A DNA stretch of 64,000 bases from Longimicrobiales bacterium (GTDB lineage: Bacteria; Gemmatimonadota; Gemmatimonadetes; Longimicrobiales; Gaopeijiaceae). The position numbers and the translations under genes were made by a program. The notes under the pieces are model-generated. The model ran no database searches, was not told where the DNA came from, and saw only the letters and a list, made by a program, of their open reading frames with translations. Positions 1 through 64,000 of the stretch are shown piece by piece (within the stretch, counting starts at the first letter, position 1; every line of letters starts with the position of its first letter). Where the stretch lies: positions 2,012,501 through 2,076,500 of the forward strand of contig OY282361.1 in assembly GCA_958295645.1 (NCBI GenBank), read 5' to 3'.

Positions 1-328
1 CCGAGCGTATTCGGTGATCATCTCCCTCGACTCCAACGGACCAGTCAAGTCGGCAGGTCGCTTTGCTCTTCTGCCTTGATGGTCGTCTATTGTATGAACA
101 TGCAAGTCCGTCTTAAGCCATCGGGCCCCGGGGACATCCTGGTGCCACTTGACTGCTTTGCATCGCCTAAAGGTCATTGGGGCCTGTTTCGATACGGGTG
201 AGTCGGTCGTGCCGGATCGTCGGTGGACGAGGCCTGCCGGGCACGAACGTCATGCCGAAAACATACCCCGGCCAGACAGCCGACGCAACAGAACCGCAAA
301 TCCGTCGACGGAGCTTGGCCGAGCCCCC
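1..328. other. Left edge, no gene supported
   Basis: This stretch lies downstream of kynA. No convincing reading frame was found on either strand. One weak possibility is a minus-strand start at position 21 (ATG, reading MITEYAR before the edge), with a GAGGGAG purine run directly before it. It could be the first codons of the next gene, and kynureninase would make sense after tryptophan dioxygenase. Seven residues cannot establish that. Confidence 0.3.
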
Positions 329-1126
329 TCACAACGCTGTCCGGATCGCCCACAAGTCGGGAAACGCGGGCCGCCCCAGCGTGGATTGGAGGTACGCCGC
401 CCCCAGCGATCCGCCCGTTCCCGGCTTCGTGCCGATCGTCCGCTCGACCATCTTCACGTGGTGGTACCGCCACTCCTGAACGCCTTCGTCCAGGTCCACG
501 AGTTGCTCGCAGAGGCTGGTGAGCTCGGGGTCTTCCTGATAGATGCGCACCAGCTCGGCCTGCACGCGCTCGTCGGGCGAGGGGGGCGTGGCGAAGTCCC
601 GGTCGAGCACGGTTGCGGGCACGGCGTAGCCGCGCACGGCGAGGAAGCGCAGGAAGCGGTCCCAGAGCGCGGGCTCGGCCAAGCGGCGTTCCAGGCGGTC
701 GCGTTCGTCCGACTCGGCCGGGAACCGGTGAACGACGGATGCGCGCTTGCTTCCCAGCACGAACTCGAGTTCTCTGAACTGGGCGGACTGGAAGCCGCTG
801 GCGGATTCCAACCGGTGCCGGAACGAGTTGAAGTCCACGGGCGTCATCGTCTCCACGATGTCCAATTGCGCGACCAGCACCTTGAGAATCTTGAGCACGC
901 GCTTGAGTCCGGTGGCGGCCCGGTGCGCCTCGTCGTCCTCCAAGTGCGCCCCCACCTCGTCCATCTCGTGGAGCAGAACCTTGAACCAGAGTTCGTAGAC
1001 TTGGTGAACGACGATGAAGAGCATCTCGTCGTGCTCCTCGGGGTCTGCCAGCGTCCGCTGGAGCGACAGAAGCTCGGGAAGCTTGAGATAGCTCTGGTAG
1101 GTGACGAAGCTTTGGTGGTCGGTCAT
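329..1126 (-). CDS. kynA: Tryptophan 2,3-dioxygenase
   Basis: This is the haem enzyme that opens the indole ring of L-tryptophan to N-formylkynurenine, the first step of the kynurenine pathway; it acts in the cytosol. The 265-residue product carries the family signatures in order: YQSYLKLPELL near residue 10, FIVVHQVYELWFK near 37-49, SFRHRLESASGFQSAQFRELE near 101-121, and near the C-terminus the haem/substrate block WRYHHVKMVERTIG followed by GTGGS. Length is close to the family norm of about 280. The ATG overlaps the stop of the upstream regulator by four bases (ATGA), so the two are probably translationally coupled. No other kynurenine-pathway gene is complete in the window. Confidence 0.93.
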   Translation of the reverse strand: MTDHQSFVTYQSYLKLPELLSLQRTLADPEEHDEMLFIVVHQVYELWFKVLLHEMDEVGAHLEDDEAHRAATGLKRVLKILKVLVAQLDIVETMTPVDFNSFRHRLESASGFQSAQFRELEFVLGSKRASVVHRFPAESDERDRLERRLAEPALWDRFLRFLAVRGYAVPATVLDRDFATPPSPDERVQAELVRIYQEDPELTSLCEQLVDLDEGVQEWRYHHVKMVERTIGTKPGTGGSLGAAYLQSTLGRPAFPDLWAIRTAL

Positions 1127-2172
1127 TTTGGCTGTGTCCGTGGCGATCGAGCGTCAAGGTCGGCTTCCCGGGCATCTTGGTCGTCATCTTGGTCGGCGCC
1201 TCCTTCTGCGTTCCCGATTCGTCCCAGGCGTTCGCTTCCCGCCGACGTGAGGCGATATCGCTGCTTGCTGCTACGCGGCTTGTCCGGGATGGTCATCTCG
1301 ATCAGACCAGCCTGCAAGGCAGGGAGCAGATAGGCCTTGCGGAAGTAATCTTCGTGTCTCAAGCCGAGCACCTCCTGGATTTGCTGCCTAGTCATGTCAC
1401 CGGAGATCGCCCGCAACAATCGAACTTCCCCGGTGACTTCCCTGGTAACTTCCCCGGTAACTTGGTCGGTCGCTTCCCCAACTTGTTTGGTCGCATGGCC
1501 GGCGGGTGCCCCGACTTTCTCGATGACTTCCCCGGTAGCTCCCGTGGAGATTTCTCCCGCGACTCTCGGGCCGACCCTATCACCTCCTGGCACCATCCGA
1601 ACTTCCGGGTTCGGACGAAAGGTGACGGTGACGAAGCGGCCGGCCTCGAACTCGGGTTCTGGGCAGTCCTGCCGTCTTGCTCCGTCCCGAATGCGACGGA
1701 TCCCCGTCCCCGCCTTCTCGATGAAGCCGATGCGATGGAGCAAATCTGCGATGAGCGGGTTTCGCCGGATGCTCGTGTGTCCCAAATCGGCCAAGGTCAG
1801 GCCCTTCGGCAAACCGCCGGGACTGATCACCTTGATCCGGTCCGCATAGACTTCCACGAACACGTTGGCGCCGTCGAAGAACCAGTCTCTGTGCATGACC
1901 GCGTTGGTGATGGCTTCCCGCACGGCCTCCATCGGGTACTCGGAAATGTTCTGCCGCCGCAAGCCCTCGATCCGGTAGGCAGTGCGGGTGTTTCGCTCAA
2001 TGAAGCGCATGGCGTCTTCGACATCGGCCACGATGCCGCCGTGGAAGTCCTTGCGATCCAGGACGTCGACCTTGTCGGCGCCTCTCCCCAGCAGACAGGT
2101 GATGTACGCTTCCGGAAAGAAGCTGCGCACGTTCTTCGCGAAAAAAAGCACGCCGGCGTTGCGGAAGAGCAA
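1123..2172 (-). pseudogene. 5'-truncated Schlafen/AlbA-type ATP-binding regulator
   Basis: The 349-codon frame matches the C-terminal two thirds of COG2865-type regulators. It contains RNAGVLFFAKN, a GHKL-like core with EAVREAITNAVMHRDWF, the motif GFIEKAGTGIRRIRD, and a C-terminal winged-helix segment (residues about 255-320) ending in a basic, aspartate-rich tail. The N-terminal Schlafen AlbA_2 domain expected in this family is absent. The only possible start is a TTG at 2172, directly preceded by an in-frame TGA, and the upstream sequence does not resemble the missing domain. The gene is therefore probably a 5'-deleted remnant, although the remaining frame is intact and overlaps kynA by four bases. 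A GEV/QVT-rich linker lies at about residues 208-250. Confidence 0.65.
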
Positions 2173-3039
2173 TCACTCTTGATGCGCTACGTTTCGCGGC
2201 GAGAGCCCTTGGCGCAACCCCGCGACAAGCATTAACCGCCTTCAATCGGCCACCTCTGCGTTGTCGCCGTGTGGCCACACCCTTACAGCCACCTCGTGGA
2301 GCCACTCCGCCCGCTGCAACGTTGTCCGGCAACGGCCAGTTAGCAAACCAAATTTGCGGCATAATGTGTCCAATTTGCAACTTGTGGATCACCTCGCGGC
2401 TCTCTGCCTTATTCGTCCGCAGTTCCTCTTCGATTCCTGTCAGTACCATTCTGAGGTCGTTTCGTAGCGGACTCGCTGTACGAACAGATCTTGCGGATGC
2501 CTCAGGTTGGTTTGCATGCGGTGCTTCCCTTCACGGGCATCGCTGTTCCGCCAAACGCGGTGGGTTTCGTGAGGTCGTCTGGACGGCATGTAGTTTAGCG
2601 ACCATCGCGGCTTGAGCCAATTCGGAATCCAGTGCTTCTCCGTTGAAGACCTCGGGTTGCGCACCACGCGTGGCGAGATCGCCCAGCTGCGTCCCCCACC
2701 CCCGGCGACGCCACCGGCCGCGACAAGTTGTCGCCACAGCTCGTTGGCGCCGCGGGCCCTGGAAACGGATTTTCGGCTCGTGGTGCGACCGCCTGCCGTG
2801 CCAAGCCCGGCGCTCCAAGCCGACCGGCTCCGAGTGGGCCGTACACGTTCCGCACCGCCGACTGGCCCCTCGCGCAAAGGCCGGTCGCACGCCGCCACCG
2901 GCCGCGCTAGATTCAACGGTCGTCCGATAGAGGCGCGTACGGACCCAAGCGGCACCCTCGCGAAGAAGTGGGGGCCGCACGCCGCGTCAGACCACCCCCG
3001 GCCGCCGCCGCCAACCCGAAACGAGAAAAAGGCCAGACG
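2173..3039. other. Gene-poor stretch, about 870 bases
   Basis: No supported gene. Several open frames exist on both strands, but they lack family resemblance and are rich in Pro, Arg and Ala, as expected of non-coding GC-rich DNA. The 2180-2500 portion is less GC-rich than the surroundings and abuts the truncated regulator, so it may be debris from the event that removed that gene's 5' end. The last 100 bases should hold the promoter of the creatininase-to-ABC-transporter run. No transposase, tRNA or clear terminator was recognised. Confidence 0.5.
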
Positions 3040-3978
3040 ATGAACAGACCCCGGTTGCCAACCCCCGCCTCTTGGCTCACAACCGCCGCAACCCTCCTGC
3101 TCGCCGCGTCCGTGGCCGCCCCGACCGCCGTCCACGCCCAGCCCGGCCGCGACGCCATGACCGCCGAGCGCCGCGCCGAGATGCAGGCCCGCCAAGCGCG
3201 AGCGCTTCTCGCCGACATGCGCCAGGAGCGGCCCATCGACGCGCTCAACTCGGTGTGGATCGAGGAGCTCACGTGGATGGAGGTGCGCGACGCGCTCCGC
3301 GACGGCACGACGACGGCCGTCGTCGCCACGGGCGGCATCGAGCAGAACGGGCCGTACTTGGCGACGGGCAAGCACAACTACGTCCTGTACGGGGCCTGCG
3401 AAGGCATCGCCAGGACGCTCGGCAACGCGCTTTGCGCACCGGTGATCAAGCTGGTTCCCGAGGGCGACATCGACAATCCCACGGGCCACATGCGCTATCC
3501 CGGCACGATCAGCCTGCGCGAGGAGACGTACCGGGCGGTGCTGGAAGACGTGGCGAGCAGTCTGCGGGCGCACGGCTTTACGGACATCGTCCTCATCGGC
3601 GACAGCGGGGGCAACCAGGGCGGGATGGCAGCGGTGGCCGAGATGCTGAACAAGCGCTGGCGGGGGGCGGCGCGCGCGCATTACGTCCCCGAGTTCTACC
3701 GGTACCGCGAGGTGCACGAGTGGATGGGGACGGAGCTGGGGATCACGGAGCCGATGAACGAGGGCATCCACGACGACTTCGTGATCACGGCCATCATGAT
3801 GGTCGAGAACCCGGAGACGGTCCGCCATGCGCAGCGCGTGAAGGCGGGCAAGGCGTCGATCAACGGCGTCAGCATCGCCGACGAGGCGGCCACGGTCGAG
3901 ACCGGCAAGAAGCTGTTGCAGTTCCGCGTGGACCGCACGGTCGAGGCGATTCGCGCGGCCATGGCCAAGTCCAACTGA
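3040..3978 (+). CDS. Exported creatininase-family protein
   Basis: A 312-residue protein with an N-terminal signal peptide (hydrophobic stretch about residues 13-30, ending VHAQP). Creatininase-fold features follow: TTAVVATGGIEQNGPYLATG near residues 87-106, an IGDSGGNQGGM motif near 187-197, and YVPEFY. Creatininases are metal-dependent amidohydrolases whose first motif normally reads EQHGPHLP followed by an Asp ligand. Here the His is Asn and the later position reads KHNYV, so the metal site is altered and creatinine is not a safe substrate. The ATG at 3040 has a GAGAAAAAGG purine run upstream. It is followed after 28 bases by the selenoprotein peroxiredoxin, probably in one operon. Confidence 0.75.
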   Translation: MNRPRLPTPASWLTTAATLLLAASVAAPTAVHAQPGRDAMTAERRAEMQARQARALLADMRQERPIDALNSVWIEELTWMEVRDALRDGTTTAVVATGGIEQNGPYLATGKHNYVLYGACEGIARTLGNALCAPVIKLVPEGDIDNPTGHMRYPGTISLREETYRAVLEDVASSLRAHGFTDIVLIGDSGGNQGGMAAVAEMLNKRWRGAARAHYVPEFYRYREVHEWMGTELGITEPMNEGIHDDFVITAIMMVENPETVRHAQRVKAGKASINGVSIADEAATVETGKKLLQFRVDRTVEAIRAAMAKSN

Positions 3979-4006
3979 AACGACAATCGCGAGGAGAGAA
4001 CAGGCT

Positions 4007-4639
4007 ATGAAGCGCAGATTTCGGATGGGAACGGCCCCGGCGCTGGGGGCCGCAGTGCTGATCGCGGGACTGGCCGCGGGATTCGCCGCCGCGGCGCCGC
4101 AGCTGGTTGCCGCGCAGGAGCCAGGGGCGGGACTGCTCGAAGCCGGGGCCGAAGCGCCCGACATCGAGTTGACGGCGGCGACGCGCCACGGCGTGCTCAG
4201 GGACAAGATCAAGCTGAGCGACTACCGCGGCGAGACGGTCGTCCTGGCGTTCTTCTTCAGAGTCAGGACGCGTGGCTGAACGGTTCAAATGAGAGCGTAC
4301 CGGGATCAGTACGCAGAACTGTTCAACGAGGGACGAAACGTGGTCGTGCTGGGCATCTCCAACGACTCGCCCGAGGAGTTGGCCTCTTGGCTGAAGGACG
4401 AGGACTTCCCGTTCCTCTTCGGGAGCGACGCCGAGAACGACGGAGCGTCCTACGCGGCGTTCGGCGGATCGTTGCGGGACAACGACATGGTGGACAGCCG
4501 TGCCGTGATCGTGGTCGGGCCGGACGGGCGGATCGCGAAGGTGATCCCCCGCTTCAACCAAGTGGACCCCGCGGCTTACGAAGAGCTGGCGGCCGCGGTG
4601 GACGCCGTGACGCCCGCCGGCGAAGCGTCTTCCCCGTAA
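4007..4639 (+). CDS. Exported peroxiredoxin-like protein, probable selenoprotein (Sec91)
   Basis: The reading frame is open from ATG 4007 to 4639 except for one in-frame TGA at 4277-4279 (codon 91). Before it: a signal peptide (about residues 12-36) and a peroxiredoxin N-terminus, GAEAPDIEL, then LSDYRGETVVLAFFF. After it: TVQMRAYRDQYAELF, VVVLGISNDSPEEL, and a normal AhpC/TSA C-terminus ending VVGPDGRIAKVIPRF. Peroxiredoxins of the BCP/AhpC type read T-x-G-C-T at their peroxidatic cysteine; here the text is TRG-[UGA]-T. The protein has no cysteine anywhere else. A hairpin starting at the UGA (4278-4324) fits a bacterial SECIS element. The best reading is a 210-residue peroxidase with selenocysteine at the active site, acting outside the cytoplasm. 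The alternative is a sequencing or nonsense error. An ABC ATPase follows after 20 bases. Confidence 0.8.
4278..4324 (+). promoter_or_regulatory. SECIS-like hairpin of the peroxiredoxin gene
   Basis: A two-part stem-loop begins inside the UGA. The lower stem pairs GAACGGTTC (4278-4286) with GAACTGTTC (4316-4324), nine pairs including one G-U. The upper stem pairs GCGTAC (4295-4300) with GTACGC (4309-4314), six perfect pairs. The apical loop CGGGATCA (4301-4308) has G at its second position and starts 22 nt after the UGA. Bacterial SECIS elements lie directly after the UGA with a G near the start of a small apical loop, bound by SelB. The same nucleotides also encode conserved protein, so covariation would be needed for proof. 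Confidence 0.65.
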
Positions 4640-4659
4640 GCCGGACGGACACGCAGCCG

Positions 4660-5601
4660 ATGGTCCGCCTGGACGGCGTCACCAAGTACTACGGCAGCAA
4701 GCGAGCCCTGGGCCCGGTGTCCTTCGAGATCGCCGAGGGGAACACGGTGGGATTCCTGGGCCTCAACGGCGTGGGCAAGACCACGTTGCTGCGCATTTTG
4801 GCCTGCGGGCTGCGGCCGTCCTCCGGCACGGTTCGCATCGACGGCCTGGACGTCTTCGACGACGCGCACGAAGTCCGCAAGCGCGTCGGGTATCTGCCCG
4901 AGACGCCGCCGGTCTACGACGACATGACCGTGGGCGACTACTTGGCCTTCGCGGGGCGGATCAAGGGCTTGTCGCGCTCGGAGGTGGCGCGGCGGGTCCC
5001 GGAAGTGGAGGAGCAGACCCGCGTGCGCGAGGTGCACGGCATCCCCGCCCGCCAGCTCTCGCAGGGCTACCGCCAGCGCGTCGGCGTGGCCCAGGCGATC
5101 ATCCACGACCCCGATCTGCTCGTTCTGGACGAGCCCACGCACGACCTCGACCCCGTCCAGATCGTGGAGATGCGCGAGATGATCCGAGGACTGAAGGATT
5201 CGCACACGATCCTCATCTCCAGCCACATCCTGCCCGAAATCAGCCAGACCTGCGACCGCCTGCTCATTCTGAACGACGGCGAGATCGTCGCCTCGGGCAC
5301 GGAGGCCGAGCTGAGCGGAAAGCTGCTCGCGTCGCGCGACTTGGCGATCACTGTGCGCAAGGAGACGGACGACAAGCCCGAGGACGCGGAGAGGGTGGTT
5401 CGAGCGACGGCCGGCGTCAGCGAAGTCCGGCGCGAAGACCACGGCGACGCCGTGACCTTTCACGTAACGGGGGAGACCGACGTGCGAGCGTCCGTTTGCC
5501 GCGCCCTGGTCGAAGCGGGCCACGACGTGATCGCCCTGAACCGGGCGGAGGGCGAGCTCGAGCGCGTGTTCGTGGGCTTGGTGAGCGAGGGCGGAGCATG
5601 A
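4660..5601 (+). CDS. ABC transporter ATPase, GldA-like
   Basis: A 313-residue cytosolic ATPase of a Gld/Nos-type ABC exporter. Walker A is GLNGVGKTT (about residues 34-42), the Q-loop region reads RKRVGYLPETPPVYDDMT, the signature is LSQGYRQRVGVAQA, and Walker B is LLVLDEPTHDLDP. The usual TxGLDP is TxDLDP here, a mild deviation. The last 90 residues form the extra C-terminal domain common in GldA-type ATPases. The start at ATG 4660 is chosen because similarity begins there with MVRLDGVTKYYG and it lies 20 bases after the peroxiredoxin stop. The stop overlaps the permease start by four bases (ATGA). Confidence 0.9.
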   Translation: MVRLDGVTKYYGSKRALGPVSFEIAEGNTVGFLGLNGVGKTTLLRILACGLRPSSGTVRIDGLDVFDDAHEVRKRVGYLPETPPVYDDMTVGDYLAFAGRIKGLSRSEVARRVPEVEEQTRVREVHGIPARQLSQGYRQRVGVAQAIIHDPDLLVLDEPTHDLDPVQIVEMREMIRGLKDSHTILISSHILPEISQTCDRLLILNDGEIVASGTEAELSGKLLASRDLAITVRKETDDKPEDAERVVRATAGVSEVRREDHGDAVTFHVTGETDVRASVCRALVEAGHDVIALNRAEGELERVFVGLVSEGGA

Positions 5602-6335
5602 GCGGGGGTCCCGTCGGGGTCGTCTTCCGGCGCGAGTTCGCCGCCTACGTGCGGTCTCCGATGGGGTACGTCGTGGCGACCGTGGTCCTGTTGCTCGACG
5701 GGTTGCTGTTCTACGCGCAGGCGTTGGGGCCGGCCGCCGGGGAGCGCCTCTCGGGAATGGTGCTGGCGGGCTTCTTCTTCAACGCCAGCGGGTTGACGGC
5801 GGTCGCGGCGGTGGCGCTGTCGGTGCGCCTGGTGGCGGAGGAACGCCAGACCGGCACGCAGCTCCTGCTCGACACGTCGCCCGTGCACGACTGGCAGATT
5901 GTGCTGGGCAAGTTCCTGTCGTCGCTGGCCTTCCTGACGGCGATCACGGTCGCCACGATCTACATGCCGCTCCTGATCCTGGTGAACGGCAAGGTATCGC
6001 TCGGGCACATCGCGGTGGGATACGCCGGCTTGACGTTGCTGGGCGCGAGCGTATTGGCCGTGGGACTGTTCGCCTCCGCCCTGACGCGCCATCAGCTGGT
6101 CGCGGCCGCGCTGGGTTCGGCGATCACGGGCACGCTGTTCCTGTTCTGGCCCGTGGCCAGCATCACGAGCCCGCCGCTCTCCGGCTTCTTCGCCGCGCTG
6201 GCCCTTCACGGACGCCACTTCGCGGGCTTCCAAGCGGGCTTGCTCCACTTGCGCGACATGTTCTACTACGTGGGCCTGACCTGCTTCTTCCTGTACGCGG
6301 CCACCAAGGTGATGGAGGCGAAGAGATGGGAATGA
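5598..6335 (+). CDS. ABC transporter permease, GldF-like
   Basis: A 245-residue inner-membrane protein with about six hydrophobic segments: roughly residues 20-38, 55-75, 105-130, 140-160, 165-190 and 215-235. It contains the motif EERQTGTQLLLDTSPV before the second pair of helices, as in ABC-2-type permeases that work with GldA-like ATPases (there MTVPLLRELFA-type, here the conserved ERQTGT). The start codon overlaps the ATPase stop (ATGA at 5598-5601). The next gene begins 55 bases downstream, so ATPase, permease and the two auxiliary proteins read as one transcription unit. The exported substrate is unknown. Confidence 0.88.
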   Translation: MSGGPVGVVFRREFAAYVRSPMGYVVATVVLLLDGLLFYAQALGPAAGERLSGMVLAGFFFNASGLTAVAAVALSVRLVAEERQTGTQLLLDTSPVHDWQIVLGKFLSSLAFLTAITVATIYMPLLILVNGKVSLGHIAVGYAGLTLLGASVLAVGLFASALTRHQLVAAALGSAITGTLFLFWPVASITSPPLSGFFAALALHGRHFAGFQAGLLHLRDMFYYVGLTCFFLYAATKVMEAKRWE

Positions 6336-6390
6336 CGTTCGGGAAGTCCGCGACGGCCGGGTTGCAGGCGGGACCGGGGGAGGCGCGGTC

Positions 6391-8379
6391 GTGAGGCGGC
6401 CCTGGCTGGGTTGGCTTGTGTTCGGCGGGCTGGCGGGCTTGTTCGCGGGCCTGCGGGTGTTCGAGGGCCTGCCGGGCCTGCCCTGGGCGCTGGGCCTGGG
6501 GGGGACGGCCTGCGTGCTGGCCGGCGCGGCCTGGCAGTTCCTGGATTGGAGGCGGGCGGAGGGCGAAGCCAAGAGGGGCGAAGCCGTGTTGGCGCTCGCT
6601 TACGCGGGATGCGCGGTCGCCATGGCCGGCTTCTTGGCCGGATCGGACGGCGGACTGGACTGGCTCGGCGCCGACTTCGCCTCGTCCCGAGATCGCAGCC
6701 GCTTCAAGAACCTGCTGCTGGCCTCCTCCTCGATCGCGCTCGCCTGCGCGGCCCTGCCTGCCGCGGCGGCGCAGTGGGCCGTGCGCAAGGGCCGCAGTCC
6801 GCACGGGGCGAGTGTGGACGTTCGGCGCCTCCGGGAGACCGCCGCCGGAGCGCTGGGGGCGGCCATGCTGGGCGGCACGCTCCTGCTGCTGGGATTCGTC
6901 GCCTCCAAGCGCAACCGCACGGCCGACTTCAGCTACTTCAAGACTTCCGTGCCGGGCGACGCCGTGAAGGAAATCGTCCGCAACTTGGACGGAAGGCTCC
7001 GAACCGTCCTCTTCTTTCCGGAAATCAACCCGGTCAAGGACGAGATCGTCACCTACTTCGAGGCACTCGCTCGCGCAACGGACAACGTCTCGCTGGAGAC
7101 CTACGACCGGTTCGAGCAACCCGCGCTCTCGGCGGAGTACGACACCCGCACCGACGGCGACGTCTTCCTCCAACTGGGCGACAGGAAGGAGCGCATGGCC
7201 TTCCCCCCGGAGATCGACGACGCCCGCGGCCGGCTGATCGCCCTGGACGGACGGGTGCAGTCGGCGTTGCTGCAGCTGGTGCGGGACCGGCGCGTGGCTT
7301 ACGCGACGACAGGCCACGGCGAGTACAACGACCCGCTGGCCCTGATCCCGCCGGGAAGCGACCTCGAGTCCGACGACGACGAACGCCGGTTTGCCCGCCC
7401 CGAGCCGGAGCCTCCACCGCCGCTGAACGCGCTTCGCACGCTGCTGGACCTGCTCGGCTACGACTACCGCGACCTGAGCGTGCGCGAGGGGCTGGGCGAC
7501 CGCATTCCCGAGGACGCGGCCATGGTCATGATCCTCGGCCCGCGCCAGCGCTTTCTCGACTCCGAGACCGAGGCCCTCCGCGACTACCTGGAGCGCGGCG
7601 GATCCCTGTTGTTGGCGCTCGAGCCCGGGTCCGACTTCCAGCTCGCCGACCTCGAAGACCATCTCGGCGTCGCGCGAGACACGGCCATGCTCGTGGACGA
7701 CATGCGCCACCTCCGTCTGACCGGCGGCCCCTCCGACGCCCGATTGGTCGTCACAAACCGCTTCTCCACGCACCCGGCCGTCACCACGGCAAGCCGCGAA
7801 GGCGCGAGCACGGGCATCGCGGTCATGGGAGCGACCCCGCTCTCCGCCGTCGAAGGCCCCGCGGGCAACATGGTGACGCCCATTGTGCGATCCATGCTGT
7901 CCAGCTTCGTCGACCGGAACGGCAACTTCCGTTTCGACGAGGAACTCGAGTTGCGCGACAGCTACGATCTGGCCGTCGCCGTCGAACGACGGCCGGGACG
8001 GGACGGGCAGACTCGCCAAGAGGAGCAGCCCAGCCAAGACGAGCAAGCCGGCCATGAGGAGCAACCGGGCCAAGAGGACGAAGACGGCCAGACCACAATC
8101 CGGGCGCTGGTCTACGGAGACGCCGAGATGTTCACCGATCCCGTAGTCGCCAGCCTGGCGCTGAACGCGGCGGTGCTGGCCGACGGGATTCGCTGGCTGG
8201 GGCGGGAGGAGGAGTTCGCGGGCCGGATCGAATCCGAAGAGGACGTCCCCATCGTGCACACGCGCTCCGAAGACGTGGCTTGGTTCTACGCGATCATCTT
8301 CGGCGCCCCGCTGATGGTCATGGCGGGCGGCTTGGTTGCCGCCTACCGACGGCGTCCCCGGCACGCGGAGGCGTCGTGA
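6391..8379 (+). CDS. GldG-like ABC auxiliary membrane protein
   Basis: A 662-residue protein with membrane segments at the N-terminus (about residues 8-26, 34-50, 68-85, 108-128, 150-170) and one at the C-terminus (about 630-650). Between them lies a large extracytoplasmic domain of the ABC_transp_aux/GldG type. Recognisable blocks are RTVLFFPEINPVKDEIVTYF, RRVAYATTGHGEY near 295-310, and MVMILGPRQRFLDSETEAL. A low-complexity Gln/Glu/Asp stretch (about residues 530-568: EEQPSQDEQAGHEEQPGQ) sits before the last block. GTG at 6391 is the start that fits; nearby ATGs are out of frame. The protein probably forms the periplasmic part of the exporter with its neighbours. Confidence 0.85.
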   Translation: MRRPWLGWLVFGGLAGLFAGLRVFEGLPGLPWALGLGGTACVLAGAAWQFLDWRRAEGEAKRGEAVLALAYAGCAVAMAGFLAGSDGGLDWLGADFASSRDRSRFKNLLLASSSIALACAALPAAAAQWAVRKGRSPHGASVDVRRLRETAAGALGAAMLGGTLLLLGFVASKRNRTADFSYFKTSVPGDAVKEIVRNLDGRLRTVLFFPEINPVKDEIVTYFEALARATDNVSLETYDRFEQPALSAEYDTRTDGDVFLQLGDRKERMAFPPEIDDARGRLIALDGRVQSALLQLVRDRRVAYATTGHGEYNDPLALIPPGSDLESDDDERRFARPEPEPPPPLNALRTLLDLLGYDYRDLSVREGLGDRIPEDAAMVMILGPRQRFLDSETEALRDYLERGGSLLLALEPGSDFQLADLEDHLGVARDTAMLVDDMRHLRLTGGPSDARLVVTNRFSTHPAVTTASREGASTGIAVMGATPLSAVEGPAGNMVTPIVRSMLSSFVDRNGNFRFDEELELRDSYDLAVAVERRPGRDGQTRQEEQPSQDEQAGHEEQPGQEDEDGQTTIRALVYGDAEMFTDPVVASLALNAAVLADGIRWLGREEEFAGRIESEEDVPIVHTRSEDVAWFYAIIFGAPLMVMAGGLVAAYRRRPRHAEAS

Positions 8380-8428
8380 ATCGCGCGAGAGCCCGGAGGC
8401 CGGGCCGCGTTTGCGGAGCGGAGGCGTC

Positions 8429-9373
8429 GTGAGCCGGGCTAGGCGGCTGGGCATCCAGGCGGCCGCGCTCGCGGTTGCGGCCCTGTGGGCCTACCTGACC
8501 TGGACACGCCCCGAGGTGGGAGCGGTGGAGCGCGACCGGTTCCTGGTGTGGGAGCGCGACGCCGCGGAAGTGTTGTCGGTGCGCTACGTCTCCCCCGAGA
8601 AGGACGTACGCGTCGAGCGCAGAACCGATGCGGCCGGAGCCTTCCTGTGGGGCATCGAGACGAGCGCGGACGTCGGCGGCGGCCCGAGGGAGTACCCGGT
8701 GGGGACCGCAGGGGAGACGCTGGTCGGCCGCCTCGCTTCGTTGAGGGTGATCCGCGACTTGGGCCGCATGCCGGCCGGAGAACGGAAGCAGTACGGACTC
8801 GGCGACCCCCGCGAGCGCATCGAGCTCGAGTTCCGCGACGAGACGAAGGAGCTCCTGCTGGGAGACAGCGTCTACGGGAGCGACGCCCGCTACGCGCTAG
8901 ACTCCTCCGCGGAAGCTGGATACGTCCTCGCCGGCGAGATGGTGCGTCCCCTGAGAACCGGCGAAGGAGCGTTGCGGGAGCGCTGGATCCACGAGTTCCG
9001 CGAGCGCGCCGTGGCGAGGGTTCGCGTGTCGGCGGGCGGTCGCGAACGCGTCATGGTCCACACGGAGGAGGGAGAGTGGACCACGCCCGGCAGCCAAGAA
9101 CCAGACCCCGGCTTTGCGAACTTTGTCCAGCGGGTCGAGCAGTTGGCCATCGGGCGCTACGACGATCTGCCCGCCGCCGAAGACCTCGCCCCGCTTCTTC
9201 GCATCGACTACTTCGACGACGACGGGGACGCCATGGGCTTCCTCGAGATGTTCCGCCACGACGGCGCCGAACGCGATCCCTACTATCTGAGGAGCGAGCG
9301 CACCCGCATCCTGGCCCGTGCGCTGACGGCATTGGCGGATCGAGTCGCGGAGGGACTCCCGGACCTGTTCTGA
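8429..9373 (+). CDS. DUF4340-like membrane-anchored protein of the ABC exporter operon
   Basis: A 314-residue protein with one N-terminal membrane segment (about residues 8-25) and an otherwise soluble, probably periplasmic body. The pattern (SVRYVSPEKDVRVERR, then GRLASLRVIRDLG, YGLGDPRERIELEF, and YVLAGEMVRPLRTGEGALRER) matches DUF4340 proteins, which typically sit directly after GldG-like genes. The GTG at 8429 has GGAGG seven bases upstream and gives a compact anchor sequence, so it is preferred to upstream in-frame codons. It is the last gene of the transporter group; a separate set of metabolic and repair genes follows. Confidence 0.78.
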   Translation: MSRARRLGIQAAALAVAALWAYLTWTRPEVGAVERDRFLVWERDAAEVLSVRYVSPEKDVRVERRTDAAGAFLWGIETSADVGGGPREYPVGTAGETLVGRLASLRVIRDLGRMPAGERKQYGLGDPRERIELEFRDETKELLLGDSVYGSDARYALDSSAEAGYVLAGEMVRPLRTGEGALRERWIHEFRERAVARVRVSAGGRERVMVHTEEGEWTTPGSQEPDPGFANFVQRVEQLAIGRYDDLPAAEDLAPLLRIDYFDDDGDAMGFLEMFRHDGAERDPYYLRSERTRILARALTALADRVAEGLPDLF

Positions 9374-9423
9374 GGCCGCGCGGCGGGCCGCTGCTACTAC
9401 CAGTACCGCAAAGAGAACAAGCC

Positions 9424-10587
9424 ATGCCGAAAGAAGACCTGTCGATCACGCTGGGGGTCGAGGAGGAGTTCTTCCTGGTCGATCCGGCAACCCGCGACTT
9501 GGTCGCCGATCCCGATCCGGCCATCCTCGAGGAGTGCCAGCGCAACGCCGGCGAGCACGGAGTCACCACCGAGTTCCTCCGCTCCCAAGTGGAGACGACC
9601 AGCCGCGTCTGTGGTTCGGTCGCGGAAGTCCGCACGGCGATCCAGGAGACCCGGCGCATCGTCGCCACCGCCGCCGCGCGCCACGGCGCCAAGGTCATCG
9701 CCGCCTCCACCCATCCTTTCGCGGTTTGGAGCGAGCAGAGGTCGACTCCGCGCGACCGCTACGTCAACTTCGAGATGACCTTCCAGGACGCGGTCCGCCG
9801 CCTTCTCGCGGGCGGCATGCACATCCACGCCGGCTTCGGCGACCCCGACTCGCGCATCCGCGTCATGACCGCGATGCGAAGACACCTCCCGCTGCTACAC
9901 GCCCTGTCCACGTCCTCCCCCTTCAACTCGGGCCGCGACACCGGCTTCAAGTCCTACCGGCTCAACATCCTCGGCGCCCTGCCCCGCACCGGGCTCCCGA
10001 GCCCGATGTCCTCCTGGGCCGACTACGACGAACTCGTCTCCCGCTGCCGCCGAATGGAGATCGTCAAGGACGGCAGCGAGTTCTGGTGGGACATCCGCCC
10101 CGCCGCCCTCTTCCCGACCATCGAGATGCGCATCTGCGACATCTGCACGCGCATCGAGGACGCCGTCTGCATGGCGGCGCTGTACGCGAGCCTCGTGCGC
10201 CGGCTCCTCCGGCAGTGCCATGCGGGCGAGCTGCCGCCCGAACCCCCGACGGAGCTTCTCGCGGAGAACCGCTGGATCGCTCAGCGCTACGGCGTGCTGG
10301 CGTTCTTCGGCGACCCGGAGAAGGGCGGACGGATCGACATCGCGGACTACGCGGCCCGGCTTGTCGAGGATCTGGCCGAGGACGCGCGGGCCCTGGACTG
10401 CGAGGAGGAACTGCGCCGCGTGCTGGCCATCGTGCGCGACGGCGCGGGCGCGGACCGGCAAGTCGATCACTACCGCCTTTGCCGCCTCGGCGGGATGGCG
10501 AACGACGACGCGCTGAGGTCGGTCGTCGATCTCGTCGCCGAGGAGACCGTCGAAGGGATCGAGATCGAGGACGACCCGAAGGGCTGA
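9424..10587 (+). CDS. YbdK-type carboxylate-amine ligase (GCS2 family)
   Basis: A 387-residue cytosolic ligase of the glutamate-cysteine ligase 2 family, which joins a carboxylate to an amine using ATP; the true substrate is usually not known. Visible motifs are TLGVEEEFFLVDP (residues about 9-21), TEFLRSQVET, IAASTHPFAVW, a GGMHIHAGF block near 133-141, and EFWWDIRPAALFPTIEMRICD near 217-237. Length is normal for the family. Start ATG 9424 has a weak purine-rich site (AAAGAGAA). It is followed after only three bases by the uracil-DNA glycosylase gene, so the two are probably co-transcribed with msrA behind them. Confidence 0.88.
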   Translation: MPKEDLSITLGVEEEFFLVDPATRDLVADPDPAILEECQRNAGEHGVTTEFLRSQVETTSRVCGSVAEVRTAIQETRRIVATAAARHGAKVIAASTHPFAVWSEQRSTPRDRYVNFEMTFQDAVRRLLAGGMHIHAGFGDPDSRIRVMTAMRRHLPLLHALSTSSPFNSGRDTGFKSYRLNILGALPRTGLPSPMSSWADYDELVSRCRRMEIVKDGSEFWWDIRPAALFPTIEMRICDICTRIEDAVCMAALYASLVRRLLRQCHAGELPPEPPTELLAENRWIAQRYGVLAFFGDPEKGGRIDIADYAARLVEDLAEDARALDCEEELRRVLAIVRDGAGADRQVDHYRLCRLGGMANDDALRSVVDLVAEETVEGIEIEDDPKG

Positions 10588-10590
10588 GGC

Positions 10591-11295
10591 ATGGAGCGCG
10601 ACGACTTCGCGGCGCTTCGAGAGGACGTGGCCGGGTGCCGGCTGTGTCCGCGCCTGGTCGCGTGGAGGGAGGAGACCGCGCGCCGGAAGCGAGCGTCGTT
10701 TCGGGACGAGGAGTACTGGGGCAGGCCGGTCCCCGGATTTGGCGACGAGAGGGCGCAGGCGCTCGTGGTGGGTCTGGCGCCCGCGGCTCACGGCGCCAAC
10801 CGGACGGGCCGCATGTTCACAGGAGACCGGGCGGGAGACTGGCTGTACCGGGCGATGCACAAGGCGGGCTTCGCCAACCAGGCCGCCAGCCGCCGCCGAG
10901 GAGACGGCTTGGCGCTGCGAGGCGCCTACGTGACCGCCGGGGTGCGTTGCGCGCCGCCCGCGAACCGGCCCTCCACGCGGGAGCGCGACCGTTGCCTGCC
11001 CTTCCTCCATCGCGAGCTGGACTTGCTGGGCGAGAACCTCTCGGCGGTGGTGGCGCTGGGCGGGTTCGCGTTCTCGGTGACGCTCCGAGCGCTGGCCGAT
11101 CGAGGCATGGCGCCGCCCAAGCCCCGGCCGCGGTTCGGCCACGGCGTCGAGGTGGCCGTGGGCCGCCTGCTCGTCCTGGGATCCTATCACCCGAGCCAGC
11201 AGAACACGTTCACCGGCCGTCTCACCGAAGCGATGTTCGACGCCGTCTGGCGGCGGGCGGCGGAGCGATGCGGTCTCGCGGGCGGTTATACTTGA
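10591..11295 (+). CDS. Uracil-DNA glycosylase, family 5 (UdgB type)
   Basis: A DNA-repair enzyme that removes uracil or hypoxanthine from DNA. The 234-residue protein has the iron-sulfur-type cysteine layout of family 4/5 enzymes: CRLCPRLV near residues 16-23, then cysteines at YVTAGVRCAPP and RDRCLPFL. Motif 1 is GLAPAAHGANRTGRMFTGD, the family 5 form lacking the usual catalytic Asp/Asn, and motif 3 is HPSQQNTFTGRLT. It follows the GCS2 ligase by three bases and precedes msrA by three bases, which points to a tight operon. Initiation at ATG 10591 is supported by conservation from CRLCPRL onward. Confidence 0.9.
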   Translation: MERDDFAALREDVAGCRLCPRLVAWREETARRKRASFRDEEYWGRPVPGFGDERAQALVVGLAPAAHGANRTGRMFTGDRAGDWLYRAMHKAGFANQAASRRRGDGLALRGAYVTAGVRCAPPANRPSTRERDRCLPFLHRELDLLGENLSAVVALGGFAFSVTLRALADRGMAPPKPRPRFGHGVEVAVGRLLVLGSYHPSQQNTFTGRLTEAMFDAVWRRAAERCGLAGGYT

Positions 11296-11298
11296 GCC

Positions 11299-11940
11299 AT
11301 GTCTATCGGCGGTTTGTCGCTTCGCCTCCCCGGCCCCGGCGAAGGGTTGCCGGGCAGACCGGAGCCCGTGGACGGCCCCGGCCCGCACCACGTCAACGGG
11401 ACCTCGGTGCGGCCCCCGTTCCCGGAAGGCCTGCAGCGCGCGCACTTTGCCATGGGGTGCTTCTGGGGAGCGGAGCGCATGTTCTGGGACGTCCCCGGCG
11501 TGCACACGACGGCGGTGGGATACCAAGGGGGCGAAACGCCCAATCCCACCTACGAAGAAGTCTGCACCGGGCGGACGGGCCACGCCGAAGTGGTGCTGGT
11601 GGTGTTCGATCCCGACAAGATGAGGTACGCGTCCCTCCTCACCGCGTTCTGGGAAGGCCACGATCCCACGCACGGGATGCGGCAGGGCGCAGACGTCGGG
11701 ACGCAGTACCGGTCGGCGATCTTCACGGCCGGCCACGCGCAACGCCGGCTGGCCGAAGCGTCCAAGGAGCGCTATCAAGCCGAGCTGTCGGCCGCGGGCT
11801 TCGGTTCGATCACAACCGAGATTCGCGCCGCCCCGGAGTTCTACTACGCCGAGGCGTATCATCAGCAGTATCTGGCCAAGAACCCGGGCGGGTACTGCGG
11901 ACTGGGCGGGATCGGCCTGCCGTGCCCCAGCGTTTCATAG
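11299..11940 (+). CDS. msrA: Peptide methionine sulfoxide reductase MsrA
   Basis: Reduces methionine-S-sulfoxide in proteins and free methionine. The catalytic motif GCFWGAE lies at residues about 53-59, followed by [33 protein letters not shown], and the conserved QYRSAIF. A further Cys near the C-terminus (GGYCGLGG, about residue 200) can act in recycling. The 213-residue length includes a roughly 45-residue extension before the core, so a later start is possible, but ATG 11299 lies only three bases after the glycosylase stop and fits the operon. The catalytic residue is an ordinary Cys codon, unlike the two UGA genes in this window. Confidence 0.94.
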
Positions 11941-11986
11941 TCGAGGGTTTGCAGACGTCGCTTATCGCGGCGCGAGGCGCGACCGA

Positions 11987-12964
11987 ATGACGGCATCCAA
12001 CCGCCCCGACAACGGACCTCACTGGCGCCGCCGCCTGTACATCATCCTCTTCGAGGGCGACCGACACAGGCTGGGCAAGCTCTTCGACGAAATCCTGATG
12101 GTGACAATCCTCGCCAGCGTGATGGTCGTCATGCTGGATTCGGTGGATTGGGTGCTCGAGCGCCACGGCAGGTGGTTGCACGTCTTCGAGTGGATCTTCA
12201 CGATTCTGTTCACCATCGAGTACGGAGCGCGGCTCGCGTCGGTTCAGTCGAAGCGGCGATACGCGCTGAGCTTCTTCGGCATCGTCGACCTGCTGTCCAT
12301 CGTGCCCACGTATCTCAGCTTGTTGATGCCCGGGGCGCAGGTGCTCGCCGCGATCCGGCTGCTGCGGGTGCTACGCGTGTTTCGCGTACTGAAGCTGGTT
12401 CGCTATCTCGGCGAGGCCGACCTGCTCTGGCGGGCGCTGGTGGCCAGCCGGTATCGCATTGCCGTGTTTCTGATCACGGTGCTCACGACAGTGGTGATCC
12501 TGGGGTCGTTCATGTACCTGATCGAGGGGCCGGTGGCGGGATTCACGTCCATACCCGTTTCGGTCTACTGGGCGGTCGTGACGCTGACGACGGTGGGGTT
12601 CGGCGACATCACGCCGGCGACGGCGTTCGGGCAGTTCATGGCCGCGCTCATCATGTTGCTGGGGTACAGCCTGATCGCAGTGCCGACAGGCATCGTCAGC
12701 GCCGAGATGGCCTATGCGGTCGGCGGGCCGCAACGCCCCGCGGATTTGCCGCGCGAGGCCGGGTCGGGGATATGCGCGGTCTGCCGGTCCGGCCGGCACG
12801 ACCCCGACGCGAGGTACTGCAAGAAGTGCGGGGCGCGGGTGAACCCGAGGCGTCATGGGCCGCGGCGGCGACACCGCGGCCGACCCGCGGAGGGGCCGGG
12901 CACGATGGGCGCGGATACGGGCCGGGTCGGGGACTCCGGCGGTTCCGGCAACCAGCCGGGCTAA
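11987..12964 (+). CDS. Voltage-gated potassium-type channel with C-terminal zinc ribbon
   Basis: A 325-residue six-transmembrane channel subunit. S1 lies at about residues 35-52, S2 about 67-85, S3 about 97-113, and an S4 voltage sensor with regularly spaced arginines (IRLLRVLRVFRVLKLVR, about 123-139). S5, the pore and S6 run from about 158 to 240. The selectivity filter is TLTTVGFGD (199-207), diagnostic of K+ channels. After S6 comes a short zinc ribbon with CAVC (263-266) and CKKC (278-281), then a Gly/Arg-rich tail. This cytoplasmic ribbon is an unusual addition and could bind metal or partners. The next gene starts six bases downstream. Confidence 0.9.
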   Translation: MTASNRPDNGPHWRRRLYIILFEGDRHRLGKLFDEILMVTILASVMVVMLDSVDWVLERHGRWLHVFEWIFTILFTIEYGARLASVQSKRRYALSFFGIVDLLSIVPTYLSLLMPGAQVLAAIRLLRVLRVFRVLKLVRYLGEADLLWRALVASRYRIAVFLITVLTTVVILGSFMYLIEGPVAGFTSIPVSVYWAVVTLTTVGFGDITPATAFGQFMAALIMLLGYSLIAVPTGIVSAEMAYAVGGPQRPADLPREAGSGICAVCRSGRHDPDARYCKKCGARVNPRRHGPRRRHRGRPAEGPGTMGADTGRVGDSGGSGNQPG

Positions 12965-12969
12965 CGGAA

Positions 12970-13692
12970 ATGGGGATGCGACGCAAACCGCCTCCGCCGG
13001 TGGGCGGCCGCCCTTCGCCGGCCCTCTCGCTGGAGGACGCCAAGGAACAAGCCGTCGCCACGCTGAGCGAGTACTTCGCCCAGGACCACCTGCAGCTCGA
13101 CCAGTTCGAGCAGATGGTGGACGCTGTCCAGCGGGCCGAGACCTCGGCGGAGATCCGAGCCGCGTTGGAAGTCCTGCCCGGCGCTCGTTCCTCCGTTCCG
13201 GCAAGTCCGGCAAGCCAGCGCCCAGCGCCGACCTCGCCGGAGGCCGCTTTGTCGGCGACAGCGGCCGTGCGGCCTTCGGATCAGGCCGTCGCGGTCTTCG
13301 GCGAGGCGAAGCGAGAAGGGGCATGGACACCCGCCGAGGACACCAAAGCGATCGCGGTCATGGGCTCGGTCGTGCTGGATCTTCGCGAAGCCCGGTTGGC
13401 CACCCGAGAGATCTCGGTGTTCGCCCTGTCCTTCTTTGGTTCGGTGGAGATCGTCGTGCCCCCGGGGCTGGACGTCGAGTGCGGCGTCTCCGCCGTGTTC
13501 GGAGGCGTCGAGCACAAGCCGCCCGAGCCGCCGCAACCCCCGTTCGGCCCGGAGCGCCCCTGCGTGCGAGTCCGGGGCATTTCGGTCTTCGGATCGGTGG
13601 AAGTGCACTACCGGTACCCGGGCGAGTCCAAGCGAGAAGCCAAACGCCGGACGCGTCTCGAAAAGCGGCAACGACGACGGCGCGGGCGCTAG
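12970..13692 (+). CDS. DUF1707/LiaF-like membrane-stress protein
   Basis: A 240-residue protein with no clear membrane segment. Residues about 20-65 (EQAVATLSEYFAQDHLQLDQFEQ) match the DUF1707/SHOCT-like helical module, which typically reads RLREHFAEGRLTLEEFEERV. A Ser/Pro/Ala-rich linker (about 70-100) leads to a C-terminal beta-rich LiaF-type domain: TKAIAVMGSVVLDLREA, SVFALSFFGSVEIVVPPGLDVE, and GISVFGSVEVHYRYPGE. It ends in a strongly basic tail (KRRTRLEKRQRRRRGR). LiaF-like proteins sense cell-envelope stress in other bacteria; here the role is inference. It begins six bases after the ion channel stop and is likely co-expressed with it. Confidence 0.75.
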   Translation: MGMRRKPPPPVGGRPSPALSLEDAKEQAVATLSEYFAQDHLQLDQFEQMVDAVQRAETSAEIRAALEVLPGARSSVPASPASQRPAPTSPEAALSATAAVRPSDQAVAVFGEAKREGAWTPAEDTKAIAVMGSVVLDLREARLATREISVFALSFFGSVEIVVPPGLDVECGVSAVFGGVEHKPPEPPQPPFGPERPCVRVRGISVFGSVEVHYRYPGESKREAKRRTRLEKRQRRRRGR

Positions 13693-13717
13693 CCCTCCCG
13701 TCGCACGACTGGGCTCC

Positions 13718-13839
13718 GGCGTTGACCGAATGGACCCCTGCCCTGAACCGCTGGACGCCTGCGCCACCACCGCGGAAGGGCGGGCCTCGGCGGGCGCTTG
13801 GAGCCGGGCGCCCGCGCTGAACCGCTGGACGCCCGCGCC
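13718..13839 (+). repeat. Three imperfect copies of a ~24-bp repeat
   Basis: Copies of the pattern ctgaaccgctggacgcctgc, extended by gcc, occur at 13742-13765 and 13816-13839, with a more diverged copy at about 13718-13741. They fill the short gap between the convergent DUF1707 and bacilliredoxin genes. The two clean copies differ at two positions. No function is evident; they do not form the spaced array of a CRISPR. Confidence 0.6.
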
Positions 13840-13842
13840 CCT

Positions 13843-14259
13843 TCAGCAGTGTTCGTCGAGAGCCGCCGCCAAGTCGCTCGCGATGTCCTCCGCGGAGCGC
13901 CCTTCGATTTGGAATCGCTCCATCATGAACACCACGTCGCCGTCCTTGAGCAGGCCGACCGACGGCGACGACGGCGGGTAGCCCACGAACTGCTTGCGGG
14001 CCTGCGACGTGGCGTCGGTGTCCTGCCCGGCGAACACGGTCACCTTGTGATCCGGTTGCCTGACGCCGTCCAACGCCTTCATGATCGCCGGACGGAAGAC
14101 GCCCGCCGCGCAACCGCAGACCGAGTTGACCGCCAGCAGCACGGTGCCGTCCATGGCGTCCATCGCTTGATCGACCTGCTCGGCCGTGCGCAGTTCCTGG
14201 AAGCCCAGTCTCACCAGGTCCTGCCGCATGGGGGCCACCATCATCTCGGGATAAGGCAT
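13843..14259 (-). CDS. Bacilliredoxin, BrxA/BrxB (YphP/YqiW) family
   Basis: A 138-residue thioredoxin-fold protein of the DUF1094/BrxA-BrxB family, which removes bacillithiol from proteins in organisms that make this thiol. The active site is the family-specific CGC triad in LLAVNSVCGCAAGVFRPA (about residues 43-60). QARKQFVGYPPSSPSVGLLKDG follows. The family begins with PYPEMMVAPMRQDLVRLGF, so ATG 14259 is the start although an in-frame ATG exists 48 bases upstream. The gene is divergent from the molybdenum hydroxylase operon. Its presence suggests bacillithiol chemistry in this organism, which is inference. Confidence 0.92.
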   Translation of the reverse strand: MPYPEMMVAPMRQDLVRLGFQELRTAEQVDQAMDAMDGTVLLAVNSVCGCAAGVFRPAIMKALDGVRQPDHKVTVFAGQDTDATSQARKQFVGYPPSSPSVGLLKDGDVVFMMERFQIEGRSAEDIASDLAAALDEHC

Positions 14260-14419
14260 GGTTGGAGTCCTCGTTCGGGTGTGCATGTGCGGAATCCCGT
14301 CGCGCAAATCTAACCGCGGACGATTCCCGGGCGAGCCGCCCGAACGCTAGGTTATTCGGAAAGACGGCCATCGGGAAGACGGCCCGTCTTCGCCTCCCGC
14401 TTGGAGACGGAGGATTCGG

Positions 14420-14887
14420 ATGGAAGTCGTTCGCCTCACAGTAAACGGGGACGAGCGCGTCTGCGGCGTGCCGGCGCACTACACGCTGCTGGAGACGTTG
14501 CGCTACGGATTGGGCCTCACCGGCTCCAAGCAGGGGTGCGACAAAGGCGACTGCGGCGCCTGCACCGTAGTCTTGGACGGCAAGGCCGTGCTCTCCTGCC
14601 TGACCCCGATCCTGGAAGCCGAAGGGCGACACGTCCGGACGGTCGAGGGGCTCGCAAGCGGAGTCGAGCCTCATCCCCTTCAGGACGAGTTCGACCTGCA
14701 CGGCGCCGCGCAGTGCGGCTTTTGCACACCCGGAATCCTCTGCAGCGCGGCGGCGTTGCTGGATCGCGAACCGTCCCCGAGCCGCGAGGACATTCGCGAG
14801 GCACTGGCGGGCAACCTCTGCCGGTGCACGGGCTACGAGAAGATCTACGACGCGGTGGAGGGCGCGGCGGCGAGATGCCGGGCGTGA
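14420..14887 (+). CDS. hcrC: Xanthine dehydrogenase-family 2Fe-2S subunit (HcrC-like)
   Basis: A small iron-sulfur subunit of 155 residues that passes electrons between the molybdenum and flavin subunits. It shows the two-cluster pattern: plant-type CDKGDCGACTVVLDG with a further Cys in LSCLTPI (residues about 40-65), and the second cluster in QCGFCTPG and NLCRCTGYEKI (about 98-140). It is followed by the large subunit; repeats at 14874-14972 overlap its 3' end and fill the junction. With the HcrB-like subunit downstream, the closest described enzyme is 4-hydroxybenzoyl-CoA reductase, but the small subunit alone does not distinguish it from other family members. Confidence 0.85.
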   Translation: MEVVRLTVNGDERVCGVPAHYTLLETLRYGLGLTGSKQGCDKGDCGACTVVLDGKAVLSCLTPILEAEGRHVRTVEGLASGVEPHPLQDEFDLHGAAQCGFCTPGILCSAAALLDREPSPSREDIREALAGNLCRCTGYEKIYDAVEGAAARCRA

Positions 14888-14972
14888 CCCCGAGCGGTGC
14901 GGTGGCGAGATGCCAGGCGTGACCCCGGGCGGTGCGACGGCAAGATGCCAAGCGTGACCCCGGGCGGTGCGG
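14874..14972 (+). repeat. 35-bp tandem repeat at the hcrC/hcrA junction
   Basis: Two full copies (14874-14908, 14909-14943) and a third partial copy (14944-14972) of a 35-bp unit beginning gatgccaggcgtgaccccgg. Each contains a GTG and an ATG. The first copy covers the hcrC stop codon and the third covers the likely hcrA start at 14945. Because 35 is not a multiple of three, each added unit changes the frame between the two genes. Confidence 0.8.
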
Positions 14973-17383
14973 CGCCGGCGCGCGAGTTCTCCACCATCGG
15001 GCGGCGCATGCGCAAGGTCGACGGCTTGGCGAAGGCCACCGGGCGCGCCCGCTACACGGACGACATTCAGCTGCCCGGAATGCTCCATGGCAAGATTCTC
15101 CGCAGCCCGCATCCGCACGCCCGCATCAAGTCCATCGACGCGTCGGCGGCCGAACGGCTGAAAGGCGTGCACGCCGTGACGACGGGCCGCGACATGCCGG
15201 TGCCGTACGGCATCATCCCCTGGACCCCGGACGAACATCCGCTCTGCCTGGACCGCGTCCGCTACGTGGGAGACGGCGTCGCGGCCGTCGCGGCGGTGGA
15301 CGAGGAAACCGCGAACGAGGCGCTGGGGCTCGTCGAGGTGGTCTACGAAGAGCTCCCCGCCTACTTCTCGCCGCATGAAGCCATCGCGGCGGAGTCGGGG
15401 CCGTTCATCCACGAGCCCCGCAGGCCGGGCCGCAACGGCAACGTCACCAAGGTCGTGCGCTTGGAGTTCGGCGACGTGGAGGCCGGCTTGGCGGAGTCGG
15501 CGGTGGTGGTCGAGGGCGACTACTTCTTCGAGGGCACGACGCACACGCCCATCGAGCCCCACTGCGCCATTGGAATGGCGGAACGGGGCGGACGGCTGAC
15601 GGTCTGGTCCGCCACGCAGGTTCCCCACTATCTGCACCGGGAGCTGGCCCGCGTGCTGGACCTCGATCCGGCCCTCGTGAGGGTCGTCCAGCCGCCGGTC
15701 GGCGGGGCGTTCGGCGGCAAGTCGGAGCCGTTCGACCTGGAGTTCTGCGTGGCCACGCTGGCCATGAAGACGGGGCGTCCGGTCAAGATTCTCTACACGC
15801 GCGAAGAGGTCTTCTACGCGCATCGGGGGCGCCACCCGTTCCACATGCGCTATCGAACGGGCGCGGACGAGAACGGCATGTTGGCCGCTGTGGACGCCGA
15901 GATCGTCCTGGACGGCGGGGCGTACGCGTCCTTCGGCTTGGTCACGACCTACTACTCGGGACAGCTGCTGACGGCGCCGTACCAGATGCCCGCCTATCGC
16001 TTCCACTCGACGCGGGCCTACACGAACAAGCCGGCCTGCGGACCGAAGCGCGGCCACGGCTCGGTGCAGCCGAGGTTCGCCTTCGAGGTGCAGCTGGACC
16101 GCATCGCCGAACGCCTTGCCATCGACCCCATCGAGCTGCGCCGCCGCAACTTCATCGGAGCGGACACGCGCACGGTCAACGACCTGCGGATCACGTCGAA
16201 CGGGTTCCTGGAATGCCTCGACGCGGTGGAGGCGGCGAGCGGGTGGCGCCGGAAGTTTCGCAAGTTGCCGTTCGGGCGCGGAGTGGGCGTCGCCGGCTCC
16301 ACGTACATCTCCGGAACCAACTATCCGGTGTACCCCAACGACATGCCGCAGTCCGGCGTCCAGCTTCAGGTGGACCGCTCGGGCCGCGTCTCCGTGTTCT
16401 CGGGCGCCTCCGAGATCGGGCAGGGGGCCGATTCGATGGTCGCCTACGTGGTGGCGGAGGAGCTGGGCGTCCCGCTGGAGCACATCCGCGTCCTGGCCGG
16501 CGACACCGACTTCACGCCGGTGGACTTGGGAGCGTACTCGTCGCGGGTGACGTTCATGCTGGGCAACGCCTGCATCGACGCGGCCCGGCGGCTCAAGCAG
16601 CAGGTGCAGGAGGCCGTTGCGGAGGCGTGGGACGCCAAGCCCGGCGAGGTCCTGTTGGCCGGAGGGCTGGCCATGCGCAAGGGCGACACGGGCGTCAGCA
16701 TGTCCGTGCGCGACGCCTTCAACTTGGCCGAGGCCAAGTTCGGCACGCTGGGCGCCACGGGGTCCTACGACACGCCCAAGGACGTCCACGGCTCCTACCG
16801 GGGCGCGACCATCGGCGCCTCGCCCGCCTACTCCTTCAGCGCGCACGTGGCCGAGGTGCGCGTGGACCCGGAAACGGGGTTCGTCGACGTGGAGAAGATA
16901 TGGATCGCGCACGACTGCGGGCGGGCGCTCAACCCGGTGCTGGTGGAGGGACAGATGGAGGGATCCGCCTACATGGGATTCGCCGAAGCGGTCATGGAGG
17001 AACACGTCTTCAAGACGGCCGAGCAGGGGCGGGCAGGCCTGCACAACGCTCCCTCTCTGCTGGACTACCGAATCCCCACCAGCCTGGACACGCCGGCGCT
17101 CGAGTCTCTCGTGATCGAGTCCGTGGACCCGGAGGGACCATACGGCGCCAAGGAGGCCGGAGAGGGACCGCTCCACCCGTCCATTCCCGCCATTGCCAAC
17201 GCCATCCACGACGCCGTGGGCGTGCGCATGAATTCGTTGCCGTTTTCGCCGCCCCGCGTGTGGGCCGCGTTGCAGAACCGGACGGCAGCGGGGGCCGAAG
17301 GAGCGGGCGACGGGGTCGCAAAGGCGGGACGCCGTGAACGCGAGGGTGGGAGCGGCGGGGTCGCGAAGGCGGTGACGCCGTGA
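14945..17383 (+). CDS. hcrA: Molybdenum hydroxylase large subunit (4-hydroxybenzoyl-CoA reductase alpha-like)
   Basis: An 812-residue catalytic subunit that binds the molybdopterin cofactor. Landmarks are GRRMRKVDGLAKATGRARYTDD at the N-terminus, VQPPVGGAFGGKSEPFDLE (about residues 239-257), CGPKRGHGSVQPRFAFE, a GASEIGQGADSM loop, VDLGAYSSRVTFMLGNAC, and near the C-terminus GPYGAKEAGEGPLHPSIPAI with the conserved catalytic-type Glu. The YSSRVTFMLGNAC block is typical of HcrA and related CoA-ester reductases. Start ATG 14945 is preferred; an in-frame codon at 14897 would place the start inside the repeat. The last 30 codons run into a 45-bp tandem repeat, giving an artificial-looking tail (GVAKAGRREREGGSG) that may vary in length between strains. 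Confidence 0.85.
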   Translation: MPSVTPGGAAPAREFSTIGRRMRKVDGLAKATGRARYTDDIQLPGMLHGKILRSPHPHARIKSIDASAAERLKGVHAVTTGRDMPVPYGIIPWTPDEHPLCLDRVRYVGDGVAAVAAVDEETANEALGLVEVVYEELPAYFSPHEAIAAESGPFIHEPRRPGRNGNVTKVVRLEFGDVEAGLAESAVVVEGDYFFEGTTHTPIEPHCAIGMAERGGRLTVWSATQVPHYLHRELARVLDLDPALVRVVQPPVGGAFGGKSEPFDLEFCVATLAMKTGRPVKILYTREEVFYAHRGRHPFHMRYRTGADENGMLAAVDAEIVLDGGAYASFGLVTTYYSGQLLTAPYQMPAYRFHSTRAYTNKPACGPKRGHGSVQPRFAFEVQLDRIAERLAIDPIELRRRNFIGADTRTVNDLRITSNGFLECLDAVEAASGWRRKFRKLPFGRGVGVAGSTYISGTNYPVYPNDMPQSGVQLQVDRSGRVSVFSGASEIGQGADSMVAYVVAEELGVPLEHIRVLAGDTDFTPVDLGAYSSRVTFMLGNACIDAARRLKQQVQEAVAEAWDAKPGEVLLAGGLAMRKGDTGVSMSVRDAFNLAEAKFGTLGATGSYDTPKDVHGSYRGATIGASPAYSFSAHVAEVRVDPETGFVDVEKIWIAHDCGRALNPVLVEGQMEGSAYMGFAEAVMEEHVFKTAEQGRAGLHNAPSLLDYRIPTSLDTPALESLVIESVDPEGPYGAKEAGEGPLHPSIPAIANAIHDAVGVRMNSLPFSPPRVWAALQNRTAAGAEGAGDGVAKAGRREREGGSGGVAKAVTP

Positions 17384-17491
17384 ACGCGAGGATGCGGGCG
17401 GCGGGGTCGCGAAGGCGGGACACCGTGAACGCGAGGATGCGAGTGGCGGGGTCGCGAAGGCGGGACGCCGTGAACGCGAGGATGCGAGTGG
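17311..17491 (+). repeat. 45-bp tandem repeat spanning the hcrA stop and the DUF1460 start
   Basis: Four head-to-tail copies: 17311-17355 (45 bp), 17356-17401 (46 bp), 17402-17446 (45 bp) and 17447-17491 (45 bp). The unit opens cggggtcgcgaaggcgggac and closes gtgaacgcgaggatgcgagt. Identity between copies is very high, differing at a few positions and one inserted base. Every unit carries a GTG and an ATG in the frame of the next gene. The single-base difference in copy two is what lets the hcrA frame reach its stop inside the array. Confidence 0.9.
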
Positions 17492-18555
17492 CCGTCTGCG
17501 TGCTGGCGTTGACGCCGGCGGCGATCTGCTCGGCTGCGTTGGCGCCGACGGCGGCGGGCGCCCAGCAGGCAACGGACCCTTCGGCCTCCAGCCCAAACCG
17601 GCCGGCCTCCGGGACTGCGCGGGACTGGGAGATCGTCGCCGAACACTTGCGTTGGGCGCAGGGCGAGCGGCTCGACACCTTGCCGCACTTCGGCGACGTG
17701 CTGGTCGCCATCGGCCAGCGCTTCGTGGGCACGCCCTACGCGCCGGGGACTCTGGAGATGCCCGGCCCCGAGCGGCTCGTCGTCAATCTGGAGGCGCTCG
17801 ACTGCGTCACGTTCGTCGAGAACGTCTTGGCGCTGGCCCGCTTGGCCCGATCCGCCCACACGGATCTGCTGAACAACGAAGACCGGGTGCGATCGGCCTT
17901 CCAGGCGGAGCTGATCCGCCTCCGCTACCGGGACGGCCTGCTGGACGGCTACGCCAGCCGTCTCCACTACTTCAGCGAGTGGATCTCGGACAACCAGCGC
18001 AAGGGACTGGTTCGCGACTTGTCTCGGGAACTCGGAGGCCTGCCCGCCGCCGGCGCTGTCGACTTCATGTCCACGCACCCGGACGCCTACCCGCAGCTGG
18101 CCGACCCGGCCATGCTGGAGGCGGTTGCGGCCGCCGAAGCGCGGCTCGGCGCCGTCGAGCGCCACTACCTGCCCGCGGACCACATCGCCGCCGCCGCCCA
18201 AGCCATCCGCAACGGCGACGTCGTCGCCGCCACCAGCGCCGTCGCCGGCCTGGACGTCGCTCACACGGGCCTCGCCCTCTGGCTTGACGGCGAGCTCAAG
18301 CTCCTCCACGCCCCGCTCGTCGGCTCCCATGTCCAGATCACCCCCGGGACCCTCGCCGAGCGCGTCCGGCGACTGGACGGACAGGACGGCATCATGGTCG
18401 CCCGGCCCGTGGACCCGCGGCCCCCCGTCGGCGCCCGCCCCTCCGCAGACCCTCCTCGCCGCACGCCCTTCGGTTCGCCGACCCCTCCTTCGCCGACCGT
18501 CCCTCCTTCGCCGAGCCCTCCTTCGCCCGTCCCTCCTCCACCGACCCCTTCTTAG
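17470..18555 (+). CDS. DUF1460 amidase-like exported protein
   Basis: A protein of about 361 residues with a signal peptide (VCVLALTPAAICSAAL, about residues 9-24) and a DUF1460 domain, an NlpC/P60-related fold seen in cell-wall amidases. The expected catalytic Cys lies in LEALDCVTFVENVLALAR (about 112-129); RLHYFSEWISDN and a later His (VAHTGLALW) fit the fold. The C-terminus is a Pro/Ser-rich tail (about 320-361). The start is ambiguous: GTG 17470, ATG 17482 and equivalent codons in each upstream repeat are all in frame; 17470 gives a normal signal peptide. It interrupts the molybdenum hydroxylase operon and ends three bases before the flavin subunit. Confidence 0.8.
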   Translation: MNARMRVAVCVLALTPAAICSAALAPTAAGAQQATDPSASSPNRPASGTARDWEIVAEHLRWAQGERLDTLPHFGDVLVAIGQRFVGTPYAPGTLEMPGPERLVVNLEALDCVTFVENVLALARLARSAHTDLLNNEDRVRSAFQAELIRLRYRDGLLDGYASRLHYFSEWISDNQRKGLVRDLSRELGGLPAAGAVDFMSTHPDAYPQLADPAMLEAVAAAEARLGAVERHYLPADHIAAAAQAIRNGDVVAATSAVAGLDVAHTGLALWLDGELKLLHAPLVGSHVQITPGTLAERVRRLDGQDGIMVARPVDPRPPVGARPSADPPRRTPFGSPTPPSPTVPPSPSPPSPVPPPPTPS

Positions 18556-18558
18556 GCC

Positions 18559-19632
18559 GTGCTCAGGCTTCATCCATTCCGGTACCACCGGCCCGAGACC
18601 GTGGCGGAAGCCGTCCAGCTCCTGGCCCAGCACGGTCAAGAGGCCATGCCGGTCGCGGGCGGCACCGATCTCCTGCCCAACATGAAGCACGGCCTCTTCC
18701 GGCCCGGACACGTGGTCTCGCTGAACCGCATCGGCGAACTGCGGGGCATCTCGACCATTGCCCCGCCCAGCAACGGCCATCGGCCCGGCGACAGCTTCGT
18801 GCGCACCACGGGCGCCACGGGCGGCACTGCCGGCCACCTGCGCATCGGCGCCTTGGAGACCCTCCACGACATCTCGGCCCACCCCGACGTGCGGCGCCGC
18901 TTCCCCGGCTTGGCGGAGGCGGCAGGCCTCGTCGCCGGCCCCCAACTCCGCAACATGGGCACCATCGGCGGCAACGTCTGCCTCGACACGCGCTGCACCT
19001 ACTACAACCAGACCGCGTTCTGGCGCGGCGCCCTGGGTCACTGCCTCAAGAAGGACGGCGACACCTGCCACGTGACCAAGACCGGCAAGAAGTGCGTGGC
19101 CGCGCACTCCGCCGACACGCCGCCCAACCTGATCGCCCTCGGCGCAACCCTGACGCTGGCTGGCCCGAACGGCAGGCGCGAAGTCGAAGCGGCCGACTTC
19201 TTCATCGCCGACGGCATCCGGAACACCCGCCGGGCCCCCGGCGAAATCCTGACCGAAGTGAGGATTCCCCTCGGCCGGCCTAGCGCACGAAGCGCCTACC
19301 AGAAGTTGCGGCAGAGGAAGTCCATCGACTTTCCGCTGTTGTCCGTTGCCGTGGCCGGCGACTTCGCGAACGACGGATCAGTCGCCTCCCTGAAGGGGGT
19401 CGTGTCCGTCCTGGGAGCGAGACCGCGACTGCTCTCGGACTGGGAAGGATTGGCGACGGGCAAGCCGCTGAACGCCGGCGTGATCCGGGACTTGGCGCAT
19501 CGTGCCTGGCAACAGTGCCGGCCGCTGGAGAACGTCGTCGGCGACGCCGGGTGGCGGCGGGCGATGGTGCCCGTCTGCGTAGGGCGTGCGCTGGAGAAGC
19601 TGGCCGGCCTAGGAACCCGCCCAGACCGCTGA
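18559..19632 (+). CDS. hcrB: FAD subunit with extra 4Fe-4S loop (4-hydroxybenzoyl-CoA reductase beta-like)
   Basis: A 357-residue flavin subunit. The FAD-binding motif is PVAGGTDLLPNMKHG (residues about 31-45), with the second element RNMGTIGGNVCLDTRC near 131-146. Between the two halves lies the insertion that marks 4-hydroxybenzoyl-CoA reductase: cysteines at 146, 162, 170 and 179 (spacing 16, 8, 9) in TRCTYYNQTAFWRG, GHC, DTCHV and KKCVAAHSAD. They ligate an extra 4Fe-4S cluster used for low-potential reduction. This makes an Hcr-type CoA-ester reductase more likely than a xanthine or CO dehydrogenase. The start is GTG 18559. The gene converges on the thiolase with 23 bases between. Confidence 0.88.
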   Translation: MLRLHPFRYHRPETVAEAVQLLAQHGQEAMPVAGGTDLLPNMKHGLFRPGHVVSLNRIGELRGISTIAPPSNGHRPGDSFVRTTGATGGTAGHLRIGALETLHDISAHPDVRRRFPGLAEAAGLVAGPQLRNMGTIGGNVCLDTRCTYYNQTAFWRGALGHCLKKDGDTCHVTKTGKKCVAAHSADTPPNLIALGATLTLAGPNGRREVEAADFFIADGIRNTRRAPGEILTEVRIPLGRPSARSAYQKLRQRKSIDFPLLSVAVAGDFANDGSVASLKGVVSVLGARPRLLSDWEGLATGKPLNAGVIRDLAHRAWQQCRPLENVVGDAGWRRAMVPVCVGRALEKLAGLGTRPDR

Positions 19633-19655
19633 CCGGGGCAGGCGCGACTGGACTG

Positions 19656-20924
19656 TCACGCGCGCTCCACGACCATGGCAAAGCCTAGGCCACCCGCGGC
19701 GCAGGCCGTCAGCAGGCCGAACTGGCCGTCGCGCCTTCTCAGCTCGTTGAGGAGGGTCGTCGTCAGCCGAGTTCCCGTGGCGCCGAAAGGGTGTCCGATG
19801 GCTATGGAGCCGCCCATCGCGTTGATGGAGTCGAGACGGGGATGGCCCACGCGCCCGCGCCCCAGCTCGTCGCGGCAGAAGCTCTCCGAGTCGAGGGCCC
19901 GCAGGTTGGAGAGGACTTGGGAGGCGAAGGCTTCGTGCATTTCCATCGCGTCGACGTCGGCCATCGAAATCCCCGCCCGGTCGAGCGCCACGGGCGCGGC
20001 ATAGGCCGGCCCCTGAAGCAGTTGGCCGGCCGGATCCAACGCACTGAAGGCGTAGCTGCGGATGTAGCCGAGCGGCTCCAGTCCCACCGCCCGGGCGCGA
20101 TCGGGCGCCGCCAGCAGAACCGCCGACGCACCGTCGGTGAGCGGCGAGGAGTTGCCGGCCGTCACCGACCCGAAGGCGCGGTCGAAGACGGGGCGAAGAG
20201 CGGACAGGGCCGCCTCGGAAGTGTCCGCTCGGATGCCGTTGTCTCGTGTGGCGACGCGATAGTCCGGAGGCACGTAGACCGGGGCAATCTCGGCGGCGAG
20301 GCGGCCGTCCTCCGCAGCCGCGCAGGCCTTCCGGTGCGACCCCAATGCCCACTGGTCCTGGTCCTGCCTGGAGATCCCGTTCTCCTTGGCCATGCGTTCG
20401 GCCGCTTCCCCCATGGTTTCGCCCGTGCTGTACTCCGCGATTGCCGGCGCGACCGGCACCAAATCCCTCGGCCGCACCGCCGCGAGCCCCTTGAGCCGGG
20501 CGCCCAGAGTCTTGGCCCTGGAGGCCGCGACCAGCGCGCGGGACAACCGGCCGGACACCAGCATGGGAATGCGCGACAGACATTCCGCACCGCCTGCCAC
20601 CACGAACCCGGCCTGCCCTCCTTCGATCAGGTTCGCCCCGTCGGCGACGGCTTGGTTGGAGGAGGCGCAGGCCCGCGAGACCGTCACGGCCGGCACCTCT
20701 CGGGGCAAAGTGGCGAGACCGACTTCGCGCGCCATGTTCGGCGCCTGCGGGTCGTGGACCACGGTCCCGAAAACCAACTGACCGACCTCCTCCGGCGGCA
20801 CCTCGGTGCGCGCCAGGAGCTCCCGCACGACGCACCGCCCCAGCTCGATCGCGGACATCCGGGCGAACACGGTTCCCGACCGCGCAAACGGACTGCGGCA
20901 ACCTGCGATGACGGCGGTTCGCAT
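19656..20924 (-). CDS. Acetyl-CoA C-acyltransferase (thiolase)
   Basis: A 422-residue degradative thiolase that cleaves 3-ketoacyl-CoA with CoA. All catalytic parts are present: nucleophilic Cys in VSRACASSNQAVADG (about residues 83-97), NSSPLTDGASAVLL, the His in DAMEMHEAFASQ (about 329-340), and near the C-terminus the second Cys block LLTACAAGGLG with GGSIAIGHPFGATG before it. The long insert between about 130 and 230 resembles the FadI branch. ATG 20924 (MRTAVIAGCRSPF) is preferred; an ATG 12 bases upstream is in frame. It is divergent from the alcohol dehydrogenase gene with a 45-base gap that must hold both promoters. Confidence 0.92.
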   Translation of the reverse strand: MRTAVIAGCRSPFARSGTVFARMSAIELGRCVVRELLARTEVPPEEVGQLVFGTVVHDPQAPNMAREVGLATLPREVPAVTVSRACASSNQAVADGANLIEGGQAGFVVAGGAECLSRIPMLVSGRLSRALVAASRAKTLGARLKGLAAVRPRDLVPVAPAIAEYSTGETMGEAAERMAKENGISRQDQDQWALGSHRKACAAAEDGRLAAEIAPVYVPPDYRVATRDNGIRADTSEAALSALRPVFDRAFGSVTAGNSSPLTDGASAVLLAAPDRARAVGLEPLGYIRSYAFSALDPAGQLLQGPAYAAPVALDRAGISMADVDAMEMHEAFASQVLSNLRALDSESFCRDELGRGRVGHPRLDSINAMGGSIAIGHPFGATGTRLTTTLLNELRRRDGQFGLLTACAAGGLGFAMVVERA

Positions 20925-20969
20925 GCGTAGTAACATAAGAGTGCGCCTCCCACACGGACGGAGCCCCGC

Positions 20970-22274
20970 TTGGAAGCTGTCCAGTTCGACGTAACGCCCG
21001 TTCGCTTCCTGCTCGCCAGGAGCCTGGGCCGCCTCAGCAGCGCCTTCGTGCATGGGAGCGGCTCGGGGTTGCGCCGGGTGGACCGGCCCGTTCCACCCTT
21101 GCCGGGGCCGGCGTGGATGCGAATCGAAGTGATGCTTTGCGGCATTTGCGGGAGCGACCTGGCGGCCCTCGCCTACCGGTCCAGCACGGCCCTGGAACCC
21201 TTCGGCTCCTTCCCCGCCGTGCTGGGGCACGAGATTCTGGGCCGCGTCGTGGAGACTGGACCGGAGGTTGCGCACGTGGAGGCCGGCCAGCGCGTGGTGG
21301 TGGACCCGATGCTCCATTGCGCCGTCCGCGGCAGCCCGGCATCCGCCTGGTGTCCCTCTTGTTCGGCGGGCCGGCACTCCACCTGCGAAATGGCCGCCGA
21401 AGACGGGAGCCTGGAGGTTGGCGGCCGACCTCTGCAACGCGGACTGGCGATCGGCTACCACGCCAGTCTGCCGGGGGGATGGAGCGAACAGATCGTCGCG
21501 CACTCCCGCCAGGTGTTCGCGGTGCCCTCCGGCCTCGACGACCGGGTTGCGGTGCTGGCCGAGCCGTTGTCGATCGGCCTGCACGGCGTGCTCGAGAGCG
21601 GGGCGGTCGACGTGCGCGGACCCGTGCTGGTGATCGGCAGCGGGACCATCGCGCTCGCCACCGTCTGGGCGTTGCGGACGCTCGGCTACGAGGGCAAGCT
21701 GGTCGCCCAGGCCAAGAGGCGGCACGAAGCGGGCTTGGCAATGGCTCTCGGGGCCAGCGAGGTGGTGCAACCCGGCCCGGCCGCCCGGCAGGCCCTGGTG
21801 GACACCGGCGCCCGCGCCTACATGCCGGTCGTCGGGCCGGAAGTCTACGCAGGCGGAGGATTCGAGCAGGTCTTCGACTGCGTGGGCAGCGAAGGCAGCA
21901 TCGCCCAGGCGCTCGGCTTCGCGGCGCCGCGCGGCAAGATCGTCTTGCTGGGTTGCGCGGGCCGGCTCAAGAAGCTCGACCTGACGTTTCTGTGGGCCAG
22001 AGAAGTCCAGATACTGGGTTGCGTGGGCTACGGAATGGAAGAATGGGACGGTCGCAGAATGCACACTTTCGAAATCGCGCTCAAAGGCATGGAGGCCGAC
22101 TCGACCGCTCTGAAGGACATGGTGACCCACGTCTTTCCGCTCCGGCAGTACCGAGAGGCGCTCCGAGCCGCCTTCGACCACCGGCGAAGCGGGGCGGTGA
22201 AAGTGGCCTTGGCGCCGACTTCGGCTGCGCGACCCGCGGGGCTGGACCCAAGACCTGCCGAGACGAGGCCGTGA
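20970..22274 (+). CDS. Zinc-type medium-chain alcohol dehydrogenase
   Basis: A 434-residue NAD(P)-dependent dehydrogenase of the MDR superfamily. The catalytic zinc site is MLCGICGSD (about residues 55-63) with LGHEILGRVVETG (about 85-97). A structural-zinc-type cysteine group appears in AWCPSCSAGRHSTC (about 126-139). The coenzyme fold has VLVIGSGTIALATVWALR (about 219-236), then DCVGSEGSI and GKIVLLGCAG. The substrate cannot be read from the sequence. The frame starts at TTG 20970, directly after the divergent thiolase promoter region; there is no better in-frame ATG before the conserved region. A decayed hydrolase follows. Confidence 0.85.
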   Translation: MEAVQFDVTPVRFLLARSLGRLSSAFVHGSGSGLRRVDRPVPPLPGPAWMRIEVMLCGICGSDLAALAYRSSTALEPFGSFPAVLGHEILGRVVETGPEVAHVEAGQRVVVDPMLHCAVRGSPASAWCPSCSAGRHSTCEMAAEDGSLEVGGRPLQRGLAIGYHASLPGGWSEQIVAHSRQVFAVPSGLDDRVAVLAEPLSIGLHGVLESGAVDVRGPVLVIGSGTIALATVWALRTLGYEGKLVAQAKRRHEAGLAMALGASEVVQPGPAARQALVDTGARAYMPVVGPEVYAGGGFEQVFDCVGSEGSIAQALGFAAPRGKIVLLGCAGRLKKLDLTFLWAREVQILGCVGYGMEEWDGRRMHTFEIALKGMEADSTALKDMVTHVFPLRQYREALRAAFDHRRSGAVKVALAPTSAARPAGLDPRPAETRP

Positions 22275-22292
22275 AACCTCTCCGGCCGCGCA

Positions 22293-22764
22293 ATGCCCGT
22301 GGCCTTGGCCTGCGCCGTCCTGGCCACCTGCGGCGACGGACAAGACGGCCCGCGCACCGTCGTCCCCCCTCCCGACCCGCCGACGGACCCCTGCATGTTC
22401 GCGACGGAGTGCGAGGGTCGGCTCTCGCTCGGATCCGGCGCCTTCCTCCCCTTGGACACCGTGCTCGCGCGCCTAGCCAACATATATCGTTTTCCCAACG
22501 TCCGGCGGTTGGTGGCGACCGGCCATTCCGCAGGCGGCCAAGTGGCCCACCGCTACGCCGCCGGAAGCCCGATGGAAGACACGTTGGTCCGGCTACGCCG
22601 TGCGGTACGTGGTCGCCAATCCCTCCACCTACCTCTATCCCACGCTGGTCCGGGAATCTCGAGGCGACTTCGTCGTTCCCAATCTGCCGAACTGTACGGA
22701 CTACGACTCCTGGCACTACGGTCTCCAGTCTCCGCAGGGACGCGAAGCGCTGTTCGGCCGCTAG
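22293..22764 (+). pseudogene. Decayed exported alpha/beta hydrolase
   Basis: The first part reads as a lipoprotein-like start (VALACAVLATCGDGQDG), then SGAFLPLDTVLARLANIYRF and the nucleophile elbow TGHSAGGQVAHRYAAGSP. Related proteins carry some 100 residues between the SGAFLP-like segment and the LDTVLARLA-like segment, so a large internal piece appears deleted. After MEDTLV (about 22590) an extra base shifts the frame. The +1 frame continues with GYAVRYVVANPSTYLYPTLV, then NCTDYDSWHYGLQSP, and stops at 22762-22764. Both lesions together make this a pseudogene. It lies next to tRNA-Lys. Confidence 0.75.
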
Positions 22765-22792
22765 CGGCGGCCCGCCCGAGAAGAGCGCCGAA

Positions 22793-22865
<73 letters not shown>

Positions 22866-22935
22866 GCGGAGAAGATAACTTGCCCGCTTCTCGCGAGACC
22901 GCCATCGCAACCGAACAAGACAGAGGCGACCGAAC

Positions 22936-24591
22936 ATGGCCAGACTGCGCCTTCCAGGACTAGGTCCCATCGTGGGCCACACCACCAGCCGGTCGAGCCG
23001 GATATGGATTCGGGCCGACCCTGCCACCGACGCCGGGGACCATCCCGGCTCCGAACTCCGCACGCTGGGCGTCGCAGGCGTCCTCGCCAAGGACGGGCGC
23101 AGGCTCAATCCCATGAAGGTCTTCTACTTCCGGCTGCACCGCGAGTTCGACCGCAGCGGCAGCATCGACTTGGGCGTGGACACGCCGGGATTCGAACTCG
23201 AGCCTAGTTCTTCCTACACGGTGAAGACGGGCTGCTTGGTCCTCGACGACCCCATTGCGGACGACGCGGAGTTGGAGGACGAGGAACTCGAGAAGCGGCT
23301 ACCGAAGCCGTCGGCTTGGCAGGAGGACTTGAAGGCGCTCGATCCGGAGAAGTCCGAGGCCGTCGTCCGCACCTTTCCCGCAGAGGAAGAGGACGGCGGG
23401 CGGCTCAGCTTCTTGCTGGGGTCCTGCCGCTACCCCGGCCTGCTGTGGAAGGTCCGGCACTCGGATCGCATCTTCGGGCCGATGGCCAAACTCGCGGACG
23501 CAGCCGAAGACCGGCCCCGCTTCGTGCTGATGGTCGGCGACCAAGTCTACGCCGATCTCTTCAGCCGCCTCGTGCCCTTCGGACGGGCGGACACCTACCA
23601 AGAGTTCCGCGACCGCTATCTCGCGGCCTTCGGTTCGCCCAACATTCGCCGCCTCATGCGGACGCTGCCCACGTACATGATCCTCGACGATCACGAAATC
23701 GAAGACAACTGGTCGCAAGACAGGCTGCGGCGATCGGCCCGCTACCAACTCTTCACAATCGCAATCGACGCCTACCTGAGCTACCAGTGGAGCCACGGCC
23801 CGCGCACATGGGGCCGGCGCCTGTACTACCGCTTCGACTGCGGCGGATTCCCCTTCTTCGTCCTGGACACCCGCACACAGCGCTTTCTGGAAGGCAAGGC
23901 CGGCGACTTGGCCGCGAACCACCTCTTGGGCCGCCCGTCGCACCCGACCGCGCCGCCGGGCCAGCTGAAGCGCCTGCTGTCCTGGCTGCGCGAACAACAG
24001 CGAAAGCGCGGCGACAGGCCGAAGTTCGTCGTCAGTTCGGGCGTGTTCGTCCCCAGTCCGATGTCGGCGCGAACCGCAATGGCGGCCGACGACCCCGAAG
24101 CGCTCGAGAAGTCGGACGGCTGGCCCGGATTCCCCAGCACGCGGGAGGCGATCCTCCGTGAAATCGTCGAGAGCCGCGTGCAGAACGTGGTCTTCTTGTC
24201 GGGCGACATCCACTGTGCGAACTTGGCCGAAATCCGCTTCGCGGGCACTCCCGCGGCCGAGCGCCTGAAGGCCTTCTCGGTGACGTCGTCCGCGTTCTAC
24301 TGGCCGTTTCCGTTCGCCGACGGCGAGCCCTCGGACTTCGTGCACGACTCCGTGGCCGAGGGGCAGGAGGACACGTTCGGCTTCCGACTCTCGGACGGGC
24401 GGGCCGTGTCAATGGACTATCGAGCCAGAAACTTCTCGCAGGAAGACAACTTCTCGCACCTGACCGTGGACCGCGAATCGCATTCGCTCCGCGTGCGCGT
24501 CCGGGACCGCAAGGGAGAGATCGTGTCGGAGGAAGACGGCAGCGGACGCCGGGCCAAACTGGACGAGCGGCTCCAGCTGGCGAAGTGGTGA
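22936..24591 (+). CDS. PhoD-like metallophosphatase
   Basis: A 551-residue protein with an N-terminal beta-sandwich (GPIVGHTTSRSSRIWIRAD) and a PhoD-type calcineurin-like core. Metal-binding blocks are LLGSCRYPG, MVGDQVYADLFS (about residues 198-209), the histidine/aspartate motif LDDHEIEDNWSQD (about 252-264), FFVLDTRTQR, and VFLSGDIHCANLAEI (about 412-426). PhoD enzymes hydrolyse phosphodiesters and monoesters. Unlike classical PhoD there is no Tat signal at the N-terminus, so it is probably cytosolic. ATG 22936 is the natural start, 70 bases beyond the divergent tRNA gene. Confidence 0.87.
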   Translation: MARLRLPGLGPIVGHTTSRSSRIWIRADPATDAGDHPGSELRTLGVAGVLAKDGRRLNPMKVFYFRLHREFDRSGSIDLGVDTPGFELEPSSSYTVKTGCLVLDDPIADDAELEDEELEKRLPKPSAWQEDLKALDPEKSEAVVRTFPAEEEDGGRLSFLLGSCRYPGLLWKVRHSDRIFGPMAKLADAAEDRPRFVLMVGDQVYADLFSRLVPFGRADTYQEFRDRYLAAFGSPNIRRLMRTLPTYMILDDHEIEDNWSQDRLRRSARYQLFTIAIDAYLSYQWSHGPRTWGRRLYYRFDCGGFPFFVLDTRTQRFLEGKAGDLAANHLLGRPSHPTAPPGQLKRLLSWLREQQRKRGDRPKFVVSSGVFVPSPMSARTAMAADDPEALEKSDGWPGFPSTREAILREIVESRVQNVVFLSGDIHCANLAEIRFAGTPAAERLKAFSVTSSAFYWPFPFADGEPSDFVHDSVAEGQEDTFGFRLSDGRAVSMDYRARNFSQEDNFSHLTVDRESHSLRVRVRDRKGEIVSEEDGSGRRAKLDERLQLAKW

Positions 24592-24643
24592 CGCAGGCCG
24601 GGCATACCGGGCGTAAGCCCTGCCGCCCATGCCCGCCCACCCT

Positions 24644-25288
24644 TCAGCCTTCGCCCGCCTCCCCCAGCCCCAAGTCCATCTGCAGCAGCCCGAACGTGAC
24701 CCGGTGATGCGGCGTCAGACCGCGGCTCCTGACCGCCTGCCTGTGCCGGCGCGTGGCGTACCCCATGTTCGTCTCCCATCCGTAGCCCGGGTACCGCGTC
24801 GCGAGCCGGGTCATCAGACGGTCGCGGCACACCTTGGCGACCACGGAGGCGCAGGCCACCGAGTGCACCAGCGCGTCTCCGCCCACCACCGCGTCGTGCT
24901 CCCAGTCCAGGTCGCGAACCGGCAGGCCGTCGACCACCACGTGGCCAGGAGAGGAAGGCAGCCGCCTGAGCGCCCGCGCCATGGCCAACGAGGTCGCGCG
25001 AAGGATGTTCACGCGGTCGATCTCTCGCGCCGAGGCGGCCCCGAGAGCCATCGCCAGCGCCCGCCGACGCACTTCGGCCGCGATTTCCTTCCGCTCCCCG
25101 GCCGTCAGCGACTTGGAATCGGCGGCCCCTTCGACCGCGACGCCCTCGGGCAGAACGACAGCCGCGGCAACCACCGGGCCCGCCAGCGGCCCCCGCCCCA
25201 CTTCGTCCACCCCCGCGACCTGCGACACTCCCCGCGCCCAGAACCGCCGCTCGTACTCGAGCACCCGCTCGAGACGCCCTGGCGCCAA
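24644..25288 (-). CDS. rnhB: Ribonuclease HII
   Basis: Removes ribonucleotides from DNA and RNA from RNA-DNA hybrids. The 214-residue protein has the catalytic block VAGVDEVGRGPLAGPVVAAA (about residues 23-42, acidic pair DE), DSKSLTAGER, a conserved Asp in VVVDGLPV, and the ASVVAKVCRDRLM motif with a following Glu/Asp region. Size is normal. It starts 19 bases after the rplS stop and is the last gene of a minus-strand operon containing queD, a zinc-ribbon protein and rplS; rplS-rnhB adjacency is common in bacteria. Confidence 0.95.
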   Translation of the reverse strand: MAPGRLERVLEYERRFWARGVSQVAGVDEVGRGPLAGPVVAAAVVLPEGVAVEGAADSKSLTAGERKEIAAEVRRRALAMALGAASAREIDRVNILRATSLAMARALRRLPSSPGHVVVDGLPVRDLDWEHDAVVGGDALVHSVACASVVAKVCRDRLMTRLATRYPGYGWETNMGYATRRHRQAVRSRGLTPHHRVTFGLLQMDLGLGEAGEG

Positions 25289-25307
25289 GGCGGCCTCCGC
25301 CCCGCCG

Positions 25308-25667
25308 TCAGCTCGGACGGGGCGTCCGCCGCTCCTTGATCCGCGCCGCCTTGCCGCGCAGTCCCCTCAGATAGTAGAGCTTGGCCCGCCGAACGCGCCC
25401 GCGCCTCACCACCTCGACGCCGCCGACCGACGGCGCATGGACCGGAAAAATCCTCTCCACTCCCACGCCGCCCGAGAGCTTGCGAACCCGGAAGGTCTCG
25501 CCCATCCCCGAGCCACGCCGTCCCAAGCACACGCCTTCGAAGACCTGGACGCGCTCCTTCTGCCCTTCCCGAACGCGGTACAGAACCCGGATCGTGTCGC
25601 CTGGACCGAAGTCCGGCAACTCGTTGCGATCGTGCTCCAAGTCCAGTTCATGGAGGATGTCCGCCAT
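25308..25667 (-). CDS. rplS: 50S ribosomal protein L19
   Basis: A 119-residue ribosomal protein at the 30S-50S interface. Conserved features are [18 protein letters not shown] (about residues 18-35), [21 protein letters not shown], the [12 protein letters not shown] block, and [25 protein letters not shown] near the end. The ATG at 25667 is preceded by a strong ribosome-binding site, AAGGAG, seven bases upstream. It lies between the zinc-ribbon gene and rnhB on the minus strand. Confidence 0.97.
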
Positions 25668-25844
25668 GGCAAGTCTCCTTGGGGGGGCTGGTCGTTCGTG
25701 GATTTGGGAAAGCCCTGGAGTTTAACGCAGGGGGAGGAGTGGGGGAAGGAAGAGCGCCAAGTCGGCGCAACGGGCGAGCGCTATGAGCGCGAGCGGCGCC
25801 ACCCACGACGCGCTGGAGGTTCGATTTCTTGCGACCTGCCGCCG

Positions 25845-26486
25845 TCAGCCCTCGCGAACCGCCACCAACACCTCTTCGTCGCCAACGAGCGGCCTGCAGC
25901 CGACCGCCGACATGCGGCCCAAGGCATCCGCCGACGCCTTGGCCACGATCCGGCCACCCTGGGCCAGCACCCGGGCCGACTCGCGCCACACGCCCGCTTC
26001 GCCCACGCCCGCTTCGCCAGCCCCCGCGACGACCACTCCGCGCACACTCCCGTCCCGGAACGGCAACGCCGGCCCCACCGCCATGGCGCTCACCCCATCG
26101 GAGGCGAAGCCGCGCGCCTGCCAGCCCGTCACCACCACCTCCACGCTGGGAACAATCTCGGCCAGCCCCACCACATCGCGCTCCCCTCCGTCCCAGACCA
26201 CCACGATTCCCGGCCCGTCCGTCACGCCCAGCCCGGCTGCCGTCCGCAATGCCGTCCCCCCGGCACCCCCGTCCCGCGCCCCCTCCCCACGCGGCGGCGC
26301 CGCACTGCGCGGTTGCGGCCGCATGTCGCCAAACCCGTCCTCCACCAGAAAGCTGTCCCGGCAGTTCGCGCAACCGAACTCGCCCTGCCGCACGCGGCGA
26401 TCCACGACCTCCCGCGCCACGAGCACCAATCCGAACGGAGGACCGCAACGCGGACAGACCATGTAGTCGGTCAGCAGGACGTTCAC
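25845..26486 (-). CDS. Zinc-ribbon (Trm112-like) protein with degenerate methyltransferase-like region
   Basis: A 213-residue protein. The N-terminus is a Trm112-type zinc ribbon: YMVCPRCGPPFGLVLVA (CxxC near residues 10-13) and FGCANCRDSFLVEDGF (CxxC near 38-41). The rest (VVWDGGERDVVGLAEI, then ALPFRDGSVRGVVV and ESARVLAQGGRIVAKA) follows the strand order of a class I methyltransferase, but the glycine-rich SAM motif is not clear. Function is unknown. Its GTG start overlaps the queD stop by four bases (GTGA), so translation is coupled. It is co-oriented with rplS, about 180 bases downstream. Confidence 0.72.
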   Translation of the reverse strand: MNVLLTDYMVCPRCGPPFGLVLVAREVVDRRVRQGEFGCANCRDSFLVEDGFGDMRPQPRSAAPPRGEGARDGGAGGTALRTAAGLGVTDGPGIVVVWDGGERDVVGLAEIVPSVEVVVTGWQARGFASDGVSAMAVGPALPFRDGSVRGVVVAGAGEAGVGEAGVWRESARVLAQGGRIVAKASADALGRMSAVGCRPLVGDEEVLVAVREG

Positions 26487-26905
26487 CCGTCCGGCCCCGA
26501 GTACTCGACCCAGTGACGCGGGGTCTCCCAGAGCACCAGCTTGTCCAGGGCGGCGGGCGGCGGAACGTGCGGGGCGAGCCGGTCCCAGATGCGCATCACC
26601 AGGTTCTCGGTGGACGGCAGGACGCCTTCGAGCCAGGGCACGTCCAGATTCAGGTTGCGGTGATCGAGGTCGGCGACCACCTCGCGCTCGACGAGGGCCT
26701 TGAGTTCCTTCAGGTCCATCACGTAACCCGAGCCGGGGTCCGGGGGGCCGGAGACGGTGACGTCGAGTTCGTAGTTGTGGCCGTGCCAGTTCGGGTTCGC
26801 GCAGTCGCCGAACGTGCGCTGGTTTCGCGCCTCGCTCCAGTCGGGGCGCGCTAGGCGGTGCGCGGCGGAGAAATGCAGCCGGCGTGTGATCTTGACGTTT
26901 GGCAT
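26483..26905 (-). CDS. queD: 6-pyruvoyltetrahydropterin synthase / 6-carboxytetrahydropterin synthase family
   Basis: A 140-residue zinc enzyme converting dihydroneopterin triphosphate; in most bacteria the product is the queuosine precursor 6-carboxytetrahydropterin. Zinc ligands are the His in LHFSAAHRLA (about residue 14) and the pair in NPNWHGHNYEL (about 40-50), with the catalytic Cys just before (FGDCANPNW). DLDHRNLNLDVPWL and STENLVMRIWDRL complete the pattern. ATG 26905 (MPNVKITRRLHFSAAHRL) is the true start; upstream in-frame codons have no similarity. No other queuosine gene is in the window, so pterin synthesis is an alternative role. Confidence 0.9.
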   Translation of the reverse strand: MPNVKITRRLHFSAAHRLARPDWSEARNQRTFGDCANPNWHGHNYELDVTVSGPPDPGSGYVMDLKELKALVEREVVADLDHRNLNLDVPWLEGVLPSTENLVMRIWDRLAPHVPPPAALDKLVLWETPRHWVEYSGPDG

Positions 26906-27257
26906 GACTCCAAAAGTAAGAGCCGACGCCCCGCAAAGGGACGCCGGCTCAGGGAGCGCCGAACGGCGTGTTTGAAGCCCGGGTGCAATCTTTGGCACCG
27001 CCCCCGGCCTTGTTCGCCGTCCCCGTCCAGGGGGCGTGACGTCCGGCGCGGGAAGCGGTCCCGGCTCTTCCAGTGTTGGCTCAAATAGCGGTCCGTCCAG
27101 CACTCGACTTCAATATGGGCACCCCTTCCGGGCTTGGCAAGCGAGAGGCCCTCCCGGGCTGTTCGAAGCGGCCCGGTATTGGCGGCAGAGGGGCGAGCCG
27201 CGGCGAGTTGCGGTAGCTTGGCCGCATGTCCCCACGGTCTCCCCTGCCGCCCTCCCG
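26906..27257. other. Divergent intergenic region, about 350 bases
   Basis: This lies between queD (minus) and the methyltransferase (plus). Open frames run through it on the plus strand in front of the methyltransferase, but they have no family resemblance. It should contain promoters for both transcription units. No repeat, RNA gene or clear terminator was seen. Confidence 0.5.
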
Positions 27258-28184
27258 GTGAGCCGGTCCTCCGCTTCGGCGGTTCTTCGGCAGATCCTGA
27301 AGCGCGCCCTGCTGCCGCACCACGTCCTCCGGTGGATCAAGCGCCGCCGCCGACACCGCGCGACGCCCACCGTGGCCGGCAACGCGCAGCTGCAGCTCTA
27401 CAGCCGGATGCTGCCGGGCGACTTCCTCCACTACGGCTACTTCGAGGATCCCGACACGCCGGCCGAGGCCGTCAGCTTCGGGACTCTCCACGAGGCCCAG
27501 CTTCGCTACGCCGAGAAGCTCCTGGAGATGGTGGGCTCCCCGGGCGCCCCGGTGCTGGACGCAGGCTCGGGCATGGGAGGGATGCTGGGGATGCTTCGCG
27601 CGGCCGGACACGAGGCGACCGGCCTCACGCCCGACGGCTTCCAAGTGGAGCACATCCGGCGGACGTACCCGGAGGTGAAGGTCCTCCACTGCCGCTTCGA
27701 GGATATGCCCGTCTCGGATCACCGAGGCCGGTTCGGCGCCGTCGTTCACTCGGAGTCCCTTCAGTACATGGACTCGTCCCGGGCCCTCGAGGTGGTTTGC
27801 GACGTGCTCGCGCCGGGCGGCCTCTGGATCGTCGCCGACTACTTTCGCCGGGCGGAGGGCGGGGAGCGCTCCGGCTGGCGGCTGGCGGCGTTTCGGCAGC
27901 GCGTCGCCAGCGCGGGATTCGAGGTCGTTCACGAACGCGACGTCACGGCCAACGTCCTGCCGACGCTGCGGTTCGCGGAGCTCCTGGGGCAGAGGCTGGG
28001 CCTGCCGCTGTTGGACTTCGCACGCGCGAAGCTCCTGGCGAAGAATCCCGCGCTGCACTATATCTTGGCAGATGCGGCCGCGCAGGTTCGGGAAGTCGCG
28101 GCCGACGCCCTGAAGGTCGTGAACCCCGAGGAATTCGCCGCGAAGAAGCGGTACCTGATTCTGTCGATGCGCAGGCGGGGCTGA
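27258..28184 (+). CDS. SAM-dependent methyltransferase
   Basis: A class I methyltransferase of about 308 residues, resembling small-molecule C- or O-methyltransferases. The N-terminus has a basic patch (KRRRRHRATP). Then comes LQLYSRMLPGDFLHYGYFEDP (about 39-59), the SAM motif I VLDAGSGMGGMLGMLRAAG (about 97-115), FEDMPVSD, FGAVVHSESLQYM, LAPGGLWIVADYF (about 185-197), and a C-terminal cap. The start is uncertain; GTG 27258 is preferred because similarity starts soon after and the upstream frame is not coding-like. The amidohydrolase starts 21 bases downstream; no natural-product genes are nearby to suggest a substrate. Confidence 0.8.
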   Translation: MSRSSASAVLRQILKRALLPHHVLRWIKRRRRHRATPTVAGNAQLQLYSRMLPGDFLHYGYFEDPDTPAEAVSFGTLHEAQLRYAEKLLEMVGSPGAPVLDAGSGMGGMLGMLRAAGHEATGLTPDGFQVEHIRRTYPEVKVLHCRFEDMPVSDHRGRFGAVVHSESLQYMDSSRALEVVCDVLAPGGLWIVADYFRRAEGGERSGWRLAAFRQRVASAGFEVVHERDVTANVLPTLRFAELLGQRLGLPLLDFARAKLLAKNPALHYILADAAAQVREVAADALKVVNPEEFAAKKRYLILSMRRRG

Positions 28185-28205
28185 TCGAAAAAGGAGGAGG
28201 CCGAA

Positions 28206-29333
28206 GTGTCGAGGACTTGGCGGACGGCAATGCTCGTTTGGGCCGTGGGGATGGCGTCCTGGGGCGTTGCCGAGCCCATGCGCGCCCAAGACGTGACGAT
28301 TCCGGAGTACGAGCCGAGGAGCACGCTGGTGGCACCCGAGAACCCGGTGGCGCGGGCCCGCTTTCCGTTCGTGGACGTCCACGGCCACCAGCGCGCGCGG
28401 AGCATGTCGCCCGCCGACGTGGACCGTCTGGTGGCGGAGATGGACGAGCTCAACATGGCGGTCATGGTGAACCTGTCGGGCGGCAGCGGGACGGCTTTGG
28501 CGGAGGGGCTGGCCAAGATGGCCGGACGCCATCCGGGCCGGTTCGTCTTCTTCGCCAACACGAGGTTCGAGGGCGTGGGCGAGACCGGCTGGGGCGACCG
28601 AGCGGCGGCGCGCTTGGCCGAGGACGTGGCCGCCGGAGCCGTGGGCCTCAAGATCTTCAAGGGCTTGGGAATGTCTTATCGGGACACGGACGGAGAGCGC
28701 ATTCCCGTGAACGACCCCCGGCTGGCCCCCCTGTGGGACAAGGCCGGCGAGCTGGGCGTGCCCGTCCTCATCCACTCCGCGGACCCCGCCGAATTCTGGC
28801 AGCCGCACGACCGCTTCAACGAGCGCTGGCTCGAACTCCGGCTCCGCCCCCGGCGCATTCGCCCGCCCGGCGACTACCCTCCCTTCGAGCAGATCATCCA
28901 AGAGCAGCACGACCTCTTCCGCGCCCATCCGGGCACCAACTTCATCGCGGCCCATCTGGGCTGGCTGGGCAACGACCTGGCTCGCCTGGGCACGTTGCTC
29001 GACGAGATGCCCAACATGTACGTAGGACTCGGCGCCGTCGTCTACGAACTCGGACGACAACCCCGCTTCGCGCGCGAGTGGCTGGTCCAATACCAGGACC
29101 GCGTGCTCATGGGCAAGGACTCCTACAACCAGGAAGAGTTCCACACCTACTTCCGCGTCTTCGAGACGGCCGACGATTACTTCGACTACTACCGCCGCTA
29201 CCACGCCTTCTGGCAGATGTACGGCCTAGACCTCCCCGACGAAGTCTTGCGGAAGATCTATTACGAGAACGCGCTTAAGATCGTCCCGGGGATCGATCCG
29301 GCGTTGTTTGCGGAGGGAGGGAGTGAAGGATGA
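28206..29333 (+). CDS. Exported amidohydrolase (amidohydrolase_2 family)
   Basis: A 375-residue TIM-barrel hydrolase with a signal peptide (LVWAVGMASWGVAEPMRAQ, about residues 10-28). The first metal motif is FPFVDVHGHQ (about 55-64), where the usual HxH is HGHQ with the first His at about 61. Then come VGLKIFKGLGM with the Lys typical of the barrel, VPVLIHSADPAEFW, NFIAAHLGWLGNDL, and the late Asp in LMGKDSYNQ. GTG 28206 follows the methyltransferase by 21 bases and has AAAAGGAGG upstream, a strong binding site. Its stop overlaps the next small gene (ATGA). Confidence 0.86.
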   Translation: MSRTWRTAMLVWAVGMASWGVAEPMRAQDVTIPEYEPRSTLVAPENPVARARFPFVDVHGHQRARSMSPADVDRLVAEMDELNMAVMVNLSGGSGTALAEGLAKMAGRHPGRFVFFANTRFEGVGETGWGDRAAARLAEDVAAGAVGLKIFKGLGMSYRDTDGERIPVNDPRLAPLWDKAGELGVPVLIHSADPAEFWQPHDRFNERWLELRLRPRRIRPPGDYPPFEQIIQEQHDLFRAHPGTNFIAAHLGWLGNDLARLGTLLDEMPNMYVGLGAVVYELGRQPRFAREWLVQYQDRVLMGKDSYNQEEFHTYFRVFETADDYFDYYRRYHAFWQMYGLDLPDEVLRKIYYENALKIVPGIDPALFAEGGSEG

Positions 29334-29701
29334 GCAAGCGGCCAATGCTGTCGCCGGAGGAGCCGTTCGTGGGCGGTTCGGAGACTAACGACTGGTACGA
29401 GCTAACGCCGCCGCGAAGGACTGCCGACATCTACGTCTTCTCGCTGTTGCGCCGCCCGGACGGGAGAGATCGTCGCGCTCCGAAGCAGCACAAACCCAAT
29501 CCGCTGGACTTGGGCCACTGGAAGTTCAGCGTGCTGGACACGGCGACGCTGGATCGCGAGCGGCCGGACCAGAAAGGGATCGCATTCAATCCGCTGATGA
29601 AAATCGTCCAGGGATCAGCGCACGGCAGCGCGGGCATCCGGTACGGCGATCTCAAGGCGGCGGTGGACCGGCTTGTCGAGGCGTTGCCGTCGTCCAGCTG
29701 A
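29330..29701 (+). CDS. Hypothetical protein, 123 residues
   Basis: A small soluble protein starting at the ATGA overlap with the amidohydrolase stop. It contains NDWYELTPPRRTADIYVFSLL and DLGHWKFSVLDTATLDRERP followed by QKGIAFNPL. A pattern of this kind (conserved Trp, then V-L-T, then QK-hydrophobic) is found in short uncharacterised proteins and at the C-terminus of some nuclease-like proteins, so this may be a fragment of something longer. No catalytic motif can be named. It is the last plus-strand gene before the defence-type island. Confidence 0.5.
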   Translation: MSKRPMLSPEEPFVGGSETNDWYELTPPRRTADIYVFSLLRRPDGRDRRAPKQHKPNPLDLGHWKFSVLDTATLDRERPDQKGIAFNPLMKIVQGSAHGSAGIRYGDLKAAVDRLVEALPSSS

Positions 29702-29829
29702 CGAGAACGGCCGCTTGGGCGCGTCCGACCTCGACGTGCAATGTCGTCGGCCGTGGCCCCACCCCCTCAGCGAATCGCCTCGAGACTTGGCGTCGTTGCG
29801 AGTCCACGAGCGCAACGGCGTTGGCAAGT

Positions 29830-31011
29830 CTAATGGCGATTGATGGCGTCGAAGTCGATTTCCACGATGAGGGCATCGGCCTCCGAGTCGTGCTCGAAGC
29901 GTATGAACCCGTGCTGGGCTAGCCGTTCAAGCTCGCGCAAGAAGGTGCGGCGGGTAACGCGGCGGTAGACCTCTAGCACAAAGGGCGACTTCAGCAACTC
30001 CAACAGCGGGACGCGTCGCGAAGGCTCGTCGGCGAACGGATCCTCGGGCCCGGTTTCTTCGAGCAGTAGAAGGAGCAGGCTGTATTCTCGTTCGTTGAGG
30101 AGCTTGCGGCGCTTCCCAACTTTGGTACTTAGCGCCTTCGTCATCATGTCGCGGTAGACCACGCGGTTGAGCTTGGTCTGGATGAAGTTGTTGATGCCGC
30201 GGAGTTCGCTGGCGAAGCCCTCGAGACCGAACTTCACGAATGGCGTCACGTCGAACGGATAACACCGCCGACACTTCTGCAGGAGCAGCTTGTACTTGTC
30301 GCCGTGACGATAGAAGAAGTTGGACAGGCCGTAGAAGCCGTGGACGTTGTACTCGCCTTCGTAGAGGACGGCGGCCTCCACCAGCCTCGCGACCCGGCCG
30401 TTTCCGTCGCCGAACGGGTGGATGGTGACCAGGAAGAAGTGGGCGAGAAGAGCGCGCACGACCGGGTGTTCCTCGCGCGTCCGGCGGGAGTGGACGAAGG
30501 CGACGAACTCGCCCGTCAGCCGCTCGACCCAGGAATGCGGGGCGCCGCGGTGGACGCCGCCGAGCGCCTCCGTGCCGACCTTCACGTCGTGAGTTCGGAG
30601 ACGGCCCGGCAGGTTGTGGACTTCGTCGGAGCCCGTCGTCATCAATCTGTGCATGTCGAGGATGTCGCCAGTGGTCACCGGTGGCTGTCCGGGGCCGAAC
30701 CTGGACCTGATCCGCTCCTGGGCCACTCCGGCGTTGCGGACGGCGATCTCGTCCAGGGTTCCAGCCGCGCCGACGTCCTCGTCGTCCAAGACTTGAGCCA
30801 CCTGATCCTCGGAGAGCGGGTTGCCCTCGAGCCCGGTGGTGCCCCGTATCGCCCGTATGCGGTTCAGCCGGTCGAGCCGATCCCGCCAGTGCGACGGAAG
30901 GACGAGGTTGCGCGCGGCCTCCCGATACCCCTCGATCTGCACCAGTCGCTGAAGAAGCCTCCGGTCGTTCAGGTCGAGGCGGTATTCGAATCCGAAACGA
31001 TTCCATTCCAT
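29830..31011 (-). CDS. Fic-domain protein with N-terminal inhibitory motif
   Basis: A 393-residue Fic protein, which typically transfers AMP to target proteins. The catalytic loop is HPFGDGNGRVAR (about residues 198-209), a complete HPFxxGNGR motif. Before it is the autoinhibitory helix motif IRGTTGLEGNPLSEDQV (about 53-69) of the (S/T)xxxE(G/N) class, so activity is probably self-restrained. The last 100 residues form a winged-helix region (PLLELLKSPFVLEVYRRVTRR). ATG 31011 has AAGGAG seven bases upstream, so the longer in-frame start at 31047 is not used here. It is the last gene of the island operon, 88 bases after the helicase. Confidence 0.92.
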   Translation of the reverse strand: MEWNRFGFEYRLDLNDRRLLQRLVQIEGYREAARNLVLPSHWRDRLDRLNRIRAIRGTTGLEGNPLSEDQVAQVLDDEDVGAAGTLDEIAVRNAGVAQERIRSRFGPGQPPVTTGDILDMHRLMTTGSDEVHNLPGRLRTHDVKVGTEALGGVHRGAPHSWVERLTGEFVAFVHSRRTREEHPVVRALLAHFFLVTIHPFGDGNGRVARLVEAAVLYEGEYNVHGFYGLSNFFYRHGDKYKLLLQKCRRCYPFDVTPFVKFGLEGFASELRGINNFIQTKLNRVVYRDMMTKALSTKVGKRRKLLNEREYSLLLLLLEETGPEDPFADEPSRRVPLLELLKSPFVLEVYRRVTRRTFLRELERLAQHGFIRFEHDSEADALIVEIDFDAINRH

Positions 31012-31034
31012 CGGTGGCTCCTTATTTGGCAGAA

Positions 31035-31116
31035 TACTTGGCGACATAAGATACTACTATCAAACATTTTACGAAAGCAGGTCATCGTTTCGTGACTCGT
31101 TACTTGACGACATAAG
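31035..31116 (-). repeat. Pair of 16-bp direct repeats around the helicase stop
   Basis: On the plus strand tacttggcgacataag (31035-31050) recurs as tacttgacgacataag (31101-31116), 15 of 16 identical, 66 bp apart. The second copy contains the helicase stop codon; the first lies in the AT-richer leader of fic. This could be a duplicated 3' end left by an insertion, or a pair of regulator sites. Confidence 0.6.
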
Positions 31117-34100
31117 TGACCGGCGTGGAGACCGTATCCGCCTCGGTCTCGATCCCCATCCAGCAGATCAGCTCCACCTCAGTCGGCTCGATGACCGGCA
31201 ACACCGGAGGTGGCCGCAGAGGCTCCAGCCCCGTGGCTAGGACTCGGTCGATCAGATAGTGCGACAAGGCGGATCCGCGAGGCTTCCCGGACGGATCGGC
31301 CTCCGGTTGCTCGCCCGAGCCAAACCACCGCCGCAACATCATCTCCTCGCGTCGGGGCCAGGGAGATTCCAGCACTTCCAGGGCGCGTCGAACACGCTCC
31401 TCGGGCAGGCCGGGGGGCGGGTTGTCCCGGATGAAGTCTGCCACCCGCCGGTTCAGCGGACGAAGCCTGGGCTGGAGGTTTGCGGGGTCGGTCTCGCGCA
31501 TCCAGCGTTCCCAGACGTCCTGGCGGGCGACTTCCCAGAAGTCGTAGGCCCGCTCTTGCACGACCGGAGGAAACCAAGTTGGCGTGTTCTCTTCGCACTC
31601 GACGAGACGCAGGCAGGCCCCGACCTCGACCTCGATGGAGGCCGAGAGATCCGGCGTCCAGTCGGCGGTGGCGGAAACGAAGCGCAGGTACGTTCGCTCC
31701 AGCTTCGTTCCATGACCGACGACAGCGCAGAAGAAAATGCCCCGGCGCCGCCCCTTGACCATCCCGGAACCAGTCTTCCACGGCATCGTCACAATCCGGT
31801 CGCGGCCTGTCTGAAGCGCCTTGCGCAACGTCTGGCGGTACTCCTCGCCGGTCTGGGCCGCTCCGGCAGTCCCGCCACGCTCGAACAGCGAGGCGTCCTC
31901 GCGCAACAGCTTCTCGATCTCCTCGCGAGTCTCCGTGAATACCTGGCTGCCGTGCGCCGCTCCCTCGATTGGCGCCGCCACGCCTACGCTCGCCGCCGCC
32001 ATCGCCAGCTTCGCGAGGATGCGCTGTTCCAGGTTCAGCAACCGGTCAAGCCGATCCACCGGGAAGATCGTTCGCAAGAAGACGCGACGGTGCGGGCTGC
32101 CGATCCGGTCGATGCGGCCATGGCGCTGAACGAGGCGCATGGGGTTCCACGGCATGTCGAAGTTGACGACATGGCGGCACTGCTGGAGGTTGACGCCCTC
32201 TGCCAGCACGTCGGTGGACACCAGAATGTCGAAGCGGTCCGCCGTCGGCCCCGCGGGGGCGCCCATGGACACAGGCGCGAATCCCTGCACCGCCTGCAAA
32301 CGGGACTCGGCGCCGTCGCGATCCGCGCCCGTCACGGTCGCGACGCGCCCGCGGTACGGCTCCAGGGAGGGATGCTTCTCCACGGCGCCAGCCAAGTAGG
32401 CGCGTATCCATTCCACGGTGTCGGCATAGGACGAGAACACCAAGACTTTTCGCTTCTGCCGTTCGTCGCCAGCGTGGCTGGCCTGCTCTTCCGCCTGCTT
32501 GGCTATCGTCGCCAGAGCGTCGGCCAGCGCTTTCAGCTTGGGATCCCGCTCGGGCGTGATCTGGGCTGCGTCGTCGGCCATTTGCCGGAGGAGGTCGCGG
32601 TCCTGCACCACCCGTGGCCGAAGCCGGTCGACGTCGTAGAGGGCCACGTCCGACCGGAGCCGCCCGTCGGGGTCGTCGCCCGCCATTGCCAGCAAGTCTT
32701 CCAGTCCGGCCTCGTCGTCGGCCGAAAGCTCTTTCAGAAAGGCCGTGGTCACGACGTGTCCGGCGTCCAGAGCTTCGAGGAAGACGTCGTGCATGTCGGC
32801 CATGCGTTCGGCAGTTCTTCTGAAGGCGTACGCCGACGACTCGAACCGCTTCAGCAGGCTCGACCGCAACAACCCCACGAGAGCGCGGGATCGAGCGTCT
32901 TCCTCCGGGTCGCACCCGCCTAGCAGGTAGGTGCCGGGGGTGTAGCGAGCAAAGGAGACCGCGTCCTGGCCGTCGGGGTCGAGGGCCGCCTCGAGACGGT
33001 CGAAGAAGCCCGGCATGCGTTCGTCCAGGGCGTACCGAACCGTGACCGCGTGGGGCGCTGGGAATTCGATGCGGCGGGGGCGGCCGTCTGGGCCCGAGAA
33101 GGTGTCGCCGGCATAGTGCTTGCGGACGAACTCGCGGGTGCGCTTGACTGTGGTGGCGTCGATGATCGGGTACAGCAGATCCGGGCTCAGATTCGACGGA
33201 TCCTCGCGCATGGCGGCTTCGAACCGAGCTCGGATCGAGAGGATGCCCTGATTGGCTAGATGTGCGTCCTGTCGCAAGAAGAAGCGGATTAGGTGATAGA
33301 GGTCCCAAAGCGAGTTGTTGACCGGAGTCGCGGTAAGCAGCAACAAGTCGCGGCGGCGGCCGAAGAGGAGCCGCCTCATTATTGCCGCCCTCGTTGGCGT
33401 GTCCGGGTTCCGATAGTTGTGGGCTTCGTCTACGATGACCAACTGGTACTCGTCCAAAGGCCGTTGCAAGTGCTGGACGCCCGCCTGCCCACCGTCGTCT
33501 TGCCGCAGTTGCGCTTCGTTGGCCAATTGTTCGTACGACAGGCACTCGGCGAAGATCTGATACTGGGAAAGGAACTTCTTCCAGGTCGTATCGCGCAGTG
33601 CAGCCGGACAGATCAGCAAGACGCGTTGACGCCGGTCGCGATAGAGCTGAAGGATCTCGCCTGCGATGAACGTCTTCCCCAGTCCCACCTCGTCGGCGAC
33701 GATGGCGCCACCAGTAGTCTTGATCAGCCGCAGCGCACGCGCCACGCCGTGCTTCTGGAAGCTGGTGAGGGGCAGGTTCTCGTCTTCGTCGGCGTCCCTG
33801 TCCACTTCGTCGCCGTACAGCTGCCAGAGGACGCGGAGAAAGATTTCCCAGGGCGTCCGTGGCCGAAGCAGCTCTTCGAAGAGGTCGGCCAAGTCATAGG
33901 GCTCGGCCTCCTCCCAGAGATCGTCGAACCAACCTCTCGCCCGTTCGACTGTGGCGGGGTCGTGGCGGCCAAGGCTGAGCTCCAGGTTCGTCGTCAGACC
34001 GGCGGCGGTAAGGTTGGAGGATCCGGCAAGCACGCCCCTGGTCAGGACGTACGCTTTAGCGTGAAGAAACGCTTTCTCGTAGCGGCGAACTTCGATGTTG

Positions 34101-34528
34101 CCCGAGCGCAACGCCTTCGCCAGCGTAGCTAGATTCGATCGTCCGGCATAGGTGAACGGAAGACGGTCGCGCTCCCGCCGAAGTTCGACTGTCATCCGGG
34201 CTAGGCATTCACCGACGCAACGCCGGTCGAAAGCGATCTTCGGTTCGCCCAGCCGTCGTCGGCAAGGCGAGAGGCCCGCCGCCGCCAAGTCCACCCCCAG
34301 CAACAGGCGAACCATCGGGACAGCCGCCAATCCGTCCGCAATCCGGGCAAACCCGGCCGGGCTGAAGTAGGCGGTGGCGATACGGACTTCTCCGGGAACG
34401 CCTACGGTCGGCTCGCCCGCGAGCTCGGCGTCCGCCACGCCCAGCAACGAGCCCAGGGCGCTCGCAAGGGTGTTGCCGTTTCGGTTGTCGACGAAGCTTG
34501 GGAATCCGTCCGTCGCCGACTCGGACAT
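31100..34528 (-). CDS. PLD nuclease-like / SNF2 helicase fusion (defence-type)
   Basis: A 1142-residue protein. The N-terminus holds a phospholipase D-like domain with FLHAKAYVLTRGVLAGSSNL (HxK about residue 156, GSSN about 169), one HKD motif. A superfamily 2 helicase follows: Walker A ADEVGLGKTF (about 278-287), VIVDEAHNYRNP (DEAH about 367), LLLLTATPVNNS, then the second RecA domain with VLVFSSYADTVEWI, DILVSTDVLAEGVNLQQC and LVQRHGRIDRIGSP. About 330 uncharacterised residues end the protein. ATG 34528 is chosen; its A overlaps the stop of a decayed toxin remnant (TGATG). Similar SNF2 helicases pair with adenine methyltransferases in phage-defence systems such as DISARM (DrmD), but no DrmA, DrmB or DrmC gene is present here. 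Confidence 0.9.
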   Translation of the reverse strand: MSESATDGFPSFVDNRNGNTLASALGSLLGVADAELAGEPTVGVPGEVRIATAYFSPAGFARIADGLAAVPMVRLLLGVDLAAAGLSPCRRRLGEPKIAFDRRCVGECLARMTVELRRERDRLPFTYAGRSNLATLAKALRSGNIEVRRYEKAFLHAKAYVLTRGVLAGSSNLTAAGLTTNLELSLGRHDPATVERARGWFDDLWEEAEPYDLADLFEELLRPRTPWEIFLRVLWQLYGDEVDRDADEDENLPLTSFQKHGVARALRLIKTTGGAIVADEVGLGKTFIAGEILQLYRDRRQRVLLICPAALRDTTWKKFLSQYQIFAECLSYEQLANEAQLRQDDGGQAGVQHLQRPLDEYQLVIVDEAHNYRNPDTPTRAAIMRRLLFGRRRDLLLLTATPVNNSLWDLYHLIRFFLRQDAHLANQGILSIRARFEAAMREDPSNLSPDLLYPIIDATTVKRTREFVRKHYAGDTFSGPDGRPRRIEFPAPHAVTVRYALDERMPGFFDRLEAALDPDGQDAVSFARYTPGTYLLGGCDPEEDARSRALVGLLRSSLLKRFESSAYAFRRTAERMADMHDVFLEALDAGHVVTTAFLKELSADDEAGLEDLLAMAGDDPDGRLRSDVALYDVDRLRPRVVQDRDLLRQMADDAAQITPERDPKLKALADALATIAKQAEEQASHAGDERQKRKVLVFSSYADTVEWIRAYLAGAVEKHPSLEPYRGRVATVTGADRDGAESRLQAVQGFAPVSMGAPAGPTADRFDILVSTDVLAEGVNLQQCRHVVNFDMPWNPMRLVQRHGRIDRIGSPHRRVFLRTIFPVDRLDRLLNLEQRILAKLAMAAASVGVAAPIEGAAHGSQVFTETREEIEKLLREDASLFERGGTAGAAQTGEEYRQTLRKALQTGRDRIVTMPWKTGSGMVKGRRRGIFFCAVVGHGTKLERTYLRFVSATADWTPDLSASIEVEVGACLRLVECEENTPTWFPPVVQERAYDFWEVARQDVWERWMRETDPANLQPRLRPLNRRVADFIRDNPPPGLPEERVRRALEVLESPWPRREEMMLRRWFGSGEQPEADPSGKPRGSALSHYLIDRVLATGLEPLRPPPVLPVIEPTEVELICWMGIETEADTVSTPVTYVVK

Positions 34529-34678
34529 CACGCCTTGGGAAGCACGAACCGGGCTCCTTCGCGTTCGAGCATGTCGAAGGGGCCAAGCCAGTTGACGTCG
34601 AGGGCGTTGCATGCGTCCGGAAGCTTAATGGTCTTCTTCGATTGTGGAGACGTTGGCATCAAGCAAGTAGCCATTTGT
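34528..34678 (-). pseudogene. Remnant of a DUF4411 (PIN-like) toxin with internal deletion
   Basis: Directly after the ImmA/IrrE stop, the sequence reads TNGYLLDANVS in one frame (34678 to about 34645), the typical beginning of a DUF4411 PIN-like toxin (YLLDANVF). From about 34641 another frame reads SKKTIKLPDACNALDVNWLG, then PFDMLEREGARF, and stops at 34528. This resembles the DUF4411 C-terminus (KIPDVC..A...V....PFEMLR..G.RF). The roughly 110 residues in between are missing, out of frame. ImmA/IrrE-DUF4411 is a common gene pair, so the toxin appears to have been deleted while its partner survived. A 48-codon frame starting at ATG 34674 could still be translated. Confidence 0.6.
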
Positions 34679-35856
34679 TAATGCAATCCTAGTTCAGATG
34701 CAAGATTGCGAAACGTGGTGGCCTTGGCGACAGCTAGCAAATGGAACGCCCGCGTGTACAGCGTCCTGCCGCTAAGCGTGTCGGCTACCAAGTCATAGGC
34801 AAAGCGTCTTCCAACTCGAGTGGTTTGCGTCCGATAGAAGTTGCCACCCGATCTGGGCCTGGATGTCGAAATCCTCTGCCATTCGTTGTCGTATGCGGCT
34901 TGGAATTCTTGGTGAGACAGGTATCCGGCGTCGAGAAGCCGCCGAAGCACGACCAGCGAGCCGACCTTGAAGTAGGCCGCTAGGCGTCGCAGGATACCCT
35001 GCAGATCCTCTTCTTGGCGGTGCTGCTCACGCAGAGCGTCCGAGGGAACCAGCAGTTCTGCCGCCACTTGGTTGCACCATTTCTCGGTCTGGTGGTTCGC
35101 TTTGGTCGCCAGCGAGACGTTTGACAGGCCTGTGTTCCCCAGCCAAATGTGCGCGAGTTCGTGTGCCAGCGTGAACATCTGGGCCGCCTTCGCGTCGGTG
35201 CCGTTCACGAACACAAGCGGTGCAAGATCGTCCGAGAGCGCGAAACCCCGAAATTCGCCGGGATCGAGTGCGCGCGACGTATCGTTGCCCACCACGCCGC
35301 TGATCATCACCAGCACGCCCTGGTCTTCGGCACGGTTCGCAAGACGCCGCGCTGCCAAGCTCCAGCTCCCGACGTCCCTTCGATCCTCTACGCGGAAGTC
35401 GAGCGTCGATGATATGTCTCGAGCGACTTGGACGGGACTGTCCTCTAGTGTGGCCGACCCAACGAACTCTACGGGATCGTGCTCTTCCGCTAGCGCGTAA
35501 TCGTGGTACCAGTCCTGCCGGCTCTGGCACAAGTAGACGGTGTCCAGCAAGTGCGGGCTGGGCTTCAGGACTTGCCTGCCGCCGACCGTGCGGAAGTCGG
35601 CGATTGGCAGGTCGTCCGCCATCGGGCTGCCAGAGACGATCACTCCGAACGGCGTATACGTGGTCTTGGCAAAGCGCTTGAGCTGCTGATAAGTCGGCTC
35701 GACCTCGCCGGCCTCCCATTCCCGGTACTTGGGAAACCGCCGCACAAGCGTCTCCATGCTTTTCCCCGAGCGCTCCCGCGCCCACCGGAGCACTGAAGGC
35801 TCGATGGCGACCCGAACGCGGGCGCGCAGCGGCTGCGGACTGGCTGGCGTGGTCAT
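34678..35856 (-). CDS. XRE-like regulator with ImmA/IrrE metallopeptidase domain
   Basis: A 392-residue protein. Residues about 15-75 form a helix-turn-helix-like N-terminus (EPSVLRWARERSGKSMETLV, then FPKYREWEAGEVEPTYQQLK). The peptidase domain has the zinc motif HELAHIWLG (HExxH about residues 237-241), preceded by AAQMFTLA and followed by WCNQVAAELLVP with the third-ligand glutamate. Such proteins cleave repressors or act as the antitoxin/regulator partner of DUF4411 toxins, as the remnant directly downstream indicates. The gene starts 37 bases after the methyltransferase remnant. It may now regulate the island alone. Confidence 0.9.
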   Translation of the reverse strand: MTTPASPQPLRARVRVAIEPSVLRWARERSGKSMETLVRRFPKYREWEAGEVEPTYQQLKRFAKTTYTPFGVIVSGSPMADDLPIADFRTVGGRQVLKPSPHLLDTVYLCQSRQDWYHDYALAEEHDPVEFVGSATLEDSPVQVARDISSTLDFRVEDRRDVGSWSLAARRLANRAEDQGVLVMISGVVGNDTSRALDPGEFRGFALSDDLAPLVFVNGTDAKAAQMFTLAHELAHIWLGNTGLSNVSLATKANHQTEKWCNQVAAELLVPSDALREQHRQEEDLQGILRRLAAYFKVGSLVVLRRLLDAGYLSHQEFQAAYDNEWQRISTSRPRSGGNFYRTQTTRVGRRFAYDLVADTLSGRTLYTRAFHLLAVAKATTFRNLASELGLH

Positions 35857-35893
35857 GGCGAGCGACCTCGGCGGCAGGTTGGCTGGGCGGCTC

Positions 35894-36703
35894 TCAAGGT
35901 AACCGCTTCGGCGGGGTGCGGAAGTGCTTCAGGACGCCGTCCAGCCGGTCATGGTAATCCCAGCCCTCGTGGAAGGTCTCGAAGACGTGGACCAACTGGC
36001 GCTCGGTCAGATCGTAGCTGTGGGCCACGACGGCATCGAGTTCGTGGACGAGGTCCTCCTTCTCGTCTGTGGCGAGCGGCCCCCAGTTGACTCCGACGGC
36101 TTCGGCCCACTCGGCAAAGCGCTGGTCCGGGCAAGCCAAGCGGCCTGCGATCTCCACGATGCGCTGCCACAGGGGGTTGTCTCGATGCGGGCGGGGAATC
36201 GGGAAGGGGTTGAGGACGAAGTAGGTCACGTGCGTTTCTACGAACCGGCGAGCATACCAATCCAGAGGAAGGGAGCAAAGCACCCCAAGAAGAAAGGCTT
36301 CGTCCTTCTCATCCCCGCGAGGCCACAAGAAATACGGAGCGCTGTGCTGGACGAAGACCTTTGGCGGCAGGAGGCAGGCGATGATGGTGCGCTGATTCGT
36401 CCTGTTGGTGACGTCGCGGAATGCAATTCTGGGCTTGAAGCACGGAAGGGTTCGCTCCTCCTGGAGATGCGCTACGGAAAACTCCCTGTGCGCGCTGCCC
36501 TTCGTTGCCTTGAGCCGCTTCCGCTGCAACCAATCGAGCACCGGCGTCGGATCCGCCCACGCGTACCTTACACCCGTATCTGGATTCCACAAGTCGAACG
36601 ACGCGCCTTTGTACACGGGCCAATACGCGTCCTCTCGTTCGAAGCTCATCACGTTCTTCTGCGCCGTGGCGTGGAGATCGGTGATGGGCCGGGCCCGCCA
36701 TCC
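35894..36703 (-). pseudogene. Detached C-terminal (target-recognition) part of the methyltransferase
   Basis: This reading frame continues the methyltransferase after a stop and a frameshift. It runs from about 36703 as GWRARPITDLHATAQKN, then MSFEREDAYWPVYKGASFDL, NPDTGVRYAWADP, VTYFVLNPFPIPRPHRDNPL and a C-terminal helical region, ending at 35894. PVYKGASFDLW and the NPFPIPRP block are typical of the target-recognition region of Eco57I/PglX-like methyltransferases. A GTG at 36652 could start a separate 252-residue polypeptide, but no good ribosome-binding site precedes it. Either the enzyme is broken or it works as two chains. Confidence 0.75.
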
Positions 36704-36774
36704 GGCGAGTTGTTGAACACCATGAAGTGCTTCTGCTACGTGGCGTCCATCTCCCGGTCTGGACGTGCGCGCCA
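36627..36774 (-). repeat. Out-of-frame duplicated WRARP block at the methyltransferase break
   Basis: Minus-strand sequence from 36774 encodes WRARPDREMDAT, a TAG stop, then QKHFMVF. Sequence from 36700, exactly 74 bases later and in another frame, encodes WRARPITDLHATAQKNVMSF. The two can be aligned codon by codon without gaps over 20 codons, with 39 of 60 bases and 11 of 20 residues the same. High GC at third codon positions stays in the first frame up to the second copy and then switches. Confidence 0.7.
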
Positions 36775-39700
36775 GCCCCCCCCAAGTTTGTCATTTGCAC
36801 GATCAATAGTGTCAAGACGGGGGGCCTTCGACATTTGGGCAAACACTTCTACGGAATCCTCATCCGGCAGTAGTGGCAACGACGCCGTGTCGTTCCACTG
36901 CTCGATGTGTTGGCCATAGAACACTAATGGCTCCTTGAGGATTCCGGCGCCGAAAGCCTGCCGACCCGAGTATGGGCCGTGCATTCGCAACGTTGAGCCG
37001 TGTCTGTCAGGTCGACGTGCGACAGTCAAGAGGCCAATCTCCTTTTGTTGATGCACTCCCGAGAATACCCAGCCGTGATTGTTCACGAGCATGGTTACAC
37101 TGACATCTGTTGCGCCTCCAAACACCGCCTTTCGAAACTCCTGCGAACCCTTGGCCTGCAATGCGCTTCTCGGAAGCACCACGCCGATGCGTCCGCCCTG
37201 CTTCGTCGCCAGCCGCCAGAAACGCCAGCAGAACGCCTTGTACACGTCTGGATCGCCGGTGCCCATGCCGGGATAGTCGCCTCCGAGCAACGCCTCTCGC
37301 ACGGCGTCGTTTTCGGCCAGTTCCGCCTTCAGAACGGTCACCAAGTCCGGCCGCTCGTCCCGGAGGCGTGCCTTTTCGGTCTCCTGGTCGCGCTGAGGCA
37401 TCCCTCGAAGGCCCGGAAACTGCCTGGCCCAGAAGCCATGCTCCTCCACCTTGGGCTTCTTCCACGGCGGGTTGCCCAGGATCACGTCGAAGCCCGAGCG
37501 TTCGCGCAGGAAGACCTCCGGGAACGCCACGGGAAAGTGCAACGCGGCGAGCTCGGCGAGTTCCCGGCTAGCCTCGACAGCCTCGGACACCGACTCCGAG
37601 TCCGCGCTGCGACGCTCCCAGTCCTGGAACTGGAATCCCTTGATCATGTCCTTGTCCGAGATCGGTTGGGCGGTGATGAGGTCGCACAACGCCTTCGTGG
37701 CTGCCACGGCTTCCCCGGCTTCCTGCTGTGCCTGCCGCGCTTCGTTGACCTCGGCCACGGTGGCGTCGTTCAGGTTCGCCAGCCGGCGGAGCGGCTTGGC
37801 TGCCTTGCCCAGCAGGGACTCGGCGTCGCAGTGGAACAACGGCGTGTTGCGGGCTTCGAGCTTGGCCTTGATGTCATCGACGGTTCCGACGCCGACGAGC
37901 GAGTTGCCTCGAACCAGATTGTGGTCGAGAAACGAAAGCGGCAGACCAGGCACGAACGTGTGAATCCACACGGCTAAGCGGGCCAAGTGGACCGAGATGG
38001 CGTTCAAGTCCACGCCGTAGATGCACCGCCGGGCGATCAGTCGGCGCAAGAGTTGGGCATCCTCGATGAGGAACGCGTCCACGTCGTCCTCTTCGGCCAG
38101 CGCCCCCCGTGCAGCGTCGCGAAGGTCGGCCAGTTCGTTTCGCACGCCGGGCAGGTCGCGGGCCACCAGGAAGTCGGCCATGCCTTTCTCGATCCGATCC
38201 ACGGCGCCGATCAGGAAGTGGCCCGAGCCCATCGCGATGTCGGCGACGCGGAAGTCGAAGAACGCGTCGGCGGCAGTGGCGTCGTCCATGGAATCCAAGC
38301 GCTGGAAGTGGTCTTTCAACGCAGGTTCCAGCGCTTTGTCCAGCAAGTGCTCCACGGCGAAGGGTCTCGTGTAGTAGCTGCCGGTGAACTTGCGGACGCC
38401 GGAACGGTTGTGCAGGTAGACCTCGCCTTTCCGGACGACGACCGGCGCCTTCGCTCTGGCCTGCACGTAGGTTCCCTTCTTGTCGACGGCCAAGTCGGTG
38501 GCCGCCACTGCCAGTTCAGACTCCAACAGGCCCTCGTAGACCGTGCCGAACTCGCGTACGCCCAAAGACCGAAAGTCCACGGGCCCCGGTCCGCCCTCCG
38601 GCGTGTCGACGATCAAGAGGTGACGCAGGGCTGGCTCGAAGGCGTCGTTGGGCAACGAGACGCGAGCAAGCTCGGCCCCAGTCGGGAATACATCCGGATC
38701 GCTGCTGAACAGGCCTCCGTCGTACGCAGGAACGTTCCACTCGGAGTTGCCGTTGGCCACGGCGTTGCACAGGCTGCTCACCTCCTGCCAGTGGGTGTTC
38801 CCCTGGGCCACAGGCGTGTCTGCAGAAACGCGCTTGGCCAGTTCTTGAGCCTTCTGCTTGAGCGACCGGCGGCGATAGGCGTCGTTGTGCCGATAGGGAA
38901 GCAGGTCGCGATCCTCGGCGTACGCGATGAAGAGGAGGCGGAACAGCACGGTCAGAGCCATGTCGTAGGTACGGGCCAGTTCAGGCGCGTCGGGCGAACC
39001 GAAGCTCCTTGCATCGGCGATGCCGCGTGCAAGCCTGGGGACGACTTGGTCGTAGATGCGTTCACGCAGACGCTCGGCCAAGTCGCCGGCAAACCGACGG
39101 GACTCGTCCAGGATTTCTTGGAGGCTTCCGTTCGGGACCAGCGCCTCGGCAGAGAAGATCAGCCACAAGTATGCGAAGTCGGACTCCGCGAGCAGCGGCG
39201 TCTGACACTCGACGTAGGTCTCGGTGCGCCCTCGCCTGCCAACGCCCCTGTCAGTCGTCGTCGAGTATAGGCGCAGGCGGTCGCCTTGGACCATGAGCAC
39301 CCACGCGAGGTTCTCGTCGTCGGCCCTCTTGAGCGCGTAGGTCACCGGCGACAAACTATTGAAGCGCGGGTTGCCGGCTTCTGCCGACTCGTGTTCGTGA
39401 AGCAACACCGCCAGGGCCGTGCGCCGAGTACCAGTGTCGCCGGTGAAGAGCAAGCGGGTGAGGTTGTCCAACGGCTCCACGCGGAAGCCCAGGGCGCCCA
39501 GCAGTTCCGGTGCGCGCTTGCCGACTGCCTTCTTGGCCTTGCGACCGGCGACGGCCCAGTCGGCTCGTGCGCGGACGCCGTGCCGTAGGTTGTGGAGGGC
39601 CAGCAGTCCCTCGTTGTGGATGCCCGGCAGGTCGGTCTCCAGCGAGGGAAGCGCCTGGGAGAGGAAGCGCAGAGCCGCGTGGCGATCCGGTTGGGCCAGG

Positions 39701-40008
39701 GCTGCACGACAGAGCCGTTCAACCTGCTTCACGTCCAGATCGGGCCGGAACGGCGGGCTCTCGCCGGAGGGGCCGCAGAGGGAGGCGCCGCCTGGGTGCA
39801 GAACTACCAGTAGCAAGGGGGCGGCTCTTCCAGCGCGCCGAGCCTTGTGCCCCGCCGTCATGGCGGCCCGGCTCGGAGCACGAGCGGAGCGGGCAACCAC
39901 AACTTCAAGGCCATGGTCGCCCGATCCCACAAAGAGTCCTGCGGGCTGGAAACCGAACCGCGGATCCGGCGACCATGATCGCCGGACGATTTCAGGGAGG
40001 AAGTCCAA
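36736..40008 (-). CDS. Eco57I/PglX-like N6-adenine DNA methyltransferase (3'-truncated)
   Basis: A 1090-residue protein with the catalytic parts of an N6-adenine methyltransferase: motif X region FTGSYYTRPFAVEHLL (about residues 541-556), SAM motif I ADIAMGSGHFLIGAVD (589-604), YGVDLNAISVHLARLAVW (664-681), and catalytic NPPW (846-849). The 400-residue N-terminal region is shared with large defence methyltransferases; no nuclease motif was recognised in it. The frame ends at a TAG (36736-36738) inside a WRARP motif, and the target-recognition region continues in another frame. A run of eight G lies 35 bases before the stop (36776-36783). The partner helicase lies downstream. The start is probably 40008, but the first 60 residues are weakly supported. 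Confidence 0.85.
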   Translation of the reverse strand: MDFLPEIVRRSWSPDPRFGFQPAGLFVGSGDHGLEVVVARSARAPSRAAMTAGHKARRAGRAAPLLLVVLHPGGASLCGPSGESPPFRPDLDVKQVERLCRAALAQPDRHAALRFLSQALPSLETDLPGIHNEGLLALHNLRHGVRARADWAVAGRKAKKAVGKRAPELLGALGFRVEPLDNLTRLLFTGDTGTRRTALAVLLHEHESAEAGNPRFNSLSPVTYALKRADDENLAWVLMVQGDRLRLYSTTTDRGVGRRGRTETYVECQTPLLAESDFAYLWLIFSAEALVPNGSLQEILDESRRFAGDLAERLRERIYDQVVPRLARGIADARSFGSPDAPELARTYDMALTVLFRLLFIAYAEDRDLLPYRHNDAYRRRSLKQKAQELAKRVSADTPVAQGNTHWQEVSSLCNAVANGNSEWNVPAYDGGLFSSDPDVFPTGAELARVSLPNDAFEPALRHLLIVDTPEGGPGPVDFRSLGVREFGTVYEGLLESELAVAATDLAVDKKGTYVQARAKAPVVVRKGEVYLHNRSGVRKFTGSYYTRPFAVEHLLDKALEPALKDHFQRLDSMDDATAADAFFDFRVADIAMGSGHFLIGAVDRIEKGMADFLVARDLPGVRNELADLRDAARGALAEEDDVDAFLIEDAQLLRRLIARRCIYGVDLNAISVHLARLAVWIHTFVPGLPLSFLDHNLVRGNSLVGVGTVDDIKAKLEARNTPLFHCDAESLLGKAAKPLRRLANLNDATVAEVNEARQAQQEAGEAVAATKALCDLITAQPISDKDMIKGFQFQDWERRSADSESVSEAVEASRELAELAALHFPVAFPEVFLRERSGFDVILGNPPWKKPKVEEHGFWARQFPGLRGMPQRDQETEKARLRDERPDLVTVLKAELAENDAVREALLGGDYPGMGTGDPDVYKAFCWRFWRLATKQGGRIGVVLPRSALQAKGSQEFRKAVFGGATDVSVTMLVNNHGWVFSGVHQQKEIGLLTVARRPDRHGSTLRMHGPYSGRQAFGAGILKEPLVFYGQHIEQWNDTASLPLLPDEDSVEVFAQMSKAPRLDTIDRANDKLGGGWRARPDREMDAT

Positions 40009-40181
40009 GGGGTCGTGGGTCAGGGTTGGCTGGTCAGATCATGGAGAGCAGGCGAGTTTCGCCAGCCAATCTAGAGTGTCGCTGAACGGGAAGCGACCAG
40101 GATCAGCAACGTTCTTGGCCGGGTCGGCCAGCGAGCGAGAGCTTCGCCCAGTAGGGGCGGACACCACCCTCGGGGGGAACG

Positions 40182-41405
40182 CTAGAGCGCCGACAACCCC
40201 GCCGCAGTGACACCCTGACCCAACGGCAGTCGGCCGGCGCCCGTGTGCACGACGTATCCGTGGCCGGCCATGTCTCCGAGGTCCTTCTGCAGGGCTTGGA
40301 TGGGCCGGGCCATGGCGGGACGGGGCGTTGCCGTCTTCTTTACTTCGACGGGGACGAGCCGGTTCGCGGCCTGAACCAGGAAGTCCACCTCCACTCCTGC
40401 GGCCGTGCGCCAGAAGTAGACCTGGGGGTCGGCGCCGCGGTTGGCCAGCGTCTTGCGTATCTCGGCGAGCACGGCGGTTTCCATGATGGCGCCGGCCAGC
40501 GGTCCCGATGCCGCGTGCTCCGGATCGCGGAGCCCGGTCAGGTGGCAGAGGAACCCCGTGTCCGTGAAGTAGACCTTGGGGGACTTGACCAGGCGCTTGC
40601 CGATGTTGGCGAAGTAGGGGCGCACGACGGTGATCTGATGAGTCGCTTCGAGCACGGACAGCCAGGCGCGGACGGTGTTGGTGGCGACGCCCAGGTCTCG
40701 GGCGAGGTCGCTCGCGTTCAGGAGTTGTCCGCTCCGAGCCGCGAGGGCGCGGAGGAAGCTCTGGAACTGCGAGAGGTCCCCGACCCGGCGAAGGTTGCGG
40801 ACGTCGCGCTCCAAGTAGGTCTGGACGTAGCTCGAGTGCCATAGCGGAACGTCGCGTTTCGGGTTGGCGACGAGTTCCGGGTAGCTACCGCGCAGGAACT
40901 CGCGCCAGAGCTCCGCCGGCGACATGTCGCGTCCCGGGCCGGTGTCCTCGTCGGCCTCCCAGGCGAGGGGAGCCTGAAGTCGCTGCGGCTCGGCTTCCCG
41001 CCGCGACATGGGCAACAGTCGGAGGACGGCGGCCCGTCCAGCCAGCGACTCGGTGATCTGCTGGGCCAGGAGCAGGTTCTGCGATCCCGTGAGGAGGAAT
41101 TGCCCCGGCTCGTCGCGGTGTTCGTCGATCCGCTCCTTCACGTAGGGCAACAGCTCGGGCGCCCACTGGACTTCGTCGAACATCACCGGCGGTGCGTACT
41201 GGGCCAGGAACGAACGAGGATCTTCGACTGCGGCGGCGCGGACATCGGGCAACTCCAGGGAGACGTACCGGTACTCCTTGCCGGCCCAATGCTTGAGGAG
41301 CGTCGTCTTGCCCGACTGCCGGGGTCCGGTCAGCACGACCGCAGGGAACTCCGACGCGGCCTGTGCGAGCGTGGTTTCAAGAGCGCGGGGGATGTATCTG
41401 GCCAT
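40182..41405 (-). CDS. AAA-14/DUF4143 ATP-binding protein
   Basis: A 407-residue ATPase of the family that combines an AAA-type N-terminal domain with a DUF4143 nuclease-like C-terminus. Walker A is LTGPRQSGKTTLLKHW (about residues 25-40), Walker B is PVMFDEVQWAPEL (about 72-84), and LLTGSQNLLL is a sensor-like motif. A helix-turn-helix segment lies near 250-280 (NASDLARDLGVATNTVRAW). The C-terminus has YFWRTAAGVEVDFLVQAANRLVPVEVKK split as EVDFLV and EVKK, the PD-(D/E)xK-like core of DUF4143. ATG 41405 (MARYIPRAL) is preferred to the upstream in-frame ATG. These genes are frequent passengers in mobile and defence islands; the role is unproven. Confidence 0.88.
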   Translation of the reverse strand: MARYIPRALETTLAQAASEFPAVVLTGPRQSGKTTLLKHWAGKEYRYVSLELPDVRAAAVEDPRSFLAQYAPPVMFDEVQWAPELLPYVKERIDEHRDEPGQFLLTGSQNLLLAQQITESLAGRAAVLRLLPMSRREAEPQRLQAPLAWEADEDTGPGRDMSPAELWREFLRGSYPELVANPKRDVPLWHSSYVQTYLERDVRNLRRVGDLSQFQSFLRALAARSGQLLNASDLARDLGVATNTVRAWLSVLEATHQITVVRPYFANIGKRLVKSPKVYFTDTGFLCHLTGLRDPEHAASGPLAGAIMETAVLAEIRKTLANRGADPQVYFWRTAAGVEVDFLVQAANRLVPVEVKKTATPRPAMARPIQALQKDLGDMAGHGYVVHTGAGRLPLGQGVTAAGLSAL

Positions 41406-41500
41406 GGGGGTTGGAACGACGGGAAAACGTGCAGATTGGCATTCCGAATGCAAATATAGCGACCGGAAGCCCCGCCCGGCGTCGCCCTACCGATCCGGGG

Positions 41501-41604
41501 TCACGACACCGGCGGCTGCATCGTCAGCAAGGCCGCGTACAGGTCGATCGCGTACCAGAGGTTGGCGATGCGCAGGTTCTCGTCGGGCGCGTGCTGGTTC
41601 CTGC
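41501..41604 (-). pseudogene. C-terminal remnant of an M20 peptidase
   Basis: Between the first WYL gene and the DUF4143 gene, the minus strand encodes RNQHAPDENLRIANLWYAID and then LYAALLTMQPPVS before a TGA at 41501-41503. The text HAPDEN..IANLW.AI...A.LL is the typical C-terminal end of M20/M28-type dipeptidases. The upstream part of such a gene is absent, because the frame runs straight into the 3' end of the WYL regulator. It is therefore the left-over 3' end of a host gene cut by arrival of the island or by a deletion. Confidence 0.65.
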
Positions 41605-41619
41605 CAGACCTGCGCTCTC

Positions 41620-42636
41620 CTAGCCGGCGATCCGGCGAGCGACGCCGGCAACCAAGCGGCGGAACTCATTCGGGCTCTCGACCACCGCGTCGCCGGCGTA
41701 GCGCAGCACGTGGCAGACGAGCCATTGGGGATCCGCGACGCTGTGGCAGACCGTCACGCTGCCGTCGTCGTTGTCTTCCATCGACAAGCTTCGGTAGGAG
41801 GCGCGCTCTCGTATCCACTTGACGATGCGCGGCGAATAGCGGACGTACGCTTTGCGGCTGACCGAAGCGAAGAAGAACTCGTCCGCGCCGCCGTCGAGAT
41901 ACGCCTTTGCGTCGAAGTCGCTGGGGACCTCGAACGTGCCGTTGGCGAGAGAGGCGGAGAGTATCCTGTCCATCCGAAAGATCTTCACGACCTCGGACTC
42001 CAGGCATCGCGCCACCACGTACCACGTCTCGTCCGAGAAAGCGATCAGGTAGGGATGAACAAGGCGGCGCGATTCGTCGCTGGTCGCGACCTTCAAGTAG
42101 CGGATTTCGCAGGGGCGGCGGGAGTAGGCGGCGAAGGCTACGGTCTTGTGGATCCCCGCGTGGCCGGGAATCCGATCCGACACGGCCAGGCCGAGAGAGG
42201 GCGGCGCACCGAATCGCGCAGCTTCGGCGGTGGTCAGCGCCCGGCTCGCGCGAAGCAGTTCGCTCGAGTTCTCGTCGCTGGGACTCTCGCCGAGCCGATC
42301 GTCCAGACGGGGCTGGCGGGTGGCTGGTTCGCCTCGAAGCGCCAAGGCCAAGCAGAGGTGTTCCTGGAACGTGAGGCGCAACGGGCGGTTCATGAAGCTG
42401 GTGTGTTCGACCCGGATGCGATCGTCTTCCACGAACACGAGAATGTCGCCCGGCCAACCGCCTGGCCGGTAGTCGCCGCGGGTGGTCAGTTCGCGGATGT
42501 CGTCCAATATCCTCTGCGTGGAGACCCCGAAGTCGCGGGCCAGGGCCGCGATCTCGGCTCCGCCCTGCCGGCTGGCCGCCGCGATCACGTGAGCCAAGCG
42601 CTCGAAGCGGGCCTGAGTGCAGGCAGGGCTAGTCAT
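41620..42636 (-). CDS. WYL-domain transcriptional regulator (PafC-like)
   Basis: A 338-residue regulator with an N-terminal helix-turn-helix (HVIAAASRQGGAEIAALARD, then FGVSTQRILDDIREL, about residues 16-50) and a C-terminal WYL domain (ETWYVVARCLESEVVKIFRMDRI, about 190-220) that binds nucleic acid or small ligands. It overlaps the second WYL gene by eight bases. Such tandem WYL pairs resemble PafB-PafC, which control the DNA-damage response; here the location beside a defence island suggests local control instead. The 3' end abuts an M20 peptidase remnant. Confidence 0.88.
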   Translation of the reverse strand: MTSPACTQARFERLAHVIAAASRQGGAEIAALARDFGVSTQRILDDIRELTTRGDYRPGGWPGDILVFVEDDRIRVEHTSFMNRPLRLTFQEHLCLALALRGEPATRQPRLDDRLGESPSDENSSELLRASRALTTAEAARFGAPPSLGLAVSDRIPGHAGIHKTVAFAAYSRRPCEIRYLKVATSDESRRLVHPYLIAFSDETWYVVARCLESEVVKIFRMDRILSASLANGTFEVPSDFDAKAYLDGGADEFFFASVSRKAYVRYSPRIVKWIRERASYRSLSMEDNDDGSVTVCHSVADPQWLVCHVLRYAGDAVVESPNEFRRLVAGVARRIAG

Positions 42637-43741
42637 CTTCGTGAAGCCTCGCTACCGCGGAGGCCGCCTCGTGCAACTCTTCGCGCAGGCCGTCTGGGCT
42701 GGCGACCCGGGCCTGTCCGGCGAGTCCCAGCGCCCAGCGGACCAGGCGGTGGCGGTTTCGGACCCGGAATCGGCGAAGTTGGGAGCCGTCCTCCTGTTCC
42801 TCCAACAAGAGGCCGTGGCCGTTGCGGTCCGCCCACTGCGCGCAAGGAAAGTCGAAACGCAACGTGGCGTCTTCCTCTGCATCCTCGGAGCCGACTTCCC
42901 ACGCCTTCCGGTTGGCGTAATCGCTCAGGTCGAAAGTGGACGGAATCTTGAAGTCGGGCGTTCCGGGAGACTTGCGGTTGACCGTCGCGGAGCTCATGCG
43001 GCCGACCCGAAACACGCGCATGTCCTGGCGCGCCTCGTCGTACGCCACCAAGTACCAGCGCCCCACTTCGAACAGGAGCCCGTAAGGCCGAACCCGGCGT
43101 TCGAGTTCTCCGGCCCGGGTCATCGCGCGGTAGCGAAAGACCAGCCGCTTCTTGCGCGACAGAGCGTTGCACAGCTGCGCGACCATGCGCGAGGCGCGCT
43201 CCGCTTCGGCCGACGGGGCGTACTGCACCGGCGGCTCGCCCAGCCCGCCGGGCTGGAGGTCGAAGGACAACTTTCGCAGCGCCGACTCGGCGTGGTGGGC
43301 CATCGGGAAGCCCGGCAGCGTGGCCAGTTCTCGAAGTCCGCCCAGAGCGCGTGCGGCCTCTTCGGAAGTCACGTTCTCGGCGCCAGGGACAGGCCCGCGC
43401 CGGATGGAGGCCAAGCGGTTCTCGCCGTCCGCATCGTTCGCGTCCTCGACCAAGCGCAACGGCGGCAAGTAGAAGCCCCGCGGGAGGCGGTAGCGGGGCG
43501 CGTCGTCCAGGCCCGAGCGGACAGGGCTGGCGACGGTCTCTATGGGGACTCCCATCGACCGAAGCTCGTCCTTGTCGCGCTCGAACATGCGCCGCACGGC
43601 AGCCTGCTCTTGTTCGCTTCCATCCAAGCCGCGGGCGTAGGCCGGCAGCTCTCGCCAGATGTGTTCCTTGGCGACCGGAAAGCGATGCGCGGCGAGAAGA
43701 GCGACGAGATCGATCCAGCGCTGAAGCTTGGTCGGCTCCAT
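42629..43741 (-). CDS. WYL-domain transcriptional regulator (PafB-like)
   Basis: A 370-residue regulator, first gene of the WYL pair. The N-terminal helix-turn-helix is LQRWIDLVALLAAHRFPV with AVRRMFERDKDELRSMGVPI (residues about 6-65), the usual layout of WYL regulators. The WYL region reads RLVFRYRAMT and then YGLLFEVGRWYLVAYDEARQ (about 205-255), followed by the WCX extension. It starts at ATG 43741 and its end overlaps the next WYL gene by eight bases, so both are made together. It may respond to DNA damage or phage nucleic acid, by analogy to PafBC and other WYL regulators. Confidence 0.88.
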   Translation of the reverse strand: MEPTKLQRWIDLVALLAAHRFPVAKEHIWRELPAYARGLDGSEQEQAAVRRMFERDKDELRSMGVPIETVASPVRSGLDDAPRYRLPRGFYLPPLRLVEDANDADGENRLASIRRGPVPGAENVTSEEAARALGGLRELATLPGFPMAHHAESALRKLSFDLQPGGLGEPPVQYAPSAEAERASRMVAQLCNALSRKKRLVFRYRAMTRAGELERRVRPYGLLFEVGRWYLVAYDEARQDMRVFRVGRMSSATVNRKSPGTPDFKIPSTFDLSDYANRKAWEVGSEDAEEDATLRFDFPCAQWADRNGHGLLLEEQEDGSQLRRFRVRNRHRLVRWALGLAGQARVASPDGLREELHEAASAVARLHEDD

Positions 43742-44165
43742 CAGTTGGCGAGACCTCGGCGATCAGTTGCCGAGGCCCCGGCCGTGCAAGGGGTCCGCTC
43801 GCCGCCGACCGGGCTACGGTCGCGCCTGCACCTGATGCGTTCTCCTGGGGTTGGCAGTGTCCCTCCTTGGGGTCTCGGCAACACAACCCAGAAACATATG
43901 CAGGGGGTGTGACAACGACCGCGGGACTGGGGTCTCTGGGCGGCGCGGAGGGGCTCCTGGCTCTTCCCGGGTCGGCCGACTAGCCGGCGAGAGGAGGGGC
44001 CCTGGGCGGTCGCAAGGAGCGCGGGCGCGGCAGGACGGGCTGGGCGCCCCGCTTCGCCGCCGACTTGCGCGGCGAATGCGCGGCGTGCACCTTGGAGAAC
44101 GCTTGCCCGGTCGTCAGGACGCGATCGATCCCCCGAGACCCGACGCGACAAGAAAGGCTCGAGTC
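43742..44165. other. Intergenic region at the right end of the island, about 420 bases
   Basis: No gene supported. A short, less GC-rich patch at 43875-43910 (around gaaacatatgcaggggg) lies between divergent genes and may hold promoters. Open frames here are Arg/Gly/Pro-rich and show no family. No integrase, tRNA or direct repeat marking the island boundary was recognised. Confidence 0.5.
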
Positions 44166-45164
44166 ATGCCTACCCGAACGATGCCAACTGGAGAGATGCC
44201 GACCCGCCGCGAGTGGCTACAGTCGGCCGCCGTAGCAGGCGCCGTGCTCACGCTCGACCCGCTTCTTCTGCGAGCCGCCACCGGTCGCGCACCCGGCGCT
44301 CAGGACCTCCTCGCCCGGCGGATCCCCGGCACGGACGAGCATCTTCCCTTGATCGGCCTTGGGAGTTCGGCCTCCTTCCGCCGGATGGCCGGGAGCGGCG
44401 ACTTGAGCGCGCTCGCCGAGGTGATGAGAACCTTGGTCGAGAACGGCGCGAGCGTCTTCGACACGGCCCCCAGCTACGGAGACTCCGAAGAGGCGGCGGG
44501 GACGATCGCGGCGGAATTGGGCATCGCGGATCAGATCTTCTGGGCCACGAAGGTGAACGTGGCCGGGAGGCGCGGCGGCTCCGCGGATCCGGACAGGGCG
44601 CGTGCGCAGATCGAACGCTCCTTCAAGCGGTTGCGCGTTTCGGCGATCGACTTGATCCAGGTGCACAACCTGGGCGACCCGCCGACGCAGATGGGCATCT
44701 TGGAGGAGCTGAAGGCCGAGGGGCGCGTCCGCTACGTGGGCATCACGTCGACCAGCAAGCGCCAGTACGACGCTCTGGCGCAGGCCATGCGCGACTACGA
44801 ACTCGACTTCATCGGGATCGACTACGCCGTGGACAACCGGAGTGCGGCCGACGCGATTCTGCCGCTGGCGGCGGAGCGCGGGATCGGCGTGCTCGTCTAC
44901 GTCCCCTTCGGACGCACGCGGCTCTTCCAGCGCGCATCCGGGCGGCAGGTTCCGGAATGGGCGGCGGAGTTCGGCGCCGACTCCTGGGCGCGCTTCTTCC
45001 TGAAGTTCGCGGCGGCGCATCCGGCGGTGACGGTCGTCACGCCTGCCACCAGCAACCCGGAGCACATGCTGGACAACATCGGCGCGGCGCACGGCCGACT
45101 GCCCGACGAGGACGAGCAGGCGCGGATGGTCGAGTTGGTGGAGGGACTGCCGGAGGCCGGCTGA
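44166..45164 (+). CDS. Aldo/keto reductase with twin-arginine-like signal
   Basis: A 332-residue oxidoreductase. The N-terminus MPTRREWLQSAAVAGAVLTL (from residue 11) has a twin arginine before a hydrophobic stretch, as in Tat signals, so export with bound cofactor is likely. The barrel follows: LIGLGSSASF, VFDTAPSYGDSEEAAG (about 96-111, catalytic Asp and Tyr), FWATKVNV with the catalytic Lys, and IDLIQVHNLG with the His. Late blocks RYVGITSTS and AAHPAVTVVTPATSNPEHM complete the fold. The substrate is unknown. Two starts are possible, 44166 and 44196; the second places the RR motif at residues 4-5. Confidence 0.87.
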   Translation: MPTRTMPTGEMPTRREWLQSAAVAGAVLTLDPLLLRAATGRAPGAQDLLARRIPGTDEHLPLIGLGSSASFRRMAGSGDLSALAEVMRTLVENGASVFDTAPSYGDSEEAAGTIAAELGIADQIFWATKVNVAGRRGGSADPDRARAQIERSFKRLRVSAIDLIQVHNLGDPPTQMGILEELKAEGRVRYVGITSTSKRQYDALAQAMRDYELDFIGIDYAVDNRSAADAILPLAAERGIGVLVYVPFGRTRLFQRASGRQVPEWAAEFGADSWARFFLKFAAAHPAVTVVTPATSNPEHMLDNIGAAHGRLPDEDEQARMVELVEGLPEAG

Positions 45165-45173
45165 GGAGCCAGC

Positions 45174-45195
45174 CCCGGCGGCGCTGTTCGCCGGG
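45174..45195 (+). terminator. Possible terminator hairpin after the aldo/keto reductase
   Basis: A perfect 7-bp stem CCCGGCG (45174-45180) and CGCCGGG (45189-45195) with an 8-base loop, ten bases after the stop codon. There is no clear T-run, so this is a weak prediction. Confidence 0.35.
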
Positions 45196-45293
45196 AAGGC
45201 CTCCCGGTTCTATGTTGTTTCGAGATCGGGGCGAGCGCGGACGTCCGTTGCCGGCGCCGCCCGGGAGTCGCCGAGAACGGAGGCGCGCCGAGC

Positions 45294-45746
45294 ATGGCCG
45301 TGGTCAAGAACATCGCAAGCGTGGTGTTGGGGTATCTGGGAATTTTCGTGGTGACGTTCGTCTGCTTCGCTGTCCTGTGGACGGCGCTCGGGGCCGACGG
45401 ATCGTTCCAGCCGGGGAGTTGGACAGTGTCGGGCGCGTGGACGGCCGGTGCGATCGTTGTGGCGTTGGCGGCGGGCGTCGTGGGCGGTTTCGTGTCCGGC
45501 AAGGTGGCTACCGGATCCGTTGCGCCTAAGGTGTTGGCCGTCATTGTCGTGGGGCTCGGCATGTTGCAGGCCTTGACGAATTATCTGGACGAAGCGGGGC
45601 CGCGGCCCGAGTCGGTTTCGATGTTCGACGCCGCCGAGTTCGCTGTGTACCCCGCGTGGGCCGCGTGGTTGATCGCGCTCCTCGGGGCTGCCGGAGTGTT
45701 GTTCGGCGCATCCAAGGCGCGAGGTCGGGCCGAACCCGAGGCGTAG
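45294..45746 (+). CDS. Small integral membrane protein
   Basis: A 150-residue protein with about four transmembrane helices: residues about 8-30, 48-68, 78-95 and 118-140. No charged catalytic motif is visible; TAGAIVVALAAGVVGGFVSG is a glycine-rich helix. The start ATG 45294 is well placed. It resembles small hypothetical membrane proteins common in GC-rich bacteria; no function can be assigned. It stands alone between an aldo/keto reductase (same strand) and a convergent SRPBCC gene. Confidence 0.72.
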   Translation: MAVVKNIASVVLGYLGIFVVTFVCFAVLWTALGADGSFQPGSWTVSGAWTAGAIVVALAAGVVGGFVSGKVATGSVAPKVLAVIVVGLGMLQALTNYLDEAGPRPESVSMFDAAEFAVYPAWAAWLIALLGAAGVLFGASKARGRAEPEA

Positions 45747-45795
45747 CAGCCGGCCTCCGCAACGGCCGCAGAAGCGAGTTCGACTCGTAAATCCG

Positions 45796-46635
45796 TCAGC
45801 GCTCCTCGAAGCTCGCCACGCGCCGGATGCGGCCGTCGTGGGCGGCGCGTACGTGGCTGGCGCCCTTCGTCTCGCCTGTGGGACCCTGCGACCGCCAGCC
45901 GGCCAGAGCCTCGCCGCGGCAAATCCGCAGGTCGTCGCCGGCCTCGATCTTCCACCCCGGCATGAAGCGGTGGCAGTTGCCAATGTGCAGGTTCAGGCTC
46001 TCGACATTGCCGGCCACGGCCCACGGGTCGCGAAACTCCACGTCCTCGAAGCAACAGGCGCGGAGAAGCTCCAAGCGCTTGCCGGCGTCGGTCTCGTTCC
46101 ACGCTTCGAACCAGATGCGGAGCGTTCGTTCGAGGCCGGCCGCCAAGTCGGTCCGGTTGGCGAAGAAGGCGAGGCGTCCCACGTGAAATCGCCAGCCCGC
46201 GTCGTGCTCCTGAGCGGACTGCGCCGACCTGAATCCCGAGTGGCGAACGGCCGTTAGGCATCCCGCCTCCGAGTCCTCCACGCGGAACTCGACCCGAGAC
46301 GAAGCCGCCGGCAACGACTCCGCCTGCGGCCCCGACTCGACTCCCCACGTCAAGGACAGCCGCCGCGCCGCCGCGTCCACGGCGACCACTTCGCCTGCGA
46401 TCACGGTGTCGTACTCGGGGAACTCGGCCCGGAACGGGCTTCCCCCTCGAAGTTCAAAGGTCGTCCGGCCGCCTATCCAAGCCGAGAACCGGTCCGGCGT
46501 CGCGAGGATGTCCCAGACCGTCTGCGCGTCGGCTTCGATCTCGCAGGCCACTTCCACGACCCGGTCGGCGCCTTCGCTCCCGGCGTTCTCCGCGCCCCCT
46601 CCGTGCCCCCCGCTCCCGCTGCTGTCCTCGCTCAT
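45796..46635 (-). CDS. SRPBCC/AHSA1-domain protein fused to an NTF2-like domain
   Basis: A 279-residue protein with two ligand-binding folds. Residues about 25-150 match the SRPBCC (START-like/AHSA1) fold: [22 protein letters not shown] split as [20 protein letters not shown], then FSAWIGG and [10 protein letters not shown]. The C-terminal 110 residues ([42 protein letters not shown]) match SnoaL/NTF2-like proteins. Nothing shows a substrate. ATG 46635 has AAGGAGATGGAGAG upstream, so it is preferred to the earlier in-frame codon. The N-terminal 25 residues are Gly/Ser/Glu-rich. The gene is divergent from the VOC gene. Confidence 0.78.
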
Positions 46636-46756
46636 CTCTCCATCTCCTTGCCTAATCGGGTCCACGGCCCATCTTTCGCCTGATTGCGCCGACGGGTTGG
46701 AGAAACTGCTTCGGCCATCGAACGGCGCGCAAGCAACGACGTCAAGGAGAGGACAT

Positions 46757-47257
46757 ATGCAGCTCGGGGCCTTCTCGATCAGCTTGGCGGTCGCAGACCT
46801 GGCGGCCTCGCAGTCGTTCTACGAAAAGCTGGGCTTCTCCCGCACCGGAGGCGACGGCAAGGGATACGTGATCATGGTCAACGGGCCCACGATCGTCGGC
46901 CTCTTCAAGGGCATGTTCGACAAGAACATCCTCACCTTCAACCCGGGCTTGGCCCAGGACGGAAGCCGGCTCCAGTCCTTCACCGACGTCCGAGAAGTCC
47001 GCGAGCGACTGGTCGCCGACGGCATCGCACTTTCCAGCGACACCGACCCCGCGGGCACCGGCCCGGCCTCCATCGCGTTCATGGATCCCGACGGCAATCC
47101 GATCCTGGTGGATCAGTTCTTTCCCAGGCCGGGAGGCGGCAAGCAGGGAGGCGGCAGGCAGGGAAGCGGCAGGCTTGGCAACGATGGGCCGCGAAGCAAC
47201 GGGCCGGGCAACGGTGGTCCGGGAAGCGGCGGGCCTGAGGACGGCCAGCACGAGTAG
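46757..47257 (+). CDS. VOC (glyoxalase/bleomycin-resistance fold) protein with Gly-rich tail
   Basis: A 166-residue protein. The first 118 residues form one VOC unit: [21 protein letters not shown] (about residues 6-26), then [15 protein letters not shown] and [18 protein letters not shown]. Such proteins bind a metal and act on or bind small molecules; the substrate is unknown. The last 48 residues are a low-complexity Gly/Gln/Asn/Pro tail ([13 protein letters not shown] and [12 protein letters not shown]) with short repeats at DNA level. ATG 46757 has AAGGAGAGG upstream. Convergent with the DUF3224 gene. Confidence 0.83.
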
Positions 47258-47307
47258 CGGGGCGACGCGCCACCTGCGCGCCCGCCCGTCGTTTCAGGGC
47301 GATCCGC

Positions 47308-47748
47308 TTATTCGAATTCGTAGTCAAGCCGGAGCACGTGAGCGCCGTCCGGCTCGACGGCAATCTCCATTTCTCCGGAAATCCCCGACAGATCCCCCGT
47401 GCCCGATCCCGGCACGACATGGCCTGCCGTCCGGGGCGCCGCTCCGCTGGCGACGATGCCCCAGTGGTGAACGACGAAGGCGCCTTCCCTGCCGTCGAGC
47501 GTCCCCGAGATTCGTTCGGACGCGATGTAGCCGGCCCCGGCGGACCGGTCGTCGACGTCGGCTTGGCAGGTCAGGAGGCGGGCGCGGCCCTCGCCTTTCA
47601 AGTCCCCCCGGTAGCTCTTGAGCACGAACACCTGGCCCAGCGCCGGGCCGGCGACCTCCGCCAGGGCGCCGTCCTCCGGGCCCCCGTCCTCGTAAGGGCG
47701 AGGGTCCCAACGGGTCACGTCGAAGTTCGCAATCGCGCGGTTTCTCAT
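47308..47748 (-). CDS. DUF3224 family protein
   Basis: A 146-residue soluble protein. It matches the DUF3224 pattern: ANFDVTRWDPRPYED near the N-terminus, KSYRGDLKGEGRARLL (about residues 44-59), GYIASERISGTLDGREGAFVVHHWG split as ERISGTLDGREGAFVVHHWG, and a late VVPGSGTGDLSGISGEMEI. These proteins form an allene-oxide-cyclase-like barrel; no activity is established. Its start overlaps the aminotransferase stop (ATGA at 47745-47748), so the two are translationally coupled. Confidence 0.85.
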   Translation of the reverse strand: MRNRAIANFDVTRWDPRPYEDGGPEDGALAEVAGPALGQVFVLKSYRGDLKGEGRARLLTCQADVDDRSAGAGYIASERISGTLDGREGAFVVHHWGIVASGAAPRTAGHVVPGSGTGDLSGISGEMEIAVEPDGAHVLRLDYEFE

Positions 47749-49052
47749 CTTGTCTCTTTCGGTTGGTCACGAGCAAACTCCGCGAACCCTGCGCGGTCCG
47801 CCGCGGCCGCCGCCAGGCGCGCCACGCCCCGGCGAATGTCGTCCATGCTGTTGGCGATCGAAATGCGGAGAAAGTGCTGGCCTTCGGCTCCGATCTCCCC
47901 GAAGGAAGCGCGGTCCATCGTGGCGACGCCGTACCGGTACAGCAGGAACATCTGAAGCATGCCCGCGGGGGACGTGCGCCGCTTGGCGTCCTCCGGCAAC
48001 GCCTCGTACGCCTCCGTCGCTCCCAGGCTCCGGCACAGACCCGCCACGTTGGGGAACACGTAGAACGCCCCTTTCGGCAGGTTGCACCGGACGCCCGCGA
48101 TGCGGTTCAGGGCGGGCACGATCCAGTTCCGCCGCTCCTCGAACTCGCGCACCATCCCCTCCACCACCTTTGCGGACCGCGGGTCGTCGTAAGCGGCCGC
48201 GCCGGCCTCCTGCAAGAACGGAGGCACGCAGGACACGATGTTGATGTTGATCTGCTTGAACAGGCCGGCCTCCTCGGCCGTAGGCAGGACCGCCCAGCCC
48301 AGACGCCATCCCGTCATCGCGAAGCCCTTCGAGTGCCCGCCGGCAAGCACCGTGCGCTCCGGCATCCCCGCGTGCGACAGTATGCTTTCGTGATCGAGAC
48401 CGTCGAAGAGAACGTGCTCGTAGATCTCGTCGGAATACACGCGCACGTCGGGCCTGCACCGTTCCAGGACGGTAGCGGCGATTTCGCCCAAGTCCAGCCG
48501 CGAGAGCACCCCGCCGGTCGGGTTCGAGGGCGAACAGAGAATCACCAGCTTGGTGCGGTCCGTGAGCAGCGGCGCGAGTTCGGCGGCGGTGAACCCGAAC
48601 CCGTTGTCCTCCGACAGCTGCAGAGGGACGGGAACCGCGCCCGTGAAGCGCGCCCAGGATTCGTATATCGGAAATCCGGGACTGGGGTAGACGACTTCGT
48701 CGCCCGGGTTCACATAGGTCATGAAGGTGTAGCCGATGGACGGCTTGGCGCCCGGAGTCGCGACGACGCGGTCCGGGGTCGTCTCGACGCCGCGGGTCCT
48801 GGTCACGTGCCGTGCGACCGCCTCGCGAAAGGACGGGATGCCGGCGGGGTCGCAGTAGCCGGACCGGCCTGCCTCGAGGGCCTGGACGGCCACTTCGTTC
48901 AGGTGCGGCGCCGAGCGGAAGTCGGGCGCGCCCAAGTTGAACCGAACGACGTCCATGCCCCGTTCGACGCAACGCTGGATGTCGTCGCCGAGCTTGAACG
49001 CGTTCTCGGTGCCCAGGCGGGCCATGCGGCCTGCCAACTGCGGGGGCTGCAA
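47745..49052 (-). CDS. PLP-dependent aminotransferase, class I/II
   Basis: A 435-residue fold-type I aminotransferase. Features: VVRFNLGAPDFRSAPHL near residue 38, ATPGAKPSIGYTFMTYVNPG (about 97-116), LCSPSNPTGGVLS (about 172-184), YSDEIYEHVLFDG, and the PLP lysine in LAGGHSKGFAMTGWRLGW (Lys about 244). An arginine typical for carboxylate binding follows in HFLRISIANS. The substrate amino acid is not evident; aspartate-like aminotransferases are closest. Start: TTG 49052 is supported by AGGGAGGG six bases upstream; ATG 49025 is the alternative. The RidA gene lies 47 bases upstream, a functional match since RidA removes reactive enamines made by PLP enzymes. Confidence 0.88.
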   Translation of the reverse strand: MQPPQLAGRMARLGTENAFKLGDDIQRCVERGMDVVRFNLGAPDFRSAPHLNEVAVQALEAGRSGYCDPAGIPSFREAVARHVTRTRGVETTPDRVVATPGAKPSIGYTFMTYVNPGDEVVYPSPGFPIYESWARFTGAVPVPLQLSEDNGFGFTAAELAPLLTDRTKLVILCSPSNPTGGVLSRLDLGEIAATVLERCRPDVRVYSDEIYEHVLFDGLDHESILSHAGMPERTVLAGGHSKGFAMTGWRLGWAVLPTAEEAGLFKQININIVSCVPPFLQEAGAAAYDDPRSAKVVEGMVREFEERRNWIVPALNRIAGVRCNLPKGAFYVFPNVAGLCRSLGATEAYEALPEDAKRRTSPAGMLQMFLLYRYGVATMDRASFGEIGAEGQHFLRISIANSMDDIRRGVARLAAAAADRAGFAEFARDQPKETR

Positions 49053-49099
49053 GCGAACCCTCCCTGGTTCTCGCGAAGCGACGGGCGAACCGCGAGCCT

Positions 49100-49621
49100 C
49101 TATTGCCGCGACGCGACTCCTTGGACCTCGAAGCGGGCGCCGAACAGCAGGGTGCCGGCCCCGATGAACGCGCGCGCCGGATACTCGGTCGTGAAGTACG
49201 TCTTGTAGACGCTGTTGAACGCCTGGTAGTCGCCCACGTCCGAGGCGAACACCTGGACCGACACCAAGTCGTCCATGGTCAGTCCCGCGCTCTCCAGCAG
49301 GCCCTTCACGTTGTCGAGGACGTTGGCGGCCTCGGCCTCGGCGGTCTCGGGGACCTGCCCGTTGTCCAGCCCCAGCTGGCCGGAGAGATAGAGGGTGGAG
49401 CCGACCCACACGGCGCCGCTGAACGGAAGCGCCTCCGCGTCGGCGGGCGAGCGGGCGCCGACGTACTCGCGGCTGGGCTCTTGGTCCGCTTCGGCCTCGG
49501 CGGAGGCCGCCGCGTCGGCGCTGGCTCCGGCGTCGCAACCGGCGTGCAGGAGAGCGGCCAGCGGAAGGGCGAGGAGGAGCGGTGCGGGCGCCGGGCGCCG
49601 GCGAGGTGTTCCATGACTCAT
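49100..49621 (-). CDS. RidA/YjgF-family lipoprotein
   Basis: A 173-residue protein. The N-terminus is a lipoprotein signal with LLALPLAALLHAGC (lipobox Cys at about residue 29) followed by an Ala/Asp/Glu-rich linker. From about residue 58 the RidA fold runs: ALPFSGAVWVGSTLYLSGQLGLDN, AANVLDNVKGLLESAGLTMD, VSVQVFASDVGDYQAFNSVY, and YPARAFIGAGTLLFGARFEV. The arginine that contacts the substrate carboxylate in RidA is present in ARAFIGAG. Membrane-anchored RidA proteins are less common than cytosolic ones. It precedes the aminotransferase on the same strand. Confidence 0.87.
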   Translation of the reverse strand: MSHGTPRRRPAPAPLLLALPLAALLHAGCDAGASADAAASAEAEADQEPSREYVGARSPADAEALPFSGAVWVGSTLYLSGQLGLDNGQVPETAEAEAANVLDNVKGLLESAGLTMDDLVSVQVFASDVGDYQAFNSVYKTYFTTEYPARAFIGAGTLLFGARFEVQGVASRQ

Positions 49622-49741
49622 CGGATGCGTACCTTGATGGCGAGAGGACTTCGCCGGCCCGGTTGCCGCAACGAAACGGAAGCCGACGGCGCTCCAGCAA
49701 TTGTACGGGGTCGAACGCCCGTCTGCAACGAAAGCCGAGGA

Positions 49742-50098
49742 ATGAGCGTCGCCGTGGACTGGCGGTACCACCGCCCGGGCTGAACCAGCTGCAAGCGCAC
49801 GCAAGAGTTTCTTGCGAAGAGCGGAATCGAGACGCGAACGCTGCGCCATGCCGGCAAGGAGCCCGTGGAGGGCGGCGCCGCCCTGGCGCTGCTGGAGGGA
49901 GCGGCCGAGCTCCTGGTGGCGAAGGGCCGGAAGGTCGAACGGTTCGACCTCCGGCGAGCCCGCCCGCCCGACTCCGAGCTGCTCGGGATGATCCTCGGCC
50001 GTTCGGGCAAGCTGAGGGCGCCCGCCATGCGCACCGGCGGCGTGCTGGCCGTCGGATACAACGCGGAGATGCTGGAGTCGCTGTTCGGGAAGACGTGA
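49742..50098 (+). CDS. ArsC/Spx-like redox protein, probable selenoprotein (Sec14)
   Basis: A 118-codon frame from ATG 49742 to 50098 contains a single in-frame TGA at 49781-49783. Before it: MSVAVDWRYHRPG. After it: TSCKRTQEFLAKSGIETRTL, then AALALLEGAAELLVAKGRKV, ELLGMILGRSGKLRAPAMRT and VLAVGYNAEML. The motif reads [UGA]-T-S-C-K-R, which matches the C-T-S-C-R-K redox motif at the start of Spx and related ArsC-fold proteins, with UGA replacing the first Cys. The downstream order of helices and the late LRAP segment fit ArsC-like folds. A perfect 7-bp hairpin with loop GTT lies 16 bases after the UGA. The most likely product is a 118-residue selenoprotein with a Sec-Cys pair. Without UGA readthrough only 77 residues lacking the active site could be made. 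Confidence 0.78.
49800..49816 (+). promoter_or_regulatory. SECIS-like hairpin of the ArsC/Spx-like gene
   Basis: A perfect stem CGCAAGA (49800-49806) and TCTTGCG (49810-49816) with the three-base loop GTT (49807-49809). The loop begins 24 nt after the UGA and has G then U at its first positions, as in SelB-binding hairpins. The spacing almost equals that of the peroxiredoxin hairpin in this window (loop at +22). Confidence 0.62.
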
Positions 50099-50277
50099 GG
50101 CGGCGGCCTCCCCACTGGCCAGCCATCGAAGGCGGCGGCATATTCCCGGTTCTGCCCGGTTCTGCCGCCCCGCCTCGCGCCCCAAGCCGCGTTTCGGCCC
50201 CCGGCGCGGCGCCCTCGTCGCCCACGTCGCCTTCGCGTGCAACCCACGCTTCGCACCCAATCCCCGGAGCCTCGCGC

Positions 50278-53184
50278 ATGACACGCTCTCGCATTCCGTC
50301 CTCCGCTTCCCGCACGTTCCTCCTGGCCGTGGCGGCGACCATGGTGGCCGCCTGGCCGGCCGCCGCCCAGCAGCGTCCGCTGGACCACGACGACGTGCTG
50401 CGCTGGAACGCGATCTCCAACCCGTCGCTGTCGCCCGACGGGCATTGGGTGGCCTTCGTCCTGTCGGCCATGGAAGGCGACCCGTCGCTCACGGTTCGGG
50501 AGGCGGAGGAGGGCGGCCGCGCTCTCGTGGTTCGGGGGACGGACCCTGTCTTCACGTCCGACTCGCGCTACCTGGTCTACGAAGTCGCGCCGTTGGAAGG
50601 CCTGCTCGACTCGCTGAAGCGCGAGGGCAAGAAGGGCGACGATCTCCCGGGGGACTCGCTCGCCGTGGCCAGCCTGGAACTCCTGTTCGGCGACGGGAGC
50701 CCGCAGCCGTCGGGAGTCCGCACCGTAGGCGCGATCGAGAGCTACAAGGTCGCGGGTCGCGGCAGTTGGGTGGCCTACGTCCCCGTTGAAGAAGACACGG
50801 AAGAGGAGACGGAAGAAGAGGCCGAGAACGAGGAATCGGAGCCGGAAGCCGAAGCTCCGGAACCGGAACCGGAGAGGCCGGACGGAGACGACGAGAAAAA
50901 GAAGAAGCCGGGCTCGCCGCTGGTCGTCCTCGACCTCGCCACCGGAGAGGAGACCCGGTACGAACACGTCGACAGCTACCACTTTGCGGAAGAGGCGCCC
51001 GTGCTGCTGTTCGCCACGTCCACCGAAGACGGGACTGGCGACGGCGCCTACGTCGTCGACTTGAACGACATGACCCGCTCGGCGCTCATGGAGGGCGAAG
51101 GCCACTACAAGCAGCTCGCGCTGGCGAAGGAAGGAACCCGCGCCGCCTTCCTGTCCGACCGGGACGACTACGACGCGGACCAGCCCGAGTTCGTCCTCTA
51201 CCAAGCAGCCGCGCCGGAGTGGGAGGGCCGCGCCGCAGCCGGCTCCGCCACGGAAGGCGTGCCAGAGGGCTGGTGGGCCAGCGAGAACGGGAGCGTTCGC
51301 TTCTCGGAAGGAGGCTCGCGCATTCTCTTCGGCACCGCGCCCCGGCCCGAACCGGATCCCGAGGAGGACGAGGAGCCGCTGGACGAGGACAAGGTGACCT
51401 TGGACGTCTGGAACTGGAAGGACCCCTATCTCCAGCCCATGCAGCTCGTCCAGGCCGAGCAGGAGAGGAAGCGCACCTACGCCGCGGCGGTCTCGGTGGA
51501 CGGGGGCGCCGTGGTTCAGCTGGCCTCGCCGGAGGTGCCCACCGTTCGGTTCGCCGCCGAGGGCGACGCGGAATACGCGGTGGGCGTCACCGACGTGCCC
51601 TACCGGCAACTGCTCTCGTGGGACGGACGCTACAACGACGTCTACGCCATCGACATGGCCACGGGAGAGCGGCGGCGAATCGCGGAGAAGGTCAAGGGCT
51701 TCGGCGGCGCTTCCATCTCGCCTGCGGGGGGATACGCGGCCTGGTGGGACGGCGGCGCGCGCCACTGGACGGTCGCGCCGCTGGACGGCGGCGAGTCTGC
51801 GGCGGCCAGCGCGCAAGTCCCGCACCCGGTATGGAACGAGCTCGACGATCACCCCGACCTGCCCCCGCCCTACGGCTCCCCCGGGTGGACCGAAGACGAC
51901 GAAGCCTTCCTCTTCTACGACCGCTACGACGCCTGGGCCTTCGACCCGGCCGCGCAGACCGTCGCCAACCTGACCCAGGGCGCGGGCCGCGAGGCCGGAA
52001 TCCGCCTCCGCTACGCCCGCACCGACCCCGAGCTGGATCACATTCCCGGCGGCGACGCCCTCTGGGACGCCTTCCACTACACGGACAAGCGGGCCGGCTT
52101 CTTCCAGGGACGCGCCGACCGCCCGGCCCAGCCCCGGGAAGTCGTCATGGCGGACAAGCGGTTCCGTCTTCGCGGCAAGGCCGAGGACGCGGACCGCTGG
52201 CTCCTCACCCGAGAGGACTTCCGCGAGTTTCCCGATCTTTGGGTCACCGACGGCAGCATCACCGACATGGCCAAGATGTCCGACGCCAACCCGCAACAGG
52301 CGGACTATGCGTGGGGCTCGGCGGAGATCGTGGAGTGGGCGTCCAACGACGGCGTCGCCCTCCAAGGCATCCTCTTCAAGCCCGACGGCTTCGACGCGTC
52401 GCGCAAGCATCCCATGATGGTGTACTTCTACGAGCGCATGTCGGACGGCATCCATCAACACCGGTCGCCGCGTCCCGGCGGCTCGTCGATTTCGGTGCCC
52501 TTCTACGTGAGCCGGGGATACGTGGTCTTCATCCCCGACATCCCCTACGAGATCGGCTACCCGGGCGAGAGTGCGCTGGATGCGGTGGTGCCCGGCGTGC
52601 TACGCGTGCTGGCGGAGGGATTCGTGGACAAGGACCGCATCGGCGTGCAGGGCCATTCCTGGGGCGGATACCAGATCGCGTACATGATCACGAAGACGCA
52701 CCTCTTCGCGGCCGCCGAGGCTGGGGCTCCGGTGAGCAACATGACCAGCGCCTATGGAGGGATCCGCTGGCAGTCGGGCATGAGCCGCATGTTCCAGTAC
52801 GAGCGCACGCAGAGCCGAATCGGCGGCACCCTGTGGGAGTCCACGAGCGAGTACCTGCACAATTCGCCGGTCTTCTACGCCGACAAGATCGAGACCCCCC
52901 TGCTCATGATGCACAACGACGAAGACGGCGCGGTGCCGTGGTATCAGGGGATCGAGATGTTCGTCGCCATGCGCCGATTGCAGAGGCCGGTGTGGATGCT
53001 CAACTACAACGGCGAGGCCCACGGGTTGCGCAGAGAACCGAACCGCAAGGACTGGGCCGTGCGCATGCAGCAGTTCTTCGACCACTATCTCAAGGACGCC
53101 CCTGCTCCCGTCTGGATGGAAGACGGAATTCCGGCCGTGGACAAGGGCAGGACCCTGGGAACGAAGACCAAGGTGGTCTCCTGA
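50278..53184 (+). CDS. Exported S9 family prolyl-oligopeptidase-like peptidase
   Basis: A 968-residue serine peptidase with a signal peptide (FLLAVAATMVAAWPAAAQQ, about residues 14-32). A beta-propeller-like region follows, starting NAISNPSLSPDGHWVAFVLS (about 43-62). It contains a long acidic insertion at about 172-217 (EEDTEEETEEEAENEESEPE). The C-terminal alpha/beta hydrolase domain has the nucleophile GVQGHSWGGYQIAYM (Ser about 794), the acid in MMHNDEDGAVPWYQG, and the His in NYNGEAHGLRR. It should cleave peptides in the periplasm or outside. ATG 50278 is the first start that gives a signal peptide. A strong hairpin follows the stop. Confidence 0.92.
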   Translation: MTRSRIPSSASRTFLLAVAATMVAAWPAAAQQRPLDHDDVLRWNAISNPSLSPDGHWVAFVLSAMEGDPSLTVREAEEGGRALVVRGTDPVFTSDSRYLVYEVAPLEGLLDSLKREGKKGDDLPGDSLAVASLELLFGDGSPQPSGVRTVGAIESYKVAGRGSWVAYVPVEEDTEEETEEEAENEESEPEAEAPEPEPERPDGDDEKKKKPGSPLVVLDLATGEETRYEHVDSYHFAEEAPVLLFATSTEDGTGDGAYVVDLNDMTRSALMEGEGHYKQLALAKEGTRAAFLSDRDDYDADQPEFVLYQAAAPEWEGRAAAGSATEGVPEGWWASENGSVRFSEGGSRILFGTAPRPEPDPEEDEEPLDEDKVTLDVWNWKDPYLQPMQLVQAEQERKRTYAAAVSVDGGAVVQLASPEVPTVRFAAEGDAEYAVGVTDVPYRQLLSWDGRYNDVYAIDMATGERRRIAEKVKGFGGASISPAGGYAAWWDGGARHWTVAPLDGGESAAASAQVPHPVWNELDDHPDLPPPYGSPGWTEDDEAFLFYDRYDAWAFDPAAQTVANLTQGAGREAGIRLRYARTDPELDHIPGGDALWDAFHYTDKRAGFFQGRADRPAQPREVVMADKRFRLRGKAEDADRWLLTREDFREFPDLWVTDGSITDMAKMSDANPQQADYAWGSAEIVEWASNDGVALQGILFKPDGFDASRKHPMMVYFYERMSDGIHQHRSPRPGGSSISVPFYVSRGYVVFIPDIPYEIGYPGESALDAVVPGVLRVLAEGFVDKDRIGVQGHSWGGYQIAYMITKTHLFAAAEAGAPVSNMTSAYGGIRWQSGMSRMFQYERTQSRIGGTLWESTSEYLHNSPVFYADKIETPLLMMHNDEDGAVPWYQGIEMFVAMRRLQRPVWMLNYNGEAHGLRREPNRKDWAVRMQQFFDHYLKDAPAPVWMEDGIPAVDKGRTLGTKTKVVS

Positions 53185-53211
53185 GACAGGCTTTCGGGTC
53201 GTTCCCGTCGA

Positions 53212-53250
53212 GCGCGTCCCCGGTCCCGCACCGCGAGACCGGGGACGCGC
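53212..53250. terminator. Bidirectional terminator hairpin
   Basis: A perfect 14-bp stem, gcgcgtccccggtc (53212-53225) and gaccggggacgcgc (53237-53250), with an 11-base loop. It sits between the convergent S9 peptidase and the minus-strand membrane protein gene. There is no U-run, as is usual in very GC-rich genomes. Confidence 0.7.
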
Positions 53251-53257
53251 CGGGGCA

Positions 53258-54412
53258 CTAAGAAGACGCTTTCCGGCGTAGCCCGTGAACTTGTTGGGCG
53301 ACGGCGCCCAAGCCCCCGACGGTCAGCGCAGGCGCCAGGCTTGGCGGTACGCCTCCCAACAAGCCCGCCGTCGCCAGCCCGACCGACAACGCAGCCCACG
53401 ACACGCCGAACTCGCCCACGTGCTCCCGAATCGGCCGCCACCACCGGTGCGGAGGCCGCTTCGGCTCTGGGGCGGGAGCCGTTCTCAATGCGAAGGCCAC
53501 CATCTCCTTCCTCTCCGCCTCGCTCGTCGCCACGGCCGGCGCGGCCACCTGCCGAAACCACTTCAGGAAACGAGCCATCTCCAGCTCCTCGGGGTTCCGG
53601 GCCACCTCCTCGATTCTCGGAGCGCCCTCGCGGCGCTCTTCCACCACCGCCCTCACGAGCCGCATCACCGCCTCCGCGTCCAGCGAGCGGCCCCGCGGCT
53701 CCAATCCCACGACTTCGAGAACGCCATAGCCCTGGGATCGCACCAGCCAGCATGCGGCCCCGAACGGCAGAACCGGAGGGACGAAGGGGATCAGGAACAG
53801 CGGCAGCTCGTAAACGACTACGATCTCGCCCCAAAGGACGAGCGAGAACATGAACAGCAGCACGAATCCCGCGCCTCCCAACCACCGCCCCATACGGCGG
53901 CGGCGTGGAGACGACAACTCGGTCATGCGGCCCACTGCCGCGCCCGCGACCCCTGAGACGACGACGAATGCCGCGACGGCAACCGGAACCAAGCGCCGCA
54001 TGGCGTTGCCCCACGGCGCCGAGTTCTCGTACTCCACGGCTGGGGCTCCAACCGCCTCCATCAACCAGTCCGCCAAGGGGATACCCACCTCCATCAACAC
54101 GCACGCTGCGACGGCATAGAGCGCCAAGCAGCCCCAGTCGCGCTTGCGTGTCTCCGGCACCCTCTCGCCGAACACGTCGAAGTGGCTAGCGGCCGCCGCA
54201 AAGACTGCCGCCCCCGTCAAGACCGCCATCAGGAACGACGCGCCGGCCCCGGCCCTGATCAGGCGCTCCACGTAAGGCGCACCGGGATAGTCGGTGACGA
54301 TGAACCAAAAGGCGTACAGCGAATACAGCCCCGCCACCTTTACGAAGTTCACGCCAGCTTGTCGTGCGAACGGGCTTCCGAGCACGGAAGAGACAACGGA
54401 CGCGATTCTCAT
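53258..54412 (-). CDS. Multi-pass membrane protein of unknown function
   Basis: A 384-residue protein with about seven hydrophobic segments: residues about 20-38, 50-75, 88-108, 138-158, 172-195, 200-222 and 350-375. A soluble, charged region (about 235-330) lies before the last helix. The family was not recognised. ATG 54412 has AGGAAG just upstream; an ATG at 54430 overlapping the stop of the cysteine-rich peptide gene (ATGA) is the alternative and would indicate translational coupling. It is the last gene of the minus-strand cluster with an ECF sigma factor and two exported cysteine-rich mini-proteins, and could be a transport or anchoring partner; that is inference. Confidence 0.65.
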   Translation of the reverse strand: MRIASVVSSVLGSPFARQAGVNFVKVAGLYSLYAFWFIVTDYPGAPYVERLIRAGAGASFLMAVLTGAAVFAAAASHFDVFGERVPETRKRDWGCLALYAVAACVLMEVGIPLADWLMEAVGAPAVEYENSAPWGNAMRRLVPVAVAAFVVVSGVAGAAVGRMTELSSPRRRRMGRWLGGAGFVLLFMFSLVLWGEIVVVYELPLFLIPFVPPVLPFGAACWLVRSQGYGVLEVVGLEPRGRSLDAEAVMRLVRAVVEERREGAPRIEEVARNPEELEMARFLKWFRQVAAPAVATSEAERKEMVAFALRTAPAPEPKRPPHRWWRPIREHVGEFGVSWAALSVGLATAGLLGGVPPSLAPALTVGGLGAVAQQVHGLRRKASS

Positions 54413-54426
54413 GGATCTTCCTGTCG

Positions 54427-54645
54427 TCATGACGGAGGGCCAACGCATGTACCGCACCCCGAAGGCAGCCAGCAACACTTGTTGCAGCAATAGGCTTCGC
54501 CGCCCGAGTCCTTTCGGCAGCAGTTGAAAAGCCGGGTCTCGGAACTTCGCCGCTCTCCGGAATCTCGCGTCGCCGCGAACGTCGCCGGCAACAAGGCCAC
54601 GTTCGCGAGCGCGGCCGCAATGATCCATTTCGTCGTCGTCTTCAT
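54427..54645 (-). CDS. Exported cysteine-rich mini-protein (72 residues)
   Basis: A small protein with a signal peptide (MKTTTKWIIAAALANVALLP, cleavage near residue 24) and a mature part of about 48 residues with eight cysteines: NCCRKD, AYCCNKCCWLPSGCGTC. The pattern is CC-x8-CC-x2-CC-x5-C-x2-C. No known family was recognised. A second exported mini-protein with eight cysteines lies at 57017-57223 at the other end of the same cluster. Possible roles are metal binding, a disulfide-rich secreted peptide, or a precursor of a modified peptide. It lies directly downstream of the ECF sigma factor gene. Confidence 0.65.
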   Translation of the reverse strand: MKTTTKWIIAAALANVALLPATFAATRDSGERRSSETRLFNCCRKDSGGEAYCCNKCCWLPSGCGTCVGPPS

Positions 54646-54666
54646 GGTGATCTGCTCTCCTCTCGC

Positions 54667-55266
54667 TCAGTGCGGCATCTCTTGGAACAGCTCTCGCAGG
54701 TCTTGTCGTCTTTGGAGTGTACGCGTAGCTGCCTCCACCAACGACCTCACGGTACGTGGGCTGATACTCATGGCGGCGGCCGTCTCGGCATTGCTTCGCC
54801 CTTCCAGCAAAATCAAGATCACGGCTTCTCGTTGCCGTGGCGGCAACAGGTCCAAAGCGTCCCAGACGGCTCTTTCGAGAACTCGGCGTTCCAACTCTCG
54901 ATCTGGACTTGGTCGAGCGTAGGCAACGTCTGCGGCAGCGTCCAAGGACAGGGCATCTGGAGTGCGCTTCCTAAGCCGCAGCAACGATCTGCAGTGGTTC
55001 GTGCTGACGACGACCGCCCATCCGATGATCGTTTCTGGTTTCGTACACTTGCGCAACTGGCCAACGAGATGCAACCAGCATTCTTGATACAGGTCCTGGG
55101 CATCGTCTTCGTCGTTGACTAGAGATCGGATTCGTCCGAGGATGCGCGGCCCCGCCGCCTCGGCCAAGTCGGCCAGCGCCCCTGCCTCTTGGGCGTGAAG
55201 GCGGTGCAGAAACTCGGCGCTGTCGATGCTACATCGGCCAGCCGGGTGCTTCCCGCCCGAAGCCAT
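54667..55266 (-). CDS. ECF-type RNA polymerase sigma factor
   Basis: A 199-residue sigma-70-family factor of the extracytoplasmic function group. Region 2 is visible at about residues 40-95 (RILGRIRSLVNDEDDAQDLY, QECWLHLVGQL, and IIGWAVVVSTNHCRSLLR). Region 4 spans about 135-190 (ALDLLPPRQREAVILILLEG, SNAETAAAMSISPRTVRSLV). No anti-sigma factor with a recognisable zinc motif lies next to it; the neighbouring membrane protein might play that part but shows no such signature. It lies between a DsbA-like gene upstream and a cysteine-rich mini-protein gene downstream, so it may control the cluster. Confidence 0.87.
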   Translation of the reverse strand: MASGGKHPAGRCSIDSAEFLHRLHAQEAGALADLAEAAGPRILGRIRSLVNDEDDAQDLYQECWLHLVGQLRKCTKPETIIGWAVVVSTNHCRSLLRLRKRTPDALSLDAAADVAYARPSPDRELERRVLERAVWDALDLLPPRQREAVILILLEGRSNAETAAAMSISPRTVRSLVEAATRTLQRRQDLRELFQEMPH

Positions 55267-55279
55267 GCCGACGTGACGC

Positions 55280-55828
55280 CTACGTCGGAACCGGTCCTCG
55301 CAACTGATACGACTTGAGAACCGGATCGAAGGGTTGTTGGGAATACTCGATACCCACTAGTCTGTCCCGCCAAGCGCCAACCTTTGCGGCAAACTGGCTC
55401 CAAGGAGTCACGCCGATCTCGTCCTGCCTGTCGAAGACCACGTCATGGAAAGCATCGAACCGGTCTTGAGCCGCGGCACATTCGGCGGCAACAGCAGCCT
55501 CGTAGGCATACGGATGCAAGTGCTCGAGAGCAAAGTGCCGGTAGACCACGGCGACATCATTGCCGTTGTGTGACAAGACGTCTCGTATGTTCCTGGCTTC
55601 CACTGCACAGAATGGACATTGGAAGTCGGCAAACTCAAGCAACACTACCGGCGCATCTTGGTGTCCAAGCCGGAGACCCGCTGTTGTCAATTCCTGCCAC
55701 TCTGCCACTGGACGCGGGCCTGTGGTAGCCGGAGACGCCGCGAACTCCCGCCGCGCGACAGCGACCGAGACCAATAGCGCACAAACTACCAAGACTCCCG
55801 TCACGACGTTCGAGAGCGCCCTCTTCAT
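55280..55828 (-). CDS. DsbA-like thioredoxin-fold protein, short C-terminus
   Basis: A 182-residue protein with an N-terminal membrane anchor or signal (VVTGVLVVCALLVSVAVARR, about residues 8-27) and a DsbA/thioredoxin_4 domain. The active site is VVLLEFADFQCPFCAVEARN (CPFC at about residues 69-72). The helical insertion follows (HFALEHLHPYAYEAAVAAEC, FDAFHDVVFDRQDEIG). The usual C-terminal cis-proline segment (GTPT) is missing and the protein ends with LRGPVPT, so it is short or truncated. It starts three bases after the beta-propeller gene, so they are co-translated. A disulfide catalyst fits a cluster making exported cysteine-rich proteins. Confidence 0.8.
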   Translation of the reverse strand: MKRALSNVVTGVLVVCALLVSVAVARREFAASPATTGPRPVAEWQELTTAGLRLGHQDAPVVLLEFADFQCPFCAVEARNIRDVLSHNGNDVAVVYRHFALEHLHPYAYEAAVAAECAAAQDRFDAFHDVVFDRQDEIGVTPWSQFAAKVGAWRDRLVGIEYSQQPFDPVLKSYQLRGPVPT

Positions 55829-55830
55829 TT

Positions 55831-56970
55831 TCAGCCGTCCTTCCAGAGAATGCGGTAGACACGGAGTTGAGGCACGTCGAGGTCGTCGCGAACCACGCCC
55901 AACAACTTGTGGCTTGTCGCCGCCCGGACCCCAAACCCCGAAGGCAAGCGTACGGAGCCCACGTGACGGCCCTCTCGCGTGAAGGCTGCCCATTCCCGGT
56001 CTTCCTCGCCGGGTTGCTCTCGCAGTCCAACCCAAATTCTGTCGCGATCGTCGACAACCAAGCCGACCACGGGCGGCCACGTGTAGGGCGCTCCCTCCAG
56101 CAGCACTTTGGCGAAGTTCGGCGTCATCTCCTGCGCGGCGGAACTCAGGTGCTCGGAGGATACGGGGATCGGAACCGTGGGATAGGAAAACGACGTTGTT
56201 CGATTCCCGTCGGCGTCAAAAACCGTCACCGACAGAGCGCCCGTATTGACGTATGCGAAGCCGCCACTGGGCAGTACTTGGATAAGGTTGTCACGACCGT
56301 AGGGGTGATTTCCTACGGATACGAGGCCGGACGCCCTGGCCACCAACGCATCGCTCGACGGCACCACGAGGATGGAGTCGAACTCCATCGCTTGGGCAGA
56401 TTCGTCAAGTATGGAAAAGACGTCGTAGCGTTCCTCGTCTGCTTCGGATCCTTCGCCAGCATAGAATGCACGGCGAGATAGGGCTAGGTGCTTCGTCGGC
56501 GATACACCCAATCGCCAAAGGTTGGAAACGTATGGGGGGACGACCGTCATCTGGATCTGGCTGGAGTCATGACGTTCTTCAGGGAACACCGTCACGCGCT
56601 GCAAGCGGCCGTCAAAAACCAAGAGGCTGTCGCCAGGCAGGGTCTGAATGTTGAACTTCAACAGGAATTCGCCGGGCCCTTCGCCTTCGCGGCCAATCGT
56701 TGGCAGCGGCGCCAGCAGGGAGTCCAGCGCCAACACGCCGGGTTGCAACCAGTCGGCGACGTAGACTGTTCCCCGACGACCGACCGCGACACTCCCGATG
56801 TCCCCGAAGTGCGTGTCGGCGCCGGAGACGGCCTCCAGTTGCACGTCGATCCAGGAGTCGTCCGAGGCCCACGAACGCGCACTGTGATCCCGAGAGGGGT
56901 CCTCGGAACAGGCGACGTGCGCCAGGATGAGCAGGAGCGCACCGCCGGCTCGTGGGAGGGGGGCCTTCAA
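55831..56970 (-). CDS. 6-bladed beta-propeller lipoprotein
   Basis: A 379-residue protein with a lipoprotein signal (LLLILAHVACSEDPSRDHSA, lipobox Cys about residue 21) and repeated propeller strands: FGDIGSVAVGRRGTVYVADW, PLPTIGREGEGPGEFL, DSLLVFDGRLQRVTVF, and VVDDRDRIWVGLREQPGE. The motif REGEGPGEF is typical of 6-bladed beta-propeller proteins common in Bacteroidota and Gemmatimonadota. No catalytic residue is evident; binding or scaffold roles are likely. It begins 46 bases after the first cysteine-rich mini-protein gene and is followed within three bases by the DsbA-like gene. Confidence 0.85.
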   Translation of the reverse strand: MKAPLPRAGGALLLILAHVACSEDPSRDHSARSWASDDSWIDVQLEAVSGADTHFGDIGSVAVGRRGTVYVADWLQPGVLALDSLLAPLPTIGREGEGPGEFLLKFNIQTLPGDSLLVFDGRLQRVTVFPEERHDSSQIQMTVVPPYVSNLWRLGVSPTKHLALSRRAFYAGEGSEADEERYDVFSILDESAQAMEFDSILVVPSSDALVARASGLVSVGNHPYGRDNLIQVLPSGGFAYVNTGALSVTVFDADGNRTTSFSYPTVPIPVSSEHLSSAAQEMTPNFAKVLLEGAPYTWPPVVGLVVDDRDRIWVGLREQPGEEDREWAAFTREGRHVGSVRLPSGFGVRAATSHKLLGVVRDDLDVPQLRVYRILWKDG

Positions 56971-57016
56971 CCCCCCGTCCCACGGTAGCCAGCGCTACTG
57001 CGTCGGATGCCGACCA

Positions 57017-57223
57017 TCAATCCAAGAAGCCCACGCAGAAGAGCCCCGTACAGGCGGAGCAAGCGCCGTCCTTGATGCGGCACATATCGCCGCAACACTT
57101 GTCGTCCTTGTGGTAGCAACAGGCTTGGTCACCCGCCGACGCCGGCGCCGGCGACAAGACCAGCCACCCGCCGACCAGGATGGTCGCTCCGGCCAGCAGG
57201 TTGAGGATGAAGCGGTTCATCAT
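57017..57223 (-). CDS. Exported cysteine-rich mini-protein (68 residues)
   Basis: A small protein with a signal peptide (FILNLLAGATILVGGWLVLS, cleavage after PAPASA near residue 30) and a mature part of about 38 residues with eight cysteines: ACCYHKDDKCCGDMCRIKDG followed by ACSACTGLFC. It shares length, export signal and cysteine number with the mini-protein at 54427-54645, but little other sequence. The start ATG 57223 has AGGAGGC just upstream. It is the first gene of the minus-strand cluster. No known family was recognised. The adjacent CC pairs and charged KDDK loop suggest metal binding or a compact disulfide fold. Confidence 0.68.
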   Translation of the reverse strand: MMNRFILNLLAGATILVGGWLVLSPAPASAGDQACCYHKDDKCCGDMCRIKDGACSACTGLFCVGFLD

Positions 57224-57305
57224 GCCTCCTTTGATTTGTGGTTGGGAACCGCTGCTTGCACGAGTAGATACGCAGCCGGGCCGAATCTGGGAGTGTCATT
57301 TTTCG

Positions 57306-58040
57306 TCACGTCCTTCCTGTTGCCGCTGGGGTGGGGGCAAGAGCGTCCAGAAGGACTTGGCTCAGATGGCTTGCGCCGCCCTGCTCGCGCACCGCGGACG
57401 GGGCGGCGCCAAGCGTCCGGCGCACCAGCCGCCGGTAGTTGGACGGGTTCGAGAATCCGAGCGCCGCGGCGACGACGCCCGAGGGCTGGCCGCTCCATTC
57501 GGCCAAGCGCTCCACGGTGAAGATGCGAGCGAGCGAGACCAGGGCCTTGGCGCCGGGGAGGCCCAACGCCGCGCACCTGCGCGAGAGCGTCGATTGGGAC
57601 AGCCCGAGCGCCGCGGCCACCTCCGGGACGGTGAAGGGACGATGCCCCATGGAGAGGATCTGGGCCGCGATTCGCCCACCTTCCGCGTCGGCGCGACGGC
57701 CCAGTCTCTCGAGGAAGCTGGTCACGCTCCCCGCATCGATCGACTGCAACACCGTCGATTCGAAGGCTTCCGCGTCTCGCGCTTTGGCGGCGCCCGGCAC
57801 GGGGACGACCGGTACCCCGAGCCGGGCCGACCGCCTGGACGAGAGCATTCGCCGTTCCACCACGGCGGGCGAACCGGGGCGCCGCAACACGAGCGCCTGC
57901 AGCTCCTCCCAGCCATGCGCGAAGGCCACGGGCCCGATGATGCGGGAGGCGGGTCCCAGCTCGACGGCCATCCGAACCCAGCGGCGAAGTTCGGCGCCCC
58001 TGACCAACGCCGGGAGCGGCGGAGTCGGCGGCGAAGTCAT
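57306..58040 (-). CDS. AraC-family transcriptional regulator
   Basis: A 244-residue protein whose C-terminal 90 residues carry an AraC-type double helix-turn-helix: RPFTVPEVAAALGLSQSTLS with RRCAALGLPG (about residues 133-163), and EWSGQPSGVVAAALGFSNPS with YRRLVRRTLG (about 180-210). The second part, AALGFSNPSNYRRLVRRTLG, is close to the AraC signature (GFxxxSYFxRxFKxxxG). The N-terminal 125 residues resemble no effector domain that could be named. It lies 23 bases downstream of the pentahaem cytochrome gene on the same strand, so it may regulate the cytochrome pair. Confidence 0.85.
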   Translation of the reverse strand: MTSPPTPPLPALVRGAELRRWVRMAVELGPASRIIGPVAFAHGWEELQALVLRRPGSPAVVERRMLSSRRSARLGVPVVPVPGAAKARDAEAFESTVLQSIDAGSVTSFLERLGRRADAEGGRIAAQILSMGHRPFTVPEVAAALGLSQSTLSRRCAALGLPGAKALVSLARIFTVERLAEWSGQPSGVVAAALGFSNPSNYRRLVRRTLGAAPSAVREQGGASHLSQVLLDALAPTPAATGRT

Positions 58041-58063
58041 CGCGGCGGCCGTAGGCTCGCGCG

Positions 58064-59710
58064 TCAGTTCGCGAAGACGACGGCCTCGGCTACGCTGATC
58101 GCCGAGCCTGCGGCCATCTCCCGGTAGTAGCGGAGAAAGCGGCGGGTCTCGAAGGCGTCGTAGGCGGCCAAGTTCTCGGCCCAGCGGTAGCCGATCGGCT
58201 GGAAGCGGAGCCGCGCCGCGACGGTGAAAGGCCCTTCGTAGCGGCCCACTTCGACCGAATAGCGGACCCTGTCGCCACCCGGGCCGAAGTCGTCGTCGGA
58301 ACGGGCCGCGCCCAGGACGGCCGCCCGTTCGCCGGCCGCTCCGGCGTCGAAGCCCTTCGGGAGGAGCCGGTTGTCCTTCGCCCAGGCCTCCGCCGACGCC
58401 AAGCCGGTCGTGACCCGTCCCGCGCCGTCGGTCATCACCGACTGGTAGACCTGCACTTGGGCGGGCGACCGAATCTCGGCATGGTGGGGCTCGTAGGCGG
58501 AGCCGTCCTCGTCGTGGTCGTCTCCGGCGATGCTGCCGTCGGCGGCCAACGCGCCCGACTCGAAGAGGACCCGTCCGCCGGCGCTGGTCACGACGACGTG
58601 CAGCCACGCCCTGCGCGACGGATAGCCCGTGGGGAACTTGTGCCCCGCGTGGTTGCGCACCTCCACGGCGAAGGCCAGCCTGCGGCCCAGGTCGCCGATC
58701 TGCACTTCGGCGCCGGTCACCTCCACGCTGGCGGTGGCGTTTCGCAGATGGTCCTCGGTGCGCAGAGCCGACAGCTCCATCTCGGCGGGCAGCGCGGCCG
58801 TCCCCAACTCGTCGCGGTAGCGGTTCAGCATCCGCAGCATGAAGAAGTTGCCGCCCCGGAAGACGTGTCTGGAGACATCCGGCCGGGCGCGCCCCAGCAC
58901 CATGGTCACGGGCACCTCCTCGTCCTCCACTGCGGGCATGTGGCAGTCCTGGCAGCTCCGCTCTCCGGCGAAGGCGCTCGCCCGCCACTCCAGGTAGGGG
59001 ACCTGTTCGGGGAACTCGGGTCCCGCTTCGCCGCCGGGGCGAACGGAGTGGGTGAAGAGCGTGTGGCAGGTCGCGCACAGCTCGGACGACTGGACGTGCG
59101 CGCCTTCTTGGGGGCGAAACCCCGTGGCCGAATGCATGATGCCCGCGCCGCCCGCGTCGGGCTCGAAGGGGCCGAAGACGGGGCGGCCCTCGGATGGCGC
59201 CGACGGATCGACGGCGAAGCCTCCGGAGAAGCTGTCCTCCGTCCCCAGATTGGCGGCGGCCACCTGGTGGCAGACGGTGCACGACACTCCGTCGGCCGCC
59301 AGCGCGCCGATCCCGTCGTCCCCGTCAACGGACAGGTTGGCGAAGACTTGGCCCGCGCCGCCTTCGCGCTGCGCGACGACGTTCGCCATCGGCATGTGGC
59401 ATCGCGAGCACTGCGCTTCGATCTCCCGGGCCGCCTCCGGGTGGTCCATGATCTCGCGGCGAACCGCGGCCTGCCAATAGGGATCGCGGGCGCTGTTGGC
59501 CATCATCGACGCGCGCCAGTCGTGGCCGATCGACACGCCCTCGCCGTCGCGGGTGGTCACGCCCTGGTGGCAGGCGATGCAGCGGTCGGCCGTGGCGAAC
59601 GGCTCCGCGTCCTGGGCGGAGACGGGGTTGGAACGGCCCAACACGGCGGAGGCGACGCAGCCGCAGAGGAGGAGGAATCCGAATCCGGCGCACGGGCGAT
59701 GAGCCGTCAC
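58064..59710 (-). CDS. Exported pentahaem c-type cytochrome
   Basis: A 548-residue protein with a signal peptide (GFGFLLLCGCVASAVLG, about residues 9-25) and five CxxCH haem-binding motifs: CIACH (about 44), CSRCH (about 100), CTVCH (about 145), CATCH (about 214) and CQDCH (about 258). The haem domain fills the first half; the second half is beta-rich and includes NHAGHKFPTGYPSRRAWLHV, a motif found in multihaem proteins of the cytochrome c554 family. It should move electrons in the periplasm. GTG 59710 is the only start giving a signal peptide. It follows the cytochrome-barrel fusion gene by eight bases, so the two belong to one operon. Confidence 0.88.
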   Translation of the reverse strand: MTAHRPCAGFGFLLLCGCVASAVLGRSNPVSAQDAEPFATADRCIACHQGVTTRDGEGVSIGHDWRASMMANSARDPYWQAAVRREIMDHPEAAREIEAQCSRCHMPMANVVAQREGGAGQVFANLSVDGDDGIGALAADGVSCTVCHQVAAANLGTEDSFSGGFAVDPSAPSEGRPVFGPFEPDAGGAGIMHSATGFRPQEGAHVQSSELCATCHTLFTHSVRPGGEAGPEFPEQVPYLEWRASAFAGERSCQDCHMPAVEDEEVPVTMVLGRARPDVSRHVFRGGNFFMLRMLNRYRDELGTAALPAEMELSALRTEDHLRNATASVEVTGAEVQIGDLGRRLAFAVEVRNHAGHKFPTGYPSRRAWLHVVVTSAGGRVLFESGALAADGSIAGDDHDEDGSAYEPHHAEIRSPAQVQVYQSVMTDGAGRVTTGLASAEAWAKDNRLLPKGFDAGAAGERAAVLGAARSDDDFGPGGDRVRYSVEVGRYEGPFTVAARLRFQPIGYRWAENLAAYDAFETRRFLRYYREMAAGSAISVAEAVVFAN

Positions 59711-59718
59711 GGCAGGAC

Positions 59719-60957
59719 CTACCACCCCTCCCAGAAGCCGCCGTCGAACCAGTCCAGCAACACGTAAGCGACCAAGCGAGCGTGGCGTCCCTCCCGGGCC
59801 GTCACCGGGACCAGCACGCCCACGTTGGCCAGCACGTGCTGGCGGGTGTTCAACGCGATCTGGAGCTGGGGCGCCACGTCCGTGTTCGTCTTCGCGCCCT
59901 CCGCGCCCAGAGCGCGGTTCGCGACCACTTCCACCATCGGCGTCCAGGAACGTCCCCACTGCCCGCTGGCGAAGCTGCGCCCCCAGACGATCCGCCCGTA
60001 CGCTCGCGTGCGCCCTCCTTCGTACAGCGGCACTCGCGCACCGGCCTGTCCCTGCAGAAACGAGTCCCCCCCGAGCAGCTGCCCGAAGTGCAGGAAGCCC
60101 GCGACCGACGAACCGCTGGGCTGGGCCTCTTCGCCCGGCTCGGCCGCTTCCGGCGCCGAGCCCGCCGGGAAGTGCAGATCGCCCGACACCGACACGATCG
60201 AGCCCGATTCGAAGCTGTGGAAGACGGCGTGCTTGACCCCGATCTCCACCTCGCCCAGCCGTCCCCGCCGTCCGCCGCCGTCCTCTCCGCCTCGCCACTG
60301 GTACGGGATCGCGACCTCCCACTGGCTCCGGGGACCGAACCGCTTCTCGTAGACGAACTCGGCCGTCGTCTCCCCTCCCGTTCCCTCGACGGGGAAGCCG
60401 GCCGACACGACCCATTCGTCCTCCGGATACGCCTTCCCCGTGACTAGCGGACGGGGCAGGTTGAGTTCGCCCCGGGGCCAGTCGGAATCGGTGCACAGCG
60501 TCCGTATGTAGCCCATGACCCGCTGGAGCTGCTCCGGCGTCAACGCGCCCCTGAAGGCGGGCATCATCGCGCTGAAGCCGCGAACGGGGCCTCCCTCGTG
60601 AGCCACGGCGATCCAGTCGGCGTCGGGTTCCCGCGCGGCGAAGTCGCAGTCGGTGAAGTCGGGGACCTCTTCCTCGAAGGCCAGGAGAGCCGGGTCGGCT
60701 CCGCGTCCGTCGGCCCCGTGGCAGTTGGCGCAGGACGCTCGGTAGAGGACGTCGCCGGGAGCGGCCGCCAAGTCGCCGGGAACCTGGCCGTGAAGAGGCG
60801 GCGCGGAAAGGCAAGCAACCAGCAAAGACGCCCCGAAGAGCGTTGCGGCCCACGTCGCCCGACGGGTCGGCCGGTCTGCGGCGCCGGCTGCGGTCGAACG
60901 AGGGGCGGCCGACGACGTGCCCACGTCCGATCGAGGCCGGCTAGTCGTCGCGATCAC
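59719..60957 (-). CDS. Cytochrome c domain fused to an outer-membrane beta-barrel
   Basis: A 412-residue protein. After an N-terminal extension and signal segment (ATLFGASLLVACLSAPPLHG, about residues 38-57), a mono-haem cytochrome c domain follows: DVLYRASCANCHGADGRGAD (CANCH about 76-80), with the likely axial Met in GFSAMMPAFRG (about 126-136). From about residue 180 the sequence consists of alternating strands with aromatic ends (EFVYEKRFGPRSQWEVAIPY, GEVEIGVKHAVFHSFESG) and ends in FWEGW, as in outer-membrane barrels. The fusion suggests electron transfer near or through the outer membrane. GTG 60957 is the start. The pentahaem cytochrome follows. Confidence 0.82.
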   Translation of the reverse strand: MIATTSRPRSDVGTSSAAPRSTAAGAADRPTRRATWAATLFGASLLVACLSAPPLHGQVPGDLAAAPGDVLYRASCANCHGADGRGADPALLAFEEEVPDFTDCDFAAREPDADWIAVAHEGGPVRGFSAMMPAFRGALTPEQLQRVMGYIRTLCTDSDWPRGELNLPRPLVTGKAYPEDEWVVSAGFPVEGTGGETTAEFVYEKRFGPRSQWEVAIPYQWRGGEDGGGRRGRLGEVEIGVKHAVFHSFESGSIVSVSGDLHFPAGSAPEAAEPGEEAQPSGSSVAGFLHFGQLLGGDSFLQGQAGARVPLYEGGRTRAYGRIVWGRSFASGQWGRSWTPMVEVVANRALGAEGAKTNTDVAPQLQIALNTRQHVLANVGVLVPVTAREGRHARLVAYVLLDWFDGGFWEGW

Positions 60958-60993
60958 CCCGGCAGCAGGCGCGGCCGACGGTGGAAGACGGGC

Positions 60994-61590
60994 TCACGAG
61001 GGACCTTCCTTTCGCTGAGGGCAAGTTGCGGGCGCAATGTAGGCCGCCTCCGCCCGCACTGGCAAACTGCTGCGCAGGAAGGCGACCACGTCCTCCAGGG
61101 CGGAGGCCGCTGTCGCGCCGGCTTCGCTCGCCTGCATGTCGCCGACTCGTTCGTCCCGGCCGAAGAGCACGAGCGGCCGCCCATAGCGCATCGCCAGCGC
61201 AATCTCGGAAGCGGTTCCGGCGCCTCCCGGCAAGGCCACGACCACGTCCGAGGACAGGACGTTGACGTGATTCCGCAAGGCGAGCGCCTCTCCCCTGCCG
61301 CCGCGGGCGTCGAGGTGCGTCCGAATCTCCAGTTCGAGCCAGGGGTTGGGGTATCCCGGCGGAGTCTCGCCGGATCGGCCGGCAACGCCGGGCAACACGC
61401 CGATCACCAACCCGGCTCGCCTCTCCACCGACGCGAAGGCCCGCGACACCGCGGCCATCACGCCGCCCCCGCCCCCCGTCAGCAGGTGCACGTCCATCCT
61501 CGCCAGCGCCCTGCCCAGAGGTTCGGCGAGTTCGGCGTGCTCCATCGTCCCCGAGCCCATCACGCCCACCACCGACAACCGTCCGTTCAT
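60994..61590 (-). CDS. LOG/TIGR00725-type Rossmann-fold protein
   Basis: A 198-residue protein of the lysine-decarboxylase-like/LOG superfamily. The N-terminus is [20 protein letters not shown] (about residues 5-24); [20 protein letters not shown] (about 36-55) and the family motif [18 protein letters not shown] (PGGxGTxxE, about 120-137) follow. Related enzymes release cytokinin bases or other nucleobases from nucleotides; many bacterial ones have unknown substrates. ATG 61590 is the start. It lies 36 bases upstream of the cytochrome operon on the same strand and is divergent from acetyl-CoA synthetase. Confidence 0.86.
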
Positions 61591-61826
61591 GCGCCTCGCG
61601 CGCCTCCTTCGCCTGTTCGGCCCCGGGGCGTCCGCAGGCCGATTCTTCCGGCCCGAACCGGCTGGCCATGCGCCCGCTTGGCGTCCCTTTGACACGGCCT
61701 CCGAATGCTGGCATGTTGGCGGCCCCCCGTCGTCCGCGCCATCCCGCCTCGCGACAAAGCGGCAACGGCCGCGAATCCCAGGGGCGCCACCCCGCCGCAA
61801 ACGATCCCGGCACGCCGAGCGAAGGA

Positions 61827-63845
61827 ATGTCCAAAGAAGACGCAACGCTGCAGGCCCTGCTCACCGAGAAGCGCACGTTCCCTCCTCCTCCCGATTTCGC
61901 GGCCGCGATCCGCGACCCGTCCATCTACGAACGAGGCGCCGATCCCGAGTCCTTCTGGGCCGAACACGCCCGCGAGCTTCACTGGTTTCGCAGTTGGGAC
62001 CGTGTGCTGGACTGGAATCCGCCCTACGCCAAGTGGTTCGTCGGAGGCCGGCTCAACGTCGCCTACAACTGCGTGGACCGCCACTTGAACGGCCCCCGGA
62101 CGAACAAGACAGCACTGCTCTGGGAAGGCGAACCCGGAGACCGCCGCCTCTTCACCTACGCCCAACTCGCGACCGAAGTGGGACGCTTCGCGAACGTGCT
62201 CAAGGCACTTGGGGTGAAGAAGGGCGACCGCGTGGCGATCTACCTGCCGATGATCCCGGAGGCCGCCTTCGCCATGCTGGCCTGCGCGAGGATCGGCGCG
62301 CCGCATTCGGTCGTGTTCGGCGGCTTCAGCGCCAACTCGCTGGCGGACCGGATCAACGACGCCCAGGCCAAGGTCCTGGTCACGGCCGACGGCGGCTGGC
62401 GGCGCGGAAAGTGGGTGCCGCTCAAGCGCAATGCCGACCGGGCCGTGACGAGCTGTCCTTCGATCGAGCACGTGCTTGTCGTGGCCAGGGGCGGAGCCGG
62501 CTCGTCCGGCGAGAACGACAGCCGCGGGGGGGACGACGACAGCGACGGCGACGGCGGACGAGGCGACGGAAGCGCGTCCGGCAACGCGAACGCCGAGCCG
62601 CCGGGCGGACGCGACCGCTGGTACCACGAAATGGCCGCGAACGCCAACGCCGAATGCGAACCCGAAGCCATGGACTCCGAGGACTTGCTCTTCATCCTCT
62701 ACACCTCCGGCACCACGGGCAAGCCGAAGGGGGTGGTTCACACCACCGGCGGATATCTGACCCAAGTGCACGCGACCATGAAGACGGTGTTCGATCTCAA
62801 GGAGGACGACGTCTACTGGTGCACGGCGGACGTGGGCTGGGTCACGGGCCACAGCTACATCGTCTACGGACCGCTCGCGGCGGGGGCGACGGTGGTCATG
62901 TACGAGGGCGCGCCCGACTGGCCCGCCAAGGATCGCTTCTGGCGAATCTGCGAAGACTACGGCGTCACGATCTTCTATACGGCGCCGACCGCCATCCGCG
63001 CGTTCATGCAATGGGGCGAGGACTGGCCCGGCCGGTGCGACCTGAGCCGCCTGCGGCTGCTGGGAAGCGTGGGCGAGCCCATCAATCCCGAGGCGTGGAC
63101 GTGGTACCACCGGGTGATCGGCGGCGAACGCTGTCCCATCGTGGACACGTGGTGGCAGACCGAGACCGGGGCGATCATGATCACGCCCCTGCCGGGGATC
63201 ACCCACACGAAGCCCGGCAGCGCCTGCGGCCCCTTCCCTGGAATCGAAACGGCGATTCTCGACGAGGCGGGCAGGGCGGTGGACGCGGGCTACTTGGCCG
63301 TCACCCGGCCCTGGCCTTCGATGCTGCGCACCGTCTACGGCGACGACGAGCGCTTTCGGCAACAGTACTGGTCCAAATGGGACGGCCTGTACTTCCCGGG
63401 CGACGGCGCCAAGCGGGACGAAGACGGCTATCTGTGGATTCTGGGTCGCGTCGACGACGTGCTGAACGTCGCCGGCCACCGAATCGGCACGATGGAGGTC
63501 GAGAGCGCGCTGGTGGAGCATCCGGCCGTGGCCGAGGCCGCGGTCGTGGGAAAGGAGCACGCGGTGAAGGGTCAGGCCATCGCCGCCTTCGTGACGTTGA
63601 TGGAGGAGGCTGCGGGCGACGAAGAACTGGCCGCCGAGCTCAAGGCGCACGTCGCGGGCAGCATTGGCGCGATCGCGCGGCCCGAGGTCGTCTTCTTCGC
63701 AACGGCCCTGCCCAAGACGAGGTCCGGCAAGATCATGCGCCGACTTCTGGGCGACGTGGCGGCCGGCCGCGCTCTCGGCGACACCACGACGCTGGCCGAT
63801 CCCTCCGTGGTCGATCAGCTGAAGCAACAGTACGAAGCGACATGA
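61827..63845 (+). CDS. acs: Acetyl-CoA synthetase with a low-complexity insertion
   Basis: A 672-residue AMP-forming enzyme that activates acetate to acetyl-CoA. Key motifs: [20 protein letters not shown] near the N-terminus, the P-loop [19 protein letters not shown] (about residues 292-310), [28 protein letters not shown], the hinge region [20 protein letters not shown], and [13 protein letters not shown] near the end with the regulatory acetylation lysine. Residues about 221-262 are an extra Gly/Asp/Ser/Asn-rich segment ([20 protein letters not shown]) not expected in the family. ATG 61827 is chosen since similarity begins soon after; upstream in-frame sequence is not conserved. Confidence 0.95.
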
Positions 63846-63875
63846 CCAGGGGGCAGGGCCGCGAGACGAAGCGGA

Positions 63876-64000
63876 CTAGAGCACGGCCTTCCCGGCCTTC
63901 AGTCTCCTGACCAGAGTCCAACCCAGCGCCTGCGTAACGCTTGCCGCCACGCCGGCCCGCACGACGTTGCCGTACCCCGGGAGCCATCGCAGCAACAGGC
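63876..64000 (-). CDS. C-terminal end of a membrane-associated protein (partial)
   Basis: The minus strand from the right edge reads LLLRWLPGYGNVVRAGVAAS, then VTQALGWTLVRRLKAGKAVL and a TAG at 63876-63878. The text LPGYGNVV-AGVAASVTQALGW is like the C-terminal DUF697-type segment of membrane-associated GTPase family proteins. Only about 40 residues are present, so the assignment is tentative. It converges with acs. Confidence 0.45.
   Translation of the reverse strand, partial: LLLRWLPGYGNVVRAGVAASVTQALGWTLVRRLKAGKAVL

Follow-up and report, generated by a model that had tools for sequence, protein, structure and literature searches.

The gene at 4007-4639 of the window, as we call the whole stretch of 64,000 nucleotides analysed here, very probably encodes a selenoprotein, a peroxiredoxin of the BCP/AhpC-TSA type for which insertion of selenocysteine (Sec) is predicted at an in-frame UGA. 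Standard translation of this region, from a host genome assembled as one contig of 2.89 Mb, gives two ORFs of 90 and 116 amino acids, exactly those into which a previous sequence-only reading of this DNA had expected gene callers to split it. The frame has a sole break, the TGA at 4277-4279 (active-site motif TRG-UGA-T), and the read-through product of 210 residues contains no Cys, which confirmed two other claims of that reading, a single UGA in an otherwise intact frame of 210 codons and the lack of any other Cys in the protein. Such an open frame is weak evidence alone, since this GC-rich window contains, over all its frames, 94 pairs of open stretches of at least 80 codons each separated by a single TGA, and the case rests on homology. 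In this regard, the UGA aligns with the peroxidatic Cys column of solved BCP-type peroxiredoxins, and this alignment together with the codons of the homologues placed it at the catalytic Cys of BCP/AhpC-type enzymes, as had been proposed. A merged set of 127 distinct sequences comprises 90 with Sec (TGA) and 37 with Cys at this one column. The features discussed below are the following:

3040-3978, plus strand: gene for a creatininase-family protein with a signal-like start, 28 bp before the peroxiredoxin gene
3992-3996, plus strand: probable ribosome binding site AGGAG, from sequence and from purine-rich stretches similarly placed in many homologues
4007-4639, plus strand: predicted selenoprotein gene (210 codons) for a BCP/AhpC-TSA-type peroxiredoxin, predicted to be exported, with UGA as Sec; Pfam AhpC-TSA, conservation and predicted fold
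4007-4114, plus strand: signal-peptide-like N terminus, residues 1-36, from sequence, with a likely cut before Gln37 (A-A-Q)
4256-4258, plus strand: Phe84, at the Pro position of PxxxTxxC in alignments
4268-4270, plus strand: Thr88 of the TxxU motif, nearly invariant
4277-4279, plus strand: UGA codon, predicted Sec91 at the peroxidatic position, from the frame, alignment to solved structures and homologue codons
4277-4325, plus strand: lower stem, 4277-4286 with 4316-4325, 10 pairs here; in relatives only the first four UGA-proximal pairs are well kept
4295-4314, plus strand: putative apical bSECIS-type hairpin, stem GCGUAC 4295-4300 / GUACGC 4309-4314, loop CGGGAUCA 4301-4308
4499-4501, plus strand: Arg165, the conserved peroxiredoxin active-site Arg, invariant and aligned with the Arg of 2cx3

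The creatininase-family gene stays below cut-off with both the creatininase and the MftE model of NCBIfam; it adjoins the peroxiredoxin in 13 other loci, and therefore both genes possibly form one operon.

Fold, active site and predicted export

The read-through product matches Pfam AhpC-TSA (3.3e-21), and its AlphaFold2 model, with block-mean pLDDT values of 84-98 over residues 41-200, shows a predicted fold matching those of BCP, Bcp4 and AhpE. The closest folds, AhpE and BCP peroxiredoxins (PDB 1xvw and 5id2; 9a4d), share the conserved Thr and Arg but have Cys where the window protein has Sec. A positively charged start, a hydrophobic stretch and a conserved A-x-A-Q, with Q37 shared by 90% or more of the aligned homologues, mark the N terminus, and the protein is probably exported to the periplasm. 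A second Cys is absent from 88 of the 90 Sec cores and from all 37 Cys cores, and the predicted mature protein is a "1-Sec" peroxiredoxin with Sec91 as its only reactive centre. AhpE is a 1-Cys peroxiredoxin, and 1-Cys peroxiredoxins need an outside partner; by this analogy, the lack of a second Cys would imply the requirement of an external reductant.

Every one of the 37 Cys forms has a Pro seven residues ahead of the nucleophile, compared with 17 of the 90 Sec forms; in the other 73 Sec forms the residue is Phe (62), Tyr (9), Ser (1) or Val (1). The published motif of Sec peroxiredoxins, PxxxTxxU in the review that covers PrxU (PMC13188914), differs in this way from the window protein, which has Phe at the Pro position. 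This Pro/Phe pattern follows the tree in blocks, so that the replaced residues represent few independent cases, and an independent-pairs test for a coupling of Pro loss to Sec, with only 4 supported pairs, gave no significance. That selenium relaxes a design rule of peroxiredoxins, with Sec letting the pocket drop a Pro needed by the Cys form, is a tentative and somewhat doubtful proposal; if true, the Pro-less Sec pocket would perhaps take bulkier envelope peroxides.

In the proposed mechanism, the exported product would fold as a BCP/AhpE-like peroxiredoxin, where the selenolate of Sec91, together with Thr88 and Arg165, would reduce peroxide and become a selenenic acid, and an outside reductant would then restore Sec91 as in 1-Cys peroxiredoxins. 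Peroxide scavenging is proposed as the main role, which we consider likely. A genuine selenoprotein could instead work in the envelope as a peroxide sensor or as a thiol oxidase relaying oxidation to partners, without being mainly a scavenger, and the missing resolving Cys, the signal-like N terminus, the altered active-site Pro of most Sec forms and the dependence of 1-Cys peroxiredoxins on an outside partner would all suit such a protein; we hold this role to be unlikely, with no partner identified in the analysis and the TxxU plus Arg signature of a peroxidase intact.

A conserved hairpin after the UGA

The 50 nt starting at the UGA have a folding energy of -18.5 kcal/mol, whereas shuffled versions average -8.8 (z -4.05; 0 of 200 shuffles). 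Among the 127 sequences, the 6-bp apical hairpin is kept in 89 of the 90 Sec genes versus 1 of the 37 Cys genes; its stem, GCGUAC/GUACGC, is invariant in 39 aligned sequences, and the consensus fold of the relatives contains the apical stem-loop only. For the lower stem, 76% of the cells are paired across relatives, and its lack of conservation past the first pairs led us to leave it out of the claimed element. From the hairpin that the sequence-only reading had described as starting at the UGA, with stems of nine and six pairs, what stood was the stable fold and the conserved six-pair apical stem, whereas the lower stem turned out to have 10 pairs and to be unconserved. Likewise, the loop G that had been put at +22 is present, but as G4302 it lies 23 nt past the UGA. 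The 8-nt loop reads CGUGAUCA in 77 of the 90 Sec genes and CGGGAUCA, the form of the window copy, in 8; the latter has GG in place of the GU of most relatives (GG in 8 of 90), and each of the 89 Sec genes that possess the full hairpin has G as the second loop nucleotide.

No pair of the apical stem changed on both sides in the covariation analysis, which is uninformative for a stem that never varies. A hairpin too invariant for compensatory changes has to be argued from frozen synonymous codons, not from covariation: excess synonymous conservation is strongest at codons 91-105, directly beneath the hairpin, peaks at codons 96-105 (+0.35 codon-identity probability) and stays at 0.15 or less outside codons 81-110. 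According to the proposed mechanism, the stem-loop at 4295-4314 would direct the decoding of UGA 4277-4279 as selenocysteine by SelB and tRNA-Sec. The same frozen codons bear on the reading of the UGA as a true stop between independent proteins of 90 and 116 amino acids, for which an ATG 10 nt past the UGA does open the 116-aa ORF; two separate proteins are nevertheless very improbable, because the UGA interrupts a single fold at its catalytic site, each Cys relative is one continuous protein and the synonymous codons past this point are frozen in the form of a hairpin.

Selenocysteine, cysteine and decoding machinery in the phylum

Scanning genome contigs, we recovered 67 loci, nearly all of them with Gemmatimonadota in the title and a few with Gammaproteobacteria or "BD2-11 clade". 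Of these loci, 65 cover the codon, 64 with TGA and a single one (L082) with TGC; the codon table has two extra rows, the genome's own distant paralogue (L012) and the window gene itself (L017). A misread TGC or TGT, raised in the sequence-only reading, is excluded as a sequencing error by the recurrence of TGA at the same codon in these 64 homologues, with Cys in the other. Moreover, all homologues read at the site have either Cys or Sec, and none was found with neither. The peroxiredoxins of L052, L053, L055 and L057, on contigs titled Gammaproteobacteria or BD2-11, fall among Gemmatimonadota in the tree, and these are probably mislabelled bins.

Of 298 genomes of the phylum searched with a profile, 287 gave matches. 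Other peroxiredoxins are among the weaker matches, and one TGA is present in most of the strong ones. Two distant matches with an in-frame TAG (G016, G021) were considered for UAG-encoded Sec, and an in-frame TGA was noted in G184, but the nucleophile codon is TGC in all three, placing the TAG or the TGA elsewhere in the gene. Plasmid records yielded only distant peroxiredoxins, with <60% identity.

The grouping of all Sec forms into a single clade was rejected (p 0.002), and the exchange between Sec and Cys must thus have occurred more than once. A reversal from Sec to Cys inside the main Sec clade, where a quick tree nests three Cys genes, is unproven, as the AU test allows these genes outside it (p 0.49). 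The TGC locus L082 matches the gene (L121) of genome G095, which shows neither tRNA-Sec nor selA; G034, a member of the same genus, has tRNA-Sec, selA and two UGA copies (L124, L125). Two UGA-bearing peroxiredoxin copies also occur in G110, and in genus g55 (L158, L159/L191, L167, L172, L179) Sec and Cys copies are found in tandem in genomes with tRNA-Sec.

Regarding the decoding machinery, the host genome has a tRNA-Sec (79.5 bits) with a UCA anticodon (ARAGORN) and encodes selA, selB and selD, so that all the components the sequence-only reading had said to look for are present, including selB and tRNA-Sec, the absence of which it had named as counter-evidence. The host selD (L089, G000:C1:2528068-2528988, minus strand) is itself interrupted by a UGA (GAG-U-ACK), followed by a stable predicted hairpin. 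In the phylum, tRNA-Sec was found in 215 of the 298 genomes; weak matches of 49-50 bits were counted as ambiguous. Within the family of the window genome, a strong match to the protein (E about 1e-70 or better) occurs in 51 of 57 tRNA-Sec-positive versus 3 of 16 negative genomes. The selA gene was looked for in 42 selected genomes, mostly ones where tRNA-Sec had not turned up: it is present in all 14 with the UGA form and in none of the 25 Cys-only genomes lacking a clear tRNA-Sec. Several genomes with the UGA form gave no clear tRNA-Sec hit. Overall, 25 of 27 Cys-only genomes have no selA, and the two that do (G006, G080) also have tRNA-Sec. Despite the abundance of single TGAs between open frames in this window (the 94 cases above), the notion of a nonsense mutation or assembly mistake in an ordinary peroxiredoxin, be it pseudogene or sequencing error, can be practically discarded, given that 90 distinct homologues, drawn from many assemblies, carry TGA at this very codon, that the frame downstream is conserved in them and that Cys replaces Sec in genomes without selA.

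Relation to known selenoproteins and biological meaning

Selenocysteine peroxiredoxins as such are already known. PrxU of Eubacterium acidaminophilum (Sohling 2001, cited in PMC13188914; model NCBIfam NF040737) likewise has an in-frame UGA, the AhpC-TSA fold and Sec at the peroxidatic position of TxxU, but the window protein scores 38.4 bits with this equivalog model, far below its cut-off of 270, and differs by its signal-peptide-like N terminus and the lack of a resolving Cys. Other TxxU Sec peroxiredoxins (Prx, COG1225), a broad family with the same motif and a bacterial SECIS after the UGA, are known from environmental and genome surveys (PMC1088965, PMC5029168, PMC1794560). The Prx-like UxxC thiol:disulfide oxidoreductase selenoproteins (PMC13188914) share the Pfam family and the Sec, whereas the window protein is a TxxU form without a second Cys. 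The host genome carries a second UGA-interrupted AhpC-TSA protein that resembles this UxxC group (L016, motif RGHW-U-PYC, encoded on the minus strand at about G000:C1 1958269-1958670, with the TGA at locus positions 1786-1788); no hairpin of notable stability was found after its UGA.

Gemmatimonadota are not mentioned in PMC5029168 or PMC5330540, and full-text literature searches, which most subscription papers fall outside, found no report of the gene in this phylum; the same literature gave no description of a phylum-wide Sec peroxiredoxin with a Cys alternative linked to the machinery. What appears new is the phylum-wide occurrence, the predicted export and the replacement of the Pro in Sec forms.

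Most of the sampled families of Gemmatimonadota have the UGA-bearing gene, which standard gene callers will split or truncate. It is a likely reason why much of the phylum keeps the selenocysteine machinery, a reason hidden by this mis-calling. Sec and Cys forms exist naturally, at times next to each other in the same genome, and along with the Pro/Phe difference they offer a system to ask what benefit selenium brings, and why a lineage retains or loses it in a peroxiredoxin.

Follow-up and report, generated by a model that had tools for sequence, protein, structure and literature searches.

A predicted selenoprotein gene of the NF041106 family with a UxxC motif and a conserved SECIS-like hairpin in a Longimicrobiales genome

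We analysed a 64,000-nucleotide stretch of a Longimicrobiales genome (hereafter the window; the source genome is a single contig of 2.89 Mb) and found that a gene on its plus strand belongs to the already catalogued NF041106 selenoprotein family. Our preferred reading, to which we give a probability of roughly 87%, is that an in-frame UGA is recoded through a downstream hairpin, that Sec14-x-x-Cys17 forms the active site, and that the product is a small oxidoreductase of the dithiol type. Comparison shows four elements of this reading: recoding of the codon, the hairpin, membership of the family, and the fold. The features concerned are as follows.

49100–49621, minus strand: divergent neighbour encoding a RidA/YjgF (Ribonuc_L-PSP) protein (for context)
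49737–49741, plus strand: GAGGA, a possible weak Shine-Dalgarno sequence picked out by inspection, directly abutting the ATG
49742–50098, plus strand: predicted ArsC/Spx-like selenoprotein gene, encoding 118 residues with Sec14, stop TGA at 50096–50098
49781–49783, plus strand: UGA predicted to be read as selenocysteine (Sec14), with TGA in relatives and Cys in distant homologues
49790–49792, plus strand: codon of Cys17, the putative resolving half of the U-T-S-C pair, invariant in an 11-member alignment
49800–49816, plus strand: SECIS-like hairpin CGCAAGA-GTT-TCTTGCG, 7 bp with loop GTT, supported by pairing, covariation and codon bias
50278–53184, plus strand: next gene downstream, encoding a member of the S9 prolyl oligopeptidase family (for context)

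The frame starts at ATG 49742 and codon 14 is its sole internal TGA; the first-pass annotation had described it so, with correct coordinates. Thirteen residues, M-S-V-A-V-D-W-R-Y-H-R-P-G, precede the UGA and T-S-C-K-R-T-Q-E-F-L-A follows it, giving the motif U-T-S-C-K-R. In relatives, too, the start lies about 6–7 residues ahead of a conserved Trp. The GAGGA is a weak candidate because its spacing to the ATG is below the usual. Standard gene prediction would overlook this gene or cut it short, since it begins with a 13-codon stub and has longer spurious frames overlaid on it. Upstream of the S9 peptidase, its frame stays open for about 700 nt (49582–50277, plus strand) and crosses the gene in another frame; longest-ORF gene calling, which adopts this extended frame, would conceal the selenoprotein gene.

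Translated with Cys at the UGA, the protein scores 114.4 bits against the NCBIfam model NF041106, 'ArsC family (seleno)protein' (cut-off 85; residues 5–110 on model positions 1–106/107), and 28.6 bits against Pfam ArsC (PF03960; cut-off 24). All 11 members of our alignment match NF041106, and the UxxC that this family calls for, with Sec or Cys first, is present as TGA at codon 14 together with Cys17. When TGA is read through, this locus, with one TGA inside, is the sole Pfam ArsC match at E≤0.001 in its own genome. The score against the Spx/MgsR model TIGR01617 is 24.8 bits, below the cut-off of 75.05, and no match of the window protein to the TIGR00014 ArsC arsenate reductase model is listed at E≤1.

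The first-pass annotation had named two results that would refute its reading, homologues lacking Cys or Sec at the column opposite the UGA and a genome lacking selenocysteine machinery; we checked for both, and neither was the case. A protein search of 58 related genomes gave 13 clear homologues besides the window's own locus (50–66% identity). Two of these are partial, and every one of the 13 has TGA at this codon. The search also gave eight weaker loci (L016–L023, 22–27% identity) with Cys at the UGA column in 8/8. Scanning a single genome for each species recovered 55 relatives, labelled mostly Gemmatimonadota with some Acidobacteria, Planctomycetota and Gammaproteobacteria; TGA stands at the codon in 55/55, a count that may miss Cys versions because the scan favours members keeping TQEFLA, whose sequence the hairpin fixes. 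A profile search of the phylum (395 genomes) is free of this bias. It returned 67 matches over the cut-off in 66 genomes, 67/67 with one TGA inside, the position of which was read in the fetched loci, the other matches being known as 'one TGA inside'. No Cys version over the NF041106 cut-off was seen in this sample of 395 genomes. Thirteen further matches (64–75 bits), from one other family of the class, have one TGA each, and the three of them that were read contain U-T-S-C. Among viral contigs, eight pattern matches yielded no confirmed relative. Within the sampled phylum the family appears to be Sec-only, and it would suit a study of the reasons for retaining Sec. As a separate observation, in one homologue (L014, in G020) the similarity stops about 47 residues beyond the UGA and the sequence continues in another frame; this could be a frameshift, an assembly error or a decaying copy.

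The hairpin had been described as a perfect 7-bp stem with loop GTT starting 16 bases downstream of the UGA, and exactly such an element lies at 49800–49816, its loop starting 23 nt after the UGA. Its 7 bp, loop GUU and 23-nt distance agree with the bSECIS rules quoted in the available portion of PMC13188914. Its folding energy is ordinary: −8.5 kcal/mol for the hairpin alone (centroid) and −10.1 for 38 nt, with a z-score of −0.12 for a 45-nt piece, and a perfect stem of at least 7 bp so placed follows 15 of the 980 TGA trinucleotides in the window (about 1 in 65). Because energy alone is non-significant, we built the case on covariation and codon choice. In a gap-free alignment of 55 hairpin sequences, 98.2% of cells are paired, compensatory changes occur at 3 of the 7 pairs, with both sides changed in nine cells, and the loop GTT is invariant. 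None of 500 shuffles matched the pairing or the compensatory value, and slid registers of the alignment were 31–70% paired. These 55 comprise 46 of the 56 scan sequences (near-duplicates of the same stretch omitted) and nine others; the count excludes duplicates such as L120, as well as L123–L125 and L130–L132, in which the hairpin is in another register or missing, and L127–L129 were read after it. The six sequences L123–L125 and L130–L132 belong to two more distant families: the hairpin is present in a shifted register in L130–L132, and no clear equivalent was seen in L123.

The pairing is kept even where the protein changes. Specifically, the closing pair goes from A-U to G-C in L118–L122 despite a Glu to Gly change, and two pairs change together in L007 despite Gln to Arg and Ala to Glu. 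Codon choice is skewed as well: the Phe codon within the hairpin is TTT in 54/56 and the Leu codon CTT in 56/56, against 9/89 and 50/655, respectively, over the remaining sequence past the UGA in those genes. We regard the hairpin as significant because it is conserved: the relatives all keep the TGA, compensatory changes occur, and the codon skew is found inside the hairpin only. Conservation of R-T-Q-E-F-L-A is not to be taken as catalytic, because the hairpin visibly dictates those residues.

A search for selenocysteine machinery, also suggested at the outset, found every component over its curated cut-off in the same genome: SelA (471.3 bits, cut-off 267.9), SelB (316.9, cut-off 242.25), SelD (370.3, cut-off 125) and tRNA-Sec (79.5, gathering 47). 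The family tracks this machinery. Among 24 genomes it is present in 11/15 with SelB over the cut-off versus 1/9 without; the genome breaking the pattern (G007) does have SelA, and its assembly is 82% complete. SelA was found in 10/11 family-bearing genomes tested, and gave no match in G002, which has a partial family gene in an assembly of 830 contigs that is 88% complete. The SelD gene (L029, G000:C1:2528068–2528988) has its own in-frame TGA and is for that reason probably itself a selenoprotein gene; SelD selenoproteins are known in other bacteria.

On these comparisons the UGA at 49781 is very probably a selenocysteine codon. The GC-rich window lists many overlapping ORFs, and long open frames are cheap in it because stop codons are rare in such DNA, as would suit an ordinary stop followed by a pseudogene remnant or noise. 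That reading, which we find scarcely credible, is already contradicted by a UGA at this codon flanked by conserved protein in all 55 relatives, by the one TGA inside all 67 matches over the cut-off, by the compensatory hairpin changes and codon constraint, and by the full Sec machinery. Equally hard to credit is a changed genetic code in which UGA is decoded as Cys or Trp: Cys does occupy the UGA column in distant homologues, but TGA also terminates the selenoprotein gene itself, and the conserved hairpin and the Sec machinery would be left without a role.

The AlphaFold model has a pLDDT of 92.3. The closest solved relatives by sequence profile are Spx proteins (best five, E 8.7e-10 to 2.4e-9), and Spx is also the best match by Foldseek (E 1.1e-4) and by VIA-align (Z 9.0, rmsd 2.6, 88 residues aligned). 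YffB, NrdH and ArsC come close behind Spx in the fold search, whose top rows have Z 8–9, only moderately above background, and nothing should be concluded from families missing there. The UxxC superposes on the CxxC of Spx. Alignment with Spx/ArsC proteins bore out the initial placement of the UGA at the first-Cys position, and Cys17 falls opposite the second Cys of the Spx motif. Residues W7, R8, Y9, H10, R11, G13, Sec14, Cys17 and Pro94 are invariant in 11/11, as would be the case for an active site.

The Spx likeness raises the possibility of a redox-sensing regulator, in which Sec14-Cys17 would switch binding to the RNA polymerase alpha subunit and so alter transcription. Besides being the nearest solved relative by sequence and by fold, Spx shares the C-terminal VGYN stretch with the window protein, and the TIGR01617 model is matched by 11/11 members at E≤0.001. 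Against this, the protein lies far under the cut-off of that model (24.8 vs 75 bits), and Ala (Ala93), not Arg as in Spx and ArsC, stands ahead of the cis-Pro in 11/11. Spx is, moreover, a regulator of Firmicutes. We consider the regulator reading unlikely, and quite unlikely its extension to a selenium-dependent transcription switch, with a distant Spx-type RNA polymerase partner and a Sec-Cys pair sensing oxidants; if true, such a switch would operate in a lineage seemingly without a Cys version, to judge from the UGA in all 67 matches.

An arsenate reductase with catalytic Sec would accord with the Pfam ArsC match over the cut-off. In alignment with ArsC-type proteins, however, Val59 takes the place of the Arg of the ArsC LLR-T-R motif. 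We take the Val59 and Ala93 columns to be Arg60 and Arg94 of E. coli plasmid ArsC, which bind arsenate; with neither arginine kept, ArsC-type arsenate binding is unlikely. Nor were ars genes present among the three nearest window neighbours scanned. We hold this reading to be very unlikely, even though the available portions of two reviews (PMC9312934, PMC13188914) call the family 'arsenate reductase-like'.

The gene neighbourhood names no substrate. Gene calling and clustering over 66 loci (the 55 scan loci, the window and ten others) found no operon conserved across genera that would do so, the clustering being blurred by many overlapping false ORFs; neighbours are common to close clades only, the commonest being a downstream family in 28/66. 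In the window an aminotransferase also adjoins on the other strand, like RidA. By tblastn, RidA matches occur in 17/67 loci, the aminotransferase in 8/67 and the S9 peptidase in 15/67, the latter two counts coming from wrong-frame queries and being indicative only.

A general Sec-Cys oxidoreductase is favoured because the ArsC arginines are not kept and no neighbour family is kept across relatives, and the protein is most likely one of the Spx/glutaredoxin type. The hairpin, 16 nt past UGA 49781, would direct SelB and Sec-tRNA to insert selenocysteine at that codon. The resulting protein of 118 residues would adopt the ArsC/Spx (thioredoxin) fold and have Sec14-x-x-Cys17 as its active site. 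For its redox chemistry, including substrate and reductant, we infer that Sec14 would attack an oxidised substrate, that Cys17 would resolve the intermediate with formation of a Sec-S bond, and that a cellular thiol system such as thioredoxin would recycle the Sec-S form.

Other UGA-containing genes were noticed. The UGA of the selenoprotein gene had been counted as the second in-frame UGA of the window, correctly, the other lying in a peroxiredoxin selenoprotein gene at 4277. The latter (AhpC-TSA, 76.8 bits; frame about 4124–4640, plus strand) has its UGA at 4277–4279, where the peroxidatic Cys would be expected (T-R-G-U-T), followed by a 6-bp stem with an 8-nt loop. TGA is held by 15/16 close matches (at least 52% identity, its own included; 29 related genomes), and the match in G034 has none. 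A different ArsC-type protein (L060, in G023) reads YEKPT-UGA-TTCRKL where L058 and L061 have CTTC; it is nearest TIGR00014 (94.7 bits, just under the cut-off) and apparently represents a separate Cys-to-Sec change in one genus. Similar ArsC-type matches in G216, G300 and G345 are known as 'one TGA inside' only, and SelA is present in all four genomes.

The first-pass annotation had called a Sec-Cys selenoprotein of the ArsC/Spx fold unusual. The selenoprotein itself stood, through the UGA, the hairpin, the fold and the Sec machinery; its being unusual did not, since the kind is curated and already published. We take cd03032, an entry used in this literature, to be the Spx domain. ArsC-like selenoproteins were reported in 2005, with UxxS (PMC1088965), and in 2006 (PMC1794560), and a 2008 Global Ocean Sampling survey listed 'Arsenate reductase 2' (cd03032, UxxC) with 42 sequences and 238 Cys homologues (PMC2398784). 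A 2022 review places the UxxC form under COG1393 (PMC9312934), and a 2026 review tabulates 'Arsenate reductase-like protein, NF041106, UxxC' (PMC13188914). In the available portions of this literature we found no functional test of the family.

Compared with known systems, the window protein shares with the TIGR00014 ArsC arsenate reductase (glutaredoxin) the superfamily fold but not its Arg positions. With Spx (e.g. of Bacillus subtilis; PDB 3ihq, 6ghb, 1z3e) it shares the fold, the CxxC position, the cis-Pro and VGYN, whereas Spx has Cys for Sec and Arg for Ala ahead of the cis-Pro, and the window protein scores far below Spx family cut-offs. 'Arsenate reductase 2', as presented in the available portion of PMC2398784, likewise has an ArsC/Spx-type domain with UxxC; it consists of marine metagenome sequences, likened to the window protein by description only, and has its Cys homologues, against none over the NF041106 cut-off in our phylum sample. 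From NF041106 (ArsC_rel_Se_1) itself there is no difference of substance: the match runs over the whole length above the cut-off, with Sec in UxxC at the same place. The window protein is a Gemmatimonadota-type member of this family, to which it adds a clean comparative case.
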